Part shown: positions 1 to 64,000 of the stretch, in pieces | Layout of the letters: each line of letters begins with the position of its first letter | Numbering within the stretch: the stretch's first letter is position 1 | Assembly: GCA_026014685.1 (NCBI GenBank) | Contig: JAOZHW010000023.1 | Location: forward strand, 1 to 64,000 | Source of the DNA: Candidatus Bathyarchaeota archaeon | GTDB taxonomy: Archaea; Thermoproteota; Bathyarchaeia; Bathyarchaeales; Bathycorpusculaceae | Length of the DNA: 64,000 bases | Reading direction: 5' to 3' | Program-made: the position numbers and the translations under genes | Notes under the pieces: model-generated | What the model saw: only the letters and a program-made list of their open reading frames with translations | Databases searched by the model: none | What the model was told of the DNA's origin: nothing

Positions 1-153
1 TGGAATATGAGTTTTGAGCGTCCACGTAAAGTCTACAGTTTAACCAGTGACGGTCAAAGCATGCTAAACTTTACTGAGGAGTCGTTGAATTTGATTTGTA
101 GAAAAATCAGCATCGCCACTCCCGAACCAGAAATCGGCATCATAACCTCTTAA
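1..153 (+). CDS. PadR-like winged-helix regulator, C-terminal fragment
   Basis: The window opens inside a gene; the frame from base 1 is open for 50 codons and stops at TAA 151-153. The visible residues contain RPRKVYSLTSDGQ followed by a short helix, which matches the wing and last helix of PadR-type winged-helix repressors (compare the common 'PRKYYxLTxxG' signature). The N-terminal recognition helix lies outside the window, so the target cannot be guessed. The alternative is another wHTH family with a similar wing. Confidence 0.6.
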   Translation, partial: WNMSFERPRKVYSLTSDGQSMLNFTEESLNLICRKISIATPEPEIGIITS

Positions 154-258
154 ACACCGATTTTTTATGCAACAAGGGTTTTTCCCTTGTTTCTCTATTA
201 TCGATAGTTTTTTACGTCCAAGTAGTGTTATTATATTGGTGTCTTTCTGAGAGCGTAT

Positions 259-750
259 ATGGGTTTAACCTGCAAAGCAGGCCACTACAACGAACTTATC
301 GAGAAACTTTTAGCCATGGACATCCCAAAAGGAAACATATCCCTACTCTATGGACCAATAGACATATTCATCAAGTTAGATAACCTAAAAAACCTAAAGG
401 AATTCGTAAAAAAATGGTCCACGTCGATTCGCATGATTGGCGGAGACAAAAAATGCTTATCCAAATCCCAGACCTACATCGTTGCGGTTGAGGGCCCTGC
501 CTATTCGCGGCCGCCTTCGGCGTTTATGTTTCTTAACGTTGAACCACAAGAAGCTGAGCGCGTTCAAAAAGAGTTGCTCAAGTTCCCTAACGTGATTTCT
601 GCGGATGTAGTTTTTGGACCCTGCGACTTGATTGTGCCGCTATCAGCAAAAAATCAAGAGGAACTTACGCGGGCAGTGGAGTTGATTCACGAAAAAGTAT
701 CAGGAATCGAAGAAGCCCACACGACTGTAGTGGCTATGATGCACGTTTAA
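259..750 (+). CDS. Tandem RAM/AsnC-type ligand-binding domain protein without HTH
   Basis: This 163-residue protein contains two copies of the alpha/beta fold found in the effector-binding half of Lrp/AsnC regulators: about residues 1-75 and 85-163 (the second with AFMFLNVEPQEAERVQKELL and a typical VVAMM end strand). There is no helix-turn-helix, so it cannot bind DNA by the usual Lrp route. Stand-alone RAM proteins are common in archaea and are thought to sense amino acids or to pair with full-length Lrp proteins. The ATG at 259 follows a GAGAG purine stretch. It stands alone between a PadR-like gene and a small Cys protein. Fold assignment is fairly sure; ligand and partner are unknown. 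Confidence 0.75.
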   Translation: MGLTCKAGHYNELIEKLLAMDIPKGNISLLYGPIDIFIKLDNLKNLKEFVKKWSTSIRMIGGDKKCLSKSQTYIVAVEGPAYSRPPSAFMFLNVEPQEAERVQKELLKFPNVISADVVFGPCDLIVPLSAKNQEELTRAVELIHEKVSGIEEAHTTVVAMMHV

Positions 751-804
751 CCTTGACACGGTTAGTTTTTTATTCGCCGTTGCTTGTTACCCTATAGGGT
801 TTTA

Positions 805-981
805 GTGTTGAGTGGCGAATTCAAACGGCGCATCGAGTTAATGGGGCTAAATGAAGATGCAAAAAAGAAAATAGCTGATTTAGTTGACGAAGCGGGCAAA
901 GAATTCCCCTGCTTGGCTTGTCCGTCAAATGATGCGTGCGAGAATTTTAAGTGGTACCTCAAATGGTTCAACAAAGAGTAG
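805..981 (+). CDS. Small cysteine-motif protein, unknown function
   Basis: A 58-residue protein with the C-terminal pattern CLACPSNDACENFKWYLKWF, which looks like a metal- or cluster-binding site (Cx2C and a further Cys six residues on). The frame is open from a TTG at 784; I prefer GTG 805 or TTG 808 because an AT-rich promoter-like stretch lies at about 763-772 and the protein core starts with LSGEFKRRIE. It is predicted to be soluble and cytoplasmic. I do not recognise the family by name. A minus-strand ORF over the same bases has no recognisable features and I treat it as a shadow. Confidence 0.55.
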   Translation: MLSGEFKRRIELMGLNEDAKKKIADLVDEAGKEFPCLACPSNDACENFKWYLKWFNKE

Positions 982-1192
982 CCACGCCCGGATTTTAGTG
1001 GTGGATTTTTGTTTTTGCTTAAATACAATTTTCCATGGCGGGTTATGGTTTTTGGTGTAAAGTCATGGAGTAGAGATGTTGCTGTTTTATAGATAAATAT
1101 AAAAATGCCTCATCCAGTAGCGTTGTGGTTTAACTTATTTTTGCGAACAGTCTTTTATCACTGAACCGAAAGTTGGGTGTTGGGGAACATGT

Positions 1193-1846
1193 TTGGTTAG
1201 ACGCTTTACAGACAGATGGAAACCTAAAGAACCAGCCGATCAGTCTTTGGTTTCAAAGATAAAGAATGTTGGTCAGCCATCAACTAACTTAAAGGAACAA
1301 ATAACAATGGTTACACAGCGGCTTGATGCGCAAACTAAATCGCTTGACGCCGCGGTTGTGCGTTTCCAGAATCGGGACGCTGAGATTTTTAACCGCATCG
1401 TGAAAGCTATGGCGCAAAGAGACCAAGCGCGGGCAAACATCCTAGCGACTGAGCTTTCTGAGATACGTAAAGTTGAAAAGATGCTCTCTCATGCTTCGCT
1501 TGCTCTCCAAAGTGTTTCGATGCGCCTAAGCACCGTTTCCGAGTTAGGTGATGTTGTTGCTGTGTTGAGTCCTGCAAAAAGTTTGCTTAACAATGTCCGC
1601 TCGGAAATGTGTAGCATAATGCCTGAAGCAAGCCAAGAACTCGGCAACATCGGCAACTTGCTATCTGATATCGTTGGTTCAACCAATCAGAGCCAGGATT
1701 TGCAGGTGAACACCGTTATGGCGAGTGCTGATGCGTTGCAGATTCTTGAGGAGGCAGAAATCGCTGCCGAAAGCCGCCTAAAGGATAGGTTGCCCGAAGT
1801 AGAAGCTGAACCCTATATGCCTAAAAAGGCCAGCATCCAAGCCTAA
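1193..1846 (+). CDS. cdvB: ESCRT-III-like protein CdvB (Snf7 fold)
   Basis: The 217-residue sequence has the long alpha-helical layout of Snf7/CdvB proteins: LKEQI (about 34-38), a long basic helix with RLDAQTKSLDAAVVRFQNRD, then IFNRIVKAM, RANILATELSEIRKVEKML and the LSTVSELGDVVAVLSPA segment that is typical of archaeal CdvB paralogues. It would polymerise on membranes during division or vesicle formation. No MIM2-type proline motif for binding the CdvC (Vps4) ATPase is obvious in the acidic tail (EVEAEPYMPKKASIQA), although that tail could serve. cdvA and cdvC are not adjacent. The start is TTG 1193; the ATG at 1189 is out of frame and stops after three codons. TATA-like stretches lie at about 1091-1107 and 1153-1160. 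Confidence 0.85.
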   Translation: MVRRFTDRWKPKEPADQSLVSKIKNVGQPSTNLKEQITMVTQRLDAQTKSLDAAVVRFQNRDAEIFNRIVKAMAQRDQARANILATELSEIRKVEKMLSHASLALQSVSMRLSTVSELGDVVAVLSPAKSLLNNVRSEMCSIMPEASQELGNIGNLLSDIVGSTNQSQDLQVNTVMASADALQILEEAEIAAESRLKDRLPEVEAEPYMPKKASIQA

Positions 1847-1868
1847 CCTTCGGATACCCCCTCCACTT

Positions 1869-2138
1869 TTAAAGAACCAAGTGGTGGTCTTCTTCTTTTC
1901 TTTGAGTTGATTTTTCGATTATTTGGAGGATAAACTCGTCTGTGCAATCATCCATTTTTGGGCATCGACTGCATGAGCGTGGGATAACCAGAAGGGTTGT
2001 GAAGTCGTTTAGGTAATACTCGATTAGTAGTTTCCGTATGTGGCAGTTTTTTGTTGCGCGGTTAGGGTGAACTACTGTTATACCGAATCTTAAGTCCTTA
2101 CAAATTATGTCTCTTATTGATTCTGCCATTTTAGACAT
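1869..2138 (-). CDS. Hypothetical protein with CxxC-type C-terminal motif
   Basis: An 89-residue ORF with the segment RSCSRCPKMDDCTDEF (Cx2C then Cx5C-like spacing), a charged C-terminal tail and no membrane segment. The pattern resembles the small Cys protein at 805-981. A good archaeal TATA-like element on the minus strand (GCTTAAATACGG, complement of about 2174-2185) sits about 40 bases before the ATG, which supports a real gene. It is convergent with cdvB, with 22 bases between the stops. I do not recognise a family. Confidence 0.5.
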   Translation of the reverse strand: MSKMAESIRDIICKDLRFGITVVHPNRATKNCHIRKLLIEYYLNDFTTLLVIPRSCSRCPKMDDCTDEFILQIIEKSTQRKEEDHHLVL

Positions 2139-2385
2139 TACCTGCAGTGGAAGTAGTATGATATCTCATAGCGGGAAAACCGTATTTAAGCCTCTGTGGG
2201 TACAGACTGATGGAACAAGCATCGTCTCTGGAAGTTGGTTGCGTTTTTCGTTTTATGGAGGCTATATATTAATAGTCAAAACTATGAATGAAGACGCCCT
2301 TTCTATGTAACAACTAATATAGTGGAACCCCCAATTAAGAGTCTTTTTAAGAGCAAAACAGTGCGTAAACGAAAGGAGCGGCACC

Positions 2386-4074
2386 TTGCTTAGCAAAGCC
2401 TCAAACACACTTAATCGGTTATCCTCCAAAAAGCCCCTAAAGTACACGCTCTACCTCTCCGCGGTCATAATCTTTTTTGCCTTAATCTTAATCCCCCCAA
2501 TTATTGGCATATTAACCAAAGTGGGCTCCCTAGAAAGAATCGCCGACAACCCTGAGTTGATGAACACCGCTTTAGGCGCCATCGGAGCTTCATTTATCAT
2601 CGGTTTGGTTGTTGCAGCTCTTGACCTGTTGGCTGGGGTTCCGCTAGCGTGGCTTATCACACGCGGAAAATCAAGATGGTTAACTGTTCTGGATACTTTG
2701 GCTGATTTGCCTTTTGTTGTGCCTACTGCTGCTTTGGGTTATTCGCTTCTTTTGTTCTGGAGTTCAAGCGGCGGAATATCTGACTTGTTTGGACAACCGT
2801 TTATTTCCCCCGGTTGGCTCCTTGTTATGGTTCTGCATTTCACGTTTTCTTTTCCCGTAGTAGTTCGCGTCGTTGTCGGTGCAATGCTTGATTACAAGAT
2901 GGAGTATGAACGTGCATCCAGAACCCTTGGCGCGCCCCCTCTAACAGCTTCTCGGACCGTAACGTTCCCCATTATTAAGCCTTCACTGATCGCAGCTTAC
3001 ACTTTAGCATTTGCAAGGTCGCTTTCGGAAACTGGTGCCACTTTCATAGTTGCAGCAGGCGTTTTTCTCAATGGACCAGTTTTTATGCAAACAGTAAGTA
3101 ATCAATTCAAAAGCGGTGCTATTACTCAAGGAACCTATGAAGGCGCCACCGTTTTTGCAAGCCTCATACTGATCGTCGCATCCTTAATCATCTTTGTACT
3201 AATCCGTGTAGTTGGGCAAAGACTAAAGCTTCCCTTCGGTCACGGATTGCCTACGTTTGAGAAGAAAATCAGCTACAAGACTGGCGCATGGACCCGAAAC
3301 AGTATCGCTTTAGCGGTTTTTCTATTTATCGTGTTGATTCCTTCGATGTTTGTGGCTTTGCCTGCTTTTCAAGCAATCGCAACGGGGAACACTTTGGTTG
3401 AAGCGTTTACGGGTGCAGGTATCTGGGCTAGTTTCTGGCAAAGTCTCACGTTGTCTTACGGTTTAGCTGCTGTAGTAACTGTATTGGGTATCGCTTTAGG
3501 TTTGCCCATGGCTATCTTAATTTCACGTAAAACATTCGGCAAATGGTTATCCACTATCCTTGACACCCTAATTAACATCCCAATCATAGTACCCTCAATC
3601 GCATTGGGCGTTTCACTAAAGTTTTTCTGGTCAAATTTATCGGGGGTTCCAGAGTTTTTACTGCTGGTTTTTGCTCATTTAGCGATAACTTATCCCTATT
3701 TCGTCCGTTCAATGTCGGCTGCTATGGAACGAATTAACGTGGACATGGAAGAAGCCGCTAAAACGTTGGGTGCAAAGCCCCTAACGGTTTTCCGTACCAT
3801 TGTTTGGCCCATAACTAAGTATTCAATTCTGTCAGGCGCAATCATAGTTTTAACTCGAAGCGTAAGTGAAACAGGTGCTACCTTAGCTGTAGCTACAAAG
3901 TTGCAAACTGCGCCTGTTTTGATAGTTAACTGGGTAAATTCAGTAAGAGGAACAATTGCGCCGATTGAAGGCGTCACACCATTAACTGTGGGATTAGCTT
4001 GTGGACTGCTGATTCTGTTTAGCTTCCTAGTTCTGCTCGTCTTGAGACTTTTAACCAGAAAGGAAAAGCTTTAG
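2386..4074 (+). CDS. ABC transporter permease, fused two-domain (ThiP/AfuB type)
   Basis: This 562-residue membrane protein contains two complete binding-protein-dependent permease modules in tandem: about residues 20-275 and 300-560. Each has an EAA loop that docks on the ATPase (first ERASRTLGAPPLTASRTVTFP, second EEAAKTLGAKPLTVFRTIVWP). Such fused permeases serve thiamine (ThiP) or ferric iron (FbpB/AfuB) importers in bacteria; sulfate, molybdate and tungstate systems normally use separate chains. Start TTG 2386 follows AAAGGAG with good spacing. The ATPase follows 51 bases on. There is no substrate-binding protein in this window, so the substrate is open; thiamine, iron or another small anion are the options. 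Confidence 0.85.
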   Translation: MLSKASNTLNRLSSKKPLKYTLYLSAVIIFFALILIPPIIGILTKVGSLERIADNPELMNTALGAIGASFIIGLVVAALDLLAGVPLAWLITRGKSRWLTVLDTLADLPFVVPTAALGYSLLLFWSSSGGISDLFGQPFISPGWLLVMVLHFTFSFPVVVRVVVGAMLDYKMEYERASRTLGAPPLTASRTVTFPIIKPSLIAAYTLAFARSLSETGATFIVAAGVFLNGPVFMQTVSNQFKSGAITQGTYEGATVFASLILIVASLIIFVLIRVVGQRLKLPFGHGLPTFEKKISYKTGAWTRNSIALAVFLFIVLIPSMFVALPAFQAIATGNTLVEAFTGAGIWASFWQSLTLSYGLAAVVTVLGIALGLPMAILISRKTFGKWLSTILDTLINIPIIVPSIALGVSLKFFWSNLSGVPEFLLLVFAHLAITYPYFVRSMSAAMERINVDMEEAAKTLGAKPLTVFRTIVWPITKYSILSGAIIVLTRSVSETGATLAVATKLQTAPVLIVNWVNSVRGTIAPIEGVTPLTVGLACGLLILFSFLVLLVLRLLTRKEKL

Positions 4075-4125
4075 CATGCTTACAAACAAAAACATACCGA
4101 ACTCAACAGGAGAACAAAAAGTACT

Positions 4126-5229
4126 ATGCCAGAAGTAAAAGTAGTTAACGTCGTTAAAAAATATGGAAAAATCTACGCTTTAGACCACGTCAGCTTAACC
4201 ATCCATGACCAAGAATACTTCTCGCTATTAGGCCCCAGTGGGTGCGGCAAGACTACTCTTCTTCGACTTATAGCTGGACTGATTGACCCTGACGGTGGCG
4301 AAATCTATATCGGCAACCGAAGAGTCGACAAAGACCCTCCAGAAGACCGCGATATCGGATTTGTTTTTCAAACTTTTGCCCTTTTTCCTCACATGACTGC
4401 TTGGAGCAATGTTCTCTACGGTCCAAAAGTTAAGAACTATGATGCAAAGCAGGCAGAAACAATAGGGCATGAAGTGCTTGAACTTGTCAAGCTTAACGAG
4501 AGGTTGAATGCTTACCCAAGTGAACTCAGCGGCGGCATGATGCAACGCATAGCCGTAGCACGTGCATTGGCTGCAGGTGCAAAAACTCTGCTGTTGGATG
4601 AACCTCTGGGGCAACTCGATGCCAAAGTCCGCAACGACATCCGGTACGAAATTCGCCGAATGGCAAAAGACCTAAAATTAACCGCCATTCACGTAACTCA
4701 TGACCAAGCGGAAGCCATGTCAATTTCCGACCGAATCGCGGTTATGAAGAAAGGAAAAATCATTCAGATTGGGACTCCAAAAGAACTCTATATGCATCCC
4801 AACAGTTTGTTTGTGGCTTTCTTCATCGGTGAATCTAACCTTGTTGAGGGTTACATAACAGCTTTAGAAGGAAAAACAGCCTCCATCGAATTGAGGCAGG
4901 GTTTAAAGATAAACGCGATTAACGAACGAGATATAAAACTAAATGAGCGCGTTGTTTTAGCTATCAGACCTGAAACTTGCGAAATGAAGAGCGGACACAT
5001 AAAAGTAGAGAACGGGTTGCAGGGTAAAATCGAGAAAACCACCTTTGAGGGAACAGTGGTCCGATATGAGGTCAGGCTGATAAACGGTGATAGGTTTGTA
5101 ATTAGTCGTCCTTCTTTAGCTGAAGAATGGGTTAGCATTGGTCAAGATGTAACAATCACTTACCCAATAGAAAAGGCACATCTCTTTCCTTATCCTGAGA
5201 ATGGGTTAAGCGATGAAATCTCGGTGTAG
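4126..5229 (+). CDS. ABC transporter ATP-binding protein (PotA/FbpC type)
   Basis: A 367-residue ATPase with Walker A (GPSGCGKTT, about residues 36-44), Q-loop (FVFQTFALFPHM), signature (LSGGMMQR), Walker B (TLLLDEPL) and switch His (VTHDQ). Residues from about 240 form the OB-like TOBE region seen in importers of the MalK/PotA/FbpC group, where small-molecule regulation often occurs. It is the partner of the fused permease immediately upstream and is probably on the same transcript. Together they make an importer that lacks a local binding protein. Family is certain, substrate is not. Confidence 0.92.
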   Translation: MPEVKVVNVVKKYGKIYALDHVSLTIHDQEYFSLLGPSGCGKTTLLRLIAGLIDPDGGEIYIGNRRVDKDPPEDRDIGFVFQTFALFPHMTAWSNVLYGPKVKNYDAKQAETIGHEVLELVKLNERLNAYPSELSGGMMQRIAVARALAAGAKTLLLDEPLGQLDAKVRNDIRYEIRRMAKDLKLTAIHVTHDQAEAMSISDRIAVMKKGKIIQIGTPKELYMHPNSLFVAFFIGESNLVEGYITALEGKTASIELRQGLKINAINERDIKLNERVVLAIRPETCEMKSGHIKVENGLQGKIEKTTFEGTVVRYEVRLINGDRFVISRPSLAEEWVSIGQDVTITYPIEKAHLFPYPENGLSDEISV

Positions 5230-5312
5230 ACCGCTGCACATTTTGCTGTATGATTTAATTTAGACGTTGAATCTTTGAAGAAAACATGAAATTTTAACTG
5301 TTTGTTTTCTCA

Positions 5313-5324
5313 AAATTTAAATGC
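5313..5324 (+). promoter_or_regulatory. Probable promoter of the hydrogenase operon (TATA box)
   Basis: AAAATTTAAATG within an AT-rich run fits an archaeal TATA box. Transcription would start near 5340-5350 and run into the small ORF at 5380 and then nuoA. No clear operator palindrome was seen next to it. Confidence 0.5.
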
Positions 5325-5379
5325 AAGTGTAGTGCTTTTAGTGAACAATCTCGGGGCAGTATAGGAGAGCAATTAGCAG

Positions 5380-5604
5380 ATGCGGATGGGAGAGAGTATG
5401 CTAGGAACCATGTGGAAACATGGCGATTCTTCGTCAATTCACCCATTAGCAATGTCCGACGCTGCTGTTCATTTGTCTAGTTGTTTTTCAGAAACCCTTA
5501 ATAACATTAGTTTAAACGCTTTCGGGTATAACAAGTGCCAAATTGGCTCTTCCCTTGAGGCAGACTTGATGAGTAAGACCTTTAACGGAGAGAAAACAGC
5601 ATGA
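5380..5604 (+). CDS. Small ORF leading the hydrogenase operon, unknown
   Basis: A 74-residue ORF that ends by overlapping the nuoA start codon by four bases (ATGA), the same coupling used between later genes of this operon. GGAGAG lies 11 bases before its ATG. The sequence (MRMGESMLGTMWKHGDSSS at the start) has no membrane helix and no motif that I recognise. Overlap coupling argues for a real gene or leader peptide; the unremarkable composition argues for a transcribed leader with a chance ORF. Confidence 0.3.
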   Translation: MRMGESMLGTMWKHGDSSSIHPLAMSDAAVHLSSCFSETLNNISLNAFGYNKCQIGSSLEADLMSKTFNGEKTA

Positions 5605-5933
5605 TTGTTGAAGCGCTCGTCGCATTTGTTTTAATTTTTATCGCAACTTTCGCAATCTATATCATAGGAAAAAAGTCCGCGCCTAAAACCAACATAAGTG
5701 AAAACGAACAAGCTGCCTATGCCTGTGGTGAAAAAGTTTGCTTTCAGGGTTTGAAAATTAACGTCTCACTCTATAAGTACCTGATTTACTTCGTGATTTT
5801 CGACGCCTCAGTTCTGGTGTTAGCATATGCGGCTTTTGCCCTCTCAGCAGCAAATCCTTTGCTGTTAATTCTCTATTTAAGCATACTTCTGACTGCTGGC
5901 GTAGTCCTAGTAGAGGGAGGTAAAGACCAGTGA
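5601..5933 (+). CDS. nuoA: Complex I-type subunit A (membrane)
   Basis: A 110-residue protein with three membrane helices (about 3-24, 54-76 and 82-103) and the conserved loop between helices 1 and 2 carrying an invariant-type Glu and Cys (ENEQAAYACGE). In complex I this loop lies at the junction between the hydrophilic arm and the ion-pumping arm. Mbh-type group 4 hydrogenases usually lack a clean NuoA, so its presence here beside a [NiFe] catalytic subunit is notable. It starts inside the stop of the preceding ORF and overlaps nuoB by four bases. Confidence 0.85.
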   Translation: MIVEALVAFVLIFIATFAIYIIGKKSAPKTNISENEQAAYACGEKVCFQGLKINVSLYKYLIYFVIFDASVLVLAYAAFALSAANPLLLILYLSILLTAGVVLVEGGKDQ

Positions 5934-6436
5934 CTGACACAAAAACATGGGCCCGTGTAAAGTCGCCTTGGGTTCTTCACTTTAACTCTGGCGCCTGCAA
6001 CGGCTGCGATATAGAAATTGTTGCTCTGCTTACACCGAAATACGACGTGGAACGTTTCGGAATAAAACTTGAACCCTCCCCACGTCACGCTGATGTGTTA
6101 CTCGTTACAGGTGCTGTCACACAGCAATGTGCAGAACGGCTTAAACGCGTTTATGATCAAATGCCGCAACCTAAATTCGTCGTCGCAATCGGCGCATGTG
6201 CCTGCAGCGGTGGAGTTTTTGAAGGAAATTACAGTGTCGTAGGCGGCGTCGACAAAGTCATTCCAGTTACCGCTTACATACCGGGTTGTCCCCCGCGTCC
6301 AGAGGCAATCATCGACGGAGTTGTAAAGTTGCTCAACGCCATCAACCCGCCTAAGCAGAAAAAACAAAAGCAGGCTGAAGCCCCAAAAGCCGAGTCTGCT
6401 CCAGTAGTTGAGGAGGTAAAACAAGTTGTCCAGTAG
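5930..6436 (+). CDS. nuoB: Hydrogenase small subunit / complex I subunit B
   Basis: A 168-residue Fe-S subunit that carries the proximal [4Fe-4S] cluster next to the active site. Ligands visible: CNGC (in HFNSGACNGCDIEI), a Cys in GAVTQQCAER/AIGACACSGG and the Cys of PGCPPRPE. The CxxC form of the first pair is the group 4 [NiFe] hydrogenase type; true complex I NuoB has adjacent cysteines (CC). The last about 30 residues form a Lys/Glu/Ala-rich tail (KQKKQKQAEAPKAE) that is not needed for the fold. It overlaps nuoA by 4 bases and nuoCD by 11. Confidence 0.9.
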   Translation: MTDTKTWARVKSPWVLHFNSGACNGCDIEIVALLTPKYDVERFGIKLEPSPRHADVLLVTGAVTQQCAERLKRVYDQMPQPKFVVAIGACACSGGVFEGNYSVVGGVDKVIPVTAYIPGCPPRPEAIIDGVVKLLNAINPPKQKKQKQAEAPKAESAPVVEEVKQVVQ

Positions 6437-8000
6437 CAATGTAGATTTTATCAGTTTAGTTGAATCCAAATTCGGAGATAAGGTCCAAATCCAAAAAGGA
6501 GTAAATGGCGAAGCCTCTTTTGTTGCAAACAACGGCTTACATTATGATGTCTTAAAAGCCATGATTGATGTCGACGAAAAGACGGGTATAACATCCATTA
6601 CTGGATTGGATTTTGGTGAAAACTTGGGTGTTTACTACCATGTTCACACCGCAAAATCATTCTTCACAATCAAAGCAGAAGTGCCAAGGGCGAACCCAAA
6701 AATCAAAAGTGTAGTCGACATCCACCCTGGCGCCACCTTCCACGAACTCGAAGTAACCGACCTCATGGGGGTAGTTTTCGTAGGAAACGAATTCAACGGG
6801 CACTTCGTACTCCCAGAAAACTGGCCAGACGGCGTTTACCCCCTACGAAAAGACACAAAACTTTCAGATGTTAAGATGGTTCCCACTCCAGAACGTGAAG
6901 CTAACAAACCCGCTGAAGGCAGACAAGTCAAAATAATCATAGGTCCCCAGCACCCAGCGCTTTTGGAACCCGAAAAATTCTCAGTTACCGTCGACGGAGA
7001 AACCGTTACTAGGGTTGAACCCCGCATCGGCTACGTTCACCGCGGCATCGAAAAAACAACCGAATCAAGAACCTACCTGCAAGACATATATCTAGTTGAA
7101 CGGGTTTGCGGAATCTGTAACCCCGCTCACGCATACGGATTCGTTGGCGCGGTAGAAAAAATCTTAAAACCCTCTGTACCAGAACGTGCAAAATATCTAA
7201 GAATCATCGCCATGGAACTCAACCGTCTTCACAGTCACCTCTTAACTTTAGGTCACGCAGGTTTAGAAATCGGCTACGAAACCGTGTTCCAGTATTTCTG
7301 GCGAGACCGAGAACCAATCATGGACCTCATCGAATTAACCAGCGGCAACCGCGTGTACGGCTCGCTCATAACCATTGGCGGCGTCCGAAGAGACATAACA
7401 AGTGAGCAAATCCCAAAAATCAAATCCGTACTCGCAGACCTGCGTGGAAAGCTACCTTTCTACCGAAAAATCTACCTCGAAGAACCCACATTGCGGCTTC
7501 GCATGAAAGACGTCGGCACATTAAGCAGAGAAGACGCGCTAAAGCTCTCTGTTGTGGGTCCAGTTGCAAGAGGCTCAGGCGTGGACATGGATGTCCGCAA
7601 AGACCAGCCATACGAAGCCTACAAAGATATACCCTTCAAGGAAATCGTTTACACTGACGGCGATGTTTGGGCAAGAATGAACGTGCGTATGGATGAAGTT
7701 GAAGAAAGCATAAACATCATTGAATACGCAGTTGACCACTTACCTGCGGGTCCAATCAAAGTTGACGTAGCCCGTTCAATACCTGCTGGCGAAGCAGTTT
7801 GCAGTTTAGAAGCCCCAAGAGGGGAACTCTTCTATTATGTAAGGAGCAACGGTACCGACATGCCTGAGCGCGTAAAAATCCGTACACCAACATTTGCGAA
7901 CATTCCGTCATTCCTAAAAACCGCTATAGGCGAGAGCATAGCTGATGTTCCGAGCAACTTTGTGAGCTTGGATCCTTGCTTCTCATGTACTGACAGGTGA
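6426..8000 (+). CDS. nuoCD: [NiFe] hydrogenase large subunit, NuoC-NuoD fusion
   Basis: 524 residues: an N-terminal NuoC-like domain (about 1-160, with HPGATFHELEVTDLMGVVF) fused to a NuoD-like large subunit. The key observation is that both [NiFe] motifs are intact: L1 RVCGICNPAH (about residue 228) and L2 DPCFSCTDR at the extreme C-terminus. In NADH and F420H2 dehydrogenases these cysteines are lost. The protein therefore most likely oxidises H2 or reduces protons, coupled to ferredoxin through the NuoI and NuoB clusters. The stop codon directly follows the final Arg of L2, so there is no C-terminal extension for a maturation protease to remove, a trait also known from some Ech/CooH-type enzymes. 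TTG or nearby start; upstream purines AGGAGG at 6409-6414 fit TTG 6426. Confidence 0.92.
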   Translation: MSSSNVDFISLVESKFGDKVQIQKGVNGEASFVANNGLHYDVLKAMIDVDEKTGITSITGLDFGENLGVYYHVHTAKSFFTIKAEVPRANPKIKSVVDIHPGATFHELEVTDLMGVVFVGNEFNGHFVLPENWPDGVYPLRKDTKLSDVKMVPTPEREANKPAEGRQVKIIIGPQHPALLEPEKFSVTVDGETVTRVEPRIGYVHRGIEKTTESRTYLQDIYLVERVCGICNPAHAYGFVGAVEKILKPSVPERAKYLRIIAMELNRLHSHLLTLGHAGLEIGYETVFQYFWRDREPIMDLIELTSGNRVYGSLITIGGVRRDITSEQIPKIKSVLADLRGKLPFYRKIYLEEPTLRLRMKDVGTLSREDALKLSVVGPVARGSGVDMDVRKDQPYEAYKDIPFKEIVYTDGDVWARMNVRMDEVEESINIIEYAVDHLPAGPIKVDVARSIPAGEAVCSLEAPRGELFYYVRSNGTDMPERVKIRTPTFANIPSFLKTAIGESIADVPSNFVSLDPCFSCTDR

Positions 8001-8005
8001 TACCC

Positions 8006-9013
8006 ATGGATTTCGTCCTTGACCCAATGCTTATCTTCCGAATTCTGGTTTTTCCAGGCTTCACCTTCATCCTGTTCTTGACGTTGTTCTGCGATTGGGT
8101 GGAACGCAAACTTGAAGCACGCATACAAAACCGCGTTGGTCCAATGGTAGCTGGCCCTGGCGGTATACTTCAACCTCTCGCAGACTTCATCAAACTACTC
8201 ACAAAGGAAGACATTGAGCCAAGAGACACCAAAAAAATTGTGTTCCGTTATTCTCCCCTTTTAGCTTTTGCCATCATGGTTTTTGCCATGTGCTTTTTAC
8301 CAATCGACGGTGCAAGTGTCCTCTCAACAGGCGGCTTCGACGGCGACCTCATTATCATTCTAACCTTCGCAACAATCGCGAACTTTCTTTTGTTCATGGC
8401 TGGCTGGGCTTCAGCTAACCCCTATGGCACCATCGGGTCAGCCAGAGTCTTAACCCAGTTTTTGGGTTACGACATTCCGCTTTACATACTTGCATTGGCA
8501 CCCGCGTTTATTGCTGGTAGCTTAAACGTTGCCACGATAGCTGGGAGCCAAGTTATCCCATTTGTTTTGTTGGCTCCGTGGGCGTTTGTGTTGTTTATAA
8601 TCACAATTCAGGCTGAGTTGGAGCGTGACCCCTTCGACGTACCCCACTCAGAATCCGAGCTCGTCGGAGGCTTAGAAACCGAATATACAGGTGCTAAACT
8701 GGCGTTCCTTCACTTAACACGCGACGTTCAAGTTGTGTTCGGCTCAGCCTTAGTCGTCATATTGTTCTTAGGCGGATCCAATGGACCAGTGTTCTTTGGG
8801 TTAGACTGGTTCTTCTACACGCTGTGGTTCGTACTAAAACTTCTACTCGTAGTCATCATCAGCGAATACATCACCACTGTAGTTGCCCGCTTACGCATCG
8901 ACCAAGTCTTAACTGGCAACTGGAAAATCCTCCTACCTGCTGCACTGCTTTCGCTGATGTTAACTGTAGCTTTGGTAACTTGGGTGTATCATCCATTAGG
9001 AATTGGAGTGTAA
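8006..9013 (+). CDS. nuoH: Complex I-type subunit H (membrane)
   Basis: A polytopic protein of 335 residues with about eight helices and the conserved cytoplasmic loop ELERDPFDVPHSESELVGG, rich in the acidic residues that link the cluster-bearing arm to ion translocation. An alternative in-frame GTG at 7997 would overlap the preceding stop (GTGA), but AGGTGA five bases before the ATG at 8006 makes that the better start. In complex I this subunit forms half of the quinone chamber; in a hydrogenase of this kind it would anchor the catalytic pair and form the first part of the proton path. Confidence 0.9.
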   Translation: MDFVLDPMLIFRILVFPGFTFILFLTLFCDWVERKLEARIQNRVGPMVAGPGGILQPLADFIKLLTKEDIEPRDTKKIVFRYSPLLAFAIMVFAMCFLPIDGASVLSTGGFDGDLIIILTFATIANFLLFMAGWASANPYGTIGSARVLTQFLGYDIPLYILALAPAFIAGSLNVATIAGSQVIPFVLLAPWAFVLFIITIQAELERDPFDVPHSESELVGGLETEYTGAKLAFLHLTRDVQVVFGSALVVILFLGGSNGPVFFGLDWFFYTLWFVLKLLLVVIISEYITTVVARLRIDQVLTGNWKILLPAALLSLMLTVALVTWVYHPLGIGV

Positions 9014-9017
9014 ACAG

Positions 9018-9467
9018 ATGGCAGAAAAGAAGAAGTCAAAATCGCGGATATCTCCAATATTCAAGCGAGCGGTATCTCACTTATTCACCAAACCCGCAAC
9101 AACAAAGTACCCGTTTGTGAGACCAACGTTGCCTGCGGAAAGCAGAGGTAAACTGGTCTATGAAATCAAAGCCTGCAACGCTATCGACTTCGGATGCGGT
9201 GAAGACTTCAGAGTGGACATCAAAGCCATGCGTGGCTCAAACTGCCGTGTCTGCGTCAGAGACTGCCCTGCAAAAGCTATAGAAATAGTTGAGGTAGATG
9301 GTAAAAAGCGTCCTCAAATCGACTTGAACAAATGTGTTTTCTGCTATCAATGCGTTGAAAGCTGCCCCAGAGAAGCCATTAAACAAAGTGACCTCTTCGA
9401 GTTAGCAACCACCGACAAGGGTGCATTGGTTATGAAGCCAGAATACAAAAAGGGGGCCTCACAATGA
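9018..9467 (+). CDS. nuoI: Complex I-type subunit I, ferredoxin-like, with one altered cluster motif
   Basis: A 149-residue Fe-S protein that would pass electrons between ferredoxin and NuoB. The second cluster motif is perfect (CVFCYQCVESCP). The first is not: in SNCRVCVRDCP the first Cys of CxxCxxCxxxCP is replaced by Gly, leaving three. Two extra cysteines sit upstream in KACNAIDFGCGED and could supply the fourth ligand. ATG 9018 is preceded by GGAGTG; the frame could also open at TTG 9003. It overlaps nuoJ by four bases. Confidence 0.88.
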   Translation: MAEKKKSKSRISPIFKRAVSHLFTKPATTKYPFVRPTLPAESRGKLVYEIKACNAIDFGCGEDFRVDIKAMRGSNCRVCVRDCPAKAIEIVEVDGKKRPQIDLNKCVFCYQCVESCPREAIKQSDLFELATTDKGALVMKPEYKKGASQ

Positions 9468-9919
9468 TCTTCGAAATCTTAGCTATCGGTTTGATTATTT
9501 CAGCTATACTTGCCCTCTTTCTCGACGAAGTAGTTTACTCTGTGGCTGCTTTGTCAGGCATTTTCTTCTTTACTGCAATAATCTATGCCTTAAGTGGCTC
9601 ATTATTTGCCGCAATTTTCCAGTTTGCTGTTGGTGTGGGCACCTTAGCTATCCTGTTCCTTTCAAGTGAGATGCTGGGTGAAAAACAGATCAAAAAAGCT
9701 TCGCCCGCCAAAACTGCAGGCTTAATCGGCGCAGGTGTCGTTCTGTCTTTGCCTGCTATTTTTCTTTCAGTTTCAACAGAAAAAAACTTGGGCATAGACG
9801 TTGACTTCGGAGAAGCCCTTTGGAATCTGCGCGGTTTTGATGTGTTGTTGCAGGCACTTGTGATTTTAACGATTGCCCTGGGAATTGCTATAGTGCTCTA
9901 TGAGAGGAGGAAGAAGTAG
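9464..9919 (+). CDS. nuoJ: Complex I-type subunit J (membrane)
   Basis: A 151-residue protein with five predicted helices, including the glycine-containing third helix region (QFAVGVGTLAILFLSSEM) that in complex I contains a pi-bulge and switches during turnover. It is followed without spacing by nuoK, as in most complex I operons, and starts in an ATGA overlap with nuoI. Identification rests on size, helix pattern and position between I and K. Confidence 0.85.
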   Translation: MIFEILAIGLIISAILALFLDEVVYSVAALSGIFFFTAIIYALSGSLFAAIFQFAVGVGTLAILFLSSEMLGEKQIKKASPAKTAGLIGAGVVLSLPAIFLSVSTEKNLGIDVDFGEALWNLRGFDVLLQALVILTIALGIAIVLYERRKK

Positions 9920-10243
9920 ATGGACTTCGTAATCTTAGCTCTTATAATGCTGGCAATCGGCATCTATGGATTGTTAACTAATCGTCAACTACTCAAGGTC
10001 TTTATTTCAATCGAATTAATCGCTACAGCGGCCACCCTGAACTTCGTTATGCTTGCTTCTCCACATGGTTTAGGCGAAGCGCTCCTGATCTTAGCTTTTT
10101 CAGTAGATACCGCTGTTAGCGCCGTAATTTTGGCGTTGCTTGTCTTGGTTTCGAAGCGTTACGGGACAGGTGACCTTTCAAAGATAATTGCAGAAATGCA
10201 GGAGAACGCCGAGAAAGAAGAAAGCGAGGTTGAAGCTCAATGA
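9920..10243 (+). CDS. nuoK: Complex I-type subunit K (MrpC-like)
   Basis: A 107-residue protein with three helices and the conserved Glu of helix 2 (FISIELIATAATLNF), which takes part in the buried charge chain of the membrane arm. A short charged tail follows helix 3. It begins at the base after the nuoJ stop codon and overlaps nuoL by four bases, so translation is coupled on both sides. Confidence 0.88.
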   Translation: MDFVILALIMLAIGIYGLLTNRQLLKVFISIELIATAATLNFVMLASPHGLGEALLILAFSVDTAVSAVILALLVLVSKRYGTGDLSKIIAEMQENAEKEESEVEAQ

Positions 10244-12171
10244 TGCTCGAAGAATTCTCAGCATGGTTTGTCTGGGTTATCCCTCTCATCGCAAGCCTAT
10301 TTGTCCCAGTCATCGCCAAGTATAGTGAAAAAGCCCGTAACTACTTCGTTATAGCCATCGCAGGCATAGTTGGCGTATTGGCGTTCTCATTGGTTCCCAG
10401 CGTCTTGTCAGGCGAAGGAGAAGCCATCACCTACACCATCCCATGGATTTCAGGCTTCGTCGAAGCAGGAGTATACATAGATTCACTGAGCGTCCTATTC
10501 ACTTGCCTCGTAGCGTTCTTTGCCATAATCATCACTGTGTACTCACAGGGCTACATGAAAGGCGAAGAAGGCCTAACCCGATACTACTACCTTTTGCTAC
10601 TCTTCATCGGCTCAATGATCGGCCTAGTCATTTCCGATAACATGCTCCAGATGTTCATATTCTGGGAGATGGTCGGTTTATGCAGCTACGCTCTGATTAG
10701 CTTCTGGTACAAAAAACCCGAATCAATCCATTCAGGTGTCAAAGTTTTCATAATGACCCGCATCGGCGACATCATGCTCCTCGCCGCAATCGCGATATTG
10801 TTCTACATGTTTGAAACTTTCAGCTTTCACCAAATCATCTCAAACATCCAAGCAGGCGCCTTCAACACCGACCTAATGGTTATAATCGCTTTTCTCGTCT
10901 TAGGCGGCGCCGTAGCAAAATCCGCGCAGTTCCCACTCTTCACATGGCTCTACAGTGCAATGGAAGCTCCCACATCAGTCAGCGCCCTACTGCACGCTGC
11001 CACAATGGTCAAAGCAGGTATCTACTTGCTTTCAAGATTCATACTCATCTTTGCAGCAGCACCTGCGCTGATAGTTGCGTTACAGCCTTACTGGTTCCCA
11101 ACCATCGCATGGATCGGCGTTATAACCGCTTTCATCGGTGCAACACTTGGTTTAGTAACAACAGACATCAAAGGAGTCCTCGCCTACTCCACCGTTAGCC
11201 AGATAGGCTTCATGATGGCTGGGTTAGGCACCGCTATGGCACACACAACCGAAGTCGCCCTATCTACAGGATGGTTCGCAAGCCTCTTCCACATGGTCAG
11301 CCACGCCTTCTTCGAAGGCCTCGGATTCCTACTCGCTGGCGGCATCATCCACGCGTTGGGTACAAGAGACATGCGATTGATGGGTGGACTCAAAAAAGCC
11401 ATGCCCCTAACATTCGCTTTAATGATTATCATGATTGTTACCACAAGCGGATTGCCTCCGTTTGCAGCTTTCTTCAGCAAAGGCTTAATCTTAACAAGCG
11501 TCATGGATGCAGGCGACCTAATCCAAACTATCCTCATCTTCGCCGCAACAGCCATCACCTTCGCCTACTGTGTCCGCATGTTCAGCTTGGTCTTCATGGG
11601 TAAACCATCAGAGTATATCTCAAAGATTCACATTCATGAAGCACCCAAAGTCATGCTAGTTCCAGCAGCGGTTTTGGCGTTTTTCTGCATCATTTGGGGT
11701 GTAGCACAACCATACATCGCATCCTTCATGCATGTTGAACTTGAACACACAGTTCTGGGGGCATTCACAAGTGCTGAAACACCAATATTCTTGCTGCTTC
11801 TCTTGCCCACATTCCTTTTGGCTTACGCGTCGTACTACAAGAACTTCATGGGTATACGCAACATCGCAGCTGGCAAAAACCCAATAAGCTTCATCCTAAA
11901 CCACGCATATTTCCTAGACGACATCTACTATGCCATCGCCAAAGGCATCAACGGCTTCTCTTTAGCGCTTACCCGCTTCGAAAACGCCCTATTCGGACGC
12001 ATCCCTGACAAAATGGGTTCAGACATCAGTGACGCAGCAGAACCCGGACATGCTATGGTTCTCAAGAAGGGGCCGTCGGACTCGTTTAGAAACTATATCG
12101 CTGCGGCAGTGCTTGGTTTCATCTTGATTATGGTGTTAATTGTGTTAACTGTAGGTTTCGGAGGACTCTAA
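10240..12171 (+). CDS. nuoL: Complex I-type subunit L (antiporter-like, long)
   Basis: 643 residues, the longest of the three Mrp-type antiporter subunits, as in true complex I. Helical core motifs are visible: FIFWEMVGLCSYALISFWY with its Glu, SAMEAPTSVSALLHAATMVKAG with its Lys, and the SHAFFEGLGFLLAG helix. A long C-terminal extension (about residues 500-643) ending in a last membrane helix fits the lateral helix that braces the distal arm. It would pump protons or sodium ions. It is the first of three antiporter-like genes in L, M, N order. Confidence 0.93.
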   Translation: MMLEEFSAWFVWVIPLIASLFVPVIAKYSEKARNYFVIAIAGIVGVLAFSLVPSVLSGEGEAITYTIPWISGFVEAGVYIDSLSVLFTCLVAFFAIIITVYSQGYMKGEEGLTRYYYLLLLFIGSMIGLVISDNMLQMFIFWEMVGLCSYALISFWYKKPESIHSGVKVFIMTRIGDIMLLAAIAILFYMFETFSFHQIISNIQAGAFNTDLMVIIAFLVLGGAVAKSAQFPLFTWLYSAMEAPTSVSALLHAATMVKAGIYLLSRFILIFAAAPALIVALQPYWFPTIAWIGVITAFIGATLGLVTTDIKGVLAYSTVSQIGFMMAGLGTAMAHTTEVALSTGWFASLFHMVSHAFFEGLGFLLAGGIIHALGTRDMRLMGGLKKAMPLTFALMIIMIVTTSGLPPFAAFFSKGLILTSVMDAGDLIQTILIFAATAITFAYCVRMFSLVFMGKPSEYISKIHIHEAPKVMLVPAAVLAFFCIIWGVAQPYIASFMHVELEHTVLGAFTSAETPIFLLLLLPTFLLAYASYYKNFMGIRNIAAGKNPISFILNHAYFLDDIYYAIAKGINGFSLALTRFENALFGRIPDKMGSDISDAAEPGHAMVLKKGPSDSFRNYIAAAVLGFILIMVLIVLTVGFGGL

Positions 12172-12173
12172 AA

Positions 12174-13787
12174 ATGTCGCTACCTCTATTACTATCTGTA
12201 TTCGCTATCCCAACAATCAGCATTCCCTTTGTATATTTAGCGGGAAAGAAATCCACCAAAGCCGCCGCAGGCATAGTTGCCGCAATCGCCCTAATCAACA
12301 TGGCTCTCTTAGCGATGACTATCCCCTACATTCAGGGCGCAGACCACAGTTACACTGAAACCTACACCTGGATACCCCAACTAAACGGCACTGAATTCAC
12401 CCTCTACGTGGACGGCATCAGCGTCTCAGTAGCAATGATCAGCTTAGTTCTCATCTTCGTAGCTGCAATATACTCAGTCAACTACATGTCGGGCAAAAAG
12501 AACCTCCCCGTCTACTACGCACTGCTCTGCATGCTAAGCGTCGGCTTAATCGGCGTCTTTCTAACCAGTAACATGATATTGTTCTACTTCTGCTGGGAAC
12601 TCATGCTTGTCCCCGCATACTTCATAGTCGGCGAATGGGGCTACCGCAACAGCTACAAATCCGCCCTTAAACTCTTCATATTCACGCACGCAGGCGCAGT
12701 TTTTGTTTTGTTGGGTATCGGTGCGACTTACTGGCTCACAGGAACAACCGACATGCTTAGCGCCCAAGGCATTTTGGCTACGGCAGCTAACTCGGAAGTC
12801 GCAAAATGGATTCTAATCGCTTTAACTGGCGGATTCGCAGTAAAAATGGCCGTGTTTCCAGTTCATATGTGGCTCCCTGACGCGCACTCAGAAGCCCCCG
12901 CACCGATGTCCGCTCTCCTCAGCGGTGTCATCATCAGCGCAGGAGCATACGCAATCTTACGCTTATCTTTCGGTATGGTTTTCCCCTCAGTTGGGCTCAC
13001 GTTTGGAACTTACTTCCTCTACGCGCTATCCATAATCGGCGTAGTCACAGCATTCTTCGGCTCACTTCTTTCGTTGGTTGCCAACGACATAAAACGCGTC
13101 ATAGCGTACTCAAGCATCGCGCACATGGGCTACACCATGTTCGGTTTATCCCTATTCCCCGCAGCATTAGCCAGCGGCAACACCGTAGCATTAGCATCTC
13201 CAATCGCTCTCGCAATCGTGGGCACCGTACTGCACATCATTACGCACGCAGCCAGCAAGGGGCTTTTCTTCCTCACCGCAGGAGGCGTCATGCACCAAAC
13301 AGAGAAAAGAGACATCCGCGAAATGGGCGGCTTAGCAGGTAAAATGCCCTTCTCTGCTGTCTCAGGCATGATTGCCGCCCTCAGCATAGCAGGTGCGCCT
13401 CCATTGGCATGTTTCATTAGTGAATTCTTCATCTTCATGGGTGCGTTTCAAATCATACAAATAGACAGCTTCTACATTATTCCCACTGCGTTGATGCTAA
13501 TCGCAACCGTGTTCTCATTAGCATATTCTTTGAGATTTATCTCCAAAGTTTTCTTTGGGCAATCTAAAGACGAACAAGGAGCCGTACAAGTTGCCCACGA
13601 TGCTCACGCAAACCAAAGCCAACCCGAAGCGCCAGTGACAGAAGGACACGGACACAAGATTACGGATATACCGAACTACATGAAGGCGGCTTTGGCAATC
13701 TTGGTGGTGCTGGTCGTTTTGATCGGCATTTACCCAACATTCTTTGTGCAACTAATTCAAACAGTAACATTCGGAGCGGTGGCATAA
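12174..13787 (+). CDS. nuoM: Complex I-type subunit M (antiporter-like)
   Basis: 537 residues with about 14 helices. The pump core is seen as FYFCWELMLVPAYFIVG (Glu), KMAVFPVHMWLPDAHSEAPAPMSALLSG (discontinuous helix with Lys and the HSEAP loop) and the THAASKGLFFLTAGG helix. A His-rich loop near the end (HDAHANQSQPEAPVTEGHGH) precedes the last helix and may only be a linker. Two bases separate it from nuoL and one from nuoN. Confidence 0.93.
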   Translation: MSLPLLLSVFAIPTISIPFVYLAGKKSTKAAAGIVAAIALINMALLAMTIPYIQGADHSYTETYTWIPQLNGTEFTLYVDGISVSVAMISLVLIFVAAIYSVNYMSGKKNLPVYYALLCMLSVGLIGVFLTSNMILFYFCWELMLVPAYFIVGEWGYRNSYKSALKLFIFTHAGAVFVLLGIGATYWLTGTTDMLSAQGILATAANSEVAKWILIALTGGFAVKMAVFPVHMWLPDAHSEAPAPMSALLSGVIISAGAYAILRLSFGMVFPSVGLTFGTYFLYALSIIGVVTAFFGSLLSLVANDIKRVIAYSSIAHMGYTMFGLSLFPAALASGNTVALASPIALAIVGTVLHIITHAASKGLFFLTAGGVMHQTEKRDIREMGGLAGKMPFSAVSGMIAALSIAGAPPLACFISEFFIFMGAFQIIQIDSFYIIPTALMLIATVFSLAYSLRFISKVFFGQSKDEQGAVQVAHDAHANQSQPEAPVTEGHGHKITDIPNYMKAALAILVVLVVLIGIYPTFFVQLIQTVTFGAVA

Positions 13788-13788
13788 A

Positions 13789-15303
13789 ATGGTCACAATA
13801 ATAGACGTAATATTGCCGATATTCACACTCATAGTTGCAGGGTTACTGACACTTCCCATCTTTAAAGCAGTAAGAAAAAGCAGCCACAAAACAGGCTTAA
13901 CCGCCGCGTGGTTCATCGCAGTTTTGACCATCGCAAGCATAACCGTTGCCAACCTTTTCTTGAGCTACTACAGCGTGGCTAACCCTGAGCCGCTAAACTT
14001 AACCTTAGACGGCACCTCAAACCCCGCAATCGCTACATCGTTCCTCATTGACGCCATCGCACTCTACATGGCAATAATAATCGTGGGCATAGCCGCAGTA
14101 ATAATGGTTTACACTGTGTTCTTCGTAAACTCTGCAGATCGCCCCTCAGACCGCTACATGGCACTCATGCTGGTATTAACAGGTGCATTAGTTGGTGCAG
14201 TGCTCTCAGGCGATTTGCTAACTTTCTTCATATTCTGGGAAGCCGCCACAGCCGCCGCAGCGTTCCTAATGCTGTACCGCAAAAACGCCTTCAGTCTCAA
14301 CGCCACCCTAAAATACTTAGTCATGGTCATCATCGCTTCTGCATTCGTGCTTTTGGGCCTTTCAATCGTTTATGGCTTAACTGGCAGCCTCAACTACATC
14401 GCAGTCCGCGAAGCCATCGGCACCATAACAGGCGCAGACATGAACCTGCTCATAATCGCCTTCATCTTCGTCGCAGCTGGTTATGCAATTGAAGCTGCAA
14501 TCGTGCCCTTCCACTTCTGGTTGCCTGACGCTTACACTGCTGCACCCGCCCCCTCAGCTTCGTTCCTCTCGGCACTGGTTGATCAAGGTAGCTATTACAT
14601 ACTGATCAGAATCTTGTTGTTCATTATTCTGCCGCCATCCGTTGGAGGTGTATTCGACTGGACACTTATGATGGCGGTCCTCGCAGCACTGTCAATGATT
14701 GTCGGCAACATATTCGCGCTCTTACAAAACAACGTAAAACGGTTAATAGCATACATATGCGTGGCAGACGTCGGCTACAACCTAGTCGCCATTACCAGCG
14801 TTACAGAACTCGGTTTAGAGGCAAACCTCTACTTCTTCCTCATCGGCAGCTTAACAGTTGCTCTAGCATTCATGGCTGTTGGCATAATAAACAGTCAAGG
14901 GTTCAAAACACTCAGCGACTTTTCAGGTGTCGGCAAAAGAATGCCTTGGTCAAGCTTAGCCCTTGTACTGGCTGGTTTGAGCTTTGCAGGTGTTCCACCA
15001 CTGGGCGGTTTCATCGCTAAATACCTCGTCTTCACTGCAGCTATCAGCGTGAATTTAACTTGGTTGGCAGTCATCGGTGTCTTAACCAGCGTACTGCAGA
15101 CGGCTTACATATTCCGACTAGTCAACATAATGTATGGCAAAGCACCCAAAGACGGCGTCACTACACGCATCAAAGAGAACAAGTATCTGCTCATTCCAGT
15201 GTTCATACTCGTCGCAGCCATCTTCATCTTCGGCTTGTTCCCCAACCTCGCGTTGCAAATTATCCAACCAGCGCTAAGCCAACTGCCCTGGACAGTTCCA
15301 TAA
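13789..15303 (+). CDS. nuoN: Complex I-type subunit N (antiporter-like)
   Basis: 504 residues with about 14 helices. It shows FFIFWEAATAAAAFLML (helix-5 Glu), AAIVPFHFWLPDAYTAAPAP (discontinuous helix) and GKRMPWSSLALVLAGLSFAGVPPLGGF near the C-terminal half. It is the last gene of the operon; a T-rich stretch follows at 15306-15328 and could end transcription. No NADH-binding (E, F, G) or F420H2-oxidising (FpoF/FpoO) subunit follows, which agrees with ferredoxin as electron partner. Confidence 0.92.
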   Translation: MVTIIDVILPIFTLIVAGLLTLPIFKAVRKSSHKTGLTAAWFIAVLTIASITVANLFLSYYSVANPEPLNLTLDGTSNPAIATSFLIDAIALYMAIIIVGIAAVIMVYTVFFVNSADRPSDRYMALMLVLTGALVGAVLSGDLLTFFIFWEAATAAAAFLMLYRKNAFSLNATLKYLVMVIIASAFVLLGLSIVYGLTGSLNYIAVREAIGTITGADMNLLIIAFIFVAAGYAIEAAIVPFHFWLPDAYTAAPAPSASFLSALVDQGSYYILIRILLFIILPPSVGGVFDWTLMMAVLAALSMIVGNIFALLQNNVKRLIAYICVADVGYNLVAITSVTELGLEANLYFFLIGSLTVALAFMAVGIINSQGFKTLSDFSGVGKRMPWSSLALVLAGLSFAGVPPLGGFIAKYLVFTAAISVNLTWLAVIGVLTSVLQTAYIFRLVNIMYGKAPKDGVTTRIKENKYLLIPVFILVAAIFIFGLFPNLALQIIQPALSQLPWTVP

Positions 15304-15379
15304 ACATCTCTTTTCTTCTTTCAATATTTTTCAAAGCTTAAATGGTACAACCCCATTTTGACTTTTCAAGGGAACAAAT

Positions 15380-16261
15380 TTGGCTAACCAAACAATCCAC
15401 GACGGCGACTACGTACTAATCTACCTTGACGCTCGTCGCACTTACATGATAAAAGTTCAAGCTGGACAAACCTTTCATACACACAAAGGCTACCTAAAAC
15501 TAGATGAATTAATCGGTAAAGAGTATGGGGAACCAATCAAAAGCAGTCTCGGCGTAACCTTCACCACCCTTAAGCCCATGTTAACCGATTACATGATGAA
15601 GTCAGGTCGAAACACACAAATCGTGTACCCCAAAGACGCTGCACTTATCGTAATGTTTAGCGGTATCGGTCCAGGCAGCCGCGTCTTCGAATCAGGCACA
15701 GGCACAGGCGCCTTAACTTCGGCGTTAGCGCATTATGTTGGTCCAACGGGTAAAGTTTATACTTACGAGTTACGCCCTGAATTCCAGAAGAACGCTGCCA
15801 AAAACCTGCAACGCTCAAAACTCATCGACAACGTAGAAATGAAAAGCGGCGACGTCACCATGGGCATTGCAGAGAGGGATTTGGACGCGGTGATTTTGGA
15901 CCTTGCGGTGCCCTGGCTTGTTGTTCCACATGCTTACGAGGCGCTAAAGCCTTCAGGTGTCTTGGTTTCTTTTAGTCCAACCATAGACCAAGTTATCCGT
16001 ACAACCGAAGCATTACGCGACAACGGATTCGTATTCATCGAAACGGTTGAATGCCTTATGCGCACGATGCAGGTTGAACGGGGAAAAACCAGGCCGAACA
16101 CGATGATGACAGGACACACAGGCTACATAACACATGCAAGAAAAATTATAAAACCGACAGTTCAACAAGCAGCGCAGACAGATTCGTTTTTGCAAGAAGC
16201 GATGCCTGAAGTTAACATAGAACAAGAAAACAATGAAGGGTTGGCAGAGGAATCTGCCTAA
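15380..16261 (+). CDS. trmI: tRNA (adenine-N1)-methyltransferase TrmI
   Basis: A 293-residue protein with the N-terminal beta domain typical of TrmI/Gcd14 (HTHKGYLKLDELIGKEYG) and a Rossmann SAM-binding domain (VFESGTGTGALTSALAHYVG, about residues 100-120; ELRPEF acidic motif; DLAVPW catalytic strand). It methylates A57/A58 in the T-loop of tRNA in archaea. TTG start with AAGGGA upstream; a TATA-like GCTTAAATGG at about 15336-15345 gives a short leader. It converges with the radical SAM gene, the two stop regions overlapping by four bases. The last about 30 residues are acidic and poorly conserved. Confidence 0.9.
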   Translation: MANQTIHDGDYVLIYLDARRTYMIKVQAGQTFHTHKGYLKLDELIGKEYGEPIKSSLGVTFTTLKPMLTDYMMKSGRNTQIVYPKDAALIVMFSGIGPGSRVFESGTGTGALTSALAHYVGPTGKVYTYELRPEFQKNAAKNLQRSKLIDNVEMKSGDVTMGIAERDLDAVILDLAVPWLVVPHAYEALKPSGVLVSFSPTIDQVIRTTEALRDNGFVFIETVECLMRTMQVERGKTRPNTMMTGHTGYITHARKIIKPTVQQAAQTDSFLQEAMPEVNIEQENNEGLAEESA

Positions 16262-17895
16262 GCTTTAGCTTTCACTTTTCCTTTGGTTCTTCTGCCGTTA
16301 TCTGGCAAAGGCAAACTTAGCTGGTAAACAGCTTGTTTGAATTGTTCGCCTCTGGCACCACGCGTTAATGCATAGTAAGCGCCCAATATCCTGCCGAAGT
16401 AGGGGATAAAGACTTTGTCGAATGCGTTGTAGAGCATGGGGTTTTGCAGGCGGTTTTCTAGGAAGGTGGGTTTCCAGATTTTTATGTTGTATTCCCAGCA
16501 TTTAATGAAAAAGTCCCATCGCGCTTTAGAAAGCGAGTCCATTTCAGCGCCTTTCTGCTTCATCAAAACACAGTTCTCAAGGGGCACAAAGAACAGCGGC
16601 ACGTAGAAGGCGTTGTAGTCTTTGAGTTTATCCATCAACTCCAACGTTTGAAGCATGTCTTCTTCTTTCTCGTCAGGCAAACCGATAATCAGCGTCGCTA
16701 ACGGATACCAGTCGTTATCGTTTAGGATGCCGAACGCGTTGGTGACCACGTCTTGCCACTGTTCAGGCTGATACGGCAACATTTTACCTGCCATGTACTT
16801 TTTCATAAGACGAGGACTGCCAGTTTCGATGCCTGTTTCAGCTGTGATAATCGGCTTTTTACCGAAAGAGTACCATGATTTCTCGATCAAAATTTCCGCA
16901 AGTTCCCGAATCATCTGCGGATCATGCCAAACAGGCGCCAGAGACATATGTGCCGCTTGGATGCTTTTTACACCTGGATAATCGGCCACGGTTTTGAACA
17001 GTTTAACTACTGCTTCCCGGTTAGGTACAAAGCGCGGATCTTTGGCGCCATAGAGGAACATGTCCTCAGTGATTAAGGTGATGTGGTCGCTACCTTGCGC
17101 CACGCTTAAGGCGACTTCTTGCATGATTTTTTCAAGAGGCACATCGATTTTGTGCTGCATGGTGGGTGTGCAGAATTGGCAGTTTCGTCCACAACCTTTA
17201 CTGATTTCTACTGCTCCATGGATGGCCACGTTCTTGATAAGAGGCATCTCTTGGTTATAGTTCCAGTTGTCCAGCGATTCATCGGCTTTGGCTATGCGTG
17301 GAAGCGGTTCACCGTTAAGGGCTTTTTTGAACAACTCCACGATTGGTCCAGGTCTGCCCCCCATCAAAACGCAGTCGACGCCATAGGTTTTTGAGACATG
17401 TTGACGCTCAAGCTGCCATGAACCATATCCGCCGACGATGACTTTGAGGTTAGGTTTGTATTTTTGGATGGCAGGGTGCATGACAAGCTTGCGGAATTCG
17501 ATGCGGTTCATGGGTTCGCCTCCGCCCACGATGGAACTGTAGGTTTTGCTTACGTAACCCATGCCTGTGGGGTCCATGCTTGAGATGCCCACGACTTTGG
17601 TTTCTGGACCTATGAATTTGTCTAAGTCTTCGGGGTATGCTACTGCTATGTCGTTTGGAGAGAATCCGCCTTCTAAGAGGATGGATTCAACTTTTCGAAG
17701 TCCATACGGTGCGTAGCTTGCTTGGCCATCGGGAAGTGGAGGTCGGTGTGGATAAAGAGTTTTTCGGACGTATGATAGGGGGATGGGGCCTTTGCCGAAT
17801 CCGCCTGCGAACGCGATGAAGGGGTTATTCAGCCAGTCGCTCATTTCGGTGGCTGACGCTGTGAGCACAATTTTTCTGCCGCTAACTGTTTGCAA
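16258..17895 (-). CDS. Radical SAM protein with B12-binding-like N-terminal region
   Basis: A 545-residue enzyme. The radical SAM cluster motif is C-GRN-C-QF-C within ISKGCGRNCQFCTPTMQ (about residue 240). The preceding 230 residues resemble a cobalamin-binding Rossmann fold (VVGISSMDPTG; KPNLKVIVGGYGSWQ; CVLMGGRPGPIVELF) but I see no clear DxHxxG, so B12 binding is uncertain. Such enzymes are methyltransferases or ring-forming catalysts. The C-terminal half contains IIGLPDEKEEDM, common in this group. A minus-strand TATA-like TTTTTAAAAGG (about 17936-17946) suits a start at 17895. Substrate unknown. Confidence 0.8.
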   Translation of the reverse strand: MQTVSGRKIVLTASATEMSDWLNNPFIAFAGGFGKGPIPLSYVRKTLYPHRPPLPDGQASYAPYGLRKVESILLEGGFSPNDIAVAYPEDLDKFIGPETKVVGISSMDPTGMGYVSKTYSSIVGGGEPMNRIEFRKLVMHPAIQKYKPNLKVIVGGYGSWQLERQHVSKTYGVDCVLMGGRPGPIVELFKKALNGEPLPRIAKADESLDNWNYNQEMPLIKNVAIHGAVEISKGCGRNCQFCTPTMQHKIDVPLEKIMQEVALSVAQGSDHITLITEDMFLYGAKDPRFVPNREAVVKLFKTVADYPGVKSIQAAHMSLAPVWHDPQMIRELAEILIEKSWYSFGKKPIITAETGIETGSPRLMKKYMAGKMLPYQPEQWQDVVTNAFGILNDNDWYPLATLIIGLPDEKEEDMLQTLELMDKLKDYNAFYVPLFFVPLENCVLMKQKGAEMDSLSKARWDFFIKCWEYNIKIWKPTFLENRLQNPMLYNAFDKVFIPYFGRILGAYYALTRGARGEQFKQAVYQLSLPLPDNGRRTKGKVKAKA

Positions 17896-18175
17896 CCTTT
17901 GGATTCCTCTTGAGCAGAGTAAATGATTATGTCCATAGTCCTTTTAAAAATTCCTATCGGTTGTATGGTTAACTGGGGCTGCCTAAAAGAAGCTGTTGTG
18001 CCGTCCGAGTAACTCTGAGTTTTCATCCCTTTTAAGTCAATTTAATGCCTTCTCTTCATCCGGCAACACATTAAGGTTGAGTGGAAAATAAAAGTCTTAA
18101 CATCCTATGTAGCATAATCTGCTGAGAAGGCTTTTATCTGGGTTTAAGCTAACCTCAACGTAAGGAGTTTTAAAC

Positions 18176-18748
18176 ATGAATTTTAATGGAAGCCAAACAG
18201 AAAAGAACCTTCTAGCAGCCTTCGCAGGCGAATCCCAAGCACGCAACCGATACACCTTCTTTGCCAGCAAAGCAAAAAAGGAAGGCTACGAGCAAATCGC
18301 AGCCATATTCGAGGAAACCGCAGCTAACGAGAAAGAGCACGCAGAATTATTTTTTAAGCACCTAAAGGGCGGCATCGTTGAAATCACGGCCTCTTACCCA
18401 GCTGGCGTAATTGGATCGACATTAGACAACCTTAAGGCGGCTGCGGAAGGCGAAAAAATGGAGTGGGGAACGATTTACCCGAACTTCGGCGACATCGCAG
18501 AAAAGGAAGGATTCCCCGAGGTTGCTTGGACTTTTAGGATGGTTGCCAAAGTTGAAGCGTACCATGAACGCCGATACAACAAACTCTTAGCCAACGTCCA
18601 AGAGGGCAAAGTCTTCAAGAAGGATACGCCAATCAAATGGAAATGCCGTAACTGCGGCATGGTCATCGAAGGCAACGCTGCGCCAGAAAAATGCCCCACA
18701 TGTGAACATCCCAAAGCTTACTTTGAAGTCTGGGTAGAAAACTACTAA
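18176..18748 (+). CDS. rbr: Rubrerythrin
   Basis: 190 residues: an N-terminal four-helix diiron domain with ExxH pairs (EKEHAE about residue 55; EAYHERRYNK about residue 127) and a C-terminal rubredoxin-like [Fe(SCys)4] domain (CRNCG ... CPTC). It reduces hydrogen peroxide in anaerobes with electrons from rubredoxin or similar donors. ATG 18176 has AAGGAG eight bases before it. It opens a stretch of stress and redox genes (Hsp20, CDGSH protein, thioredoxin-like protein), fitting oxygen defence in a strict anaerobe. Confidence 0.95.
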   Translation: MNFNGSQTEKNLLAAFAGESQARNRYTFFASKAKKEGYEQIAAIFEETAANEKEHAELFFKHLKGGIVEITASYPAGVIGSTLDNLKAAAEGEKMEWGTIYPNFGDIAEKEGFPEVAWTFRMVAKVEAYHERRYNKLLANVQEGKVFKKDTPIKWKCRNCGMVIEGNAAPEKCPTCEHPKAYFEVWVENY

Positions 18749-18802
18749 CTTTCATCTTTTCTTTTTGTTTGCTCTTTGTTTATTCAATGTATCAAGTGCT
18801 TT

Positions 18803-18818
18803 GGACCTCTGTAGGTCC
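18803..18818 (+). terminator. Hairpin after rubrerythrin
   Basis: GGACCT-CTGT-AGGTCC is a perfect 6-bp stem with a four-base loop, 55 bases after the rbr stop and just before the dispersed repeat. There is no T-run directly behind it, so it may be an RNA-processing or stability structure; T-rich DNA at 18752-18772 is the likelier termination point. Confidence 0.35.
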
Positions 18819-18902
18819 CTTACTTAGAGCATACGAAACCGTATCCGTACCTGCGGGAATCACGCGACGTCTCAGAGTCTACCTCCCCTCCCTTATATAA
18901 AG
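18819..18902 (+). repeat. Dispersed repeat copy 1 (about 85 bp)
   Basis: This stretch is nearly identical to the reverse complement of 51319-51405. Shared blocks include GTATCCGTACCTGC, GAATCACGCGACGTCTCAG and CTACCTCCCCTCCCTTAT. A small stem ATACG/CGTAT is kept in both copies while its four-base loop differs (AAAC here, read on the plus strand). It ends in a TATA-like TTATATAAAG. It lies between the convergent rbr and hsp20 genes. Confidence 0.75.
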
Positions 18903-18918
18903 AAAAAATCGCTGGAAG

Positions 18919-19473
18919 CTACTTTATTTCTAATTTCTTTGTTTCCTTTGGCTGCATCTTAGGTAAAGTGACCTCAAGAATCCCGTCGTTTAAAGCGCCG
19001 GTTGCGTCGTCGGGGCGGATTGGTTCAGGTAGCTGGATTTTGCGGTAAAAAGTCTGGGCTGAACGTTCACGTCGGATGTAGTTTTTGCGTTGTTCTTCTT
19101 CTGTTTTTGTGTGTTTGGCGTTTACGATTACGGAGTCGTCGGTTAATTCTACTTGGACATCTTCTTTTTTGAAGCCAGGCAAATCAACGGTTAAGCGGTA
19201 GCTTTTTCCTTGATCTTCTAAGTCTACAGAGGGCATACCAGTAAAAGCTAACATGGAATCACGTGCTTTTGTAGAAAGTTCCCGTCCAAGCTTGGTTGAG
19301 GTGCCCCAGAAGTCTTCGAAATCCCGCTCAAACCTATTCATCAAGCGGTTAAAGTCACGTTCCAAGTCCCTTGCAGTGTAGAGCGTTATTTCCTCGTGGG
19401 GTTTTTTGATTTCGCGGGCTGTTTTTTCTTTGCCGCCATAATAGTAGGTCATCTTCTTTTTTTCTTCACTCAA
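18919..19473 (-). CDS. Small heat shock protein Hsp20 (alpha-crystallin family)
   Basis: A 184-residue chaperone. The alpha-crystallin domain spans about residues 75-170 (PSVDLEDQGKSYRLTVDLPGFKKEDVQVEL; NDGILEVTLPK near its end). A charged N-terminal arm (KTAREIKKPHEE; ERDFNRLMNRFERDFEDF) and the C-terminal KKLEIK tail, related to the IxI oligomer contact, are present. It holds unfolding proteins in solution without ATP. It converges with rbr. The start at 19473 is supported by GGTGACTT purines upstream. Confidence 0.92.
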   Translation of the reverse strand: MSEEKKKMTYYYGGKEKTAREIKKPHEEITLYTARDLERDFNRLMNRFERDFEDFWGTSTKLGRELSTKARDSMLAFTGMPSVDLEDQGKSYRLTVDLPGFKKEDVQVELTDDSVIVNAKHTKTEEEQRKNYIRRERSAQTFYRKIQLPEPIRPDDATGALNDGILEVTLPKMQPKETKKLEIK

Positions 19474-19554
19474 AACAAGTCACCTACACATTTGGCGAAG
19501 GTAAGCTTTAGCTAATTAAGCTATGTGACTGCACCGAGCTAGCATACAACAGGC

Positions 19555-20298
19555 TTATGGCAAGGTGTATCCGCCGTCGGACACGATTGTTTGCCCCGTT
19601 ATGAAGTTTGCTTCGTCGCTTGCCAAGAACAACACGAGGTTTGCTATGTCGCTTGGTTTACCTATACGCCCCAACGGGATGCCCCTAACAATCATCGCCA
19701 TCGCTTCGTCTGCCTTGGTGAAGCCGCCGACGTCGATGGGGCCAGGTGCTACTGCATTCACGTTTATTTGATGCTGTGCAGCTTCTACGGCCAACGCTTT
19801 AGTGAACCCTGAAATTGCGCCTTTGCTCGCTGAATAATGCACCAAATTGGGAAAAGCCACCACAGGCCCAGAAATTGAGGATATGTTGATGATTTTGCCG
19901 TATTTTCGCTCAACCATGCCGGGTAAGAATGCTTTTGTGAAGTGGAAAACGCCGTAGAGGTTGACATGGATTACTTTATGCCAGTCTTCTTCGGTCATTT
20001 CCAAAAACGGTTTCTGAGGGTAGATGCCTGCGTTGTTTACGAGTATGTCGAGTTTTGAGAATTTCTGGAGCGTTTGTGTTTTAACGTTTTCTACGTCTTG
20101 TCGGTTTCCAACGTCGCATTTAACTGCTAAGGACTGAACGTTGTGTGTTTCGATTTCTTTTTGGGTTTCAAAAACGGTGTCTGCTAAGTCCGTTACGGCT
20201 ACGTCTGCGCCTGCTCTTGCAAGGGTTAACGCGATTTCTTTGCCGATACCTCTCCCCGCCCCAGTTACTAAAGCTACTTTACTTTTAAAATCAAACAT
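19555..20298 (-). CDS. Short-chain dehydrogenase/reductase (FabG-like)
   Basis: 247 residues with all classical SDR marks: TGAGRGIGK (cofactor-binding glycine loop, about residues 12-20), NNAG (about 89), catalytic Ser in ISSISG, YSASK (Tyr and Lys) and the FLASDEANFITGQ C-terminal segment. DLAD after beta-2 suggests NAD(H) preference. Closest relatives are 3-oxoacyl-ACP reductases and sugar or alcohol dehydrogenases; archaea lack standard fatty acid synthesis, so a sugar or other alcohol is more probable. It stands alone. Confidence 0.9.
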   Translation of the reverse strand: MFDFKSKVALVTGAGRGIGKEIALTLARAGADVAVTDLADTVFETQKEIETHNVQSLAVKCDVGNRQDVENVKTQTLQKFSKLDILVNNAGIYPQKPFLEMTEEDWHKVIHVNLYGVFHFTKAFLPGMVERKYGKIINISSISGPVVAFPNLVHYSASKGAISGFTKALAVEAAQHQINVNAVAPGPIDVGGFTKADEAMAMIVRGIPLGRIGKPSDIANLVLFLASDEANFITGQTIVSDGGYTLP

Positions 20299-20367
20299 AA
20301 AACAACCCTACATAGCTATTGGTATCTGATTCTTTTTTAGTTTTTTCCAATTACGCAGGTATCGGCG

Positions 20368-20628
20368 CTAATTCAATTCTCCGACGACTTTCATTCTTTC
20401 GAGCAGGACGTCTTCGCCGTGCGGTGCGATTTCCATCTGGTCGGTTAAGTCTTTTCCTGCCATGTGCCCGAGGTGTTCGCCGTCGCCCCACTGATAGGAC
20501 TCCGTTACATCGTAGACTTTGCCTTTGTAACCCACGTAAGCTGGTTTCCCATTCTTCCCGTTGAACTGAGCCAGTTCGCTGATCGTAAATTTCTTTATTT
20601 CTTCCAAACATAAACCACCACATTCCAT
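20368..20628 (-). CDS. Cytochrome b5-like heme-binding domain protein
   Basis: An 86-residue stand-alone cytochrome b5-like domain: FTISELAQFNGKNGKPAYVGYKGKVYDVTES, then GEHLGHMAGKDLT. The two His near the end (HLGH) and the surrounding pattern match the 'predicted heme/steroid-binding' prokaryotic subgroup and not canonical b5 with HPGG. An internal TTG at 20607 (LEEIKKFT) is an alternative start close to the conserved core. Role in electron transfer is likely but unproven. It is divergent from the CDGSH gene. Confidence 0.8.
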   Translation of the reverse strand: MECGGLCLEEIKKFTISELAQFNGKNGKPAYVGYKGKVYDVTESYQWGDGEHLGHMAGKDLTDQMEIAPHGEDVLLERMKVVGELN

Positions 20629-20749
20629 TAAGGGACAGATGGAATTAAGCGTTTAGAAGCTATAACCCTCTGTGATTGGCACTGCACAGTCACAAAATAC
20701 CGAAAGGTTGTTTAGAAAAGTCCAATTCACTTATACTCTTGAGGCCATA

Positions 20750-21463
20750 ATGATGGAAGGCAAGAACCAGCCGCAACAGCAGAATTACAAGATACAGGTA
20801 ACAAAGAACGGCCCCTACATAATCTCAGGCAACGTTCCCCTTTATCGTATGATAATCAAATGTGACAGCGTTACAACGACCCCCAGCGAATGGGTTACAG
20901 CCGCTAAACTGCCAACAAAACAGACTTATGCACTTTGTCGATGTGGGCAATCAAAGAGCAAGCCTTTCTGCGACGGAACACACGTAGCAGTAAAATTTAA
21001 CGGAACGGAAGAATTCGACAATCAACCGTTTGAGCATATGGCTAAAGCAATGGATGGCCCCAAATTGGCATTGAAAGATGCAGCAATCTTGTGTGCTTCG
21101 GCTAGGTTCTGCCATAGGGGCGGCGATATTTGGGACCAAATCCCCCAAACAAGCGACCCAAAAATTAGAGAAAACTGCATAAGAAACGCTTTCGACTGCC
21201 CCTCTGGCAGGCTTGTGGTCGTAAATAAAGAGACAGGCGAGGTGCTCGAGCCAAAACTTGAGCCCTCTATCGGGTTTATCGAGGACCCCTCAGTTGGAGT
21301 TGACGGTCCACTCTGGGTACGCGGCGGCATCCCCATCTATTCGGCGGATGGTAAACCCTACGAAACTCGCAACCGAGTCACACTTTGCCGCTGTGGAAAA
21401 TCAACTATAAAGCCGTTCTGTGATAGTAGTCATTACCCTGAAGAATATCAAGAGGAGAGGTAG
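20750..21463 (+). CDS. Double CDGSH iron-sulfur protein with a ferredoxin-like middle
   Basis: About 237 residues. Two CDGSH [2Fe-2S] motifs are present: CRCGQSKSKPFCDGTH near the N-terminus and CRCGKSTIKPFCDSSH at the C-terminus, each with the three-Cys one-His ligand set. The middle contains CASARFCHRGGDIWD and FDCPSGRLV, which fits the divergent mono-cluster Fe-S domain often fused with CDGSH. I chose ATG 20750 because GAGG precedes it; the frame is open from 20672. It overlaps the thioredoxin-like gene by one base, so the two are translated from one mRNA. Confidence 0.85.
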   Translation: MMEGKNQPQQQNYKIQVTKNGPYIISGNVPLYRMIIKCDSVTTTPSEWVTAAKLPTKQTYALCRCGQSKSKPFCDGTHVAVKFNGTEEFDNQPFEHMAKAMDGPKLALKDAAILCASARFCHRGGDIWDQIPQTSDPKIRENCIRNAFDCPSGRLVVVNKETGEVLEPKLEPSIGFIEDPSVGVDGPLWVRGGIPIYSADGKPYETRNRVTLCRCGKSTIKPFCDSSHYPEEYQEER

Positions 21464-21792
21464 TGTTGAAAAAGAAAATGGAGATTTCTGAAGAGAAAAA
21501 CGTCGAGGACATCCTTAAAGAGAAAGAAAAAGCCTACGTGCTGTTCTATGCGTCTTGGTGTCCGCATTCGCAGCGGTTTTTGCCCATCTTTGAGGAATAC
21601 GCCAAAACCAACCCCGACGAATGCCTAAGCGTTATGATTGATTATAAAGCGGATTTATGCGACAAATACGGAATAGAATACTACCCTACTGTGTTGCTGT
21701 TCAAAAAGGGTAAAGTTAAAAAAAGACTCGATGCAACTCCTGGGCTTGGGCTTAGCAAAGCGGAACTTGCAGACCTCACTGCCAACCCATAG
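21463..21792 (+). CDS. Thioredoxin-like protein with a single active-site cysteine
   Basis: A 109-residue thioredoxin fold: VLFYASWCPHSQRFLPIFEEYA carries the active site as CPHS, so the resolving Cys is replaced by Ser (CxxS). The cis-proline strand is seen as GIEYYPTVLLFKKGK. A CxxS protein cannot do a normal dithiol exchange; it may reduce glutathione-like mixed disulfides, act as a chaperone, or hold partners. Another Cys pair (CLSVMIDYKADLC) lies on the next strand. GTG 21463 overlaps the CDGSH stop by one base. Confidence 0.88.
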   Translation: MLKKKMEISEEKNVEDILKEKEKAYVLFYASWCPHSQRFLPIFEEYAKTNPDECLSVMIDYKADLCDKYGIEYYPTVLLFKKGKVKKRLDATPGLGLSKAELADLTANP

Positions 21793-21798
21793 TTTTTG

Positions 21799-22143
21799 TT
21801 ACTTCGATAACACTGATACTTGCGCAGTTTGTTGTTTGCTGTAAATTATGTTGCTTATGGCTTTTGCTTGTTGGCTGTGCTTGTAGCAGGGGCAGTTTGT
21901 TTGGTTTGCGTCTCTTTGGATCCTTAATTTGCATTCATGCACTACCTTAAAGGTCATCTGCCTCAATTCGCCGCCTGATCGGAAATGAACTGTGTACTGC
22001 TCAAGTTTTTCTTTAACAATTGAAGCTATGTCGGATTGAAAGTTACCTGTCCGTTGAAGGTATTCTTTTATGGTGCACTCTGGAGGTACCATAACCTTCA
22101 TCTTCAGGGTATTATGCTTGCATTCCCAACACAAATTTGGCAT
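21799..22143 (-). CDS. Cys-rich hypothetical protein
   Basis: About 114 residues starting at ATG 22143 (MPNLCWECKHN), preceded by AAGGTA; the frame extends to a TTG at 22161. Cysteines appear as CWEC near the N-terminus, HEC in the middle and NCPCYKH near the C-terminus, suggesting a zinc-binding protein. The middle helix IASIVKEKLEQY is well formed. It converges with the thioredoxin-like gene, six bases apart. I do not recognise the family. Confidence 0.5.
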   Translation of the reverse strand: MPNLCWECKHNTLKMKVMVPPECTIKEYLQRTGNFQSDIASIVKEKLEQYTVHFRSGGELRQMTFKVVHECKLRIQRDANQTNCPCYKHSQQAKAISNIIYSKQQTAQVSVLSK

Positions 22144-22313
22144 GATGTTTCGTACCTTCAAGCATGCCCTTGTCTTTTAGGTAAATTAACTCTTTTTGAG
22201 AACACGTTTTTACTGGCTTGCCAAACAGGTATCGCAAAGAGAGCGCTGGTTTGTTAAGCCGTCTTTGCAAAAACCGTCGCTGCACTTGGCAAATTCAGAG
22301 GTTGGATGCTTTG

Positions 22314-25307
22314 TTACTGTTTTTGGAGTATTTCTTCGTATTCAGAGTTAACGGAACCATACTTGTTTAGTAAAATGTTGTGTACTTTTCGCCAATCTTC
22401 GATTGTGGCAGACCAGTTTGGTCCTTCAATGATGCTTTTAACGTAAGCCCCAAAGGCGCCTTCACGTTTTATTGTTCCTTCTTTGCGGTTGACGCTCAGT
22501 AAGCCAGATTTTCTGAGTTGTTGGAGGATTTTTTCGATTTGATTTTTGTTCACGGCGTAAGTTAAGGTGTGGTTTATGTCATCAGTTAACGAAGTGATTG
22601 TGAATTCTTCTTCAGTTCGGAGGCTTATAGCGGCAACCATGATTTGCGTCAACTTGGCTGTTTTTGTGATGTAAAACGCTTTTTTAGGTGCCAAAGCCTG
22701 TTCAAGGCGGTAAGCCTCGCGCTTATAGAACCAGCCTTTTACCCCTTCAGCGACCACTAAATAGGCGCATAGAATGAGGGTTAACGCCACATAGAACATC
22801 GGCGGCGGTGTCACGAAACCAAACACTGGGCCTAGAGGCGTAAACGGCACTGATAGCGCAAATGTCATTATGGCTATGCTGGTTATGACGAGGTACTTGC
22901 TTGGTTTGCTCTTCCAGAAGGGTCGACGTCTGGTTCTTATGACAAAGACAACTAGAATCTGCGAAACTAAGGATTCAATGAACCACGCGGTCTGGAATAG
23001 GGCTGGTTCAGCTGCAAAGAAAAACAGCATGACAAAGAACGTCAGAAAGTCGAATAGTGAACTCACTGGACCCAAAGTTAGCATGAAACGGCGTATGAAT
23101 GTGATGTCCCAACGTTTGGGGCGCTCCACGTATTCTTCATCCACTTTATCAGTCGTTATGGATGACTGGGAGAAGTCGTAGAGAAGGTTGTTTAGCAATA
23201 TCTGCACAGGAAGCATGGGTAGAAAAGTCAAAAACATCGCGGCGCCAGCAACACTAAACATGTTCCCAAAGTTGGAGCTAACACTGATCATGATGTACTT
23301 CATGGTGTTGCCGAATGTTTTGCGCCCCTCAAAAACACCCTGCGCCAAAACCGTAAGGTCGTTTTGAGAGAGGATGATGTCTGCGGATTCTCGAGCTACA
23401 TCTACTGCGTTATCAACCGAGATTCCGACGTCGCTGGTTTTAAGGGATGGTGCATCGTTTATGCCGTCTCCCATGTAGCCTACGACGTGTCCGTTCTTTT
23501 TAAGTAGAGAAATGATGCGGTCTTTCTGGGCGGGGTTTACGCGGCAAAAGACGTTGGCTTCTTCAACGGTTGCCATGAGCGCTTCGTTGGTTTTGTTTGC
23601 GATGTCCGTTCCCAGCACTATTCCTTTGACTTCAAAGCCCAATTCTTCACAGACTTTTTTTGTGACCAGCTCGTTGTCGCCTGTGAGGATTTTAAGTTCT
23701 ATGCCTGCCTTGGTTAAGAGTTGGATTGATTGTTTAGCTGTTTCTTTAGGTGGGTCAAGGAAAGCCACAAACCCCAAGAACACCATTTCACTTTCATCGT
23801 TAATCGAGTAAACCGCTTTTTCCTCTTTGAGCCGCTTGTAGGCCACTCCAAGCACACGGAGGCCTTGAGCGCTAAAGTCGCGGTATTTAAGGTCGATTTT
23901 TCCCTTGATTTCGTCGGTGAGGTCAGAAATTGTTTTGTCCAACTCGTAGTATGTGCAGACTTTAAGAATTTCTTCAGGGGCGCCTTTGGCTATGAAGAAC
24001 CGTTGTCCCTTGTGTTCGACGACGACGGAGACGCGGCGGCGGATGAAGTCGAAGGGCACTTCATCGATTTTTAGGTACTGGGTGGTGTCGATTTCTTTGT
24101 GTTTTAAAATGGCTTCGTCAAGGGGGCTTTTTAGTCCTGTTTGGAAGTGGCTGTTTAGGAAGGAGTAACGGAAGACTTTCTCGTCTTCGTCGCCTTCTAT
24201 GTTTACGTTTAAGATGAGTTTAATGCGGTTCTCGGTTAGGGTGCCTGTTTTGTCGGTACAGAGCACGTTCATGCTGCCAAAGTTCTCGATCGCCGAAAGC
24301 CGTTTTACGATGACGCCTTTTTTAGACATCGCCATGGCTCCCCGCGACAAATTGATGGTTATAATCATGGGCAACAGTTCAGGCGTCAAACCAACCGCTA
24401 AAGCTACAGCAAAAAGCAAGGCCTCCACGACGCCGCTGCTGCTGGGGTTTCGTAGGGCGATTGCCATGAAAACAAAAATCACAAGCAAAAACGTTACTTG
24501 TAGTATGAGGAAACCGAAGCTTCTGATTCCTCGCTCAAACTCTGTTTCCGGGGGCTTCTCGACAAGTTTTTTAGCGATTTTGCCGAATTCTGTTGCGCTC
24601 CCAGTTTTGGTCACCACCGCTGTTGCGGTTCCGCTTACAACGGAGGTTCCCATAAAGCAGTAGTTGCTCCATTCCGCTATGTTGCTTTTCTCTTTCACTG
24701 GTGTTGCTGTTTTTTCGACTGGAAATGATTCGCCTGTTAATGCGGATTGATTGATGAAGAGGTCTTTTGCGCTTATAACGCGGGCGTCGGCGGGGCTAAT
24801 GTCGCCTGCTGAGAGATAAAAAACGTCACCTGGAACGATTTCAGGCAGTTTTATTTCTTGTTTCACCCCATCCCGTAGCACAGTGGCGGTTGAGGTAACT
24901 TTCTGCTTTAGCAGTTCAGCGGATTTCTCAGCTTTTCTCTCCTGATAGAAATCCAATACGACACTGACCAAGATGATGGTTAAGATGATTGCGGTGTTAG
25001 CCCATTCCCCCAAAAAACCAGAGATAATGCCTGCGATTAATAGGATAATCACTAGGGGGCTTTTGAAGTGAACAAAGAATTCTACAATCGCTGAATGCTT
25101 ATGTTCCATGCCGAGTTCGTTTCGGCCAAAAGCTTCCAGCCGTTCTGAGGCCTGCTGCGAAGTCAACCCCTGTTGAGAGGTATCCAGATGCGATAGGAGT
25201 TCATTGACTGGTAACCTGACGAGTTCTTCTGTGCTCAAGATGGGCTTCATAGCTGTCTCTGGTGATTCTGTTGAAGAAGAGAGATCATCGTTGGTTAACT
25301 GCGCCAT
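22314..25307 (-). CDS. mgtA: P-type ATPase, Mg2+-transport (MgtA-like), with extra C-terminal domain
   Basis: About 997 residues. Motifs in order: actuator TGES, phosphorylation site DKTGTLTENR, KGAPEEIL, and hinge GDGINDAPSLK; about ten membrane helices, with N(NLLYDFSQ) as in P3B pumps. MgtA imports Mg2+ using ATP. After the last helix (about residue 860) come about 130 extra residues with ITKTAKLTQIMVAAI, KILQQLRKSGLLSVNRKEGTIKREGAFG, which reads like a winged-helix domain; ordinary MgtA ends after the last helix. ATG 25307 has GAGGGGG before it; an upstream in-frame ATG at 25340 would add eleven unlikely residues. Confidence 0.9.
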   Translation of the reverse strand: MAQLTNDDLSSSTESPETAMKPILSTEELVRLPVNELLSHLDTSQQGLTSQQASERLEAFGRNELGMEHKHSAIVEFFVHFKSPLVIILLIAGIISGFLGEWANTAIILTIILVSVVLDFYQERKAEKSAELLKQKVTSTATVLRDGVKQEIKLPEIVPGDVFYLSAGDISPADARVISAKDLFINQSALTGESFPVEKTATPVKEKSNIAEWSNYCFMGTSVVSGTATAVVTKTGSATEFGKIAKKLVEKPPETEFERGIRSFGFLILQVTFLLVIFVFMAIALRNPSSSGVVEALLFAVALAVGLTPELLPMIITINLSRGAMAMSKKGVIVKRLSAIENFGSMNVLCTDKTGTLTENRIKLILNVNIEGDEDEKVFRYSFLNSHFQTGLKSPLDEAILKHKEIDTTQYLKIDEVPFDFIRRRVSVVVEHKGQRFFIAKGAPEEILKVCTYYELDKTISDLTDEIKGKIDLKYRDFSAQGLRVLGVAYKRLKEEKAVYSINDESEMVFLGFVAFLDPPKETAKQSIQLLTKAGIELKILTGDNELVTKKVCEELGFEVKGIVLGTDIANKTNEALMATVEEANVFCRVNPAQKDRIISLLKKNGHVVGYMGDGINDAPSLKTSDVGISVDNAVDVARESADIILSQNDLTVLAQGVFEGRKTFGNTMKYIMISVSSNFGNMFSVAGAAMFLTFLPMLPVQILLNNLLYDFSQSSITTDKVDEEYVERPKRWDITFIRRFMLTLGPVSSLFDFLTFFVMLFFFAAEPALFQTAWFIESLVSQILVVFVIRTRRRPFWKSKPSKYLVITSIAIMTFALSVPFTPLGPVFGFVTPPPMFYVALTLILCAYLVVAEGVKGWFYKREAYRLEQALAPKKAFYITKTAKLTQIMVAAISLRTEEEFTITSLTDDINHTLTYAVNKNQIEKILQQLRKSGLLSVNRKEGTIKREGAFGAYVKSIIEGPNWSATIEDWRKVHNILLNKYGSVNSEYEEILQKQ

Positions 25308-25397
25308 AAAGCCCCCTCTTTGAGGGCTTAAGCAGAACATGCTTAAAGGTGTTTTTGTGAAAAAAGGAGAGGATGCTACTGCAGGTGCAGTTTGGTT

Positions 25398-26219
25398 CTA
25401 TGCGGGTTTGGAGAGGATTTCTTCGCGATGGAAAAGTTTTGTCCCAACATAGAATACCGCAACATCGATGACTGCGAAAATAGCTATGAGCAAAGCAAGC
25501 ACAGCTGGCCCCAGAATCAGCAACCCGGAGATTTGTGCAAAAACCAACCCCAAAACAGGTAGCAAAAGTACAACGCTTATTTGCTGAGCTTCTTTGAAGC
25601 CTTTAACTCTGGCAGAGATAATCACAGTTAAGCCTATACTACATAGTGCTAATGTTGGGGCAACACCGAAGATTAAGATGAGCCAGATCACGTTAGGAAG
25701 CAGCAGCGTCCCGTTGAACATTGTAAAGCCTACGATGTCAGCGATTGTTGCGTAAACTGCGAAGGATACCCAGGTGACAATCATGGCTGGAATGAAGCTT
25801 ACCAGTATTTTTCCAAGCAAGAGTTCGCTGTCAGAGATGGGCGTAGCTAAAAGCGCCTCGATGGTTTTTCGTTCCCGCTCACCTGCAAAGCTATCTGAAC
25901 CCATAACGCTTGACGCCATGACGGGTATTATGAGGAAGAACGGCGCGAAGAAGTAGAGCACCATAATGTAGAATAGGATTTGGTTTGGTGTCATCTGGGC
26001 GATTTGCGCTTGAACGTCTGCGGGTAAATTGACAATTAACGATTGAAAATCTTGGGGATCCATGTTTTGGGCTGGAGTCTGCGAGATAACCCTGATAATC
26101 CCCGGAAACACCACTGCAAAAATCAGCGGCAAAATGATTATGGGTAGCAGAACTTGCCAGTTGCGTTTGATTTCCAACCAGTCTTTTTTGAATACCAACC
26201 ACGCTTTATGGATGTTCAT
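25398..26219 (-). CDS. ABC-2 type transporter permease
   Basis: A 273-residue membrane protein with six helices: one at about 20-45, a long external loop (ISQTPAQNMDPQDFQSLIVNLPADVQAQIAQM), then five more, with the ERERKTIEALLATPISDSELLLGK cytoplasmic segment that defines ABC-2 exporters. It works with the ATPase whose stop overlaps this start codon by four bases. Substrate could be a drug, lipid or peptide. The pair faces a divergent regulator at 27234. Confidence 0.88.
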   Translation of the reverse strand: MNIHKAWLVFKKDWLEIKRNWQVLLPIIILPLIFAVVFPGIIRVISQTPAQNMDPQDFQSLIVNLPADVQAQIAQMTPNQILFYIMVLYFFAPFFLIIPVMASSVMGSDSFAGERERKTIEALLATPISDSELLLGKILVSFIPAMIVTWVSFAVYATIADIVGFTMFNGTLLLPNVIWLILIFGVAPTLALCSIGLTVIISARVKGFKEAQQISVVLLLPVLGLVFAQISGLLILGPAVLALLIAIFAVIDVAVFYVGTKLFHREEILSKPA

Positions 26220-27151
26220 TGTGTTTCTCCTCCCTTGACTAACTTGAGGTACGCCTCTTCGAGCGAAGGACGCAAAACGTTAACGGAGAGGATTTGGCCT
26301 TCTGCCTCCACAATAGCCCGCACGAGTTCGGGAGTTGCTAAACGGGCGTCCTTCACGCTAACAAGCAGGGTGGTTTGTCGCTGTTTTACTTCCTGAGCCA
26401 TAGAAGTGGCGTTTACTGCTGCCAAAACCTTAGATGTTACCTCTGTCAAGTTCACTTCGATGACTGGTATTCCGCTTATTCTTTGCCGCAACTCGTCAGG
26501 TGTACCAACTAGAAGACACTTACCTTTATTCATAATCAATACTCGCCTGCAGAGTTTCTCAGCATCTTCCAAGTGATGTGTACTTAGCAGTATTGTGCAT
26601 TTTTCGTGCTCACTTAACTGAGCCATCATATCCCGTATCTCTTTAGCTGACTCAGGGTCTAAACCCGCAGTGGGTTCATCCAAAAAAAGCACAGGCGGCC
26701 TATGCACAGTGGCGCGAACGATGGCGAGTTTCTGCTTCATACCCTTACTGAAACCCGCAACCTTATCGTTTCGGCGTTCCCAAAGGCGGAAAAACTCCAG
26801 CAACTCTTGGATTCTCCTCTGTCTCTCGGTTGCGTCGGTGATTCCGTAGGCTTGGGCGAAGAAATCCATGTTTTCGTATGCAGTTAGGCGTTCGTAGAGG
26901 CTAGGGTTTTCTGTGAGTATGCCTACTGATTGGCGTACTTTTAGGGGGTCTTTGTGGATGTTGTATCCTGCGACGGTTGCTGTGCCTTTGGTGGGCGCGA
27001 TTAGACATGCGAGCATGCGGATGGTGGTTGTTTTGCCTGCACCGTTTGGGCCGAGGAAACCGAAGACTTCTCCTTTTTCTATCTGTAGGTTAAGGTTGTC
27101 TACGGCTGTTAGGTTGCCGAATGTTCGGGTTAGGTTTTGGGTGTCGATCAT
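26216..27151 (-). CDS. ABC transporter ATP-binding protein (exporter type)
   Basis: A 311-residue ATPase with Walker A (GPNGAGKTT), Q-loop (TENPSLYERLTAYENM), signature in the form FSKGMKQK, Walker B (VLFLDEPTAGLDP) and switch His (STHHLEDAE). The C-terminal 90 residues (ISGIPVIEVNLTEV... EEAYLKLVKG) are the DUF4162-like tail found in CcmA/NatA-type exporters. It is co-translated with the permease downstream. A shared divergent promoter at about 27200-27230 links it to the regulator gene. Confidence 0.92.
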   Translation of the reverse strand: MIDTQNLTRTFGNLTAVDNLNLQIEKGEVFGFLGPNGAGKTTTIRMLACLIAPTKGTATVAGYNIHKDPLKVRQSVGILTENPSLYERLTAYENMDFFAQAYGITDATERQRRIQELLEFFRLWERRNDKVAGFSKGMKQKLAIVRATVHRPPVLFLDEPTAGLDPESAKEIRDMMAQLSEHEKCTILLSTHHLEDAEKLCRRVLIMNKGKCLLVGTPDELRQRISGIPVIEVNLTEVTSKVLAAVNATSMAQEVKQRQTTLLVSVKDARLATPELVRAIVEAEGQILSVNVLRPSLEEAYLKLVKGGETQ

Positions 27152-27200
27152 GCGTCTCTTCCTCTTTTTGGGGGTTGTTTGTGTGGTTATAGGATGGATA

Positions 27201-27230
27201 CGTATTTAAGTGCGGTGAAACCGATTTCAC
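27201..27230. promoter_or_regulatory. Divergent promoter with operator palindrome
   Basis: CGTATTTAAG at 27201-27210 can serve as TATA box in both directions. Next to it GTGAAA-CCGA-TTTCAC (27215-27230) is a perfect inverted repeat that ends three bases before the regulator's ATG at 27234. With transcription starting near 27231, the regulator mRNA would be almost leaderless and the palindrome would sit on the initiation site, a normal place for a repressor. Confidence 0.55.
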
Positions 27231-27233
27231 TGT

Positions 27234-27770
27234 ATGAAACTAGTAAAATTCCTCGACCAAAAAGGCACCATACTTGTCTCTGACCCACTCAACCAAACAA
27301 TCCTAAAAAACTTAGTCTTATCCGAATATTCCGTCTCAGAATTAGCTCAAAAACTTAATGTTCCAACCCTTAAACTTTGGCGCAGAATTCAAAAACTCCA
27401 AAACGCCAGCCTAATAGAACTCTGTCGAACAGAAAAAGTAGGCAACTTAGAGAGGAAATTTTACCGTGCATCTGCAACAGCCTACATGCCACAACAGCAA
27501 TACCTCGAATTTAAACCCAAAAACCCCAACCTGCAAAAAGCCTTCGAAATCTACACCGCCATCCAGCGGGAAATAATGACCAAGGTTGCTGTTTATGGCG
27601 AAGTCCCAAAAGATGTAAACGCAGTGGATTTCTCGTTTTATGCAACCATGCAAGCCTTTGTCCAGATATTCATGGAACCAACAGCACTTAAAAAAATAGA
27701 AGAACTGTCAGAAAAAATTTTGAAATACCAACAAGAAACACCACACCTAAAAATCGAGCCCACAAGATAA
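27234..27770 (+). CDS. ArsR-like winged-helix regulator, divergent from ABC exporter
   Basis: A 178-residue protein. The N-terminal 80 residues form a helix-turn-helix with wing: SEYSVSELAQKLNVPTLKLWRRIQKLQNASLIELCRTEKVGNLERKFYRA has the recognition helix and beta wing of the ArsR/HTH_20 type. The C-terminal half is helical (EKILKYQQET) and may bind a ligand or dimerise. It is placed head to head with the ABC-2 exporter and probably controls both itself and the exporter through the palindrome between them. Ligand unknown. Confidence 0.75.
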   Translation: MKLVKFLDQKGTILVSDPLNQTILKNLVLSEYSVSELAQKLNVPTLKLWRRIQKLQNASLIELCRTEKVGNLERKFYRASATAYMPQQQYLEFKPKNPNLQKAFEIYTAIQREIMTKVAVYGEVPKDVNAVDFSFYATMQAFVQIFMEPTALKKIEELSEKILKYQQETPHLKIEPTR

Positions 27771-27830
27771 CCTATAGAAAGTAAAGCATTCAAGTGTTAG
27801 ATTTTACCCGCGCACAATTTGGTTTTGGTC

Positions 27831-29069
27831 ATGTCCGCAAATCTGGTTTGGCACAAAAATACTCTCCCTAACGGTTTAACTGTCTTAGAGTACCCAAGGC
27901 AATCATCTAATACCGCTCAGATATCACTCGCTGTCAAGTACGGGTCAAACCAGGAACCTAAAAAAGCAGCTGGAATCGCCCATTTCCTCGAACACATGCT
28001 TGCCGGAGGCTCCGAACAAAGAATCCAACGCTCCCGCAGCATAGAAAACTACGGTGGCATATTGGATTTCTACACTGATCGAGAGCATGTGCTTGCCACG
28101 ATTGATGTTTTACCAGAGAAATTAAGTGAAGCCTCTCGAATTCTTTCTGAGTTATTCTTTGGGGACACCTTTGAAAAGGACAAGTTTGAGTTGGAACGCA
28201 AAATAATCCTCAATGAACTCGCTGAGGTGGAAGATGACCCCTCAGTGAAGGTGGACCAGATGCTTCTAGAGAGCCTCTTCAAGAACCACCCGATTAGGCG
28301 ACCCGTAGGTGGTTACCCAAGAACCATAAAACAAGTTGAATTAAACCAAATAAAGCAGGCTCAACTCGTAAACTACGTACCCCCAAACATGATTTTGACG
28401 CTCTCAGGAAAATTGCCTCAAAAAGCTCTCGAAGAAACAATACAAGGATTCCAAAACCAGCCAAAAGGAAACGCATTACCCGAAGAAAAACAGGCAACTG
28501 AAACCCACAAACCAAAACCATGTGTCGTTGGAGAAAAAGCAGGAATAAGACAAACATACCTAAGCATAGGTGCACGCACAATTTCCGCTACTCACAAAGA
28601 TGCACCCGCCCTAGACTTGATAGCGACACTACTCAGCGGGGGCACAAGTTCCCGTCTTTTTATAGAACTGCGAGAAAAAAACGCGGTTACCTACGATGTC
28701 AGTTCGACACATTGCAAAGGCGCAGATTTCGGATACTTTAGCGTAAACTGTGCAGTAAACAACTCCAAGGTAGACAAGGCCAGAAAACTGATTCTTAAAG
28801 AGTTAGCCGCTTTGGGGAATGAAGATATCTGCGCTGACGAGTTAGAGCGGACTAAACAGATTTGGCTAGGCAGTCTGCTTAGAGGTATGGATAGTATTCA
28901 TGACACTTTAGAAATAATTACCTACATGGAAACCCAGTTCAGAAGCGAGTTTGCACTGAGAGATTATGTTGCTAAGATAAAGGCGCTAAAAAAAGAGGAC
29001 ATCCGCCAAGCCGCTTCAAGGCATTTAAACGAAGATTCTCTCTGTACCGCTCTGCTTACCCCAAAATAA
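27831..29069 (+). CDS. M16 family zinc metallopeptidase
   Basis: About 412 residues. The inverted zinc motif HFLEH (in GIAHFLEHMLAGG, about residue 50) and a downstream acidic cluster (ILNELAEVEDDPS) for the third ligand show an active M16 peptidase. The second half contains the FS-GGTSSRLFIELREKNAVTYDV signature of the non-catalytic lobe. The size fits a two-lobe half molecule that dimerises, like mitochondrial processing peptidase beta or bacterial PqqL/YmxG. It has no signal peptide, so it should act in the cytoplasm on peptides. ATG 27831 is used; the frame opens at TTG 27819. Confidence 0.9.
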   Translation: MSANLVWHKNTLPNGLTVLEYPRQSSNTAQISLAVKYGSNQEPKKAAGIAHFLEHMLAGGSEQRIQRSRSIENYGGILDFYTDREHVLATIDVLPEKLSEASRILSELFFGDTFEKDKFELERKIILNELAEVEDDPSVKVDQMLLESLFKNHPIRRPVGGYPRTIKQVELNQIKQAQLVNYVPPNMILTLSGKLPQKALEETIQGFQNQPKGNALPEEKQATETHKPKPCVVGEKAGIRQTYLSIGARTISATHKDAPALDLIATLLSGGTSSRLFIELREKNAVTYDVSSTHCKGADFGYFSVNCAVNNSKVDKARKLILKELAALGNEDICADELERTKQIWLGSLLRGMDSIHDTLEIITYMETQFRSEFALRDYVAKIKALKKEDIRQAASRHLNEDSLCTALLTPK

Positions 29070-29150
29070 ACCCTGATCGTAAGATGATGGCGTATACGCA
29101 CAGTCACACAGCTTAATACATCAATACGCACCCTTTTTTGTTGAAACAGT

Positions 29151-29360
29151 ATGGAAACCCTAAAAATTACAGATACACAAGCGATGGAAATCTGTGAAAG
29201 CGTTGGGCGAACACTTGTAACTCAACTGGACACTGATGAGGTTTGGGATAAAGTTGAACAGACACTTGCCAAATACCTAAAAAGCCATAACATAAACGAA
29301 AACCCCTCCAGCTTAACTGATAAACTCGAATGGTCGGTTAAGGTTAAACTTCGAAAATAA
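29151..29360 (+). CDS. Small hypothetical protein
   Basis: A 69-residue, mostly helical acidic protein (MEICESVGRTLVTQLDTDEVWDKVEQTLAKYLKSH) with one Cys and no motif that I recognise. A TATA-like AGCTTAATAC at about 29110-29119 lies 40 bases ahead of the ATG. Codon use looks normal. It could be a small regulatory or binding protein; nothing nearby gives a hint. Confidence 0.5.
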   Translation: METLKITDTQAMEICESVGRTLVTQLDTDEVWDKVEQTLAKYLKSHNINENPSSLTDKLEWSVKVKLRK

Positions 29361-29586
29361 ACTACAAACCAGTAACACTTCTCTTTTGTAGCGCAAATCC
29401 GCAAATATAAGGGGTGGGGAGGTGGCTACAAAGCAGCAACATCGACCAGAGGGATCGAATACGCAAGTCGCACTTTTTTATAGCCACATACATTACGGTA
29501 CATTAAAAAAAGTCAGGTACCGTACTAAAAAGTGAAAAAATCTTTATCTACAAAGCACCGTATTAACAAAAAGTGGGAAATATCAG

Positions 29587-29844
29587 TTGGAAGACGCCAT
29601 AATCGAAATCGGCACAATAACCCATTACTTCTCAAAAATAAACGTTGCAGTAGTAAAATTAACCCTGCCCCTCTCAGTCGGCGACCGCATCCAAATAAAG
29701 GGGCCATCAACAGATTTTGAGCAAACAGTGGAATCCATCCAGATAGACCGCAACCCTATACCGCGAGCGGAAGGCGGAGAAAGCATCGGTTTAAAACTAA
29801 ACCAGCATGCGCACGAAAAAGACGTAGTGTACAAGAAACTTTAG
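29587..29844 (+). CDS. EF-Tu domain 2-like beta-barrel protein
   Basis: An 85-residue stand-alone beta-barrel: GTITHYFSKINVAVVKLTLPLSVGDRIQIKG and VESIQIDRNPIPRAEGGESIGLKL match the 'translation elongation factor-like' domain (EF-Tu domain 2 fold) that also ends U32 peptidases. There is no GTPase domain, so it is not an elongation factor. Start TTG 29587 has GTGGGA upstream. It converges with the radical SAM/SPASM gene with a four-base overlap of stops. Role unknown; RNA or protein binding is likely. Confidence 0.75.
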   Translation: MEDAIIEIGTITHYFSKINVAVVKLTLPLSVGDRIQIKGPSTDFEQTVESIQIDRNPIPRAEGGESIGLKLNQHAHEKDVVYKKL

Positions 29845-30971
29845 GGAATGATTTCTGCACCGTTGTACTTCACGTAATCAAAGTCTTGCAGGGACAGTTT
29901 ACCGTTTTCAATCAACCTCTGCATTCTTGGCACTTCACTCTGGACCGACGCAATCAACCGTTCCACAGTATAGCACACTTTGCTGTAGGCGTCCTCTGTC
30001 CAGCGTTTAGTAATGTTTGTGTATAGGCAGCGGCCGCCGCAGACGCCAAGGATTTTGCATTGGCTGCAGGGTTTTTCCTGAACAAACATTTTGGGCAGCT
30101 GCAGGGGGTTCGCGGTTTTTATGTGCCCCAAATAGTAAGCTTTCATACCCCACATGGTTGGACAAGGTAAAATGTAGCCATCAGTTTGGATTGAGTAGTT
30201 TATCCAACCGCTACCGCAGCGCATCAAACACTCCTTTTCTTCGTTGAGAAATGAGTTTGCAATGCCCAAAAGAGGATAAAGCTTAAGCACCGTGCCTTCT
30301 TGTTCCATTTGGTCAACCCAGAAATGAACCAAACGATCCACGCCTGGGATGTAGCTGGTTTTGGTCCATTCCTCAAAGTTACGGCGTTGATAGTCGTTGC
30401 CCCAGAACCCTGCGTTGAGTTGCCAATGAACTGATGTGAAGGAAAATTCTGGGTTGTTTAGGAGGTATTTGACTTGTTTTTCTATGTCGGTTTGCTCCAT
30501 GATGGTCATGCGTGCGATTAATTCGCCTTGGTAGCCGTTTTGTTTTATGAGTTTGAGGTTGTCGATGACTTTTCTGTACGTTCCAGCGCCTCGGTAATAG
30601 TCGGTTAGGGCTTCTTCGCCGTCAAGTGAAACGAGCAGGGTGTGGAAGCGGTTAACGTATTTTGGTTCGAGTTTATGCAGGAGTAATCCGTTGGTTTGCA
30701 TCATGTACATTTTAGGCGACACTTTATCCATGATTTCTCGAAGCTTCTCAACCTGCATCAGCGGTTCCCCGCCATAGAAGGTTAACACACACTCGGGGTC
30801 TTGACGGCAAAACCTCTCCAGCAACGCAATGTCGTAGTTGAATTTGCGGGGCAAGTTGTAGTCGACTTCTATGTCGTCGCCGAATTCTTCATCAAAATCG
30901 TCTAAACTCTCGCCAAAACAGTATTTGCATTGCAAGTTGCAGTCGCTGGTGAGGATCACATGGAAGAACAT
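29841..30971 (-). CDS. Radical SAM/SPASM enzyme, AF1577-like (putative peptide modifier)
   Basis: A 376-residue enzyme. The SAM cluster motif CNLQCKYCFGE is at residues 12-22, GGEP at about 75, and a C-terminal SPASM-type region carries further cysteines: ECLMRCGSGW, LPCPTMW, CSQCKILGVCGGRC and VCY. This arrangement fits auxiliary clusters used to modify peptides or proteins, and the overall pattern recalls the archaeal AF1577 subfamily (from memory; not searched). No obvious precursor peptide is adjacent; the 69- and 85-residue products upstream lack a leader/core layout. An unusually acidic insert (DDFDEEFGDDIEVD) follows the first motif. Confidence 0.82.
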   Translation of the reverse strand: MFFHVILTSDCNLQCKYCFGESLDDFDEEFGDDIEVDYNLPRKFNYDIALLERFCRQDPECVLTFYGGEPLMQVEKLREIMDKVSPKMYMMQTNGLLLHKLEPKYVNRFHTLLVSLDGEEALTDYYRGAGTYRKVIDNLKLIKQNGYQGELIARMTIMEQTDIEKQVKYLLNNPEFSFTSVHWQLNAGFWGNDYQRRNFEEWTKTSYIPGVDRLVHFWVDQMEQEGTVLKLYPLLGIANSFLNEEKECLMRCGSGWINYSIQTDGYILPCPTMWGMKAYYLGHIKTANPLQLPKMFVQEKPCSQCKILGVCGGRCLYTNITKRWTEDAYSKVCYTVERLIASVQSEVPRMQRLIENGKLSLQDFDYVKYNGAEIIP

Positions 30972-30996
30972 GTTTAGCCACTAAAGGCGGACTTGC

Positions 30997-32334
30997 TTAA
31001 TAGTATTTTTCCGCCAACTTCTTTGCTTCTTCGTATTCTTTCGAGTTATCTTCTTTTTCGCTCTCTTCTTTTTCGGTTTCTTGGGTGTTTTCTTCTTTTT
31101 TCTGTTTTTTCTTTGTTTCCTTAGAAACCATTTTTTGAGCTTTCTCAACGTAGCTTTTGAGGTCTCTTTCCTTCAGGGCTTTTTCAGGTAACGTTTCAGC
31201 TGCAAAAAGCAGAGGAACAATGGCTAAGAATAAGAAGAAGCTAGCCAACGAAAAGGCAGCTGTAACATCCACACTGCTAATAAAGGATCGAATTAGAATT
31301 TCAATCAATCCTGAAAGCAAAAAGGGTATGCTGCCAATGAAGTAGTACTTTTGCCGTATTTTCCCTTCAGACAAGTCACCCCATATTACAAATACGAAGC
31401 AAACAAAGAGAGCACCCCACGCAATCCCATCACATAAAATGTAGAGGTATTGCGCTATTGGTTTAGCAGGGCCACCTAAGAAACTTAAAAAGGCATAGCC
31501 TAAACCTAAGAGAACAAAACCTAAAATGCTTGCGATTTTTCGTCCTTTTCTGTCACAAAGTATGCCTACGAATATTGCAGAAATGCTGCTGATGATGGTT
31601 GTTGTAATTACTGATGTTGTGTAGAGGTCGCCGAAAAAGGTTTCAATGATGGGTGCTTCGATAAAATTAATTAATGTAAAGAGAAACCAAGGTAGAAAAT
31701 ACAGCAGAAACGTGCGTTCTTTGATAATTGAAATGTAGCTTGTTTTGAGCAGATCTGTTTTCTGTGCTATGGGTTTATAGAAAATAATTGCGAATATCGC
31801 TAAAAGTCTCCAGAATGCAAGTATTTGGAATTGTTGCTCCAAAATGATTGAAGACGCCGAAAACAGAACTATAGCTGTGAGTAGTTGAATAGTGAAAAAG
31901 AGTACCGCACCCACTTTTCCACGATTTTCCGTTTTAGTTAAGTTACCGAAAAAAGAAAAGCATGCGGGTATCCCGACTCCTGCGGATAAACCAAGAAGAA
32001 GTGACCGTAAAATTATGGCAAATAGATCAGTAGCTGACCATAGAGAAAATATTAAGCAACTGATAACTCCTAAGAATACCCAAGTTAATAGAAAAATTCG
32101 ATTGTTTATTGTTCTATTTGGAAGCATGGAGCCAATAAAAGCGGCGGCAATTAAACTTCCAAAATAAGCACTAGCAATTAACAAGATTTCAACGATAGGG
32201 TGCCCATGTGCAACATCTCCGATGGCTAACATCGTGAGGCTAAACCATGACAGGCTGTTAGCAAGCAGGAATAGACCTGGAATACTTTGCACTATCTTTT
32301 TGTACATCTTTAAGTATAGATAATCAATCGCCAC
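30997..32334 (-). CDS. MFS transporter with charged C-terminal tail
   Basis: A 445-residue membrane protein with 12 helices; the loop GILCDRKGRKIASILG between helices 8 and 9 (in the second half) is the MFS loop motif, and SAGVGIPACFSFFGNLTKTENRGKVGAV in the first half is its partner region. The last 60 residues are extremely charged (KKKQKKEENTQETEKEE) and probably cytoplasmic coiled coil. DNA here is visibly richer in A+T than in the flanking genes, which suggests relaxed selection or transfer. Substrate unknown. GTG 32334 is the outermost start; ATG 32307 is possible. Confidence 0.8.
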   Translation of the reverse strand: MAIDYLYLKMYKKIVQSIPGLFLLANSLSWFSLTMLAIGDVAHGHPIVEILLIASAYFGSLIAAAFIGSMLPNRTINNRIFLLTWVFLGVISCLIFSLWSATDLFAIILRSLLLGLSAGVGIPACFSFFGNLTKTENRGKVGAVLFFTIQLLTAIVLFSASSIILEQQFQILAFWRLLAIFAIIFYKPIAQKTDLLKTSYISIIKERTFLLYFLPWFLFTLINFIEAPIIETFFGDLYTTSVITTTIISSISAIFVGILCDRKGRKIASILGFVLLGLGYAFLSFLGGPAKPIAQYLYILCDGIAWGALFVCFVFVIWGDLSEGKIRQKYYFIGSIPFLLSGLIEILIRSFISSVDVTAAFSLASFFLFLAIVPLLFAAETLPEKALKERDLKSYVEKAQKMVSKETKKKQKKEENTQETEKEESEKEDNSKEYEEAKKLAEKYY

Positions 32335-32394
32335 CCTATAACTTTACGAATCAGAAGTATGTATCGAAAGTAACCTTTTTAGCAACTGTATGTG

Positions 32395-32433
32395 TGTAGT
32401 ACAACAAAGCTTATATTATGAATCTGTACTACA
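32395..32433 (+). promoter_or_regulatory. Promoter flanked by perfect inverted repeat
   Basis: TGTAGTAC (32395-32402) and GTACTACA (32426-32433) form a perfect 8-bp inverted repeat that brackets a TATA-like GCTTATATTA (about 32409-32418). The SD AGGTGA and the tiny ORF at 32453 follow directly. A regulator binding both arms would block TBP/TFB. Confidence 0.5.
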
Positions 32434-32452
32434 GATATACAGGTGAGAAAGG

Positions 32453-32503
32453 ATGAAGGCAACCAAGGAAGTACGAAAGAAACCAGTCCGCTTTACTATC
32501 TAA
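32453..32503 (+). pseudogene. Remnant of a ribbon-helix-helix (CopG-type) regulator
   Basis: Only 16 codons are open (MKATKEVRKKPVRFTI), with a good SD (AGGTGA) and a well-formed promoter. The KKPVRFTI end is the usual first strand of RHH regulators, which continue with SIPxxL. Just after the TAA the bases read IP, and one base further on KDLQARKQ appears in the next frame, as if one nonsense and one frameshift change had broken the gene. The sequence then runs into the convergent polyprenyl synthase gene. It could also be a real short peptide. Confidence 0.35.
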
Positions 32504-32508
32504 ATACC

Positions 32509-33501
32509 CTAAAGATCTTCAAGCAAGGAAACAAACAGTTGTTGTAGGTGTTTCTTTGCTTGATTTTCATTTAATTTTCCAAGCAACGTCAAAGATTCTT
32601 GCACTATTTTAGCAAGGTAACTCTTGAGTTCTGCTATATCGGTTGATTTTTCAAGTAGCGCTAAGACTTCTTCACACTCGCTTTCTCCAATTTCTTTGCT
32701 GTCCAGAACCTGCTTGATTTTTGTTTTAATGCCTCTGTTTCTAATTGCGTATAGAATGGGCAAAGGCAAACATTCATTCTTTACCCTGTTAGATAACTCG
32801 TCAGAGTCGTATATGTCAACGAACTCCGCACGAATAATAAGTAAAATCCCCAGGTTTCGTCCAAGTTTACTTAAAATTTCGATTTCTTCATCAGTTCCTC
32901 CACCGTAGATTGCGCCTGCTCTCATGCGCCCATCTATATCAGCGGCCTTTTTTGTCAAAACTTGAAGGTAGGTTTCAGGTGTTAGTGTCCATTTTTTGTT
33001 TTTAAGTTGTGATTCTATTAAATGGGCATCAACAACTTCTATCAGAAAATCTTGAACTGTTGCCATTATTTTTTCTTGTTGCGTTTTGGGCAAGTTTTCT
33101 ACTGCTTTGTAGAGTTGACTGAAGCCTTCGACCATGAATGCATCGCCGAGGAGTAAAGTCGAGTTTTTTCCGAGTCTCCCATAAACCGTTTTTTTATTCT
33201 TTTTCATAGTGGATTCGTCAATGATGTCATCATGAATATCCATCGTTACATCGATAAGCAATAATGCGGCTTGTAAGTTTTCAACATCACTTGTTTTTCC
33301 ACCTGCAGCTTCATAGGCTAATGCTAATGTTCCAGGCCTTGTGGCATCATTCCAACCTGAAATATATTTTTGAATAATTTGGTTAATGTTTTCTGAGCTG
33401 AATTTTTTTTCAAGAATGGTTTGTTTTGCCAACTGGATTGATTTATGACTTTTCTGATTCAAAACGGCAATAAGTTTTTTTGCGTTACTCTCTTTTGACA
33501 T
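32509..33501 (-). CDS. Polyprenyl synthetase family protein (trans-isoprenyl diphosphate synthase)
   Basis: 330 residues of class I isoprenoid synthase fold. The first Asp-rich motif is intact (HDDIIDE, about residue 93) and is followed by YGRLGKNSTLLLGDAFMVEG. The second motif is altered: EFVDIYDSDEL gives VDxxD where family members have DDxxD. Weak or altered prenyl transfer is therefore possible. In archaea such enzymes supply chains for ether lipids or quinones. The gene is A+T-rich like its MFS neighbour. Start ATG 33501. Confidence 0.8.
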   Translation of the reverse strand: MSKESNAKKLIAVLNQKSHKSIQLAKQTILEKKFSSENINQIIQKYISGWNDATRPGTLALAYEAAGGKTSDVENLQAALLLIDVTMDIHDDIIDESTMKKNKKTVYGRLGKNSTLLLGDAFMVEGFSQLYKAVENLPKTQQEKIMATVQDFLIEVVDAHLIESQLKNKKWTLTPETYLQVLTKKAADIDGRMRAGAIYGGGTDEEIEILSKLGRNLGILLIIRAEFVDIYDSDELSNRVKNECLPLPILYAIRNRGIKTKIKQVLDSKEIGESECEEVLALLEKSTDIAELKSYLAKIVQESLTLLGKLNENQAKKHLQQLFVSLLEDL

Positions 33502-33618
33502 ATTGTCAATATCTGAGGCGGAATCGATTTAACTTTTTCCTACATAAACAGGTAACAAAACAGCGGTTCTAAAAAGAAGCAAAACTCTTAATAGCTTAAG
33601 ACTTAATCAGTGGGTTTC

Positions 33619-36501
33619 ATGAGCCAAACCAAGCAAATCGAACAGAAATGGCAGCAACGCTGGGAAGCCGCCCGCATCTTCGAAGCAGACCCAGACCCAA
33701 ACCGCGAAAAAAAGATGGTAACTTTCCCCTTCCCATACATGAACGGCCCTCTACACGTCGGCCACACCTTCACCGCCAGCCGCGTTGACGCCTATGCCCG
33801 CTTCAAACGCATGCAGGGCTACAATGTGCTTTGGCCTTGGAGTTGGCACTGGACTGGGCAACCATTGCTTGGAGCCTCGCAGCGCGTTGCAAGGGGCGAT
33901 GAGGCATACATCAAAGTTCTCCGCGAAGTCGACGGGGTCCCAGAGGCGGAACTCAAAAAGTTTGTTGACCCCTTCTATATGGCTCAGTATTACACTAACG
34001 AAGGCCGTGCCGCAGTTAAGAACGTGGGTTTCTCGGTTGATTGGCGACGGGAATTCACCACGGTAATGCCGACTTTTCAAAAGTTTGTTGAGTGGCAGTA
34101 CAAAAACCTCAAAGAGAAAGGCTACGTAACACGCGGCACGCACCCGGTGGTTTGGTGTCCCAAAGATCAGTCGCCTACAGGTGACCATGACCGCCAAAGC
34201 GGCGAAGGCGTCACCCCCGAAGAATACACCCTAATAAAATACAAGCTTGATGAGAAGACTTTCTTGCCCGCGGCAACTTTCCGCCCCGAAACCATCTACG
34301 GCATCACCAACATGTGGATCAACCCCGACGCCACCTACGTAGAAGCTTTGGTCAATGGAGAAAATTGGATAATTAGTCAAGAAGCCGCAGATAAACTCAA
34401 AGAACAAGAGCGTAAAATCGAGGTTATTCGGAGTTTCAAAGGTAAAGAACTCATCGGCAAAACCTTTGAGAACCCCATAACTAAGCTCAAGTTTCCGATT
34501 TTGCCAGGCTGGTTTGTTGACCCCAAAACGGCAACGGGCGTGGTTTACAGTGTACCCGCACATGCGCCTTACGATTATTTGGCGCTTCGAGATTTACAGC
34601 AGAAACCCGAAGTGCTCACCCAGTTTGGAATCGAACCTGCATCTGTGCAGACGATTAAACCCGTCTCAATCATCAGTGTTGAAGGTTTTGGCGATTTCCC
34701 CGCAGTTGAGATAGTGGAGAAGATGGGCATTAAAGACCAAAACGACCCCAAAGCCGACGAAGCCACAAACGAACTCTACAAAAAAGAGTTCCACAGCGGC
34801 AAACTAAAAGCCAACTGCGGTCCATACGCAGGAAAAACCATCCGCGAAGCTAAAGACACCTTGATTGCCGATTTCCGAAAAGCAGGCGTAGCGGACAGAA
34901 TGTATGACCTCTCAGATCCCGTTGTTTGCAGGTGTATGACTCAATGCGTCGTTAAAATTCTCTCTGACCAGTGGTTCCTCAACTATTCGGAGCCAAAATG
35001 GAAGGAACTCGCCCACCAAGTGATAGGCCAACTCACGATTTACCCCGATTCCGCAAAGCCATGGTTCAATACAGTAATCGACTGGCTCAGAGAATGGGCT
35101 TGCGCGCGTACGACAGGTTTTGGAACGCCATTGCCATGGGGAAAAGGTTGGATAATCGAAACGCTAAGCGACAGCACAGTCTACATGGCATTCTACACCG
35201 TTAACAAGCACATAAAACAGCACAACATAAAACCTGAATCGCTAACACCTGAAGTCTTCGACTATGTTTTCTTCGGCAAAGGCAACTCAAATGAGCTTGC
35301 CAGCGCTGTCGGCATCAATGTAGAAGTGCTTGAATCCATGCGAAGCGAGTTCCTCTACTGGTACCCCTTCGACCTCCGCAACAGCGCCAAAGAACTCGTT
35401 CCCAACCACCTCAGCTTCTGCATATTCCACCACGCCGCCCTCTTTCCCCCTGAGCACTGGCCTAAAGCCATCGGCGTCAACGGCATGCTTATGGTAGAAG
35501 GGCAAGGTATGCACAAAAGCAAAGGCAACTTCATAACCATGAAAGGCGCTGTCGAAAAATACGGTGCAGATGCCACCCGTTGCGGTTTGCTTTTAGGCGC
35601 GGAAGGAATGGATGACCCAGACTGGCGAGCCGACAACGTCACCGACCTCAAGAGCAAGTTGGAGGCGCTGATGGGTTTTGCTAGCAACATAATTATCACT
35701 GCAAAGAAGGATGACAACACGGCGCTGGAGCGTTGGCTGCAGACTCGTTTGCAAAAACGCATAAAAGATGTCACCGCTGCCTTAGATGAACTAAAAACTC
35801 GCACTGCACTGCAAACTGCTCTGTTTGAAACTTGGAATGACATCCGTTGGTACATTCAGCGTAAGGGAAATACTGACGCTAAGGCGTTGGGTGAGGCGGT
35901 GAAGGATTGGCTTAAGCTGCTTACGCCGTTTGCGCCCTTTACCTGCGAGGAGCTTTGGAGCCAAACAGGCGAAGAGGGATTCATAAGCGTAGCTAAATGG
36001 CCAGTTTACGACCCTGCAAAGTTGGATGTTGCCGCGGAAGAGCAAGAGAACCTTGTAATCGATGTCATGGGGGACACGAATAACATCTTGAAAGCCATGA
36101 AAATCGCCCCAAAACGTGTGGTCTACTACACAGCGGCTGAATGGAAGTGGCAGGTTTACCTTAAAATCGTAGAGAAAACCGTTGCTGGCGAAGCGAAAAT
36201 CAACGAGTTGATGAAGGAATTCGCCTCTGAAGCCGCACTTAAACCGCATATGAAGGACATCGCCCCCATGGTTCCCAAAGTCATCAAAGCACTAACCAAG
36301 GTATCAGGCGAACGCAAATCTAACATGACAAAAATCAGAATGGTGGATGAAAAAACAATCCTCAAAGATGCAGCAGCATTCTACAAAGAACGCTTCAACG
36401 CTGAAATCGCTGTTTACAGTGAATCTGACCCCGCACGCTTTGACCCCAAAGGTCGCGCCGCAATGGCAATGCCCTATCAACCAGCAATCTACATCGAGTA
36501 A
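33619..36501 (+). CDS. leuS: Leucyl-tRNA synthetase (archaeal type)
   Basis: About 960 residues. Class I signatures: HVGH in PYMNGPLHVGHTFTASRVDAYARF (about residue 45) and KSKGN (HKSKGNFITM) before the anticodon-binding domain. The CP1 editing domain lies between (TFRPETIYGITNMWINPDATYVEALV; GVVYSVPAHAPYDYLAL with the conserved Asp). The overall layout and length are archaeal/eukaryotic. ATG 33619 starts the conserved QIEQKWQQRWE; the frame opens nine bases earlier at GTG 33610. Single gene. Confidence 0.96.
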   Translation: MSQTKQIEQKWQQRWEAARIFEADPDPNREKKMVTFPFPYMNGPLHVGHTFTASRVDAYARFKRMQGYNVLWPWSWHWTGQPLLGASQRVARGDEAYIKVLREVDGVPEAELKKFVDPFYMAQYYTNEGRAAVKNVGFSVDWRREFTTVMPTFQKFVEWQYKNLKEKGYVTRGTHPVVWCPKDQSPTGDHDRQSGEGVTPEEYTLIKYKLDEKTFLPAATFRPETIYGITNMWINPDATYVEALVNGENWIISQEAADKLKEQERKIEVIRSFKGKELIGKTFENPITKLKFPILPGWFVDPKTATGVVYSVPAHAPYDYLALRDLQQKPEVLTQFGIEPASVQTIKPVSIISVEGFGDFPAVEIVEKMGIKDQNDPKADEATNELYKKEFHSGKLKANCGPYAGKTIREAKDTLIADFRKAGVADRMYDLSDPVVCRCMTQCVVKILSDQWFLNYSEPKWKELAHQVIGQLTIYPDSAKPWFNTVIDWLREWACARTTGFGTPLPWGKGWIIETLSDSTVYMAFYTVNKHIKQHNIKPESLTPEVFDYVFFGKGNSNELASAVGINVEVLESMRSEFLYWYPFDLRNSAKELVPNHLSFCIFHHAALFPPEHWPKAIGVNGMLMVEGQGMHKSKGNFITMKGAVEKYGADATRCGLLLGAEGMDDPDWRADNVTDLKSKLEALMGFASNIIITAKKDDNTALERWLQTRLQKRIKDVTAALDELKTRTALQTALFETWNDIRWYIQRKGNTDAKALGEAVKDWLKLLTPFAPFTCEELWSQTGEEGFISVAKWPVYDPAKLDVAAEEQENLVIDVMGDTNNILKAMKIAPKRVVYYTAAEWKWQVYLKIVEKTVAGEAKINELMKEFASEAALKPHMKDIAPMVPKVIKALTKVSGERKSNMTKIRMVDEKTILKDAAAFYKERFNAEIAVYSESDPARFDPKGRAAMAMPYQPAIYIE

Positions 36502-36546
36502 GCGTTGTTTGCTTTTTCTGGCAAACGCCCTACTTTTGAATTTCGA

Positions 36547-37963
36547 TTAAACGGGTGAAATATGGAGGACACTTTTTAGTTTTGCAGCCAGTTTTTTGTG
36601 ATTTTTTTCTCCAAGGGCAGCAAGACAGAAAGCTATTTCGTTAATCAACAAAACTATAGGTATGAATAACAGGAAACGGTCAACTTGAAAGTTAAACCCG
36701 TTGAGGAACAAAAGCAGTGGATAATGGATTAAGAAAAGGGTGTACGAGAAAGCAGCCATCGAGCCACTGTATTTAGCTACCCGTTTTTTCAGCATATTCC
36801 TTGAAAGCCAGTTCACATTTCCGCTTAACAACAGGATGCACAAAAAGACGCTGGTTGCGATCAAGACACCGAACAGCATGTTAAACGATTCATGCGTTAA
36901 CGTATAGATAACGTATCCCTCGTAAATGACCGCGGCTAAAGATGCACAAAGAAGTACAGCGACTATTTTTGAGGCTCTAGGCCAAGTTAGCTTCGAACGT
37001 ACTTTCGTGTTGCTTACCACACACAGCGATGCAACACCCAAGAACCAAACAACGATGAATGCACTATAATCCCACGCTAAAGCAACAAGAACAATACTCA
37101 AAATTGCTGCAACCGCCAAAAAAAGACCTTTGTAGCGGCGGGGTTTTTCCCGTTTCCCCAAAAAGGCTAAACCACCTATTGACGAGCCAGCCGAAAAACA
37201 TGTAAATCCACCATTCCACAGCAAGAGACCACAATACCGCGTTAAACCCAAACGGAGCAAACGTCGGTAGCGTAACTGGAGCGTGTAAAGCTGCGTTGAC
37301 GGGTAGGTTGAATAAGCCTGTTGGAAAATTTACTATCAGGCCTAATGTTGCCGCGAAGTTTTGGGCGCTTGGCGCTGATTCAGTCTCGCTTAGGTAGGTA
37401 AAGTACACGTTGTTGGTTAGGGCGATTGCTCCTGCGATTACAGCGATGAAAAGCAATGCGGGTAAGAGGCCTGAGTATATGTGGCTGAAGCGGTCGACGA
37501 AGTAATTTCTAAAGCTGTATTGGTTGTTTTGTAGTTTTTGTAGTAGGGAGTAAGAGATTAAGAAGCCTGAGATGGAGAAAAACAGGAAAACGCCGATGCC
37601 TCCGAGCATGCCTCCGAAGAATATCGAGTCCAATGTCTTAGGCTGATATCGGGTGAAGAAGTGGCTTACTAGAACGAGCTCGCAGGCGATTAAGCGAACG
37701 ATGTTGAGAAACACTGAGGCTTCTGCGGTTAATGCGTTGGGGGTGAGTTTCAACATTTTCGCCTGTTGGTTCAGAATGGGTGGGGCGCTGTTATCAAGTT
37801 TACTGATGGCTTTTTTGTGTACCCCTGTGCGGTATAGTTTTCTGGAAACCGTTTTAACCATCGATGCAGGTTTACTTTTGGCGTCGATGACGACAATTGC
37901 ACGTAAGAACTGAACAAGGTTCAGGTTGACTGAATAAGCATTAGTGTACTGAGCCGCCACCAC
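36547..37963 (-). pseudogene. Membrane acyltransferase (acyltransferase 3 type), frameshifted
   Basis: Two overlapping frames encode one protein of about 470 residues. The first (37963 down to about 37160) holds the N-terminal helices: LVLVSHFFTRYQP with the catalytic-type His, GVFLFFSISGFLISYSL and RNYFVDRFSHIYSGLLPALLF. The second (about 37155 down to 36547) continues with GKREKPRRYKGLFLAVAAIL and the last helices including LIHYPLLLFLNGF. The switch is close to a homopolymer run TTTCCCCAAAAAGG (about 37152-37165), so a base-count error is as likely as a real mutation. The family adds acyl groups to surface glycans or lipids. A TTAATTAATTAA (37970-37981) is the probable shared promoter. Confidence 0.78.
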
Positions 37964-38007
37964 ACAACCTTAATTAATTAAAATAGAAAATATGCCTGCA
38001 GATACTT

Positions 38008-38325
38008 ATGCCCAAGAACCCCACTGGTCCCTTCTGGTTCATCCGCGATGGCAGAAAATTCATCCAGTGCACCAAAGAAGCTTTCGATCAAGCCATCAAA
38101 GAAGGCAAGAGCGTCAGGTACAACGGGTATCCCAACAGGCGTGTGGAAAAAATCGCTGAAGCATTGGAGGCGTCAAGGATGCTGCTGTTGTCAAAGCCTG
38201 ATTTGTCACCTCGTCTACGTGCGGTGCTCACTAACCCCGCTAATGTCGTTCAAATTCAAGTTATCGACGTGGATGACCCTGAATTTTGGATAAAAGAATC
38301 AAAAAACCCAAAGTACCAGACTTAA
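38008..38325 (+). CDS. Conserved-looking hypothetical protein
   Basis: A 105-residue soluble protein: FWFIRDGRKFIQCTKEAFDQAIKEGKSVRYNGYPNRRVEKI then a helix and a C-terminal VVQIQVIDVDDPEFWIKES. The N-terminal beta hairpin followed by helix looks ordered, but I know no family. ATG 38008; AT-rich promoter TTAATTAATTAA at 37970-37981 is shared with the divergent acyltransferase. It converges with pstS, eleven bases apart. Confidence 0.6.
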   Translation: MPKNPTGPFWFIRDGRKFIQCTKEAFDQAIKEGKSVRYNGYPNRRVEKIAEALEASRMLLLSKPDLSPRLRAVLTNPANVVQIQVIDVDDPEFWIKESKNPKYQT

Positions 38326-38336
38326 TTTTCTTTTAT

Positions 38337-39431
38337 TCAAATTAATTCTTGCCCGTTGTATGTTATGGATAGGATGGATTCTTTGTTAGCTTGAACTACG
38401 TTTGTCGGAAGTGGCACATATGATAAATCGGGCGCAAGTTGCTGGCCATCATTAACCATCCACCACAAAAATTCAACAAGCGCCTTAGCTTTATCAAAAG
38501 TCATACTTGGAATCACATTTAATTCCTGATAAACAAGCACATAAGAAAAGCTAACAATGGGGTATGCATGTGGGTCTTGAGCGTTTAGGAGGCTTACCTG
38601 CGCCCAGTCTTGGTTACCTGCAGGTAGTCCACTTGACGCGCTTGATTGGGCTGCAATCTGGGTAGAATCAAGATTGGGAATAATCCAGTTGCCTAAAGGA
38701 TTCTGTATAGCCGCAACAGTCATGTTGTTCTGCAGTACGTGTGCTAACTCGATGTATCCTATAGTATAAGCGTTGGCTTGGACCACACTTGCTAAACCAG
38801 AATTGCCGTTTGCGCCTAAACCAACTGGCCAAGTTACTGTTTTTCCGCTTCCGATGTCAGTAGCCCAACTTGAACTTGCCGTACAGAGAAATTTAGTGAA
38901 GATAAACGTAGTTCCTGAACCATCAGAACGGTGTACCACAGTAATATTGTGGTTAGGAAGCGCTATCTGTGGGTTTATGTTTTGAATAGTGGGGTCATTC
39001 CACTTGTTTATATTCCCCATAAAAATGTCTGCGAGAACAGCCCCAGTCAAATGGAGCCCGCTCGATACGCCTTCAAGATTGTAGGCAACAGCGACTGCGC
39101 CGATTGTTTCGGGTATATGAAGAGCGTTCGGTGCCTTTACGCGGTCGGAAACGCTTAGGGGTGCATCAGAACAAGCAAAATCCACTGCTTTAGCTTCTAG
39201 CGCTGATATGCCATTGCTACTGCCGACGGCGTCATAGGTTATCTGTACATTACTTTTTTTGCCATGATACTCGGTAATCATCGCGTTTAGCAAAGGTGCG
39301 GGAAAGGTTGCTCCTGAACCTGAAAGTGCTACCGCGGGAGCGGGTTGAGATAAATATAGGTAACTAAAAGTGCCTGTAACGATTGTTATTATTGCAACCA
39401 ATGCGAGTGATATTTTTGCAGTATTTTGCAT
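38337..39431 (-). CDS. pstS: Phosphate ABC transporter substrate-binding protein PstS
   Basis: About 364 residues: an N-terminal membrane anchor (ISLALVAIITIVTGTFSYLYL), then the PstS core beginning LSGSGATFPAPLLNAMI, with phosphate-binding motifs VGSSNGISAL, FACSDAPL and HRSDGSGTTFIFT. It catches phosphate outside the membrane for the PstCAB importer, whose genes are not in this window. ATG 39431 is chosen because TAGGAAG precedes it and the signal anchor follows; the frame is open to 39512. A PhoU-like regulator is coded 23 kb away. Confidence 0.92.
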   Translation of the reverse strand: MQNTAKISLALVAIITIVTGTFSYLYLSQPAPAVALSGSGATFPAPLLNAMITEYHGKKSNVQITYDAVGSSNGISALEAKAVDFACSDAPLSVSDRVKAPNALHIPETIGAVAVAYNLEGVSSGLHLTGAVLADIFMGNINKWNDPTIQNINPQIALPNHNITVVHRSDGSGTTFIFTKFLCTASSSWATDIGSGKTVTWPVGLGANGNSGLASVVQANAYTIGYIELAHVLQNNMTVAAIQNPLGNWIIPNLDSTQIAAQSSASSGLPAGNQDWAQVSLLNAQDPHAYPIVSFSYVLVYQELNVIPSMTFDKAKALVEFLWWMVNDGQQLAPDLSYVPLPTNVVQANKESILSITYNGQELI

Positions 39432-39672
39432 ACTACTTCCTACTAAATACGGATTAATTTTGCTAACGTCTATCTTAACCCTTAATATATCCTTGACGAC
39501 TGTATTTAGCATATTCTCTATAGATTATTTATTTAAAACATAGAACCTTTGACTGTACACGCCTTCAGGTGATACAAGATTCAGAAAACAAAAGCTGACA
39601 ACAACAATCAACGTGTATGCCAATTCGGAGTCCAAATCAGCTGCCACAGGAAAAAAGGAACTTGCGTTTTAC

Positions 39673-41378
39673 ATGAAACTTAGATCCAAAACACTAACAG
39701 TTTTAATTGTAACGACCATTTGCCTAATATCACTACTGCACTTCATTTCTGAAAGCATAATCTTGAGTAACTTTAGTCAATTGGAGCAAAAACAAGTCAG
39801 CAGCGTAGTTGGGCAAGTGCAAATTGCTTTGATGAATGAAATCGATCATTACCAAGGCAAAGTAAACACTTGGGCAAGAATGGCAAACATAGTAACTTTT
39901 GTTAGAAATCAAGAAACCTCATTTGACACTTCAAGTCAAGCCATCACATCCTGGGTTGAATTAGGAGTCAACTACATGCTTGTTTATAATAAAGCGGGGA
40001 AGTTTCTGTATGGTTTTGGTTTCAATCTTACTACCTACAGGAACATAGGTGTGCCTCAAAGTTTATTGGACGAAATATACAAAAACGAAGTTCTATGGGG
40101 AGTAAGCAGTGTTGAAAATTCTGTTAAAGGCATAATCTCCATTCCTGAGGGGTCATTGATAGTTGCGTCTAGTTCAATCCCAAAGAGCACTACAGATGAA
40201 ACAAACGAGTGCACCTTGGTGATGGCTCGATTTATCGATTCCAATGTCATTGCGCTGTTGTCCAGAACTGTACAGTTACCGGTTACACTTACTCAATACG
40301 ATGAATGGCAAAAGGTTAGCAGCCAAAGAACTGCACCCGTCGAATCAGTAAATACGTTTTCATCACCGATAGACAACAACTACATAATCGGCTACTACGT
40401 AATAAAAGACCTAAAAGACCAACCGGCATTCATGCTCGGAGTAACCATTCCAAGAAGCATTTACACCCAAGGTATAATAACAGTAAACTACGTTGACCGC
40501 TTAGTGATAGTAAGCTGCGTCGTATTTAGCGTAACAGTTGCGTTGTTTCTTGAATTCATGTTTCTTGCCAAACTTAGCAAGCTCAACAATGAAGTAAGCA
40601 ACATCACTCAAGACAACACCCCGACTAAGAGGCTGCGTACAAAAGGAAACGACGAAATAGATACATTAACAAAGTCAATCAACGGGATGCTTGACAAAAT
40701 AGAAGAGAATACGCATAAACTTCAGAAAGCGGAACGATTTTCTGCCATAGGCGAATTAGCGACGCTCATGACCTCCGCAACCCATTACAGGGCATCGCCA
40801 ACGCAGCTTTTTACCTTAAACGCAGGGTTAATCCCCAAACAACCGACGGTGAAATGATCCGCCTAATCCAAGAAGACGTACGATACTCCGACAAGATCGT
40901 TAATGACTTGCTGGATTACTCCAGAGACTTTAAGCTTGAACTTCAAGCAGCAAGCCCGAAGTATCTGTTGATGAAAACCTTGTCTATAGTGAATGTTCCT
41001 GCGAGAATACGTTTGGTCGATGAAACTAAAGATGAACCGCCAGTAAAGGTTGATGTTGATAGCATAATAAGGGTCTTCTCTAACGTCATCAGTAACGCTG
41101 TAGATGCGATGCCAAACAAAGGTGTATTAACTGTCAGCTGTCAGGTCGAGAGGGCTATGGCTTGTTTCAAATTCGTGGATACAGGGGAAGGCATGACTAA
41201 AGAAACCCTGCAAAAACTGTTCCAACCACTTTTCACGACCAAAGCTAAAGGTATGGGTTTTGGCTTATCAATATGCAAACGTATCGTTGATTTACATGGG
41301 GGAAAAATCGTAGTCGAAAGTAAAGAAGGGCAAGGAACAACTTTTAGCGTCTATCTCCCAATCCCAGACATCACGTAA
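39673..41378 (+). pseudogene. Membrane histidine kinase (CHASE4-HAMP-HisKA-HATPase), frameshifted
   Basis: One kinase gene in two frames. Frame 1 (39673 to about 40766): membrane helix, extracellular sensor of CHASE4 type (NTWARMANIVTFVRNQET), second helix (VIVSCVVFSVTVALFLEFM), HAMP linker and the start of HisKA (ERFSAIGELAT). It then loses frame. Frame 2 resumes exactly with the phospho-acceptor box HDLRNPLQGIANAAFYLKRR (from CAT at 40767) and continues to HATPase motifs NVISNAVDAMP, DTGEGM, and KGMGFGLSICKRIV, stop at 41378. Compared with the kinase at 54.4 kb (GELAGMIGHDLRNP) about seven bases are missing before the His codon. As written it gives no functional kinase. GTG 39613 is an alternative start. 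Confidence 0.82.
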
Positions 41379-41439
41379 TCGCTAAACTGTAGCCGAATAA
41401 CTTATATCCCAATTGCCTTAACTCAAACAGGTGAGTCTT

Positions 41440-41901
41440 TTGAAAACAATAATTCTTTATGCCTCTAAAAGTGGTAACACTAAAAAACTCGCTGACCAGA
41501 TGGCTACGCAAATAGGTTGTGAAGCAGTCAAGATAACCAGTACTTCAACATCTGCCACACTAAATTTGGAGGAGTACGATTTGATTTTTTTGGGTACAGG
41601 TCTCTATGCGGGCACACCCAACGAAGACATTGTTAAATTCTTAAACGGCCTCAACCTAAAAAACCCAAAGCAGTTTGCCCTGTTTATAACATGGGGCGGT
41701 GCTCCGAGAAGTGACAAGATGGCGCTGGGAAAACTACGAGCAATCCTTGAGGGGAAAGGTCAAAAAGTGCTTGCGGAACATTTTGCGGCTTATGGAGGTT
41801 GGAAGGGTATCTTGATGAAGAGAGGCCACCCAAAACCTGACGAGATAGCTGCTGCGGGTGAATGGGCAAAGGGTATTATGGTTAAAATGGAAAAAAGTTG
41901 A
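41440..41901 (+). CDS. Flavodoxin-like protein
   Basis: About 153 residues with the flavodoxin FMN phosphate loop ILYASKSGNTKKLADQM at the N-terminus, YDLIFLGTGLYAGTPNEDIV and LFITWGGAPRSDKM as the other FMN contacts. It is likely a one-electron carrier or a flavin-dependent oxidase/desaturase-like protein such as HemG-type. TTG 41440 lies five bases after AGGTGA; GTG 41431 is possible. TATA-like CTTATATCC at about 41401-41409. Confidence 0.85.
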   Translation: MKTIILYASKSGNTKKLADQMATQIGCEAVKITSTSTSATLNLEEYDLIFLGTGLYAGTPNEDIVKFLNGLNLKNPKQFALFITWGGAPRSDKMALGKLRAILEGKGQKVLAEHFAAYGGWKGILMKRGHPKPDEIAAAGEWAKGIMVKMEKS

Positions 41902-41954
41902 AGTTAGAGCTCCGCTAACTTTTCATTTTGAAGTTGCTTTTCTGCGGTTGCTGT

Positions 41955-42212
41955 TTACTTATGTTTTGTGTGTTTTTTCTCAACACTGTTTGCTCTTCTT
42001 TCTTGGCTTAAGAATATGTCCCATTTGACTTGTTCTGTGGCGATTTCGAGGGGGCAAATCACTTTGGCAACTCCGTCCACGACGCCTTCGTTGCTGCCGT
42101 GCCTGCAGACTAGGTGGCCGCCGTCGTTTATGCGGATGTCGCAGGGCTTCTGGTCGAAGCAGACGCATTCAATCTCCATCGTTGTTTTGGGTATGAGGCA
42201 GAGTTCAGTCAT
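41955..42212 (-). CDS. Small Cys-rich protein
   Basis: An 85-residue protein with MEIECVCFDQKPCDIRIND, HLVCRHG and KVICPLE: five cysteines and a His spread over a short beta-rich segment. A clear minus-strand TATA-like TTATAAAGG (complement of about 42246-42254) sits the right distance from ATG 42212, which favours this strand over two overlapping ORFs in other frames. A basic tail (RRANSVEKKHTKHK) ends it. Family not recognised; metal binding is probable. Confidence 0.55.
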   Translation of the reverse strand: MTELCLIPKTTMEIECVCFDQKPCDIRINDGGHLVCRHGSNEGVVDGVAKVICPLEIATEQVKWDIFLSQERRANSVEKKHTKHK

Positions 42213-42320
42213 AATTTACCCACACGTCAAATTCAGAGGTTTTCCTTTATAATTGTTTGCTGTGTCAGGGGTACAGTCACAGCTTATGCATGGAAAAAAC
42301 TTTACAAAAACATAAAAATT

Positions 42321-42521
42321 CTACAGGGGAACCCTGCCGATTCGCCTAAAAAGCAGGTTCGCGATTCCAGCTACAACCAAATCAGCAATTATCCAGACAT
42401 AAAAATCGATGATATTCAAAATTGCCAGTGCGGTAAAGATTAGCAGTAATATTACAGCTATGGCGCCTACGGCTCTTTTTTTGTTTCGAGTTTTCTGCGA
42501 CATATACTCAGATTCAGGCAT
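42321..42521 (-). CDS. Small membrane protein, two helices
   Basis: About 66 residues: a basic N-terminus (MSQKTRNKKR), then two helices (AVGAIAVILLLIFTALAILNII and WIIADLVVAGIANLLF) joined by a short turn, and a basic end (RRIGRVPL). I chose ATG 42521; 42503 and TTG 42551 are possible. Similar short hairpin membrane proteins are common in archaea; function unknown. Confidence 0.5.
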   Translation of the reverse strand: MPESEYMSQKTRNKKRAVGAIAVILLLIFTALAILNIIDFYVWIIADLVVAGIANLLFRRIGRVPL

Positions 42522-42647
42522 ACCAACCACAAAGCCACATAATAAACTCAAGGGCGCTTAAAAACTGTTACATCCACATCAAAAACAGCCATTTCGCCGC
42601 TTCGCACTCGCAACCTAAATAACCCTCCAACCGCATCCAAACATACC

Positions 42648-43175
42648 TTGAACACCCCAAAAATCATATTCATCGAAAACGTCGGTTTTCAATGCCAAAA
42701 CTGTGGCGTCTGCTGCCGCATGCAACCCCCAGACGTAGACGAATTCGAACGGAAACGCATAGAAGACAGCGGGTTCAAGGATTTCTATGAAACTGACGAG
42801 AATGGACTGAACTGGATTAAGCGCAAAAAAGACGGCGCCTGCATGTTCTTAACAGGCGACAACACCTGCCAAATCCACTCGGTGCGCCCTGCGGTTTGCA
42901 AGTTGGAGCCCTTCACCATCGTAGATTACGATTATGAGCGTAACACGGTGGAGTTGGCGCTGAATTTTCCGTTTTCAAGTTGCTGTGCGGGCGTGGAGGT
43001 CGTAAAAACTTTTCCTAAAGATGAAATAACTAAAGCCACGCAGATTTTGATCGGCAAGATTGTGGCTCTAACTGCCCAAGACCTTGAACTGCCTGAAAGT
43101 GATAAGCGTGTTTTAGCTGAGACGCGGTCTAGACTCTTGCGTAGATGGGTGGAGATGGCTAACTTACAGGTGTAG
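42648..43175 (+). CDS. YkgJ-type cysteine cluster protein
   Basis: 175 residues with CQNCGVCCRMQPPD (CxxCxxCC) near the N-terminus, then DNTCQIHSVRPAVCKLEPF and SSCCAG: the pattern of the YkgJ/UPF0153 zinc- or iron-chelating family, in which eight cysteines bind metal. Biochemical role in the family is not settled; it has been linked with protein or flagellin modification in bacteria. TTG 42648 opens the conserved region. Single gene. Confidence 0.85.
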   Translation: MNTPKIIFIENVGFQCQNCGVCCRMQPPDVDEFERKRIEDSGFKDFYETDENGLNWIKRKKDGACMFLTGDNTCQIHSVRPAVCKLEPFTIVDYDYERNTVELALNFPFSSCCAGVEVVKTFPKDEITKATQILIGKIVALTAQDLELPESDKRVLAETRSRLLRRWVEMANLQV

Positions 43176-43223
43176 ATAGAGCGTTTTTACGAAAGCCTTA
43201 AAAAAATAGCAACCTACTTAATA

Positions 43224-43523
43224 GTGGTGAGATTTTTGATAAATTTTGACACGATTTTAGGAAAAAAAGTAATCTGCGCAGGCGCATACATAGTTGGTGA
43301 AGTCAAAGGAGCAAGCTTAGACACTGTAACGTGGCAGATTCATCACTTGTACGTAAAGTTAACTGACACTGCAGCTGAAGAGTTAGGGTTCAAAAAAAGG
43401 TTCAGAAGCTCCACTGTATGCATACCCGTCAAGATGGTTCTAGCAGTAGCTGACGTAGTTAACTTAGCCCCATCCCTTAAAGAATTGAGTGAAAGCAACG
43501 AAATCACTGAGTGCACGCACTAA
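43224..43523 (+). CDS. PRC-barrel domain protein
   Basis: A 99-residue beta-barrel: LGKKVICAGAYIVGEVKGASLDTVTWQIHHLYVKLTD, then RSSTVCIPVKMVLAVADVVNLAPSLKEL. This is the archaeal stand-alone PRC-barrel pattern. These proteins have been implicated in RNA processing and cell division (CdpB) in archaea, which is interesting beside CdvB in this genome, but this one cannot be assigned further. Start may be GTG 43224 or TTG 43236, the latter six bases behind GGTGAG. Confidence 0.82.
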   Translation: MVRFLINFDTILGKKVICAGAYIVGEVKGASLDTVTWQIHHLYVKLTDTAAEELGFKKRFRSSTVCIPVKMVLAVADVVNLAPSLKELSESNEITECTH

Positions 43524-43577
43524 TCGCTTAGTGGATTAGCCTCTTGCCCTCCTTTTCTTTTAGAAAAAAAGAGAGGG

Positions 43578-44417
43578 TTATTTTGAGTACGCTTCGACGA
43601 GGTCACGGGCAGTGATTATACCTACCAGTTTGTCGTCTTTCACTATGGGTAGTCGCCTGATGTGCTTTAGCGCCATAGTTGCAGCCGTTCTATGAATACT
43701 CGTACCTGCGGCTATGACTGTAAGCGGCGAGGAACATTCAGGTCCTACAGATGTGAACAGCGGTTTGCCTGTAGCTAAAAAATTAGTCAGCAAGTCTCGT
43801 TCAGTGAAGATGCCGAAGGGTTCACCTTTTTTTGTGATTATGACGCTGCCGATGCGCTGTCGACCCATGGTTTTTGCGACATCAAAAACTGATGTTTCCT
43901 CGTCTGCGGTAACTACCTCTTTGCTCATGAATTGGTCGACTTTAACCTCTGTTTCTGGGACATCCGGTAAGCTTTTGATCAGATCAGAAGCTGTAATGAT
44001 GCCGACAAGTTCCCCCGCATCAAAAACTGCAAGCCTGCCTTTTTTGCTGATCATCTGCCTAGCTACATCTTTAATTTTCGTAGTCACAGATATGCCTGAG
44101 AGAGGAAATGACATGACGTCTTCGACTTTTTCGTCCCTCAAAAAGAGTCCCAAAGCCAGAACTTTAGTCAGCAAATCTCGTTCTGTAACTATTCCGACGG
44201 GGGTTCGGTATTTCATGACGATAAGGCTGCCGATGTGTTTGCTGCCCATCAAACGGGCGGCTTCATCAAGCGAAGCGTCAGGAGTGATAGTTTCAACGTT
44301 TGGGCTCATGAGTTCTTTAGCTGTTTGGTAGAGGGGTAGATCGCGTTTGTACTGTTCGTATGCTATGTCAACGACGCTTGGCAACTTTCTTTTTACTTCT
44401 TCTTGAGGTGTCGCCAA
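43578..44417 (-). CDS. Four-CBS-domain protein
   Basis: 279 residues with four CBS repeats in two pairs: LMSPNVETITPDASLDEAARLM, DVMSFPLSGISVTTKIKDVARQM, FMSKEVVTADEETSVFDVAKTM and GPECSSPLTVIAAGTSIHRTAATM, each ending in a GIxTxRDL or similar strand. Bateman pairs bind AMP, ATP or SAM and act as energy sensors. No catalytic domain is attached, so it should regulate a partner. Start TTG 44417. Alone on its strand between PRC and surface protein genes. Confidence 0.92.
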   Translation of the reverse strand: MATPQEEVKRKLPSVVDIAYEQYKRDLPLYQTAKELMSPNVETITPDASLDEAARLMGSKHIGSLIVMKYRTPVGIVTERDLLTKVLALGLFLRDEKVEDVMSFPLSGISVTTKIKDVARQMISKKGRLAVFDAGELVGIITASDLIKSLPDVPETEVKVDQFMSKEVVTADEETSVFDVAKTMGRQRIGSVIITKKGEPFGIFTERDLLTNFLATGKPLFTSVGPECSSPLTVIAAGTSIHRTAATMALKHIRRLPIVKDDKLVGIITARDLVEAYSK

Positions 44418-44483
44418 AAAAATCCCTCACGTAATATTATGGCTGAAAGCTCTAATTAATCTTCCACCGTACAAACACAATTG

Positions 44484-45704
44484 TTACACTAAAATGGTCA
44501 TCCGTAGCAAGACAAAATCCAAAACCCCAACCACATAGGACAGAACCCAGAAAACGGCAGTCAACTGTGCTACCCGTCGACTCTTTGCGGGGTACGATAC
44601 TGAGTTTGGTCTCCAGAGCGCCACCAGCCAAACCCCAAAAGCGATCGCTGGAACCGAAACCACACTATGCACCACAACCGCAACCACGTTAGCTGTAGAG
44701 CTAAAGTAATCGCTCCATGAACCACTAGTTGGCGGGGTCATAACCAAAACCGCGGAGAAACTGACCACCGTCGCAGAAACAACCACCAACATGACGATTT
44801 CATGCATTAGGTAGTTGCCTTTTTTCCTAAACCACATGCTAACCAAAACCAGCCCTGTCCACATGGTTTGCATGAGTAGGTTGATTTCGCGGAAACTCAG
44901 GGGCACTTGGCTTTCGTTGATGGGTGTTATGGCTATGGCTCCAATGGTGACTACAAAGGCGGTGAGGAGGCTGATTCCTGCGATTTTTTTCTGTTTTTGG
45001 GTTAAAGTGATCTTTTTTCTGCGGACGACAATCACAGCGGAAATTGAAACTGTCAACGCTCCACCGATGACCCATGCGTAGAAGGCGGCTGGGTTTAGTT
45101 CCATTATGGGCTGGGGGCTCCACATGTTGGTTGCGGTTGCTTCTATGGTTACGGTTAAGTCTTCGATGTACCAGCCATCCTTATTGGTCACGTTGCGGTA
45201 AGTCTCCGATGAACCCACAAACACACCAGTAGCCTTATCCCACTCTTTATGCCTAAACGAGTCGTTCCCCCATGTCACCGCTCGAGGCGCACCCAGCACA
45301 TTTTTTTGTGATTCACCTTGGATTGTTACGTTAACGGGTTTGTGGTTGTGTATCGAGGAATCAAAGAATTTGTCGCCTGCGCAGAGGTTTGAAGGGATGA
45401 TTATCCAGCCTCCTACGTTTCCCTCGGTAAAGTTGAATTTCCAGATGGCGCTACCAAGTGTTCCGTTGGCATACCAAGCAGTGAGATTAACCGAAAAAGC
45501 TGCGCCGTCGACCTCTAAAACGGCTATACGCATCCATCGTACGTCATGGGTCGGAGGCGGCGTGCCCCTGCCGGAGACAGTGATGTTGTACTCGATCCAG
45601 TCGCCCTCTTTTACGCCGACCGTTGGCTCATATGCAAGTGAAGGAAGGATTAACAGCAAAAAACCGAAGATTAGGCTTAGGGGTAAGAGGCGTTTTGTTT
45701 TCAT
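44484..45704 (-). CDS. Exported protein with extracellular domain and six-helix membrane domain
   Basis: 406 residues: signal peptide (LLPLSLIFGFLLLILPSLAYE), then a beta-rich outer domain of about 180 residues with many Asn glycosylation-type sites (EGDWIEYNITVSG; NVTIQGES), then about six helices from residue 210 (FYAWVIGGALTVSISAVIVV; the last ones resemble DUF420-type bundles with a HEIVML and VVVHSVVSV pair of His). The His in helices could bind heme or metal. I do not recognise the full architecture. Confidence 0.75.
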   Translation of the reverse strand: MKTKRLLPLSLIFGFLLLILPSLAYEPTVGVKEGDWIEYNITVSGRGTPPPTHDVRWMRIAVLEVDGAAFSVNLTAWYANGTLGSAIWKFNFTEGNVGGWIIIPSNLCAGDKFFDSSIHNHKPVNVTIQGESQKNVLGAPRAVTWGNDSFRHKEWDKATGVFVGSSETYRNVTNKDGWYIEDLTVTIEATATNMWSPQPIMELNPAAFYAWVIGGALTVSISAVIVVRRKKITLTQKQKKIAGISLLTAFVVTIGAIAITPINESQVPLSFREINLLMQTMWTGLVLVSMWFRKKGNYLMHEIVMLVVVSATVVSFSAVLVMTPPTSGSWSDYFSSTANVVAVVVHSVVSVPAIAFGVWLVALWRPNSVSYPAKSRRVAQLTAVFWVLSYVVGVLDFVLLRMTILV

Positions 45705-45856
45705 TTCTAATCGGTTATGCCGTGAGTGGATGTGGGTTTAAAGCGTTTTTCGTCAAGAAACCTTGACTAAAGCTTCTTAGACACCGATTGAGCAGCCTAA
45801 CGACGAGGCGTCAATAGACTCTTTTTACAGGTTCTAGAAATAAGCACTTAAGCAGG

Positions 45857-45979
45857 TTATCTGCAGCTTTTGAGGCCTTTTGGAGTCGGGATGCTCACAC
45901 CCCAGCTCTTTTCAAGCGCCATACGGCACTTCAACGCAAACTCGCTATCTTCTGCAACAGACACGTTATTTTCAGCCAT
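45857..45979 (-). CDS. Tiny protein (40 aa), read by eye
   Basis: ATG at 45977-45979 is preceded by AAAGGAA at SD distance, and a TATA-like CTTTTAAAAT (minus strand, about 46012-46022) sits upstream. The product (MAENNVSVAEDSEFALKCRM, then ALEKSWGVSIPTPKGLKSCR) is amphipathic and ends in a basic turn with Cys. It lies antisense to a longer but unconvincing plus-strand ORF. Family unknown. Confidence 0.5.
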   Translation of the reverse strand: MAENNVSVAEDSEFALKCRMALEKSWGVSIPTPKGLKSCR

Positions 45980-46171
45980 TTCCTTTCACTTACCCTACTT
46001 TAATTGGCTTTTATTTTAAAAGCAGTATTTCCGCTGGGATTTGTTATCTGAGGCAAAATAATCTACGCTGCTATTATGTCAAAAACAAGAACATTTGTTT
46101 GTTTCATGTATTTTGTTTTAGAAGTATGCATCTATTAGGCGTTTTAACGAGTTTCATTTGCAGGTGTTTAG

Positions 46172-46303
46172 ATGGAGAATAGGCTAAACCCAAAACCCCC
46201 AAAGAATTGCGGCAATTGCCCCCAATTCAATCGGTCGTATGCTGTTTGTCAACGTTTCCATAAAGAGACCGTGGCGTGGCATTCATGCGAAATAGGCGCT
46301 TGA
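46172..46303 (+). CDS. Tiny Cys-rich protein (43 aa), read by eye
   Basis: ATG 46172 with CAGGTG six bases before it. The product contains NCGNCPQFNRSYAVCQRFHK and WHSCEIGA: CxxC, a third Cys, two His and a last Cys, as in a zinc-knuckle. It ends TGA at 46301-46303. The 200 bases that follow hold only A+T-rich promoter-like DNA (a GTATAAAAG at about 46393) for the next gene. The function is unknown. Confidence 0.55.
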   Translation: MENRLNPKPPKNCGNCPQFNRSYAVCQRFHKETVAWHSCEIGA

Positions 46304-46505
46304 TTGCTTGATATAGTGACTTGTAGAACAAGAAAACAACCTGATATACATTAATCTGTAATTAATATCTATAATTCAGTCGCGTTTTTGTATAAAAGTG
46401 TCTATCTACACGTACAGGCGTATATCAGTTGTATACTTTATCATTTGAAAAGGGTAAGAGCCGCTTTGCCCATATAGATACCAAGGACACACCTGAGAGA
46501 CCATC

Positions 46506-46829
46506 ATGATAAAAAAAGACCTGCTCTTCCCATTTGCTTTGATCCTAGTCGGCGTCTCCGACTGGCTAACCACCATATTAGGGGTCACGTTTTACGGGGC
46601 AAGTGAAACCAACCCTCTAATGGCGGGTCTTGTGGGTTCAAACATGATGGTCTTCAGTGTGGTCAAACTATTCGCCGTAATAACTGCAGGGTTTGCCTTC
46701 TACAAAGCTGTTGATGTAAGCATCAAGATGAATTGGATGCCCGCAAAACGGCTATTAGACGTCAGTTTCCTTGCAACCTTCTTGATGCTCACAGGCGTCG
46801 TCGTCAACAACGTAACAGTCATTCTTTAA
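46506..46829 (+). CDS. Small membrane protein (DUF5658-like)
   Basis: 107 residues with three helices: LLFPFALILVGVSDWLTTILG, MVFSVVKLFAVITAGFAFY and LLDVSFLATFLMLTGVVVNNVTVIL. The SDWLTT and GASETNPLM segment between helices 1 and 2 resembles the DUF5658 family of archaeal and bacterial membrane proteins (D..T..G...E.NP). Function unknown. GAGAG upstream of ATG 46506. Confidence 0.65.
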   Translation: MIKKDLLFPFALILVGVSDWLTTILGVTFYGASETNPLMAGLVGSNMMVFSVVKLFAVITAGFAFYKAVDVSIKMNWMPAKRLLDVSFLATFLMLTGVVVNNVTVIL

Positions 46830-46874
46830 TTCTCCAAGAAATGCCTTTTATTAGCCTCTAGACATTGTTCTTTT

Positions 46875-47021
46875 ATGCCACATAAAAAATTAGACTGCGA
46901 AGAATGGTGCTGCCAATACTGCCAAGCCTACAAGGATAAAGAATTCGACAAAGTAGTATACCACGAAATAACCCAACACCACATAGCATGCACAACAACA
47001 AAGAATAACAAAAAAATCTAA
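46875..47021 (+). CDS. Tiny Cys/His-rich protein (48 aa), read by eye
   Basis: ATG 46875 to TAA 47019-47021. The product has LDCEEWCCQYCQAYKDKEFDKVVYH followed by EITQHHIACTTTKNNKKI: CxxxCCxxC, three His and another Cys, a plausible zinc site. A TATA-like CTTTTAT directly precedes the ATG; no strong SD, so it would be leaderless or weak. It shares its style with 46172-46303. Confidence 0.45.
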   Translation: MPHKKLDCEEWCCQYCQAYKDKEFDKVVYHEITQHHIACTTTKNNKKI

Positions 47022-47153
47022 ACATAACTAACATTAGCTGTAAGCCGCCTGCGATTGATTTGTGAATCAATCTTGTTTTGCAGTAATCCGCCTTTGGGCT
47101 TAGTAATTTTCTACTTTCAATCATAGCTATTCCTAATCAGCTATTCTTCAAGT

Positions 47154-47879
47154 CTAGTTATAAGCTTTTAGAAGAATTCTCTTCTTCATAAAGAATAATG
47201 TAATCAAAGGAATTACTACTAATAAAGGCAAGGTCCACAGGAAAGGATATTCTGGAACGCTTGGAGAAGGAGCAGAAGTCTGACCAATGGTTATTGTTTG
47301 AGTATCGGTCCAGTCACTCTCAGTTAAATTGTGGAACGTTCCTCCAAAATATAGGTCGGAAAGAGTTTTGGGTTTGTCGTAGTATCCCGCTACAGCTTTA
47401 ACTTGAAAGTCCTCTTTACCTCCGTTCGGTACATTAAAGCTTGAGTCTAAAATAAGAGTAATAATTGTCGTAGACTCAGGATTTGACGCTAATACTGTTT
47501 TAGTCGTTCTTCCATCGCTCCAAACAATACTCCAGTCTTCAAAATGTCCCTTTGTTCTCACACTATAATACAATTGAATTATAGTTCCATTATCAAGTGT
47601 TATTGGCGCAAAGGGTTGATTTGTTACCACAACATCAATTGTTCGGTTCTCAACATAGTTTCCCCCACTGCTTTTAGTTACTTGTTGCCCAGTAAAAGCG
47701 TCAGTTGTTGTCCAAGTTGTTACAGGCACATCATAAGAACGGTCAACAAACTTTACTGTAAATTGAGGCGGTGATAGATTGGGAATTGACTGAGCATTGG
47801 TTGTCTCACTCATTATCGGAACAAATGCAGCTAAGATAACTACAAGAAATAAAGATAAAGCGTTTCTTGTTTTCGCCAT
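47154..47879 (-). CDS. Secreted protein with C-terminal PEF/CTERM-like anchor
   Basis: 241 residues: signal peptide (ALSLFLVVILAAFVPIMSETTNA), a beta-rich outer domain (VKFVDRSYDVPVTTWTTTDAFTG; DFQVKAVAGYYDKPKTLSDL), a Pro/Ser linker and a terminal SVPEYPFLWTLPLLVVIP helix followed by KKRI. That VPEYP-helix-basic end is typical of archaeal surface proteins that are anchored or processed by archaeosortase-like enzymes. A likely cell-surface protein of unknown ligand. It lies just outside the rnpB-linked element. Confidence 0.7.
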   Translation of the reverse strand: MAKTRNALSLFLVVILAAFVPIMSETTNAQSIPNLSPPQFTVKFVDRSYDVPVTTWTTTDAFTGQQVTKSSGGNYVENRTIDVVVTNQPFAPITLDNGTIIQLYYSVRTKGHFEDWSIVWSDGRTTKTVLASNPESTTIITLILDSSFNVPNGGKEDFQVKAVAGYYDKPKTLSDLYFGGTFHNLTESDWTDTQTITIGQTSAPSPSVPEYPFLWTLPLLVVIPLITLFFMKKRILLKAYN

Positions 47880-48024
47880 ACTACGGTATTAGCGCCTAAC
47901 ATGTTATATAATTTACTTATTGTACTTACTGTAGCGAGCGTATTGTCGGCGGCAACCCTTGTGGTAGCTCGCTCCCTACTTTTTACTTCTTCAACGATGG
48001 CGAAAGAGGGCAGAAATAGGCGCA

Positions 48025-48057
48025 TTGGGTTGGTGTATTGGCAATAACCCGCCTTCT
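48025..48057 (+). repeat. Distal attachment-site copy (rnpB 3' end duplicate)
   Basis: Identical to 50958-50990 except for T instead of C at 48030. That single change would break a C-G pair in the P1 helix of RNase P RNA, so this copy is the non-functional leftover of the site. Identity stops sharply at 48057/50990, apart from a short CTGTG echo. Confidence 0.8.
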
Positions 48058-48177
48058 CTGTGCAGTAATTTTTCGTATTGTTGGTTTGGCTCATACTTTA
48101 TTCACCAAAGACTAAACGGTGGCGTTCTAGATATAAGCTTTATCTGTGTGTTTTAGCCAAATACACGGGGTGGTTAG

Positions 48178-48327
48178 TTGACTCAAACTGTTCTTCTCAA
48201 AATCTCAACAAGAAAAGGCTCAAGAATAGAAAGTTTACCCCTAAAAAAGCTACAAACAATAGCCAAAGAAAAACACAAATTCTGGTCGCTAGAAGGAGAC
48301 TTTCTGATACTGAAAGCTTACTCATAG
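48178..48327 (+). CDS. Small ORF in the integrated element (49 aa)
   Basis: TTG 48178 lies seven bases after GGGGTGGT, and GATATAAGCTTTA (about 48128-48140) fits a TATA box. The product begins MTQTVLLKISTRKGSRIESL and ends FWSLEGDFLILKAYS: basic, no Cys, no membrane helix. It points away from the recombinase. It may be a small DNA-binding or antitoxin-like protein, or a leader for the hairpin downstream. Longer ORFs in other frames over these bases look like artefacts. Confidence 0.4.
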   Translation: MTQTVLLKISTRKGSRIESLPLKKLQTIAKEKHKFWSLEGDFLILKAYS

Positions 48328-48345
48328 ATGCTATCCCTAAGCGGT

Positions 48346-48475
48346 TTTGGGACGTGCAACTGACAGAGCCCTTGCGTGCGGGGAGGTATCCTTTAGGATG
48401 GGGTCCTCCGCTACGCGAGGTGTCAGTTGCCCCAAACCCAAACGGAAAGCGGAGCGACCCGCGCAAGCGGGAGCG
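48346..48475 (+). other. G+C-rich nested hairpins inside the integrated element
   Basis: TTTGGG (48346-48351 region) and CCCAAA (48431-48436) enclose GCAACTGACA (48356-48365) paired perfectly with TGTCAGTTGC (48421-48430); inside, CTTGCGT pairs with ACGCGAG and GGAGG with CCTCC, and ATCC-TTTA-GGAT forms the tip. A second hairpin CCCGC-GCAA-GCGGG follows (48458-48471), with a GNRA tetraloop. This is much richer in G+C than the surrounding element and probably encodes a structured RNA or a DNA fold. Confidence 0.6.
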
Positions 48476-48479
48476 ACGC

Positions 48480-49667
48480 TTATGTGGAATGTGTTTGATA
48501 ACAAGGCGGACAAAATTTTTTCTTAAAAATTAAGCCAGCTTGCTTTACACATCCAGTGCATAGTAGTTTTCCACAGTTTTCACAAGGAACTAAGTCCCTT
48601 ATCAGAACCTTCTGATTACATAAAGGGCAGTAGACTTTCTCACGCCAAACCTTTCCTGACGATGCTAAAACTGTCCTGCTATGAATAAGCCCGTCGGACA
48701 TTTTCTGGTCAAAAACCCATATTGGAACACTAACAAAATAATTCTTTAAGAAGGAAATTTCATATTTACGTGGAACATAAAGTCTATCATAACCTGTTAC
48801 CCCTCCGTAACCGCCTCGATTTTGGTAATACTGCTTGTATCTTCGGGTATTTTTTCGTATGATATAATCAAATGCTAACTCTTTTGCTTCATAAAAATTA
48901 GAAATATTTGGTCGAAGGATCTCAACCTTAAACTTTCCTTCTGTTTCAAGAACGTAATCAGTCACGGGTCTGTTAACAAATTCATTTGTAAGTTCAGAAT
49001 CGTCGCTGACAATATCTCTAGTAATACCATTGATTAATAGAACCCCTCTATCTTCGAACACCAATGGCGGATTCCTTACGGCCCCTCTTAAAATATATTC
49101 AAAAAAATAATAGGGATAAAACGTTAATTCACTATTATGATGGTCTCCAAAATTTACGTTTACGGTAAAAGAGTTCTTGATTGCGAGTGCTGTATTATTT
49201 ACTATTTCTTCCTTTGAAACACTTTTGCTCTCATATTTAAACCACAAACTCATAAAGTCCCTTTCAATCCGTTGAACTTCTTCCTCAGTCTCAGCAATGC
49301 TTAGAGTTTCTACGTTTGAATTCAACCCACTATACGTTAAATTAGCCGACCCCGATATTGCGTGTCTTTTGTCTGAGAGATAGATTTTCGCATGAACGAA
49401 CACACTGTTATCACTCGTTTTCTCTTTGTCGAGTATTAAGATGCGCAAATTTGCATTCATACATGCATTTAATATTTTTATTGACTCGATGTTATAATCA
49501 ACTCTGCTTGTTATTATTCTGACATCAATGCCCTTTTGAGAAAGATGAGCAAGCAACTCTGCATATTCCTTGCCTAACCAAGGAGTTATTACCCAAACAG
49601 ACTCCTTTGCGTTATCTATTAAAGGTCTGATTTTTGAGCCAGCATTTGTACCAGAATAAGTTTTCAT
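48480..49667 (-). CDS. PLD-fold nuclease-like protein with C-terminal zinc ribbon
   Basis: 395 residues. The phospholipase-D HxKxxxxD motif is VHAKIYLSDKRHAISGSANLT (about residues 92-112); only one HKD is seen, so an active enzyme would be a dimer, as in Nuc-like nucleases and several restriction enzymes. A middle domain of about 180 residues (FYPYYFFEYILRGAVRNPP; NPPLVFEDRGVLLINGI) is unknown to me. The C-terminus has YCPLCNQKVL, CENCGKLLCTGCV and FCPPCY, a treble-clef or zinc ribbon pair. As cargo of a mobile element it could be a defence nuclease. Codon use is A+T-rich. Confidence 0.75.
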   Translation of the reverse strand: MKTYSGTNAGSKIRPLIDNAKESVWVITPWLGKEYAELLAHLSQKGIDVRIITSRVDYNIESIKILNACMNANLRILILDKEKTSDNSVFVHAKIYLSDKRHAISGSANLTYSGLNSNVETLSIAETEEEVQRIERDFMSLWFKYESKSVSKEEIVNNTALAIKNSFTVNVNFGDHHNSELTFYPYYFFEYILRGAVRNPPLVFEDRGVLLINGITRDIVSDDSELTNEFVNRPVTDYVLETEGKFKVEILRPNISNFYEAKELAFDYIIRKNTRRYKQYYQNRGGYGGVTGYDRLYVPRKYEISFLKNYFVSVPIWVFDQKMSDGLIHSRTVLASSGKVWREKVYCPLCNQKVLIRDLVPCENCGKLLCTGCVKQAGLIFKKKFCPPCYQTHST

Positions 49668-49815
49668 GCTACCCTTGTCCTTGATATTCTTAGATTAATA
49701 TGTTCAAAATTTAAGAGTTAAGGATTAAAAATACATACTGAGCGAGCACTTCTCAAATCGATTTTAGCCAACTCGTGCCAAGGTCACGGGACATTTAAAA
49801 ATACCCCTAAGGGAG

Positions 49816-50952
49816 TTATTCACTTAGTGATTTAGCAAATTTTACTAATATACTAAGTGCTTTTGTCATGTCGGGTGTCATCTCTGTGACTGATTGCTGA
49901 GTTTCAGTTTGCTGGATTGTTTGTTTTTGTTGTAAATCCTCTAAAACTGCCACCATTGGATATGCTTTCAGGTATGCATCTTTTAGCTCTTCATCAGTTG
50001 GTAAGCTGTAAGCATCCCGACTATTGATTAATTTATGACCTAAAACCTGGTCAATCCAGTTAGTAGGCATACCGCCCTTTTCTAACTGTGTCTGCAATCG
50101 CTTGCGTAGACTATGCGCTGACATTCTAAATTCACCTATTTCATTGAAAGCGTCGCTAATTATGTGGGTTGCACTTATACGATGCATATGCTGAACATTC
50201 CCTGATACCCATTTCCTAAATAGAGGGCTCGAAGGAGTTATTTTTTCTGGAATTATTTCCCTGTTCCATTTTGAACCCTGTTCACGTTTTCTAAAATATT
50301 CCCTTAGTGCATCAATAGCTTCTTTACCGATGAAGGTTTTAGTTAAAAGGTTAGTTTTTTGCGATATCAAATTAATCTGTATAGGGCAAATTCCTTTTTC
50401 GATTTGTTCAGGTATGTTTCCGCATTTTAAAGCTACGATGTCACTAATTCTTAACCCTGTATCTTTGGCAAATAGAATAAGTGGTTTACTTTGAAAAGAC
50501 AGCTTATTATTTCGGCTTAAGGCTTTTCGTATTGCATCATCGGTAGCTCGTTTTACTCCCTCACTGTCTCCTGTGGGGTAGTCGCCTTTACGCATCACTA
50601 AGGGAACATAATGTAGCTCGAAAAATGAGCGGATAGACGCCCAAATTACCTGTAACGTTGCAGCCTTAAAGCCCTGTTTCCGTTGGAGTGCTATAAATTG
50701 GTTAAGTTCACTTTCATAGTGTCTACGTATTTTCATATCTGGATCAATGCATTCTTTGAGTCTTTCGCTTAGAATGATATCAGGAGTTTTCCCAAGGTAT
50801 TCACAGTATTTAACAAAGTATTTGAAGTATCGTTCCGCTGTTTTTTCGTTACGGTTGCTAAGCTCCTTTTGCCAATAGAGCAAGGCTTCACTGTTTAGAA
50901 TAACAGAAGGTGATACCATTAAAACATCAGGTATCTTCTGTTCATCTGACAA
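49816..50952 (-). CDS. Tyrosine recombinase/integrase
   Basis: 378 residues with a SAM-like N-terminal core-binding domain (ERYFKYFVKYCEYLGKTPD) and a catalytic domain: Arg in KDTGLRISDIVAL, HSLRKR (His and second Arg), LGHKLI (second His) and Tyr in NSRDAYS. A Gln-rich tail (QQKQTIQQTETQQS) follows. It is the enzyme expected to insert and excise the element at rnpB. The TTG at 50950-50952 lies nine bases from the end of rnpB, so read-through from the rnpB promoter may be what expresses it in the integrated state. Confidence 0.9.
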   Translation of the reverse strand: MSDEQKIPDVLMVSPSVILNSEALLYWQKELSNRNEKTAERYFKYFVKYCEYLGKTPDIILSERLKECIDPDMKIRRHYESELNQFIALQRKQGFKAATLQVIWASIRSFFELHYVPLVMRKGDYPTGDSEGVKRATDDAIRKALSRNNKLSFQSKPLILFAKDTGLRISDIVALKCGNIPEQIEKGICPIQINLISQKTNLLTKTFIGKEAIDALREYFRKREQGSKWNREIIPEKITPSSPLFRKWVSGNVQHMHRISATHIISDAFNEIGEFRMSAHSLRKRLQTQLEKGGMPTNWIDQVLGHKLINSRDAYSLPTDEELKDAYLKAYPMVAVLEDLQQKQTIQQTETQQSVTEMTPDMTKALSILVKFAKSLSE

Positions 50953-50957
50953 GGGTT

Positions 50958-50990
50958 TTGGGCTGGTGTATTGGCAATAACCCGCCTTCT
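50958..50990 (+). repeat. Attachment-site copy within rnpB 3' end
   Basis: This copy overlaps the last 30 bases of the RNase P RNA gene plus three bases outside. It keeps full pairing with the 5' strand of helix P1 (51255-51268), so rnpB remains intact after integration. Confidence 0.8.
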
Positions 50991-51268
50991 GTTGTCTGTG
51001 GCATTCGGCTAATCGGGCTACCCGCGCCTTCCGGCAGATACTTCATCGGCGACTGTTTGCCCTTTCCACATGCAGGACGGCCGTTTCACCGTTTCCACTC
51101 CAGCGGACTCTGCATCACAAATGCGTCATAGCCATATCTGGGTGGACGTTTCGTTTCTGCTCCGTTGCCAAACCTCTCGGTCTGTACCCTGAGGGCACTG
51201 CACTTCTGCGTGTGGGCGGAGTTTCCTCACCCCTAAAGGGGCGATAGCCACACACCAACACACCAGCC
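50961..51268 (-). ncRNA. rnpB: RNase P RNA
   Basis: About 308 nt on the minus strand. The ends pair as helix P1: GGCUGGUGUGUUGG at the 5' end with CCAAUACACCAGCC at the 3' end. Universal core sequences are present: GAGGAAACTCCGCCCA (complement of 51213-51228), the GGTGAAACGG segment (complement of about 51080-51095) and ACAGAAGGCGGGTTAT (complement of 50978-50993). A TATA-like CCTTTATC (complement of about 51297-51304) lies 27 bases before the 5' end. It is the catalytic RNA that trims tRNA 5' leaders. Exact ends are good to within a few bases. Confidence 0.93.
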
Positions 51269-51318
51269 CACATTGAAATGCACAGCCGTAACCGATAAAG
51301 GTAGCCGTCCATGTCCGC

Positions 51319-51405
51319 CTTTAAATAAGGGAGGGGAGGTAGCTGCTGAGACGTCGCGTGATTCCAGCAGGTACGGATACGGAAACGTATGCGCCACTAA
51401 ATAAG
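51319..51405 (-). repeat. Dispersed repeat copy 2 (about 87 bp)
   Basis: On the minus strand this matches 18819-18902 almost base for base. The ATACG/CGTAT stem is unchanged but its loop is different from copy 1 (TTTC here against AAAC, read in the same sense). It sits between the 3' end of sufB and the rnpB promoter, in the same direction as sufB; copy 1 likewise follows rbr. Its end TTATTTAAAGG could act as an extra TATA element for rnpB. Confidence 0.75.
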
Positions 51406-51412
51406 CGGCTGT

Positions 51413-52537
51413 TCAGTCTGCTGCCGCTGACGAATCAACAATCGCCTTGATTTCTTTATTCAACGCGTCAGGCAACCCCAAAATCCCGACATCCATGAAA
51501 CCGCGAATAATCAACGAAACCGCCTGCTCACGCGTTAAGCGTCGAGTCATCAGGTAAGTGATTTCTCTTTCGCTGATTTTACCCACAGCTGCTTCATGGG
51601 TGATTTCGACACCTTTCTTGGTGGCGATCAACTCTGGGATGGATTGCATGAATGATTCGTTATCCATAATCAACCCCTTGCATTCCAAGTGTCCCTTGCA
51701 GTCTGGTGTGTGCCCCTCAATCATTCCGCGAACAATCATCTTGGAGCCTTCGCGGGCGATTGCGCGGCTGACCATTTCGGCTTTGCTTCCTTCACCTGTC
51801 AGGACTGCTTTGGAGCCTGTGTCGAGTTGGCTGTTTTTGTGTCCATAGAGGATGCTGTTAAAGCTAACGCGGGATTGTTTACCTCTACAGTACGCAACAG
51901 GGTACATCTGTACATCGCGGACTGGGCGCATGCAGACGTAGTTTGAGACGAAGGTTGCGTTGTCGTCTATTTGAGAGGCGCTTCTTGGGCGAACCAGTGT
52001 GTTTTCGCTCCACTGGTGAATCATAGTGAAGTTTAGCATGGCGCCTTTTTTGACGTAGATTTCAGATATACCCAAATGCGCGGCGTTGGGAACGGTTGAG
52101 TGCTGTAGGCAACTGGTGATTATGTGTGCTTTGGAGTCTTCTTCGGCGATTATGATGTTGTGAACTCGTTGCTCTAAATTCCGTTGTGTTATCAGAAGAC
52201 AAGACTGTAAGGGAAACGCGATTTCAGCGCCTTTTAAGATACGCATGAAGTAGCCGCCACTATAGTCCTCCGCCACCTTTTTAGTGTATTCGTCTTTGTC
52301 TTTGTTAACCAGCTTCCAGCGGTATTCCTCAAGCCACGGGTATTTTTTGAGTGCGGCTTTGATGTCCATCAGTTCCAGTTTGCCTTCATAGAGCTCGTTA
52401 ACCTTGGATGCCACGGTTTGCTGGTTTAGGTGCATAAATGTGCCTGAACGGTTCTTCTCTTCGAGTTCAAGCCCTGCCTTTTGAGCTTCTTGGAGGATTT
52501 CATGTGGGATTTTAGTTAAGTCGCTTTCTTTACTCAT
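51413..52537 (-). CDS. sufB: Fe-S cluster scaffold protein SufB (SMS type)
   Basis: 374 residues of the right-handed beta-helix SufB/SufD family, at the short end of the range: PHEILQEAQKAGLELEEK at the start, a core with NRSGTFMHLNQ, ITSCLQHSTVPNAAHLG and AVLTGEGSKAEMVSRAIA, and the conserved C-terminal ISEREITYLMTRRLTREQAVSLIIRGF. With sufC alone and no sufD, sufS or sufU beside it, this corresponds to the minimal SmsCB arrangement known in anaerobic archaea. It overlaps sufC by four bases. Confidence 0.93.
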   Translation of the reverse strand: MSKESDLTKIPHEILQEAQKAGLELEEKNRSGTFMHLNQQTVASKVNELYEGKLELMDIKAALKKYPWLEEYRWKLVNKDKDEYTKKVAEDYSGGYFMRILKGAEIAFPLQSCLLITQRNLEQRVHNIIIAEEDSKAHIITSCLQHSTVPNAAHLGISEIYVKKGAMLNFTMIHQWSENTLVRPRSASQIDDNATFVSNYVCMRPVRDVQMYPVAYCRGKQSRVSFNSILYGHKNSQLDTGSKAVLTGEGSKAEMVSRAIAREGSKMIVRGMIEGHTPDCKGHLECKGLIMDNESFMQSIPELIATKKGVEITHEAAVGKISEREITYLMTRRLTREQAVSLIIRGFMDVGILGLPDALNKEIKAIVDSSAAAD

Positions 52538-53289
52538 TTTTTCCAGCCCTCGCTTGTGCGTATTCTACATGCTACGCATTCTTCGTAGCCCAAGTTTTTG
52601 ATGTCATCGTATATACGCATCGGATCTCGGAAACAGTGAAATTGTCCCTTGAGTAGTATGCAGCCGTATGTGGCTTTGATTTTCTCCATGATGTCGCCTT
52701 TATGGGTGATGATTAAAGCTGAGGCACCTGTTTGTTCAACGTACTTTTGGATTTCTGTCGATATCATACGTAAACTTTCTACGTCAACGCCTGAGTCAGG
52801 CTCATCCAGCAAAAGCAACTTGGGCTTAAGGAAAATCAACTGCAAAATTTCAGAGCGTTTCCTTTCGCCGCCGCTGAAACCCAGATTCACATCCCGATTC
52901 AAGAAACTGGTCAATCGGAATGCTTCTATCTGCGCCATCTCTTCTGGGCTAAACTCTTCTGTTGAGGATTTACCCAAACAGAGCTTGAGCAAATCACCCA
53001 GTTTCACACCTGTAATTTCAGGGGGGTTTTGGAAGCTTACGATTATGCCCAGTTTTGCTCTCTCATCTACGCCTTTGTTGGTTATATCGATTCCCTGGAA
53101 GAGGATTTGCCCTGAGACTACTTCGTAGCCAGGTAACCCCATTAGGGTGCTTATCAGAGTGGTTTTTCCTGAACCGTTAGGTCCAAAAAGGATGTGGCTT
53201 GCGCCTTCTTTTAGGGTAAACGTTAAGTCGTTTAGGATGGTTTTTCCTTCGACTTTAACGGTTAAGCCCTTAACTTCAAGAATGTCCAT
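52534..53289 (-). CDS. sufC: Fe-S assembly ATPase SufC
   Basis: About 251 residues: Walker A GPNGSGKTT, SFQNPPEITGV (SufC-specific Q-loop), signature FSGGERKR, Walker B LLLLDEPDSGVD and ITHKGD. It energises SufB for cluster building. The C-terminus adds EECVACRIRTSEGWKK with a CxxC, which could touch iron or the nascent cluster. I chose ATG 53289 because a TATA-like TTATTTTATTT (minus strand, about 53315-53325) places the transcript start almost on it; TTG 53310 is possible. Confidence 0.94.
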   Translation of the reverse strand: MDILEVKGLTVKVEGKTILNDLTFTLKEGASHILFGPNGSGKTTLISTLMGLPGYEVVSGQILFQGIDITNKGVDERAKLGIIVSFQNPPEITGVKLGDLLKLCLGKSSTEEFSPEEMAQIEAFRLTSFLNRDVNLGFSGGERKRSEILQLIFLKPKLLLLDEPDSGVDVESLRMISTEIQKYVEQTGASALIITHKGDIMEKIKATYGCILLKGQFHCFRDPMRIYDDIKNLGYEECVACRIRTSEGWKK

Positions 53290-53432
53290 GACAAAAGAAG
53301 TGTTAACCAAATAAAATAACCTTGTGATAACTAACAGGATTTGTTTAGAAACATACTTAAACCAACTTCACCCCTCCTCTAACAGAAACAAAGCAGCCGT
53401 TTTGCTAAAGAAATACGTTTACGGGGGAAGTT

Positions 53433-54344
53433 ATGGTTAACTGGGCAGCGGACAAAACAAAACGCGTAAGCACACTCAGATTCATTACTCAGTGCATCTT
53501 TCTGCTAATCATTTTTTACGTCGCCATAATCGGCATCTGGAAAGGACTGCTGCTACTTCTGATATTTGGGGCAACATTCTTGCTTGGGCGACTTTTCTGT
53601 GGTTGGATGTGTCCATTCGGATTATACATGGACACAGTGACATTGCTTCGAAGAGCACTCAAGGTTCCACATTGGTCGCTGCCAAACAGACTCAACTTGG
53701 CGCTGCACAAAAGCCGCTACATCACCGCCGCATGCATCTTCGCGCTGGCGATTCCAATCTTTCTGCTGAGTACTGGTTCATCTTTTGAGTTTTCAAATTT
53801 TCTGTGGATGCGACCCCCCTTCTCAGTTTACGCTTTTCTATTGGAGCCCTTGCAAACCCCTGTTTTACCCTGGAACCCACCGTTTGGTGCGTTGTTTGAA
53901 ATAAATGGGCGCTATTGGACTTTTCCCTATGTAGGCGAAATCTTGCTGTACTTAAGAGATACAGGCATCGCTTTGCCTCTGTCTTATGTTTTTGTGGGCG
54001 CAGTTTTGGCTGCGTCGTTTAAGGTTCGACGTTTCTGGTGCCGCTTCTGCCCCACAGGCATATCCTTTGGCGCATTAAACAGGTTCCGAGCGCTCCGCTG
54101 GCTGCCGCTTCTTAGGTTAAGCAAAAACGGCGAAAAATGCACCAAATGCGGTATCTGCCAAAGAGTCTGCCCCCTACAAGTCACCGAAGTGTACGAGAAA
54201 AAAGACGGCCCAATACAAACAACAATGTGCACCGTTTGTTTGCGGTGTGTTGAGATGTGCCCAGAGCAGGAGTGTTTGAGTGTATGTTTTTCTTCGCGGC
54301 GGATTTGGAGTTCAAGGAACTGGTTAGATCAGTCGAACAGGTGA
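53433..54344 (+). CDS. NapH/NosR-like membrane polyferredoxin
   Basis: 303 residues with five or so membrane helices and the signature GRLFCGWMCPFGLY (CxxxCP), FWCRFCPTGISF (CxxCP) and two C-terminal [4Fe-4S] motifs, CTKCGICQRVCP and CTVCLRCVEMCP. NapH-type proteins move electrons between the membrane and periplasmic or cytoplasmic redox partners. Divergent from sufC, suggesting coupled need for Fe-S clusters. It has no partner reductase nearby. Confidence 0.88.
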   Translation: MVNWAADKTKRVSTLRFITQCIFLLIIFYVAIIGIWKGLLLLLIFGATFLLGRLFCGWMCPFGLYMDTVTLLRRALKVPHWSLPNRLNLALHKSRYITAACIFALAIPIFLLSTGSSFEFSNFLWMRPPFSVYAFLLEPLQTPVLPWNPPFGALFEINGRYWTFPYVGEILLYLRDTGIALPLSYVFVGAVLAASFKVRRFWCRFCPTGISFGALNRFRALRWLPLLRLSKNGEKCTKCGICQRVCPLQVTEVYEKKDGPIQTTMCTVCLRCVEMCPEQECLSVCFSSRRIWSSRNWLDQSNR

Positions 54345-54353
54345 TTAATTTTC

Positions 54354-56920
54354 TTAGACAATAGCTTGGGTAATGTTGTTAGCGTTTGTTGGTATAGTTA
54401 TCAGAAATGTGGTTCCCTTCTTGGAGGTTTTCTCCACATTGATTGAGCCTCCGTGTGCTTCGAGGATTCGTTTACAGATAGCCAAACCAAAACCCATCCC
54501 CTGAGCTTTAGTTGTAACCAAAGGCGCAAACAGTTTAGGCACGACTTCTTTGGGAATTCCACAGCCATTATCGGTTATCCTGAATTCTAAGCATCCGTTG
54601 TTTTGGGCACTGCCAAGAGTTATTATTCCACCGTTGGGTAGCACATCGATTGCGTTTTTTATTAAATTAATGAATACTCTCTGCAGTTTATCTTCGTCAA
54701 CTTTGATGGGGTATCGATCGGTTACCCTATTTCGGATCTTAACTTTTGGAGGCACTTCAACAGCAGCTAAACTCTTAGCTACCAACCTTTGCGGCGTGGT
54801 TTCATTGATTTCTAAATGAATCTCCCTTGAATAATCCAGCAAGTCGTTAATTATTTTGTTTGAACTCTCGATACACCTGTCGATTGTCTGAAGCATCTCA
54901 GAAAATTGCTTAGGCTCGATGGCTACTCCTTTCTTTTTGAGAAAATACGCCGAATTTTTGATCCCTGAAAGCGGGTTACGCAGGTCGTGCCCAATCATCC
55001 CCGCCAATTCGCCGATTGCTGCAAGCCGCTCAGACTTAATCAAACGCAACTGCACATCCTCTAATTGTTTTGTCCGAGTATCAACCAGCATTTCCAGCCT
55101 CTTTGAGTACTCCTCAAGTTTAGCTTGCATATCCTTCTTTTCAGTGATGTCTAAGACGACCTCTACAGCGGAAACTACGTTTCCTGTTTCATCTTTAACG
55201 GGTGTAGCTATGAGTTCTATCCACTGGGGATGCCCGTTACTATCAGCATAGCAGCATTGATGAATGTCGATGCTTACACCTCTTTCGAAGACCTTTTTGA
55301 CGCCACACTTTGAACACATATTTTTGCGGTTATGAAGAGCGGAATAGCATTTTTTGCCTAGAAACTCCTTTAGCTCTTCAGAGGCCAGTTTGTTTATCCA
55401 AGTTATCCTGAAATCCTTGTCGATAACAACCACACCTGTTCCGAGGCTTTGCGTGATTGCGTCTAACTTTTTCTTTTCTTGAATAAGTTCGCGGTCTTTT
55501 TCCTTGCTTTCAGTGATGTCTATACCATAAACGTTAACATAACCTTCTTTCGGAAAAGGGGCAAACGTAAAAAGATATGTTTTTTCTTTATGGCTAAATT
55601 CTACGGTTCGGCGTCTCCCTGTTTGAATAGTTTTTTGGACGTTTTGGGTGATTTGGCTTAGCTCATTGTTTTGCAAGAAAACTTGGATGCTCTATTTGCG
55701 TAGAGAATTTTGCCATTCTCTGCAACTCTAAGCACGGGGTTTGGGTCTTCTTCGGGAAATTTTGCTAAATTATTGATTTCTTCTTCAGCTTTTTTGCGCT
55801 CAGAAATATCGCGGAAAACCAGCACTACACCCGAAATCTCGCCAGAATCCCCCCGAATCGGCGCTCCGCTGTCATCTATGGGGATTTCGTCGCCGTTTTT
55901 GCGGATCAGAACAGTATGGTTAGCCAACCCGACAATAACGCCTTTCTCGAGCACTTTTACAACTGGATTCTTAACCGCTTTACGGGTCTTTTCATTTACT
56001 ATACGGAAGACTTCTTGCAAGGGCTTTTGTTTTGCCTCTGAAAAAGTCCAGCCTGTTAACTTTTCAGCCACATGGTTCATGAAAGTGATATGTGCATCGG
56101 TATCCGTTGCTATAACTGCATCTCCGATGCTGGAAAGAGTAGCAGCCCAACGCCTCTCGCTTCTAGCAAGCTCCATTTCAGCTTTTTTACGCTGGGTAAT
56201 GTCCTGTGATAAAACAAAAATGCCTTCCGCAACAGGCTGTACACTTAACTCAAACCAGCCCCTCTCTCCATTTGGAAACAAAAACTCGTTTTCCATAACT
56301 AACGAGATTTTTTCATCCATACATTTCTGCAGCTTTTGGAACATAGCTGTTTTTTCGACGCCTGGATAAACGTCAGTCATCTTCTTTCCTATCAATTGAT
56401 TTACAGTTGCACGGCCCTGTTTTGCAGCCGCCTCATTAACGTAGATGTATCGCCAGTCGCGTCCGATAATCTGAAAACCTTCCAGTAAACCGTTGAGTGT
56501 TTCTCGAAAGCGGCTTTCCCAAGCTTGGGTTTGTTTCTCGGCTTCTTTGCGGTCAGTTACATCCCGGTTACTGGTTCGGCGACCCAGAAACTCGCCTTTT
56601 TCACCAAAAACGGGTTGACAAGCATGGGAAATCCAGCGTACTTCGCCGTTTGGTTTGACGATGCGGAAATCGTAGGTGTGCATTTCAGCCTTTGTTACGT
56701 TTCCAAAATGATTAGCTATCCACGGTTTATCGTCGGGGTGGATTATTTCTGTTAACAATTTAGGGTTACTTATGAATTCCTCGGCGCTGTAACCTGTTAT
56801 GCGTTTGCATGAGGGAGAAACAAACAATAATTTGCCGTCGGGAGCAATCCAGTACTCCCAATCAAACAAGAAATCAGCAATAACATGAAATTCCAAGTCC
56901 CCTTCTCGGCTAGTCACCAT
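54354..56920 (-). pseudogene. Multi-PAS histidine kinase, frameshifted
   Basis: Two frames make one soluble kinase of about 850 residues. Frame 1 (56920 to 55658): three PAS domains (ADFLFDWEYWIAPDGKLLFV; LLEGFQIIGRDWRYIYVN; LSSIGDAVIATDTDAHITF) and the start of a fourth (NPVLRVAENGKILYANRAS). There the frame is lost. Frame 2 (from about 55690 to 54354) goes on with the rest of the fourth PAS, a fifth (GVVVIDKDFRITWINK, with a Cys-rich loop), HisKA (GELAGMIGHDLRNPL, His acceptor) and HATPase (NLIKNAIDVLPNGG; KAQGMGFGLAICKRI). No response regulator is adjacent. The split lies in CAAGTTTTCTTGC (minus strand), not a long homopolymer. Confidence 0.85.
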
Positions 56921-57217
56921 AAACAGAGTCCCTTTACCAAGTTTTCGCTTGGTCGTTTTTATAAGTTTTTTGCTAGAGACAATTATAAAAAACGAAAAGG
57001 TGCTGGAAAAAAATCAAATAATTCATTTGACGGATTGATATAATGCTGGACTTCGCAGAATAAATAATCTGAGTCATCCTTTTAATATTATAGGTGCAAA
57101 AATTCGGTTTAAACAAAGAAAACAGCTAGCAGATGTAATTTGTCATTAATAATTGAATTCTGGAAAAACTATTTATCAAACCAAATACTCCCCAAGACTT
57201 AGTTAGTTGTGTATCAG

Positions 57218-59089
57218 ATGGGTGCATTAAACAGAACCTGCACCATTCTCTGGGTAGTTTCATTTTCTTTGCTGCTTATCTTGCCTGCCGACTCTTCAAT
57301 ACCGAGTCAAAACGCCGCAACAACCTATGAATCGCACTATACCCTTCTAAACCAACCCCTTGTTGTTTCAACCCCGCCCTCCCTCTATGAATATTACAAC
57401 AATCTATCACACATCATAAAAAACGACGCAGAATACGCAAAATTCATAACACCTCAAATAGTTCAACCAATCGCAGATACTATCCGAAACCTAACTCAAG
57501 GGTTACCATATCCAGAAGAGCAATTCGCCAACGAAGTACTCGATTTTGTCCATCAAATACCCTACAAGATCACTGGCGCCAAATACCCCGTTGAAACCCT
57601 TATAGAAAATGAGGGCGACTGCGGCGCCGTTTCACTGCTGGCTGCTTCCATCATGAAAGCCGGCGGATTAGATGTAATTTTGATAAAATATACCGCGACA
57701 GATTTTGCCCACATGAACGTCGGAGTGAACTTACCTCAAGAACCCGTTTACAAAACCCTGTTTTTCTCATCCACCAGCGTGGAATTTAACAATAAAACTT
57801 ACTGGACTGCAGAAGCCACCCCTTTAGCAAACTGGAAAGTAGGCGACCAACCGGCCCGCATGGCGGAGACAGTTTACCAAGTCATCCCTATAGAGGACTG
57901 CGAGCAGACATCGCCAGGCCAGGTTTCATGCAGTCTATCAACATTATTGCCCATCAAAGTAAGCATTGATTTTTCTTCAGCTCCAAAAGAAACTAATCGC
58001 TCTCTGCTGATTTGGGGAACAATAGAGCCAAACATCCCCAACTGCAACGTCACAATCTACGTCAAGAGCGAGGGAAACATACAATACAACAAAACCATCA
58101 CAGATGAAAATGGAAATTACGCTTTCCTTTGGAATTTCACAAAAGACGGAACCTACTACATTAGTGCAACCTGTAGCGGCAACCAAACATACGCAGGCGC
58201 CGACAGCGAAAAAGTTGCAGTCTTGATCGGTCCGCCCCAGCTTTTGCAGTTCCAATCTGAAACCTACAATTATGTCGTCGGTATACCCGTTAGCGACATA
58301 GCAATTCGCCCCTACATGGGTGTTAAGGATTTTCTAGCTGCCCCAATAGAAGTTAACAGTTCTTTTAGTTACAGCTTTAACGTTCTCTCCACAGGGCAGA
58401 GCACTTCAGAGGTAAAAACTATGACTCTGACTTTGCCCGCAACAGAGCACACAATCAGAAGCCGAAACCGAATCATACAAACCATCCAAGTGCCCGCCAA
58501 AACCATCGTGGTTCCAGAGAACATACCACCGGGTTTGCAACCGCTTGCGTTACCCAACGATTTCAACGATACCATAAACAACCAATTCTGCTTTATCTTA
58601 AAGAAAACCGCCACTGGACAGTACAATTTTACTGCTCAAGGCTTAGCCAACCGCGACATAACCGCGTTAAAACAAGGCAACCTAAGCACGGTTTTCTTCA
58701 ATGCCACAGACGCCATAAACATAGGCGAATGGTACACGGTTTTTACTGAAATTTCCAAAGACAGCTTAACGATAAAAGTCCAAGATAAAGAGGGAACAAG
58801 TCAACTATCTGAACCAATAAACACACTTGACAACGACCAAGTAGTATTGATAATGGCAAACAACGTGGACAGCGCTGTTGCATTGAAGAATTTTCAAGTT
58901 GGTGGCACAACAGAAAAAGCGGATCCCACCACTCAAATAGTTCGCTTTCCGACGCCTCCGCCAAAATCACTGTTGTTCTTTGGTGTTGCAGTAGTCATCA
59001 TTGCGGCTGTAATGACCGTAACAGGTGCAGCTATCCGTGTTAGGAAGAGCAGAGGTGACCGAAAGGGTGGTGGGGCCGCTGGGATTTGA
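57218..59089 (+). CDS. Secreted transglutaminase-fold protein with C-terminal membrane anchor
   Basis: About 623 residues: signal peptide (TILWVVSFSLLLILPADSS), a transglutaminase/papain-like domain with Cys in ENEGDCGAVSLLAASIM (about residue 140) and His in DFAHMNVGVNL, then an Ig-like domain (VTIYVKSEGNIQYNKTITDENG) and a lectin/jelly-roll-like region, and an anchor helix (LLFFGVAVVIIAAVMTVTGAA) with a basic end. It faces outside and may cut or cross-link surface proteins. The third catalytic residue could be the Glu in WTAEATP. Its last seven codons overlap the tRNA-Pro gene on the other strand. GTG 57209 is another possible start. Confidence 0.8.
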   Translation: MGALNRTCTILWVVSFSLLLILPADSSIPSQNAATTYESHYTLLNQPLVVSTPPSLYEYYNNLSHIIKNDAEYAKFITPQIVQPIADTIRNLTQGLPYPEEQFANEVLDFVHQIPYKITGAKYPVETLIENEGDCGAVSLLAASIMKAGGLDVILIKYTATDFAHMNVGVNLPQEPVYKTLFFSSTSVEFNNKTYWTAEATPLANWKVGDQPARMAETVYQVIPIEDCEQTSPGQVSCSLSTLLPIKVSIDFSSAPKETNRSLLIWGTIEPNIPNCNVTIYVKSEGNIQYNKTITDENGNYAFLWNFTKDGTYYISATCSGNQTYAGADSEKVAVLIGPPQLLQFQSETYNYVVGIPVSDIAIRPYMGVKDFLAAPIEVNSSFSYSFNVLSTGQSTSEVKTMTLTLPATEHTIRSRNRIIQTIQVPAKTIVVPENIPPGLQPLALPNDFNDTINNQFCFILKKTATGQYNFTAQGLANRDITALKQGNLSTVFFNATDAINIGEWYTVFTEISKDSLTIKVQDKEGTSQLSEPINTLDNDQVVLIMANNVDSAVALKNFQVGGTTEKADPTTQIVRFPTPPPKSLLFFGVAVVIIAAVMTVTGAAIRVRKSRGDRKGGGAAGI

Positions 59090-59146
59090 ACCCAGGATCG
59101 CATGCGCCCCAGGCATGTATCCTAATCCATGCTAGACGACGGCCCC
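59068..59146 (-). tRNA. tRNA-Pro (anticodon GGG)
   Basis: On the minus strand: acceptor GGGGCCG/CGGCCCC, D-arm with TAGCATGGATTAGGA, anticodon stem CATGC/GCATG with loop CTGGGGC (anticodon GGG at 34-36, reading CCC/CCU) and T-arm CTGGG-TTCAAAT-CCCAG. A-CCA is encoded in the DNA (59068-59070 give the CCA). No intron. The 76-nt body is 59071-59146. Confidence 0.96.
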
Positions 59147-59279
59147 ACGATTTATGCGCCATCGTTTGGGGATTTGAGGGTTTTTCAATACGTATATGAA
59201 CTTAAATCTTCTGGATACAGCAAGCCCGGTTCTATGCCTGTTAGTTAAAGCCGTCTTGCATTTAGACAAATGTTGAGAC

Positions 59280-59609
59280 TTAAGGCTGGCTTTTTACTGT
59301 CTCGCTTAACTTTGCCTGTGTTTTTCTGAAACGCATAACCATGTCTTTGCCGAACTGTGTAACTTCTGAGGAACCGCCGCCTTTTGCGCCTCCACGAACC
59401 CTTGTGACCAGTGATTCGCCTAGTCGTTCTTCGGAGAGTGTTAATCGGTGTAGGGCGTATCGGTAGGACATCCCCAATTTTTTGGCTGCTTCAAGGACAG
59501 AGTGGTGTGTCTCTATTTCTTCGAGTAGACGTGCTAGGCCGTCTCCGAAGACTGCTTGGTCTTTTTCGTTTACTATCCAGAGTTTGAATCGGTAGTTGGT
59601 TTTTTTCAT
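59280..59609 (-). CDS. ModE-like winged-helix regulator
   Basis: 109 residues: NYRFKLWIVNEKDQAVFGDGLARLLEEIETHHSVLEAAKKLGMSYRYALHRLTLSEERLGESLVTRVRGGAKGGGSSEVTQFG is the LysR/ModE N-terminal DNA-binding domain, with wing glycine run GGAKGGGS. The molybdate-binding domain of full ModE is absent, so it may sense nothing by itself or work with a partner. ATG 59609 follows AGGGAG; the frame opens at 59642. It is divergent from nfnA, with the TATATA palindrome between them. Confidence 0.85.
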   Translation of the reverse strand: MKKTNYRFKLWIVNEKDQAVFGDGLARLLEEIETHHSVLEAAKKLGMSYRYALHRLTLSEERLGESLVTRVRGGAKGGGSSEVTQFGKDMVMRFRKTQAKLSETVKSQP

Positions 59610-59720
59610 GGGGCTCCCTGAATTTAATTGGTGTTTTGGCAATTAAGGGTAGTGCTGTTTGGTTGTGTGGGTTGTTGTTTTTGTTGTTGTGGTCGTTGGT
59701 TGTAGCTAGCAAGACTTTTA

Positions 59721-59742
59721 TAGCATATATATTGTATATACG
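59721..59742 (+). promoter_or_regulatory. Promoter and palindrome before nfnAB
   Basis: TATATA-TTG-TATATA within GCATATATATTGTATATACG forms a symmetrical site resembling the CGnTATATA-type ModE boxes. It doubles as a TATA box for nfnA. The ModE-like regulator is coded on the other side, so it is a good candidate binder. Confidence 0.4.
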
Positions 59743-59789
59743 ATTAATACCCGAAAAAGGGTTGCGTGTTAACGGGGAGAACGCAAAAA

Positions 59790-60680
59790 GTGACAGAAAC
59801 CAATACGCAAAGTCAACTAAAACTCAACCAAGTTGTAGAAAAAAAAATCCTAAACTCCGTAACCAAAAAAATCACAGTCTACGCCCCAGATATAGCCGCA
59901 AAAGCACACGCGGGACAATTCGTGATTTTCAAGGTACGCCAAGACAGCGAAAGAATACCACTCACCTTATCGTCTTGGGACAAAGAAAAAGGCACAATCT
60001 CACACATCTTCCAAGAAGTAGGCTACTCAACAATCGAATTAGGTTCACTGCGGGTAGATGACAAAATAATGCACATAGCAGGCCCATTAGGGAACCCCAG
60101 TGAAATAAAAAATTTCGGAACCGCCGTTGTCATATGCGGTGGTTTGGGCACAGCAGTTGCGTACCCAGTTGCAAAGGCACTTAAGGAAGCAGGAAACAAA
60201 GTCATATCCATAGTCGGCGCAAGAAATGCAGAACTCTTCATTTTAGAAGACGAAATGAAAGCTGTTTCCGACGAAATCTTATTCACATCTGACGACGGAT
60301 CAAAAGGACAAAAAGGCTTCGTCAGCGACGTCCTCAAAACGCTCATAGCGAAGGGCACCAAAATCGATATAGTCTTCGCCATCGGACCCCCCATTATGAT
60401 GAGTGTCATTGCAGATATCACTCGTCCGTTGGGCATTAAAACCATCGCCAGCTTAAACCCGATCATGGTGGATGGCATGGGCATGTGCGGTGCTTGTCGT
60501 GTTTCCATAGACAACAAGACACAGTTTGCATGTGTAGATGGCCCAGAGTTTGATGCGCACAAAGTTAACTTCAAAGAACTAATCCAGAGGCTTAAATGCT
60601 ACTGTAACGAAGAGAAAAATCTTTCATTAGCTTATCAGAAACCATCAGGAGAGAAAAGTTGCCAATGTCACGGCCAGTAA
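59790..60680 (+). CDS. nfnA: Ferredoxin-NADP oxidoreductase subunit NfnA-like (SudB)
   Basis: About 296 residues: ferredoxin reductase fold with the flavin-binding QFVIFKVRQDSERIPLTLSS, NAD-binding VVICGGLGTAVAYPVAKAL and a C-terminal [2Fe-2S] site (GMGMCGACRVSIDNKTQFACVDGPEFDAH). With the flavoprotein that follows it forms the electron-bifurcating NfnAB complex, which links NADH, NADPH and ferredoxin; in some organisms the pair acts as sulfide dehydrogenase. Start GTG 59790 is favoured by GGGGAG upstream; GTG 59766 is possible. It overlaps nfnB by 22 bases. Confidence 0.9.
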   Translation: MTETNTQSQLKLNQVVEKKILNSVTKKITVYAPDIAAKAHAGQFVIFKVRQDSERIPLTLSSWDKEKGTISHIFQEVGYSTIELGSLRVDDKIMHIAGPLGNPSEIKNFGTAVVICGGLGTAVAYPVAKALKEAGNKVISIVGARNAELFILEDEMKAVSDEILFTSDDGSKGQKGFVSDVLKTLIAKGTKIDIVFAIGPPIMMSVIADITRPLGIKTIASLNPIMVDGMGMCGACRVSIDNKTQFACVDGPEFDAHKVNFKELIQRLKCYCNEEKNLSLAYQKPSGEKSCQCHGQ

Positions 60681-62092
60681 ACAATACTGCAATCAATAAC
60701 CGCTTCACAGCGGTAGAAGTCCCAAAACAAGACCCTAAAAATAGAACAAAAAACTTTAAAGAAGTCGTCTTAGGCTACACCGAAGAACAAGCCATAGCCG
60801 AAGCATCAAGATGCCTCAACTGTGCTGTGCCTAAATGTGTTGAGGGTTGCCCTGTTGGAGTACCAATTCCCCAATTCATAAAACTCATCAAGCAAAACGA
60901 TTACGTAGCATCAATCAACAAAATCAAAGAACGCAACAGTTTACCCGCCATCTGCGGACGAGTCTGCCCACAAGAGGAACAATGCCAAAAAATGTGCATC
61001 GTCGGCAAGAAAGGTGACCCAGTTTCCATCGGCAGACTAGAACGGTTCGTTGCGGACTTGGAGCGCGAAAGAGGCATAACCGTACCCAAAGTTCCAGCTT
61101 GGAATGGCAAAAAAGTTGCAGTCGTGGGTGCGGGGCCTGCAGGCTTGACTGTTGCAGCAGACCTTGCCAAACTAGGCTACAAAGTCACGATTTTTGAGGC
61201 ACTTCACAAAGGCGGTGGAGTGTTGGTTTATGGCATCCCAGAGTTCCGATTGCCCAAGCAGATTGTTCAAGCGGAAATTGACTACATCACTAAATTAGGT
61301 GTGGAATTTCAACCTGACTACTTAATCGGCAGAATATTCACAATTGACGAACTATTCAAGAATGGATACGAAGCAGTCTTCATAGGCACAGGCGCAGGTC
61401 TACCAAAATTCCTCTGCGTACCAGGAGAAAACCTAAACGGCATCTACAGCGCAAACGAGTTCCTCATACGCGTCAACCTCATGAAATCATACAATTTCCC
61501 GCAATCCAAGACCCCAATACGCATCGGCAAAAAGGTAGCAGTCATAGGCGGAGGAAACGTCGCTTTAGACTCAGCACGATGCGCACTACGCTTAGGCGCT
61601 GACAAAGTAACCATCATCTACCGTCGTACACGAAATGAGATGCCTGCCCGCCAAGAAGAAATTGAGAACGCGGAAGAAGAAGGCATAGAGTTCAAGTACC
61701 TAACAGCGCCGCTTAAATTCATCGGCGACGAACAAGGCAACGTTAAGGCTATGGAGATCATTTCCATGCGGCTTTGTGACGCAGACGACACAGGCAGACG
61801 CCAAGTTGCACCCATTGATGGTTCAGAAGCAACCCTAGACGTAGACACCGTGATCGTTGCCATTGGACGAACCCCAAACCCCATTATACAAAGCACCACT
61901 CCCGGACTTAAAACTGAACGCGGCGGCATCATAGCCAGCGACGAATCGTTCAAAACAAGCTTAGATGGCGTTTACGTCGGCGGGGACATCGCAACAGGAG
62001 AAGCTACAGTAATCAGCGCTATGGGCTCAGGAAAAATCGCTGCCAAAGCAATCCACGAATACCTATCGACCAAAAAGAAAGCTAAAGCTTAA
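60659..62092 (+). CDS. nfnB: NfnB-like flavoprotein (GltD/SudA family)
   Basis: 477 residues. N-terminal Fe-S domain: CLNCAVPKCVEGCP and CGRVCPQEEQCQKMC, two [4Fe-4S] clusters. Then FAD (VVGAGPAGLTVAADLAKLGY) and NADPH (VAVIGGGNVALDSARCALRLGA) Rossmann domains and TSLDGVYVGGDIATGEATVISAMGSG at the end. This matches the large Nfn subunit; as glutamate synthase small chain it would need a large chain, which is absent here. TTG 60659 is seven bases after AGGAG; ATG 60665 is possible. Confidence 0.92.
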   Translation: MPMSRPVNNTAINNRFTAVEVPKQDPKNRTKNFKEVVLGYTEEQAIAEASRCLNCAVPKCVEGCPVGVPIPQFIKLIKQNDYVASINKIKERNSLPAICGRVCPQEEQCQKMCIVGKKGDPVSIGRLERFVADLERERGITVPKVPAWNGKKVAVVGAGPAGLTVAADLAKLGYKVTIFEALHKGGGVLVYGIPEFRLPKQIVQAEIDYITKLGVEFQPDYLIGRIFTIDELFKNGYEAVFIGTGAGLPKFLCVPGENLNGIYSANEFLIRVNLMKSYNFPQSKTPIRIGKKVAVIGGGNVALDSARCALRLGADKVTIIYRRTRNEMPARQEEIENAEEEGIEFKYLTAPLKFIGDEQGNVKAMEIISMRLCDADDTGRRQVAPIDGSEATLDVDTVIVAIGRTPNPIIQSTTPGLKTERGGIIASDESFKTSLDGVYVGGDIATGEATVISAMGSGKIAAKAIHEYLSTKKKAKA

Positions 62093-62115
62093 CGCATAAG
62101 CGTTGGCTAAATTTT

Positions 62116-63165
62116 TTATTCTTTTGTTTTTTGTTCTTCTATGTTTTCAGGTGTTTCTTCTTTAAAGGCGCGGTTTACGGCTATTTCAGCGATGCTAAAC
62201 GTGCAGTGGGCGATTCTTTTTATGTTGTCGCGGATGGAGCATATGCCACAAACGAGTTCTGCGCTTTTCTGTGGGCCTGTGAATGCTTTGGATGTGATTT
62301 CTATGTCGAGTTTGTCGAGTTTATTTCGGTACTTCATTATGTCGACGGCTGCGTTTACGTCTTTGGAGAAGAAGGCTTCAAAGGCTTTGACATAGAGTTG
62401 GGCTACTTCTTCTCCTGCGGTAACCATAAGTGCACGAACATCGTCAGGTATTGCCTGTTTGGCTCCGTTTAGCATGATTATGTGTCGGGTTATGTCTGCA
62501 GCATAGTCGGATGCATGCTCCATGCGGGAGACAACCATCTGATAATCCATGCAATCCAGTGGGTCTATGCGTAACTCGTTGGCTAAATGTGGGTTTTGAG
62601 CTGCGTTACGTAGGATTCTGACTATGAAAAAAGCAAAGTGGTCTACGTCGTCGTCGAGTGAGAAACATGATTTCGCCAAAGCAACATCGTTAGTTTTTAG
62701 CGAAGTAAAAGCTCCTTCGCACATTGAACGGGAAATAAGATGCATCCGTTGCACAGCTTGGTGGAGGGAGGCTTTGGATTCATCCATTATGCTTTGGATG
62801 TATACGCCTTTGGCGTCTGCTTCCATGACTCGCATGTAGAGTCGGCCTGCGATGTTGCGGATAGCTTTTGTTTGGGGTACTGTGAATATGTTTTCTGATT
62901 TGAGCTTTATTCCCGTGTAGCCGTTGAGGTACGCACCTAGAACTTTTTGGGTTATGAGAGTTTCTTCTTCGTTGTTGGCTATAGTGAGAGTAATTTCTTT
63001 TAGTTCAGTTTTTTTTGCTGTGCTGGGGTAGATAACTAGGGAACGGTCGCGTTGAATGTTGAATGAGACGGTTTCGCCTTTTTTTAGGTCGTTTAGCTGC
63101 ATCCACTCTTTGGGTAATGATATGACGAGTGAAGATTTTCCTAGCGACATTATTTTTCGTTCCAA
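62116..63165 (-). CDS. PhoU-domain regulator with AbrB-like N-terminal domain
   Basis: 349 residues: an N-terminal SpoVT/AbrB-type DNA-binding domain (RKIMSLGKSSLVISLPKEWMQLNDLKKGETV) followed by two PhoU helical bundles (residues about 115-340, SRMEHASDYAADITRHI and IRDNIKRIAHCTFSIAE with their metal-binding acidic/His positions). Archaeal proteins of this layout are thought to control phosphate uptake; a pstS copy is in this window. A perfect palindrome TGTATTAA-CTGT-TTAATACA sits 20 bases upstream, suiting self-regulation. Start TTG 63165, or ATG 63150. Confidence 0.88.
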   Translation of the reverse strand: MERKIMSLGKSSLVISLPKEWMQLNDLKKGETVSFNIQRDRSLVIYPSTAKKTELKEITLTIANNEEETLITQKVLGAYLNGYTGIKLKSENIFTVPQTKAIRNIAGRLYMRVMEADAKGVYIQSIMDESKASLHQAVQRMHLISRSMCEGAFTSLKTNDVALAKSCFSLDDDVDHFAFFIVRILRNAAQNPHLANELRIDPLDCMDYQMVVSRMEHASDYAADITRHIIMLNGAKQAIPDDVRALMVTAGEEVAQLYVKAFEAFFSKDVNAAVDIMKYRNKLDKLDIEITSKAFTGPQKSAELVCGICSIRDNIKRIAHCTFSIAEIAVNRAFKEETPENIEEQKTKE

Positions 63166-63185
63166 ACTTTTCCCAACTTAATCTG

Positions 63186-63205
63186 TGTATTAACTGTTTA
63201 ATACA
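63186..63205. promoter_or_regulatory. Operator palindrome upstream of phoU-like gene
   Basis: TGTATTAA-CTGT-TTAATACA is a perfect inverted repeat with a four-base centre. A minus-strand TATA-like AGTATATATTTGG (complement of about 63216-63226) puts the transcript start inside it. An AbrB-type protein dimer or tetramer could bind here. Confidence 0.6.
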
Positions 63206-63332
63206 GAATCATCCAAATATATACTATGCGATGAATAGTTCACAAAATTCTCACAGAAGAGGCAAAAATATAGAAGCTAAGGGTTTCACTTCACATGCAG
63301 CGACATCAATTCCCTAAAAAATGGCTAATGCT

Positions 63333-64000
63333 TTACTTGTTTCGAAACTTCAAAAACCAGACCACTCCGCCGACCGCGCAACTCACAATCAAAGCAATGA
63401 GAATGTATAAGGAATATTTCACGTAAAGGGGGGGTTCTTTTACGTTTACTAGAAATTGTGGGCTTCCTGTTTTCCATAATGTTTCGGTTTCTGGTGATTC
63501 TGCAAGTATCGCCCAAGTTCCCGATTCGGTCGGTTGGATGTTGATCGTGAAGGACCCATCTTCTTCTAAGGGGCAGCTTATGGTTTCTGTGGTGTTGCTA
63601 TTGAAGTACTGGATGTTAATTACAGATTTATTGTCAAATGGCGTTAGGGTTCCCGTGAGGGTTATGTTTTGGCCAAGAACTACTTCTTCGTGGGACACTG
63701 TCATCGTTAGGGTCGGTTGAGCTTTGACGGCGTAGCTACCTGTTGTTGAGATTAGGTTTTCTATTATATCTACTGCGTCGACGCGGTATTGCACTTTTGT
63801 GCCTGCTGCTTGGCCGGGTATGGTTACGTTGCAAGTTTGGTTGCTGACTTCCATATTTATTAGTTCTGTTGTTGCCCAATCGTCAATAGTGTACGTTAGG
63901 TTAGCTTCTCTAAGTACGGCGCCGTCACTTTGAAAAGACAAAGAAACTAGCTCGTCGGGGTGAACTTTTGTTGGCGCTTTAATCACGGGTGTCAAGGCAA
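63333..64000 (-). CDS. Surface protein with Ig-like domains, N-terminally cut by window end
   Basis: At least 220 residues read to the window edge, with TTG 63995 the first visible start; the reading frame is probably open beyond. Two Ig/Big-like beta domains (SLSFQSDGAVLREANLTYTIDDWA; LTMTVSHEEVVLGQNITLTGTLTPFDNKSVINIQYF), many Asn glycosylation sites, then an anchor helix (LYILIALIVSCAVGGVVWFLKF) and a basic end. It is an exported protein of unknown ligand. Confidence 0.7.
   Translation of the reverse strand, partial: ALTPVIKAPTKVHPDELVSLSFQSDGAVLREANLTYTIDDWATTELINMEVSNQTCNVTIPGQAAGTKVQYRVDAVDIIENLISTTGSYAVKAQPTLTMTVSHEEVVLGQNITLTGTLTPFDNKSVINIQYFNSNTTETISCPLEEDGSFTINIQPTESGTWAILAESPETETLWKTGSPQFLVNVKEPPLYVKYSLYILIALIVSCAVGGVVWFLKFRNK

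Follow-up and report, generated by a model that had tools for sequence, protein, structure and literature searches.

In the window, by which we mean the whole 64,000-nucleotide stretch of DNA analyzed, the sequence that forms the 3′ end of the RNase P RNA gene, rnpB, reappears about 2.9 kb away, and a tyrosine recombinase gene lies between the two copies. Is this the trace of an integrative element that used rnpB as its target, as a first-pass annotation of the window had proposed? The window (G000:C23) belongs to an archaeal assembly of 2.3 Mb in 23 contigs, whose named near relatives are the Candidatus Bathyarchaeota metagenome-assembled genomes (MAGs) palsa_989, bog_990, DYS_1, palsa_986, and CSMAG_2318.

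The repeat at rnpB and the interval that it bounds

The rnpB gene was recognized on the minus strand with the Rfam model RF00373 (51263-50966; 188.4 bits against a cutoff of 84). As the first-pass annotation had described, a direct repeat of 33 nt covers its 3′ end (50958-50990) and returns at 48025-48057, with 32 of 33 positions (97%) identical and a spacing of 2,933 nt, so that the final ~30 nt of rnpB are common to the gene and the element. No other direct repeat of at least 18 nt occurs within 46.5-52.5 kb, and downstream of rnpB, the highest repeat score reached 30, compared with 12 in shuffled sequence, which rules out a chance origin. The features of the interval, named according to the reading that we favor, are as follows:

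50960-51269 (approximate, with the full P1 stem), minus strand: rnpB, archaeal RNase P RNA, probable integration target (RF00373; 15-pair P1; single copy)
50958-50990, minus strand: attL, the rnpB 3′ end (CR-V/P4 strand and P1 3′ strand), defined by the 33-nt repeat
48025-48057, minus strand: attR, probable leftover rnpB 3′ end with a P1-breaking change (repeat and P1 pairing)
49816-50952, minus strand: tyrosine recombinase, catalytic part int(C) (PF00589, 1.9e-15; frame open from 50990)
48480-49667, minus strand: PLD-family nuclease with a C-terminal zinc finger-like region, probable defense cargo (PF13091, 2.8e-22; PF09565, 1e-5)
48335-48490, no strand assigned: long GC-rich hairpin at the end of the element cargo (MFE -79.8, z -5.8; blastn copies)

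With the near copy (attL), all 15 P1 pairs can form; with the far copy (attR), 14 of 15 form and one becomes a C-A mismatch, in agreement with the annotation's claim of a single P1-breaking change in the distal copy. A second full rnpB, which had been named as another possible source of the repeat, was looked for and excluded: the assembly holds one copy of the gene, and gene duplication therefore does not account for the repeat.

The interval from 48025 to 50990 is AT rich (38.3% GC compared with 44.8% for the window), and the only genes recognized in it were those of the PF00589 recombinase and the PLD-family nuclease; no virus or provirus structural or replication genes were recognized there. 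The recombinase retains a complete active site, with R168, K199, H280-x-x-R283, H306, and Y315 invariant in subfamily A. By sequence, its closest solved structures are XerA/XerC/XerD recombinases (4a8e, E = 4.5e-14; 5hxy, 8.8e-12), from which it differs in being element borne, with an attP, rather than a dif resolvase. The nuclease matched best to the DrmC model in a defense library (2.7e-15) and is probably defense cargo; its homologues occur sporadically, on contigs other than that of rnpB. The hairpin had no Rfam match and is either a dispersed hairpin repeat or a structured RNA; further species of the genus carry related copies (L104, L049, L047, and L050), including one inside the G022 element.

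The repeat pair, the intact rnpB, the intact catalytic residues, the AT-rich cargo, and the recurrence of paired sites in relatives described below lead us to conclude, with high confidence, that the 2.93 kb from 48025 to 50990 make up an integrative element that entered the rnpB 3′ end by means of its own tyrosine recombinase. The attP of such an element would duplicate the final ~33 bp of rnpB, and site-specific recombination between attP and the chromosomal rnpB 3′ end would join rnpB to the element-supplied end, restoring the gene at attL and pushing the original end to the far side of the element as attR. Upon excision, the circle would contain 48058-50957 and a single copy of the repeat, which corrects the earlier description of a circle joining 48057 to 50958.

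Recurrent integration at rnpB in Bathyarchaeia

We surveyed 91 rnpB genes from 90 related Bathyarchaeia genomes, 81 of them with at least 1.3 kb of downstream sequence, and assigned integrases in these relatives with HMMs built for this analysis. An integrase lay within 200 bp of the rnpB 3′ end at 25 of these 81 loci; upstream of rnpB, the same survey found one integrase fragment only, ~1.5 kb away. The earlier suggestion that RNase P RNA is a rare target is thus wrong for Bathyarchaeia, where it is a frequent one. Among 60 related genomes, the closest relatives of the window integrase (G017 and G022, 51% identity) both lie at the rnpB 3′ end, and integrases of the same subfamily are also found at rnpB in G128 and G147. 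A pattern describing the rnpB 3′ end matched in 112 of 257 genomes of the class, in ~25 of them in at least two copies, and the reversed-pattern control matched in none.

In a tree, the rnpB-adjacent integrases form at least four separate clades: clade A is the window type, clade B comprises those of G049, G059, and G197, clade C those of G041, G060, G110, G198, and others, and clade D, which is convergent, those of G142, G151, and G154; G166/G169/G124 represent a further clade at rnpB. In the C/D part of the tree, integrases located away from rnpB stand between the rnpB-adjacent ones. Of the top 30 matches to family C from a sample of the phylum, only the three located beside rnpB had the att sequence, and the site therefore follows position, not merely family.

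Several of these integrases have a far att copy of their own, at 4.9 kb in G041, 6.7 kb in G110, 4.0 kb in G159, 6.6 kb in G198, and 46.7 kb in G049. In G022, the far copy lies at 7.6 kb, where the contig ends in it, with 25 bp common to the end of contig C80; in G059, it is a 20-bp match at ~18 kb; in G060, it lies at 5.05 kb and is directly followed by a second integrase, in tandem. The assemblies are MAGs, with possible misjoins or breaks at repeats, and att pairs on separate contigs (G124, G133, G166, and G169) are assumed partners. The proposal that an RNase P RNA gene serves as an integration site is supported by the same-subfamily integrases at the rnpB 3′ end of other species and by the unrelated integrase clades that lie there with paired repeats of their own. 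The second att of G103 was rejected as a partner of the G103 integrase, since it lies 144.8 kb away on the 5′ side of rnpB.

Three further arrangements were recorded. G060:C12:99809-105934 and C19:36746-46267 probably represent a tandem array of family-C elements, each att being followed by its own integrase, with the link between the contigs assumed. G049:C10:65211-111953, the 46.7-kb rnpB-to-att interval, has a family-B integrase at one of its ends, and close to the opposite end lies an integrase of family C. Locus L194 (DYS_1 contig JAOZHZ010000028.1, about 216 kb) carries a window-type integrase (48%) after an rnpB-like att with one inserted base, which sits not at rnpB but just past the stop codon of a protein gene, a possible secondary target.

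The first-pass annotation had also suggested a comparison with empty sites, which succeeded for other members. G124 has an integrase after rnpB. Its far att is located on another contig, and the flank there matches, at 86% over 1.5 kb, the rnpB flank of G123, a member of the same genus that has no integrase. Similarly, a gene that G118 has ~45 bp after rnpB is located past the far att in both G159 and G110, and the flank that G060 shares with G041 begins 11 bp past the last att. For the window's own insertion, no base-exact empty site was found among the related genomes compared, because none of them is a close enough relative. Downstream of rnpB, the window shows synteny with relatives at the gene level only, with a CBS-domain gene that is found near rnpB in G012 (+1689, 81%), G025 (+3984), and G022:C80 (+4342, across contigs):

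43578-44417, minus strand: CBS-domain gene, probable native neighbor of rnpB (downstream of rnpB in other species too)

In IMG/VR, the att pattern had no matches, no excised circle or free attP was found, and integrase searches returned distant matches only.

These data bear on another explanation, namely, that the repeat arose by partial duplication or gene conversion of rnpB and that the integrase is there by chance. It would be in keeping with the 60- to 112-nt rnpB 3′ fragments that lie elsewhere in G012, G015, G022, and G003 without a detected integrase, but it leaves to coincidence the integrases of several clades at 25 of 81 rnpB 3′ ends, their matching far-end repeats, and the single fragment in the upstream control, and we consider it highly improbable. 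Integration at rnpB remains our preferred reading.

Fragments of the rnpB 3′ end of this size were located at G012:C27:115970, G012:C13:155707, G015:C3:267894, G022:C25:5166 and 16061, G029:C68:23004, and G003:C27:22241. Several share their 5′ limit, at the same rnpB position (GGAAAGGGCAAACAG), and no integrase was detected in the surrounding stretches scanned; they could be rearrangements, or att remnants of other integrases that have been displaced. A “150-nt rnpB” in G003, considered as a minimal RNase P RNA, was rejected as the product of an assembly gap.

An integrase gene apparently divided by integration

The first-pass annotation placed a tyrosine recombinase beside the rnpB end, and such an open reading frame is present (50952-49816, PF00589), its first base 6 nt outside the repeat; position 50952 is probably not its real start, however, because the frame is open back through the repeat. 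At the far end of the element, an ATG at 48094 on the minus strand opens MSQTNNTKNYCTEK, which reads into attR in the frame that is also open for the integrase at attL. When the far-end flank was joined to the near-end integrase, as in a reconstructed circle, a single 403-amino-acid (aa) open reading frame resulted from ATG 48094, and integration therefore apparently cuts the integrase gene. Two features belong to this end:

48025-48094, minus strand: candidate int(N), from ATG 48094 (MSQTNNTKNYCTEKAGYCQYT..), in frame with int(C) in the reconstructed 403-aa circle frame (junction frame; homologous stubs in relatives)
48130-48142, minus strand: TATA-like box ~39 nt upstream of ATG 48094, putative int promoter (conserved in an alignment of homologous element ends)

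In relatives, the corresponding end carries a TATA-like box ~40 nt ahead of an ATG, together with a similar stub (G022, MSEKAKKLLSPKAGY; G012, MSEDSKKLLSPKAGY); the conserved box is a putative int promoter. On this reading, attP would lie inside the 5′ end of the integrase gene, integration would part the promoter and int(N) (48142-48025) from int(C) (50990-49816), and reexcision would be limited unless a complete integrase arrived.

Alternatively, attP could lie outside an uncut integrase gene that starts at TTG 50952 or at a later ATG, with the open frame through att a coincidence. The integrases of G022, G017, and G128 and those of family B, which start after att in another frame or position (~57 bp after att in family B), are compatible with this arrangement, which has more difficulty with the 403-aa junction frame with its ATG and conserved upstream stub, with the absence of a start codon between att and the conserved integrase core in G166, and with the fact that most family-C integrase frames are open through att. 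We regard an uncut gene as possible but less likely than not. In G041 and G198, the integrase is not in frame with the nearest attR, and the G041 att interval may be composite. We infer that the gene was likely split on integration in the window and that splitting is not a rule across relatives, since the G022 and G017 integrases are not fused in frame. A description of all families as suicidal was rejected, as family A proved to be mixed and family B did not conform to it.

Known suicidal integrases are assigned to one PF16795 clade (PMC8371274). The window element resembles the SSV-type systems (SSV1, pTN3, and pT26-2; PMC8371274) in that attP apparently lies within the 5′ part of int and integration would leave the catalytic part, int(C), at an RNA gene, apart from int(N). 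It differs from them in its target (rnpB, not a tRNA gene), in a very short int(N), in an in-frame fusion that is not kept in all relatives, and in its integrase, which is PF00589 rather than PF16795 and has HxLR rather than KxxR. Neither the PF16795 domain nor the R..KxxR..Y signature was found in the window integrase, only PF00589 and an HSLR motif; nor was the pNOB8-type R..YxxR..Y signature, HxxR standing at 280-283 instead. The window integrase therefore appears to work like the suicidal integrases without being a member of their clade.

An earlier insertion, present mobility, and significance

Beyond attR, the segment 47170-47074 could be aligned, through the att core, to the right end of the element in G022 (score 75 compared with a shuffled maximum of 28; blastn E = 1e-7), and the region between attR and this decayed site (47074-48024) is AT rich (38.8% GC):

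47074-47170, minus strand: decayed second element end, with a TATA-like box, a stub from ATG 47124 (MIESRKLLSPKADY), and a degenerate att core at ~47091 (alignment to the G022 element end)
47154-47879, minus strand: 241-aa probable membrane or secreted protein, between attR and the decayed att (open reading frame in the older segment)

Both observations indicate that 47074-48024 is a remnant of an earlier element and that the locus is a small array whose site has been used at least twice. A palindromic repeat of 26 to 39 nt also occurs at three places in the genome: in the window (47945-47983), at G000:C5:11390-11428, near a paralogue of the 241-aa protein, and at G000:C22:117115-117140, within 0.5 kb of another integrase.

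The younger element may itself be a fossil that integrated by this route once, is now immobile, and would be remobilized, if ever, only by a related complete integrase. The att mismatch, the content of only two genes, the separation of the integrase from its putative promoter, and the decayed neighboring remnant point in this direction; the retention of all catalytic residues, the 32/33 identity of the att copies, and the open frame across the reconstructed attP point away from it. Immobility is a real, if tentative, possibility.

Integration targets named in a review of archaeal recombinases are tRNA genes, intergenic regions, and protein genes (PMC8371274); the main texts of this review and of a thaumarchaeal survey (PMC6563490) make no mention of RNase P or rnpB. 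The open-access literature searched yielded no description of integration at rnpB, a scope that does not prove the absence of such a report. The elements described here share with those that target tRNA and tmRNA genes (genomic islands sensu Islander/TIGER and archaeal tRNA-gene elements) a tyrosine recombinase beside att, direct repeats at both ends, a structural RNA gene whose 3′ end is duplicated and restored, and tandem arrays; they differ in that the target is RNase P RNA.

In the broadest interpretation, for and against which we see the case as evenly balanced, rnpB would be a standing integration hotspot in Bathyarchaeia, reached independently by at least four clades, and in some of these, the element-borne rnpB 3′ sequence would double as integrase N-terminal coding sequence (“AGYxQxTSP” in frame 0 or “RVTxxTPA” in frame 1); self-splitting would then have originated independently in PF00589 integrases. 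The case would be a second, testable one of integrases that sever their own gene when they integrate, a behavior so far assigned to one PF16795 clade. Because elements supply the rnpB 3′ end at each insertion, the 3′ end of RNase P RNA would be repeatedly replaced from mobile DNA in these archaea. The gene of an essential, universally conserved ribozyme would be added to the repeatedly used targets of archaeal mobile DNA. For Bathyarchaeia, which are a major uncultured group from which few mobile elements are known, rnpB offers a fixed place at which to seek more of them.
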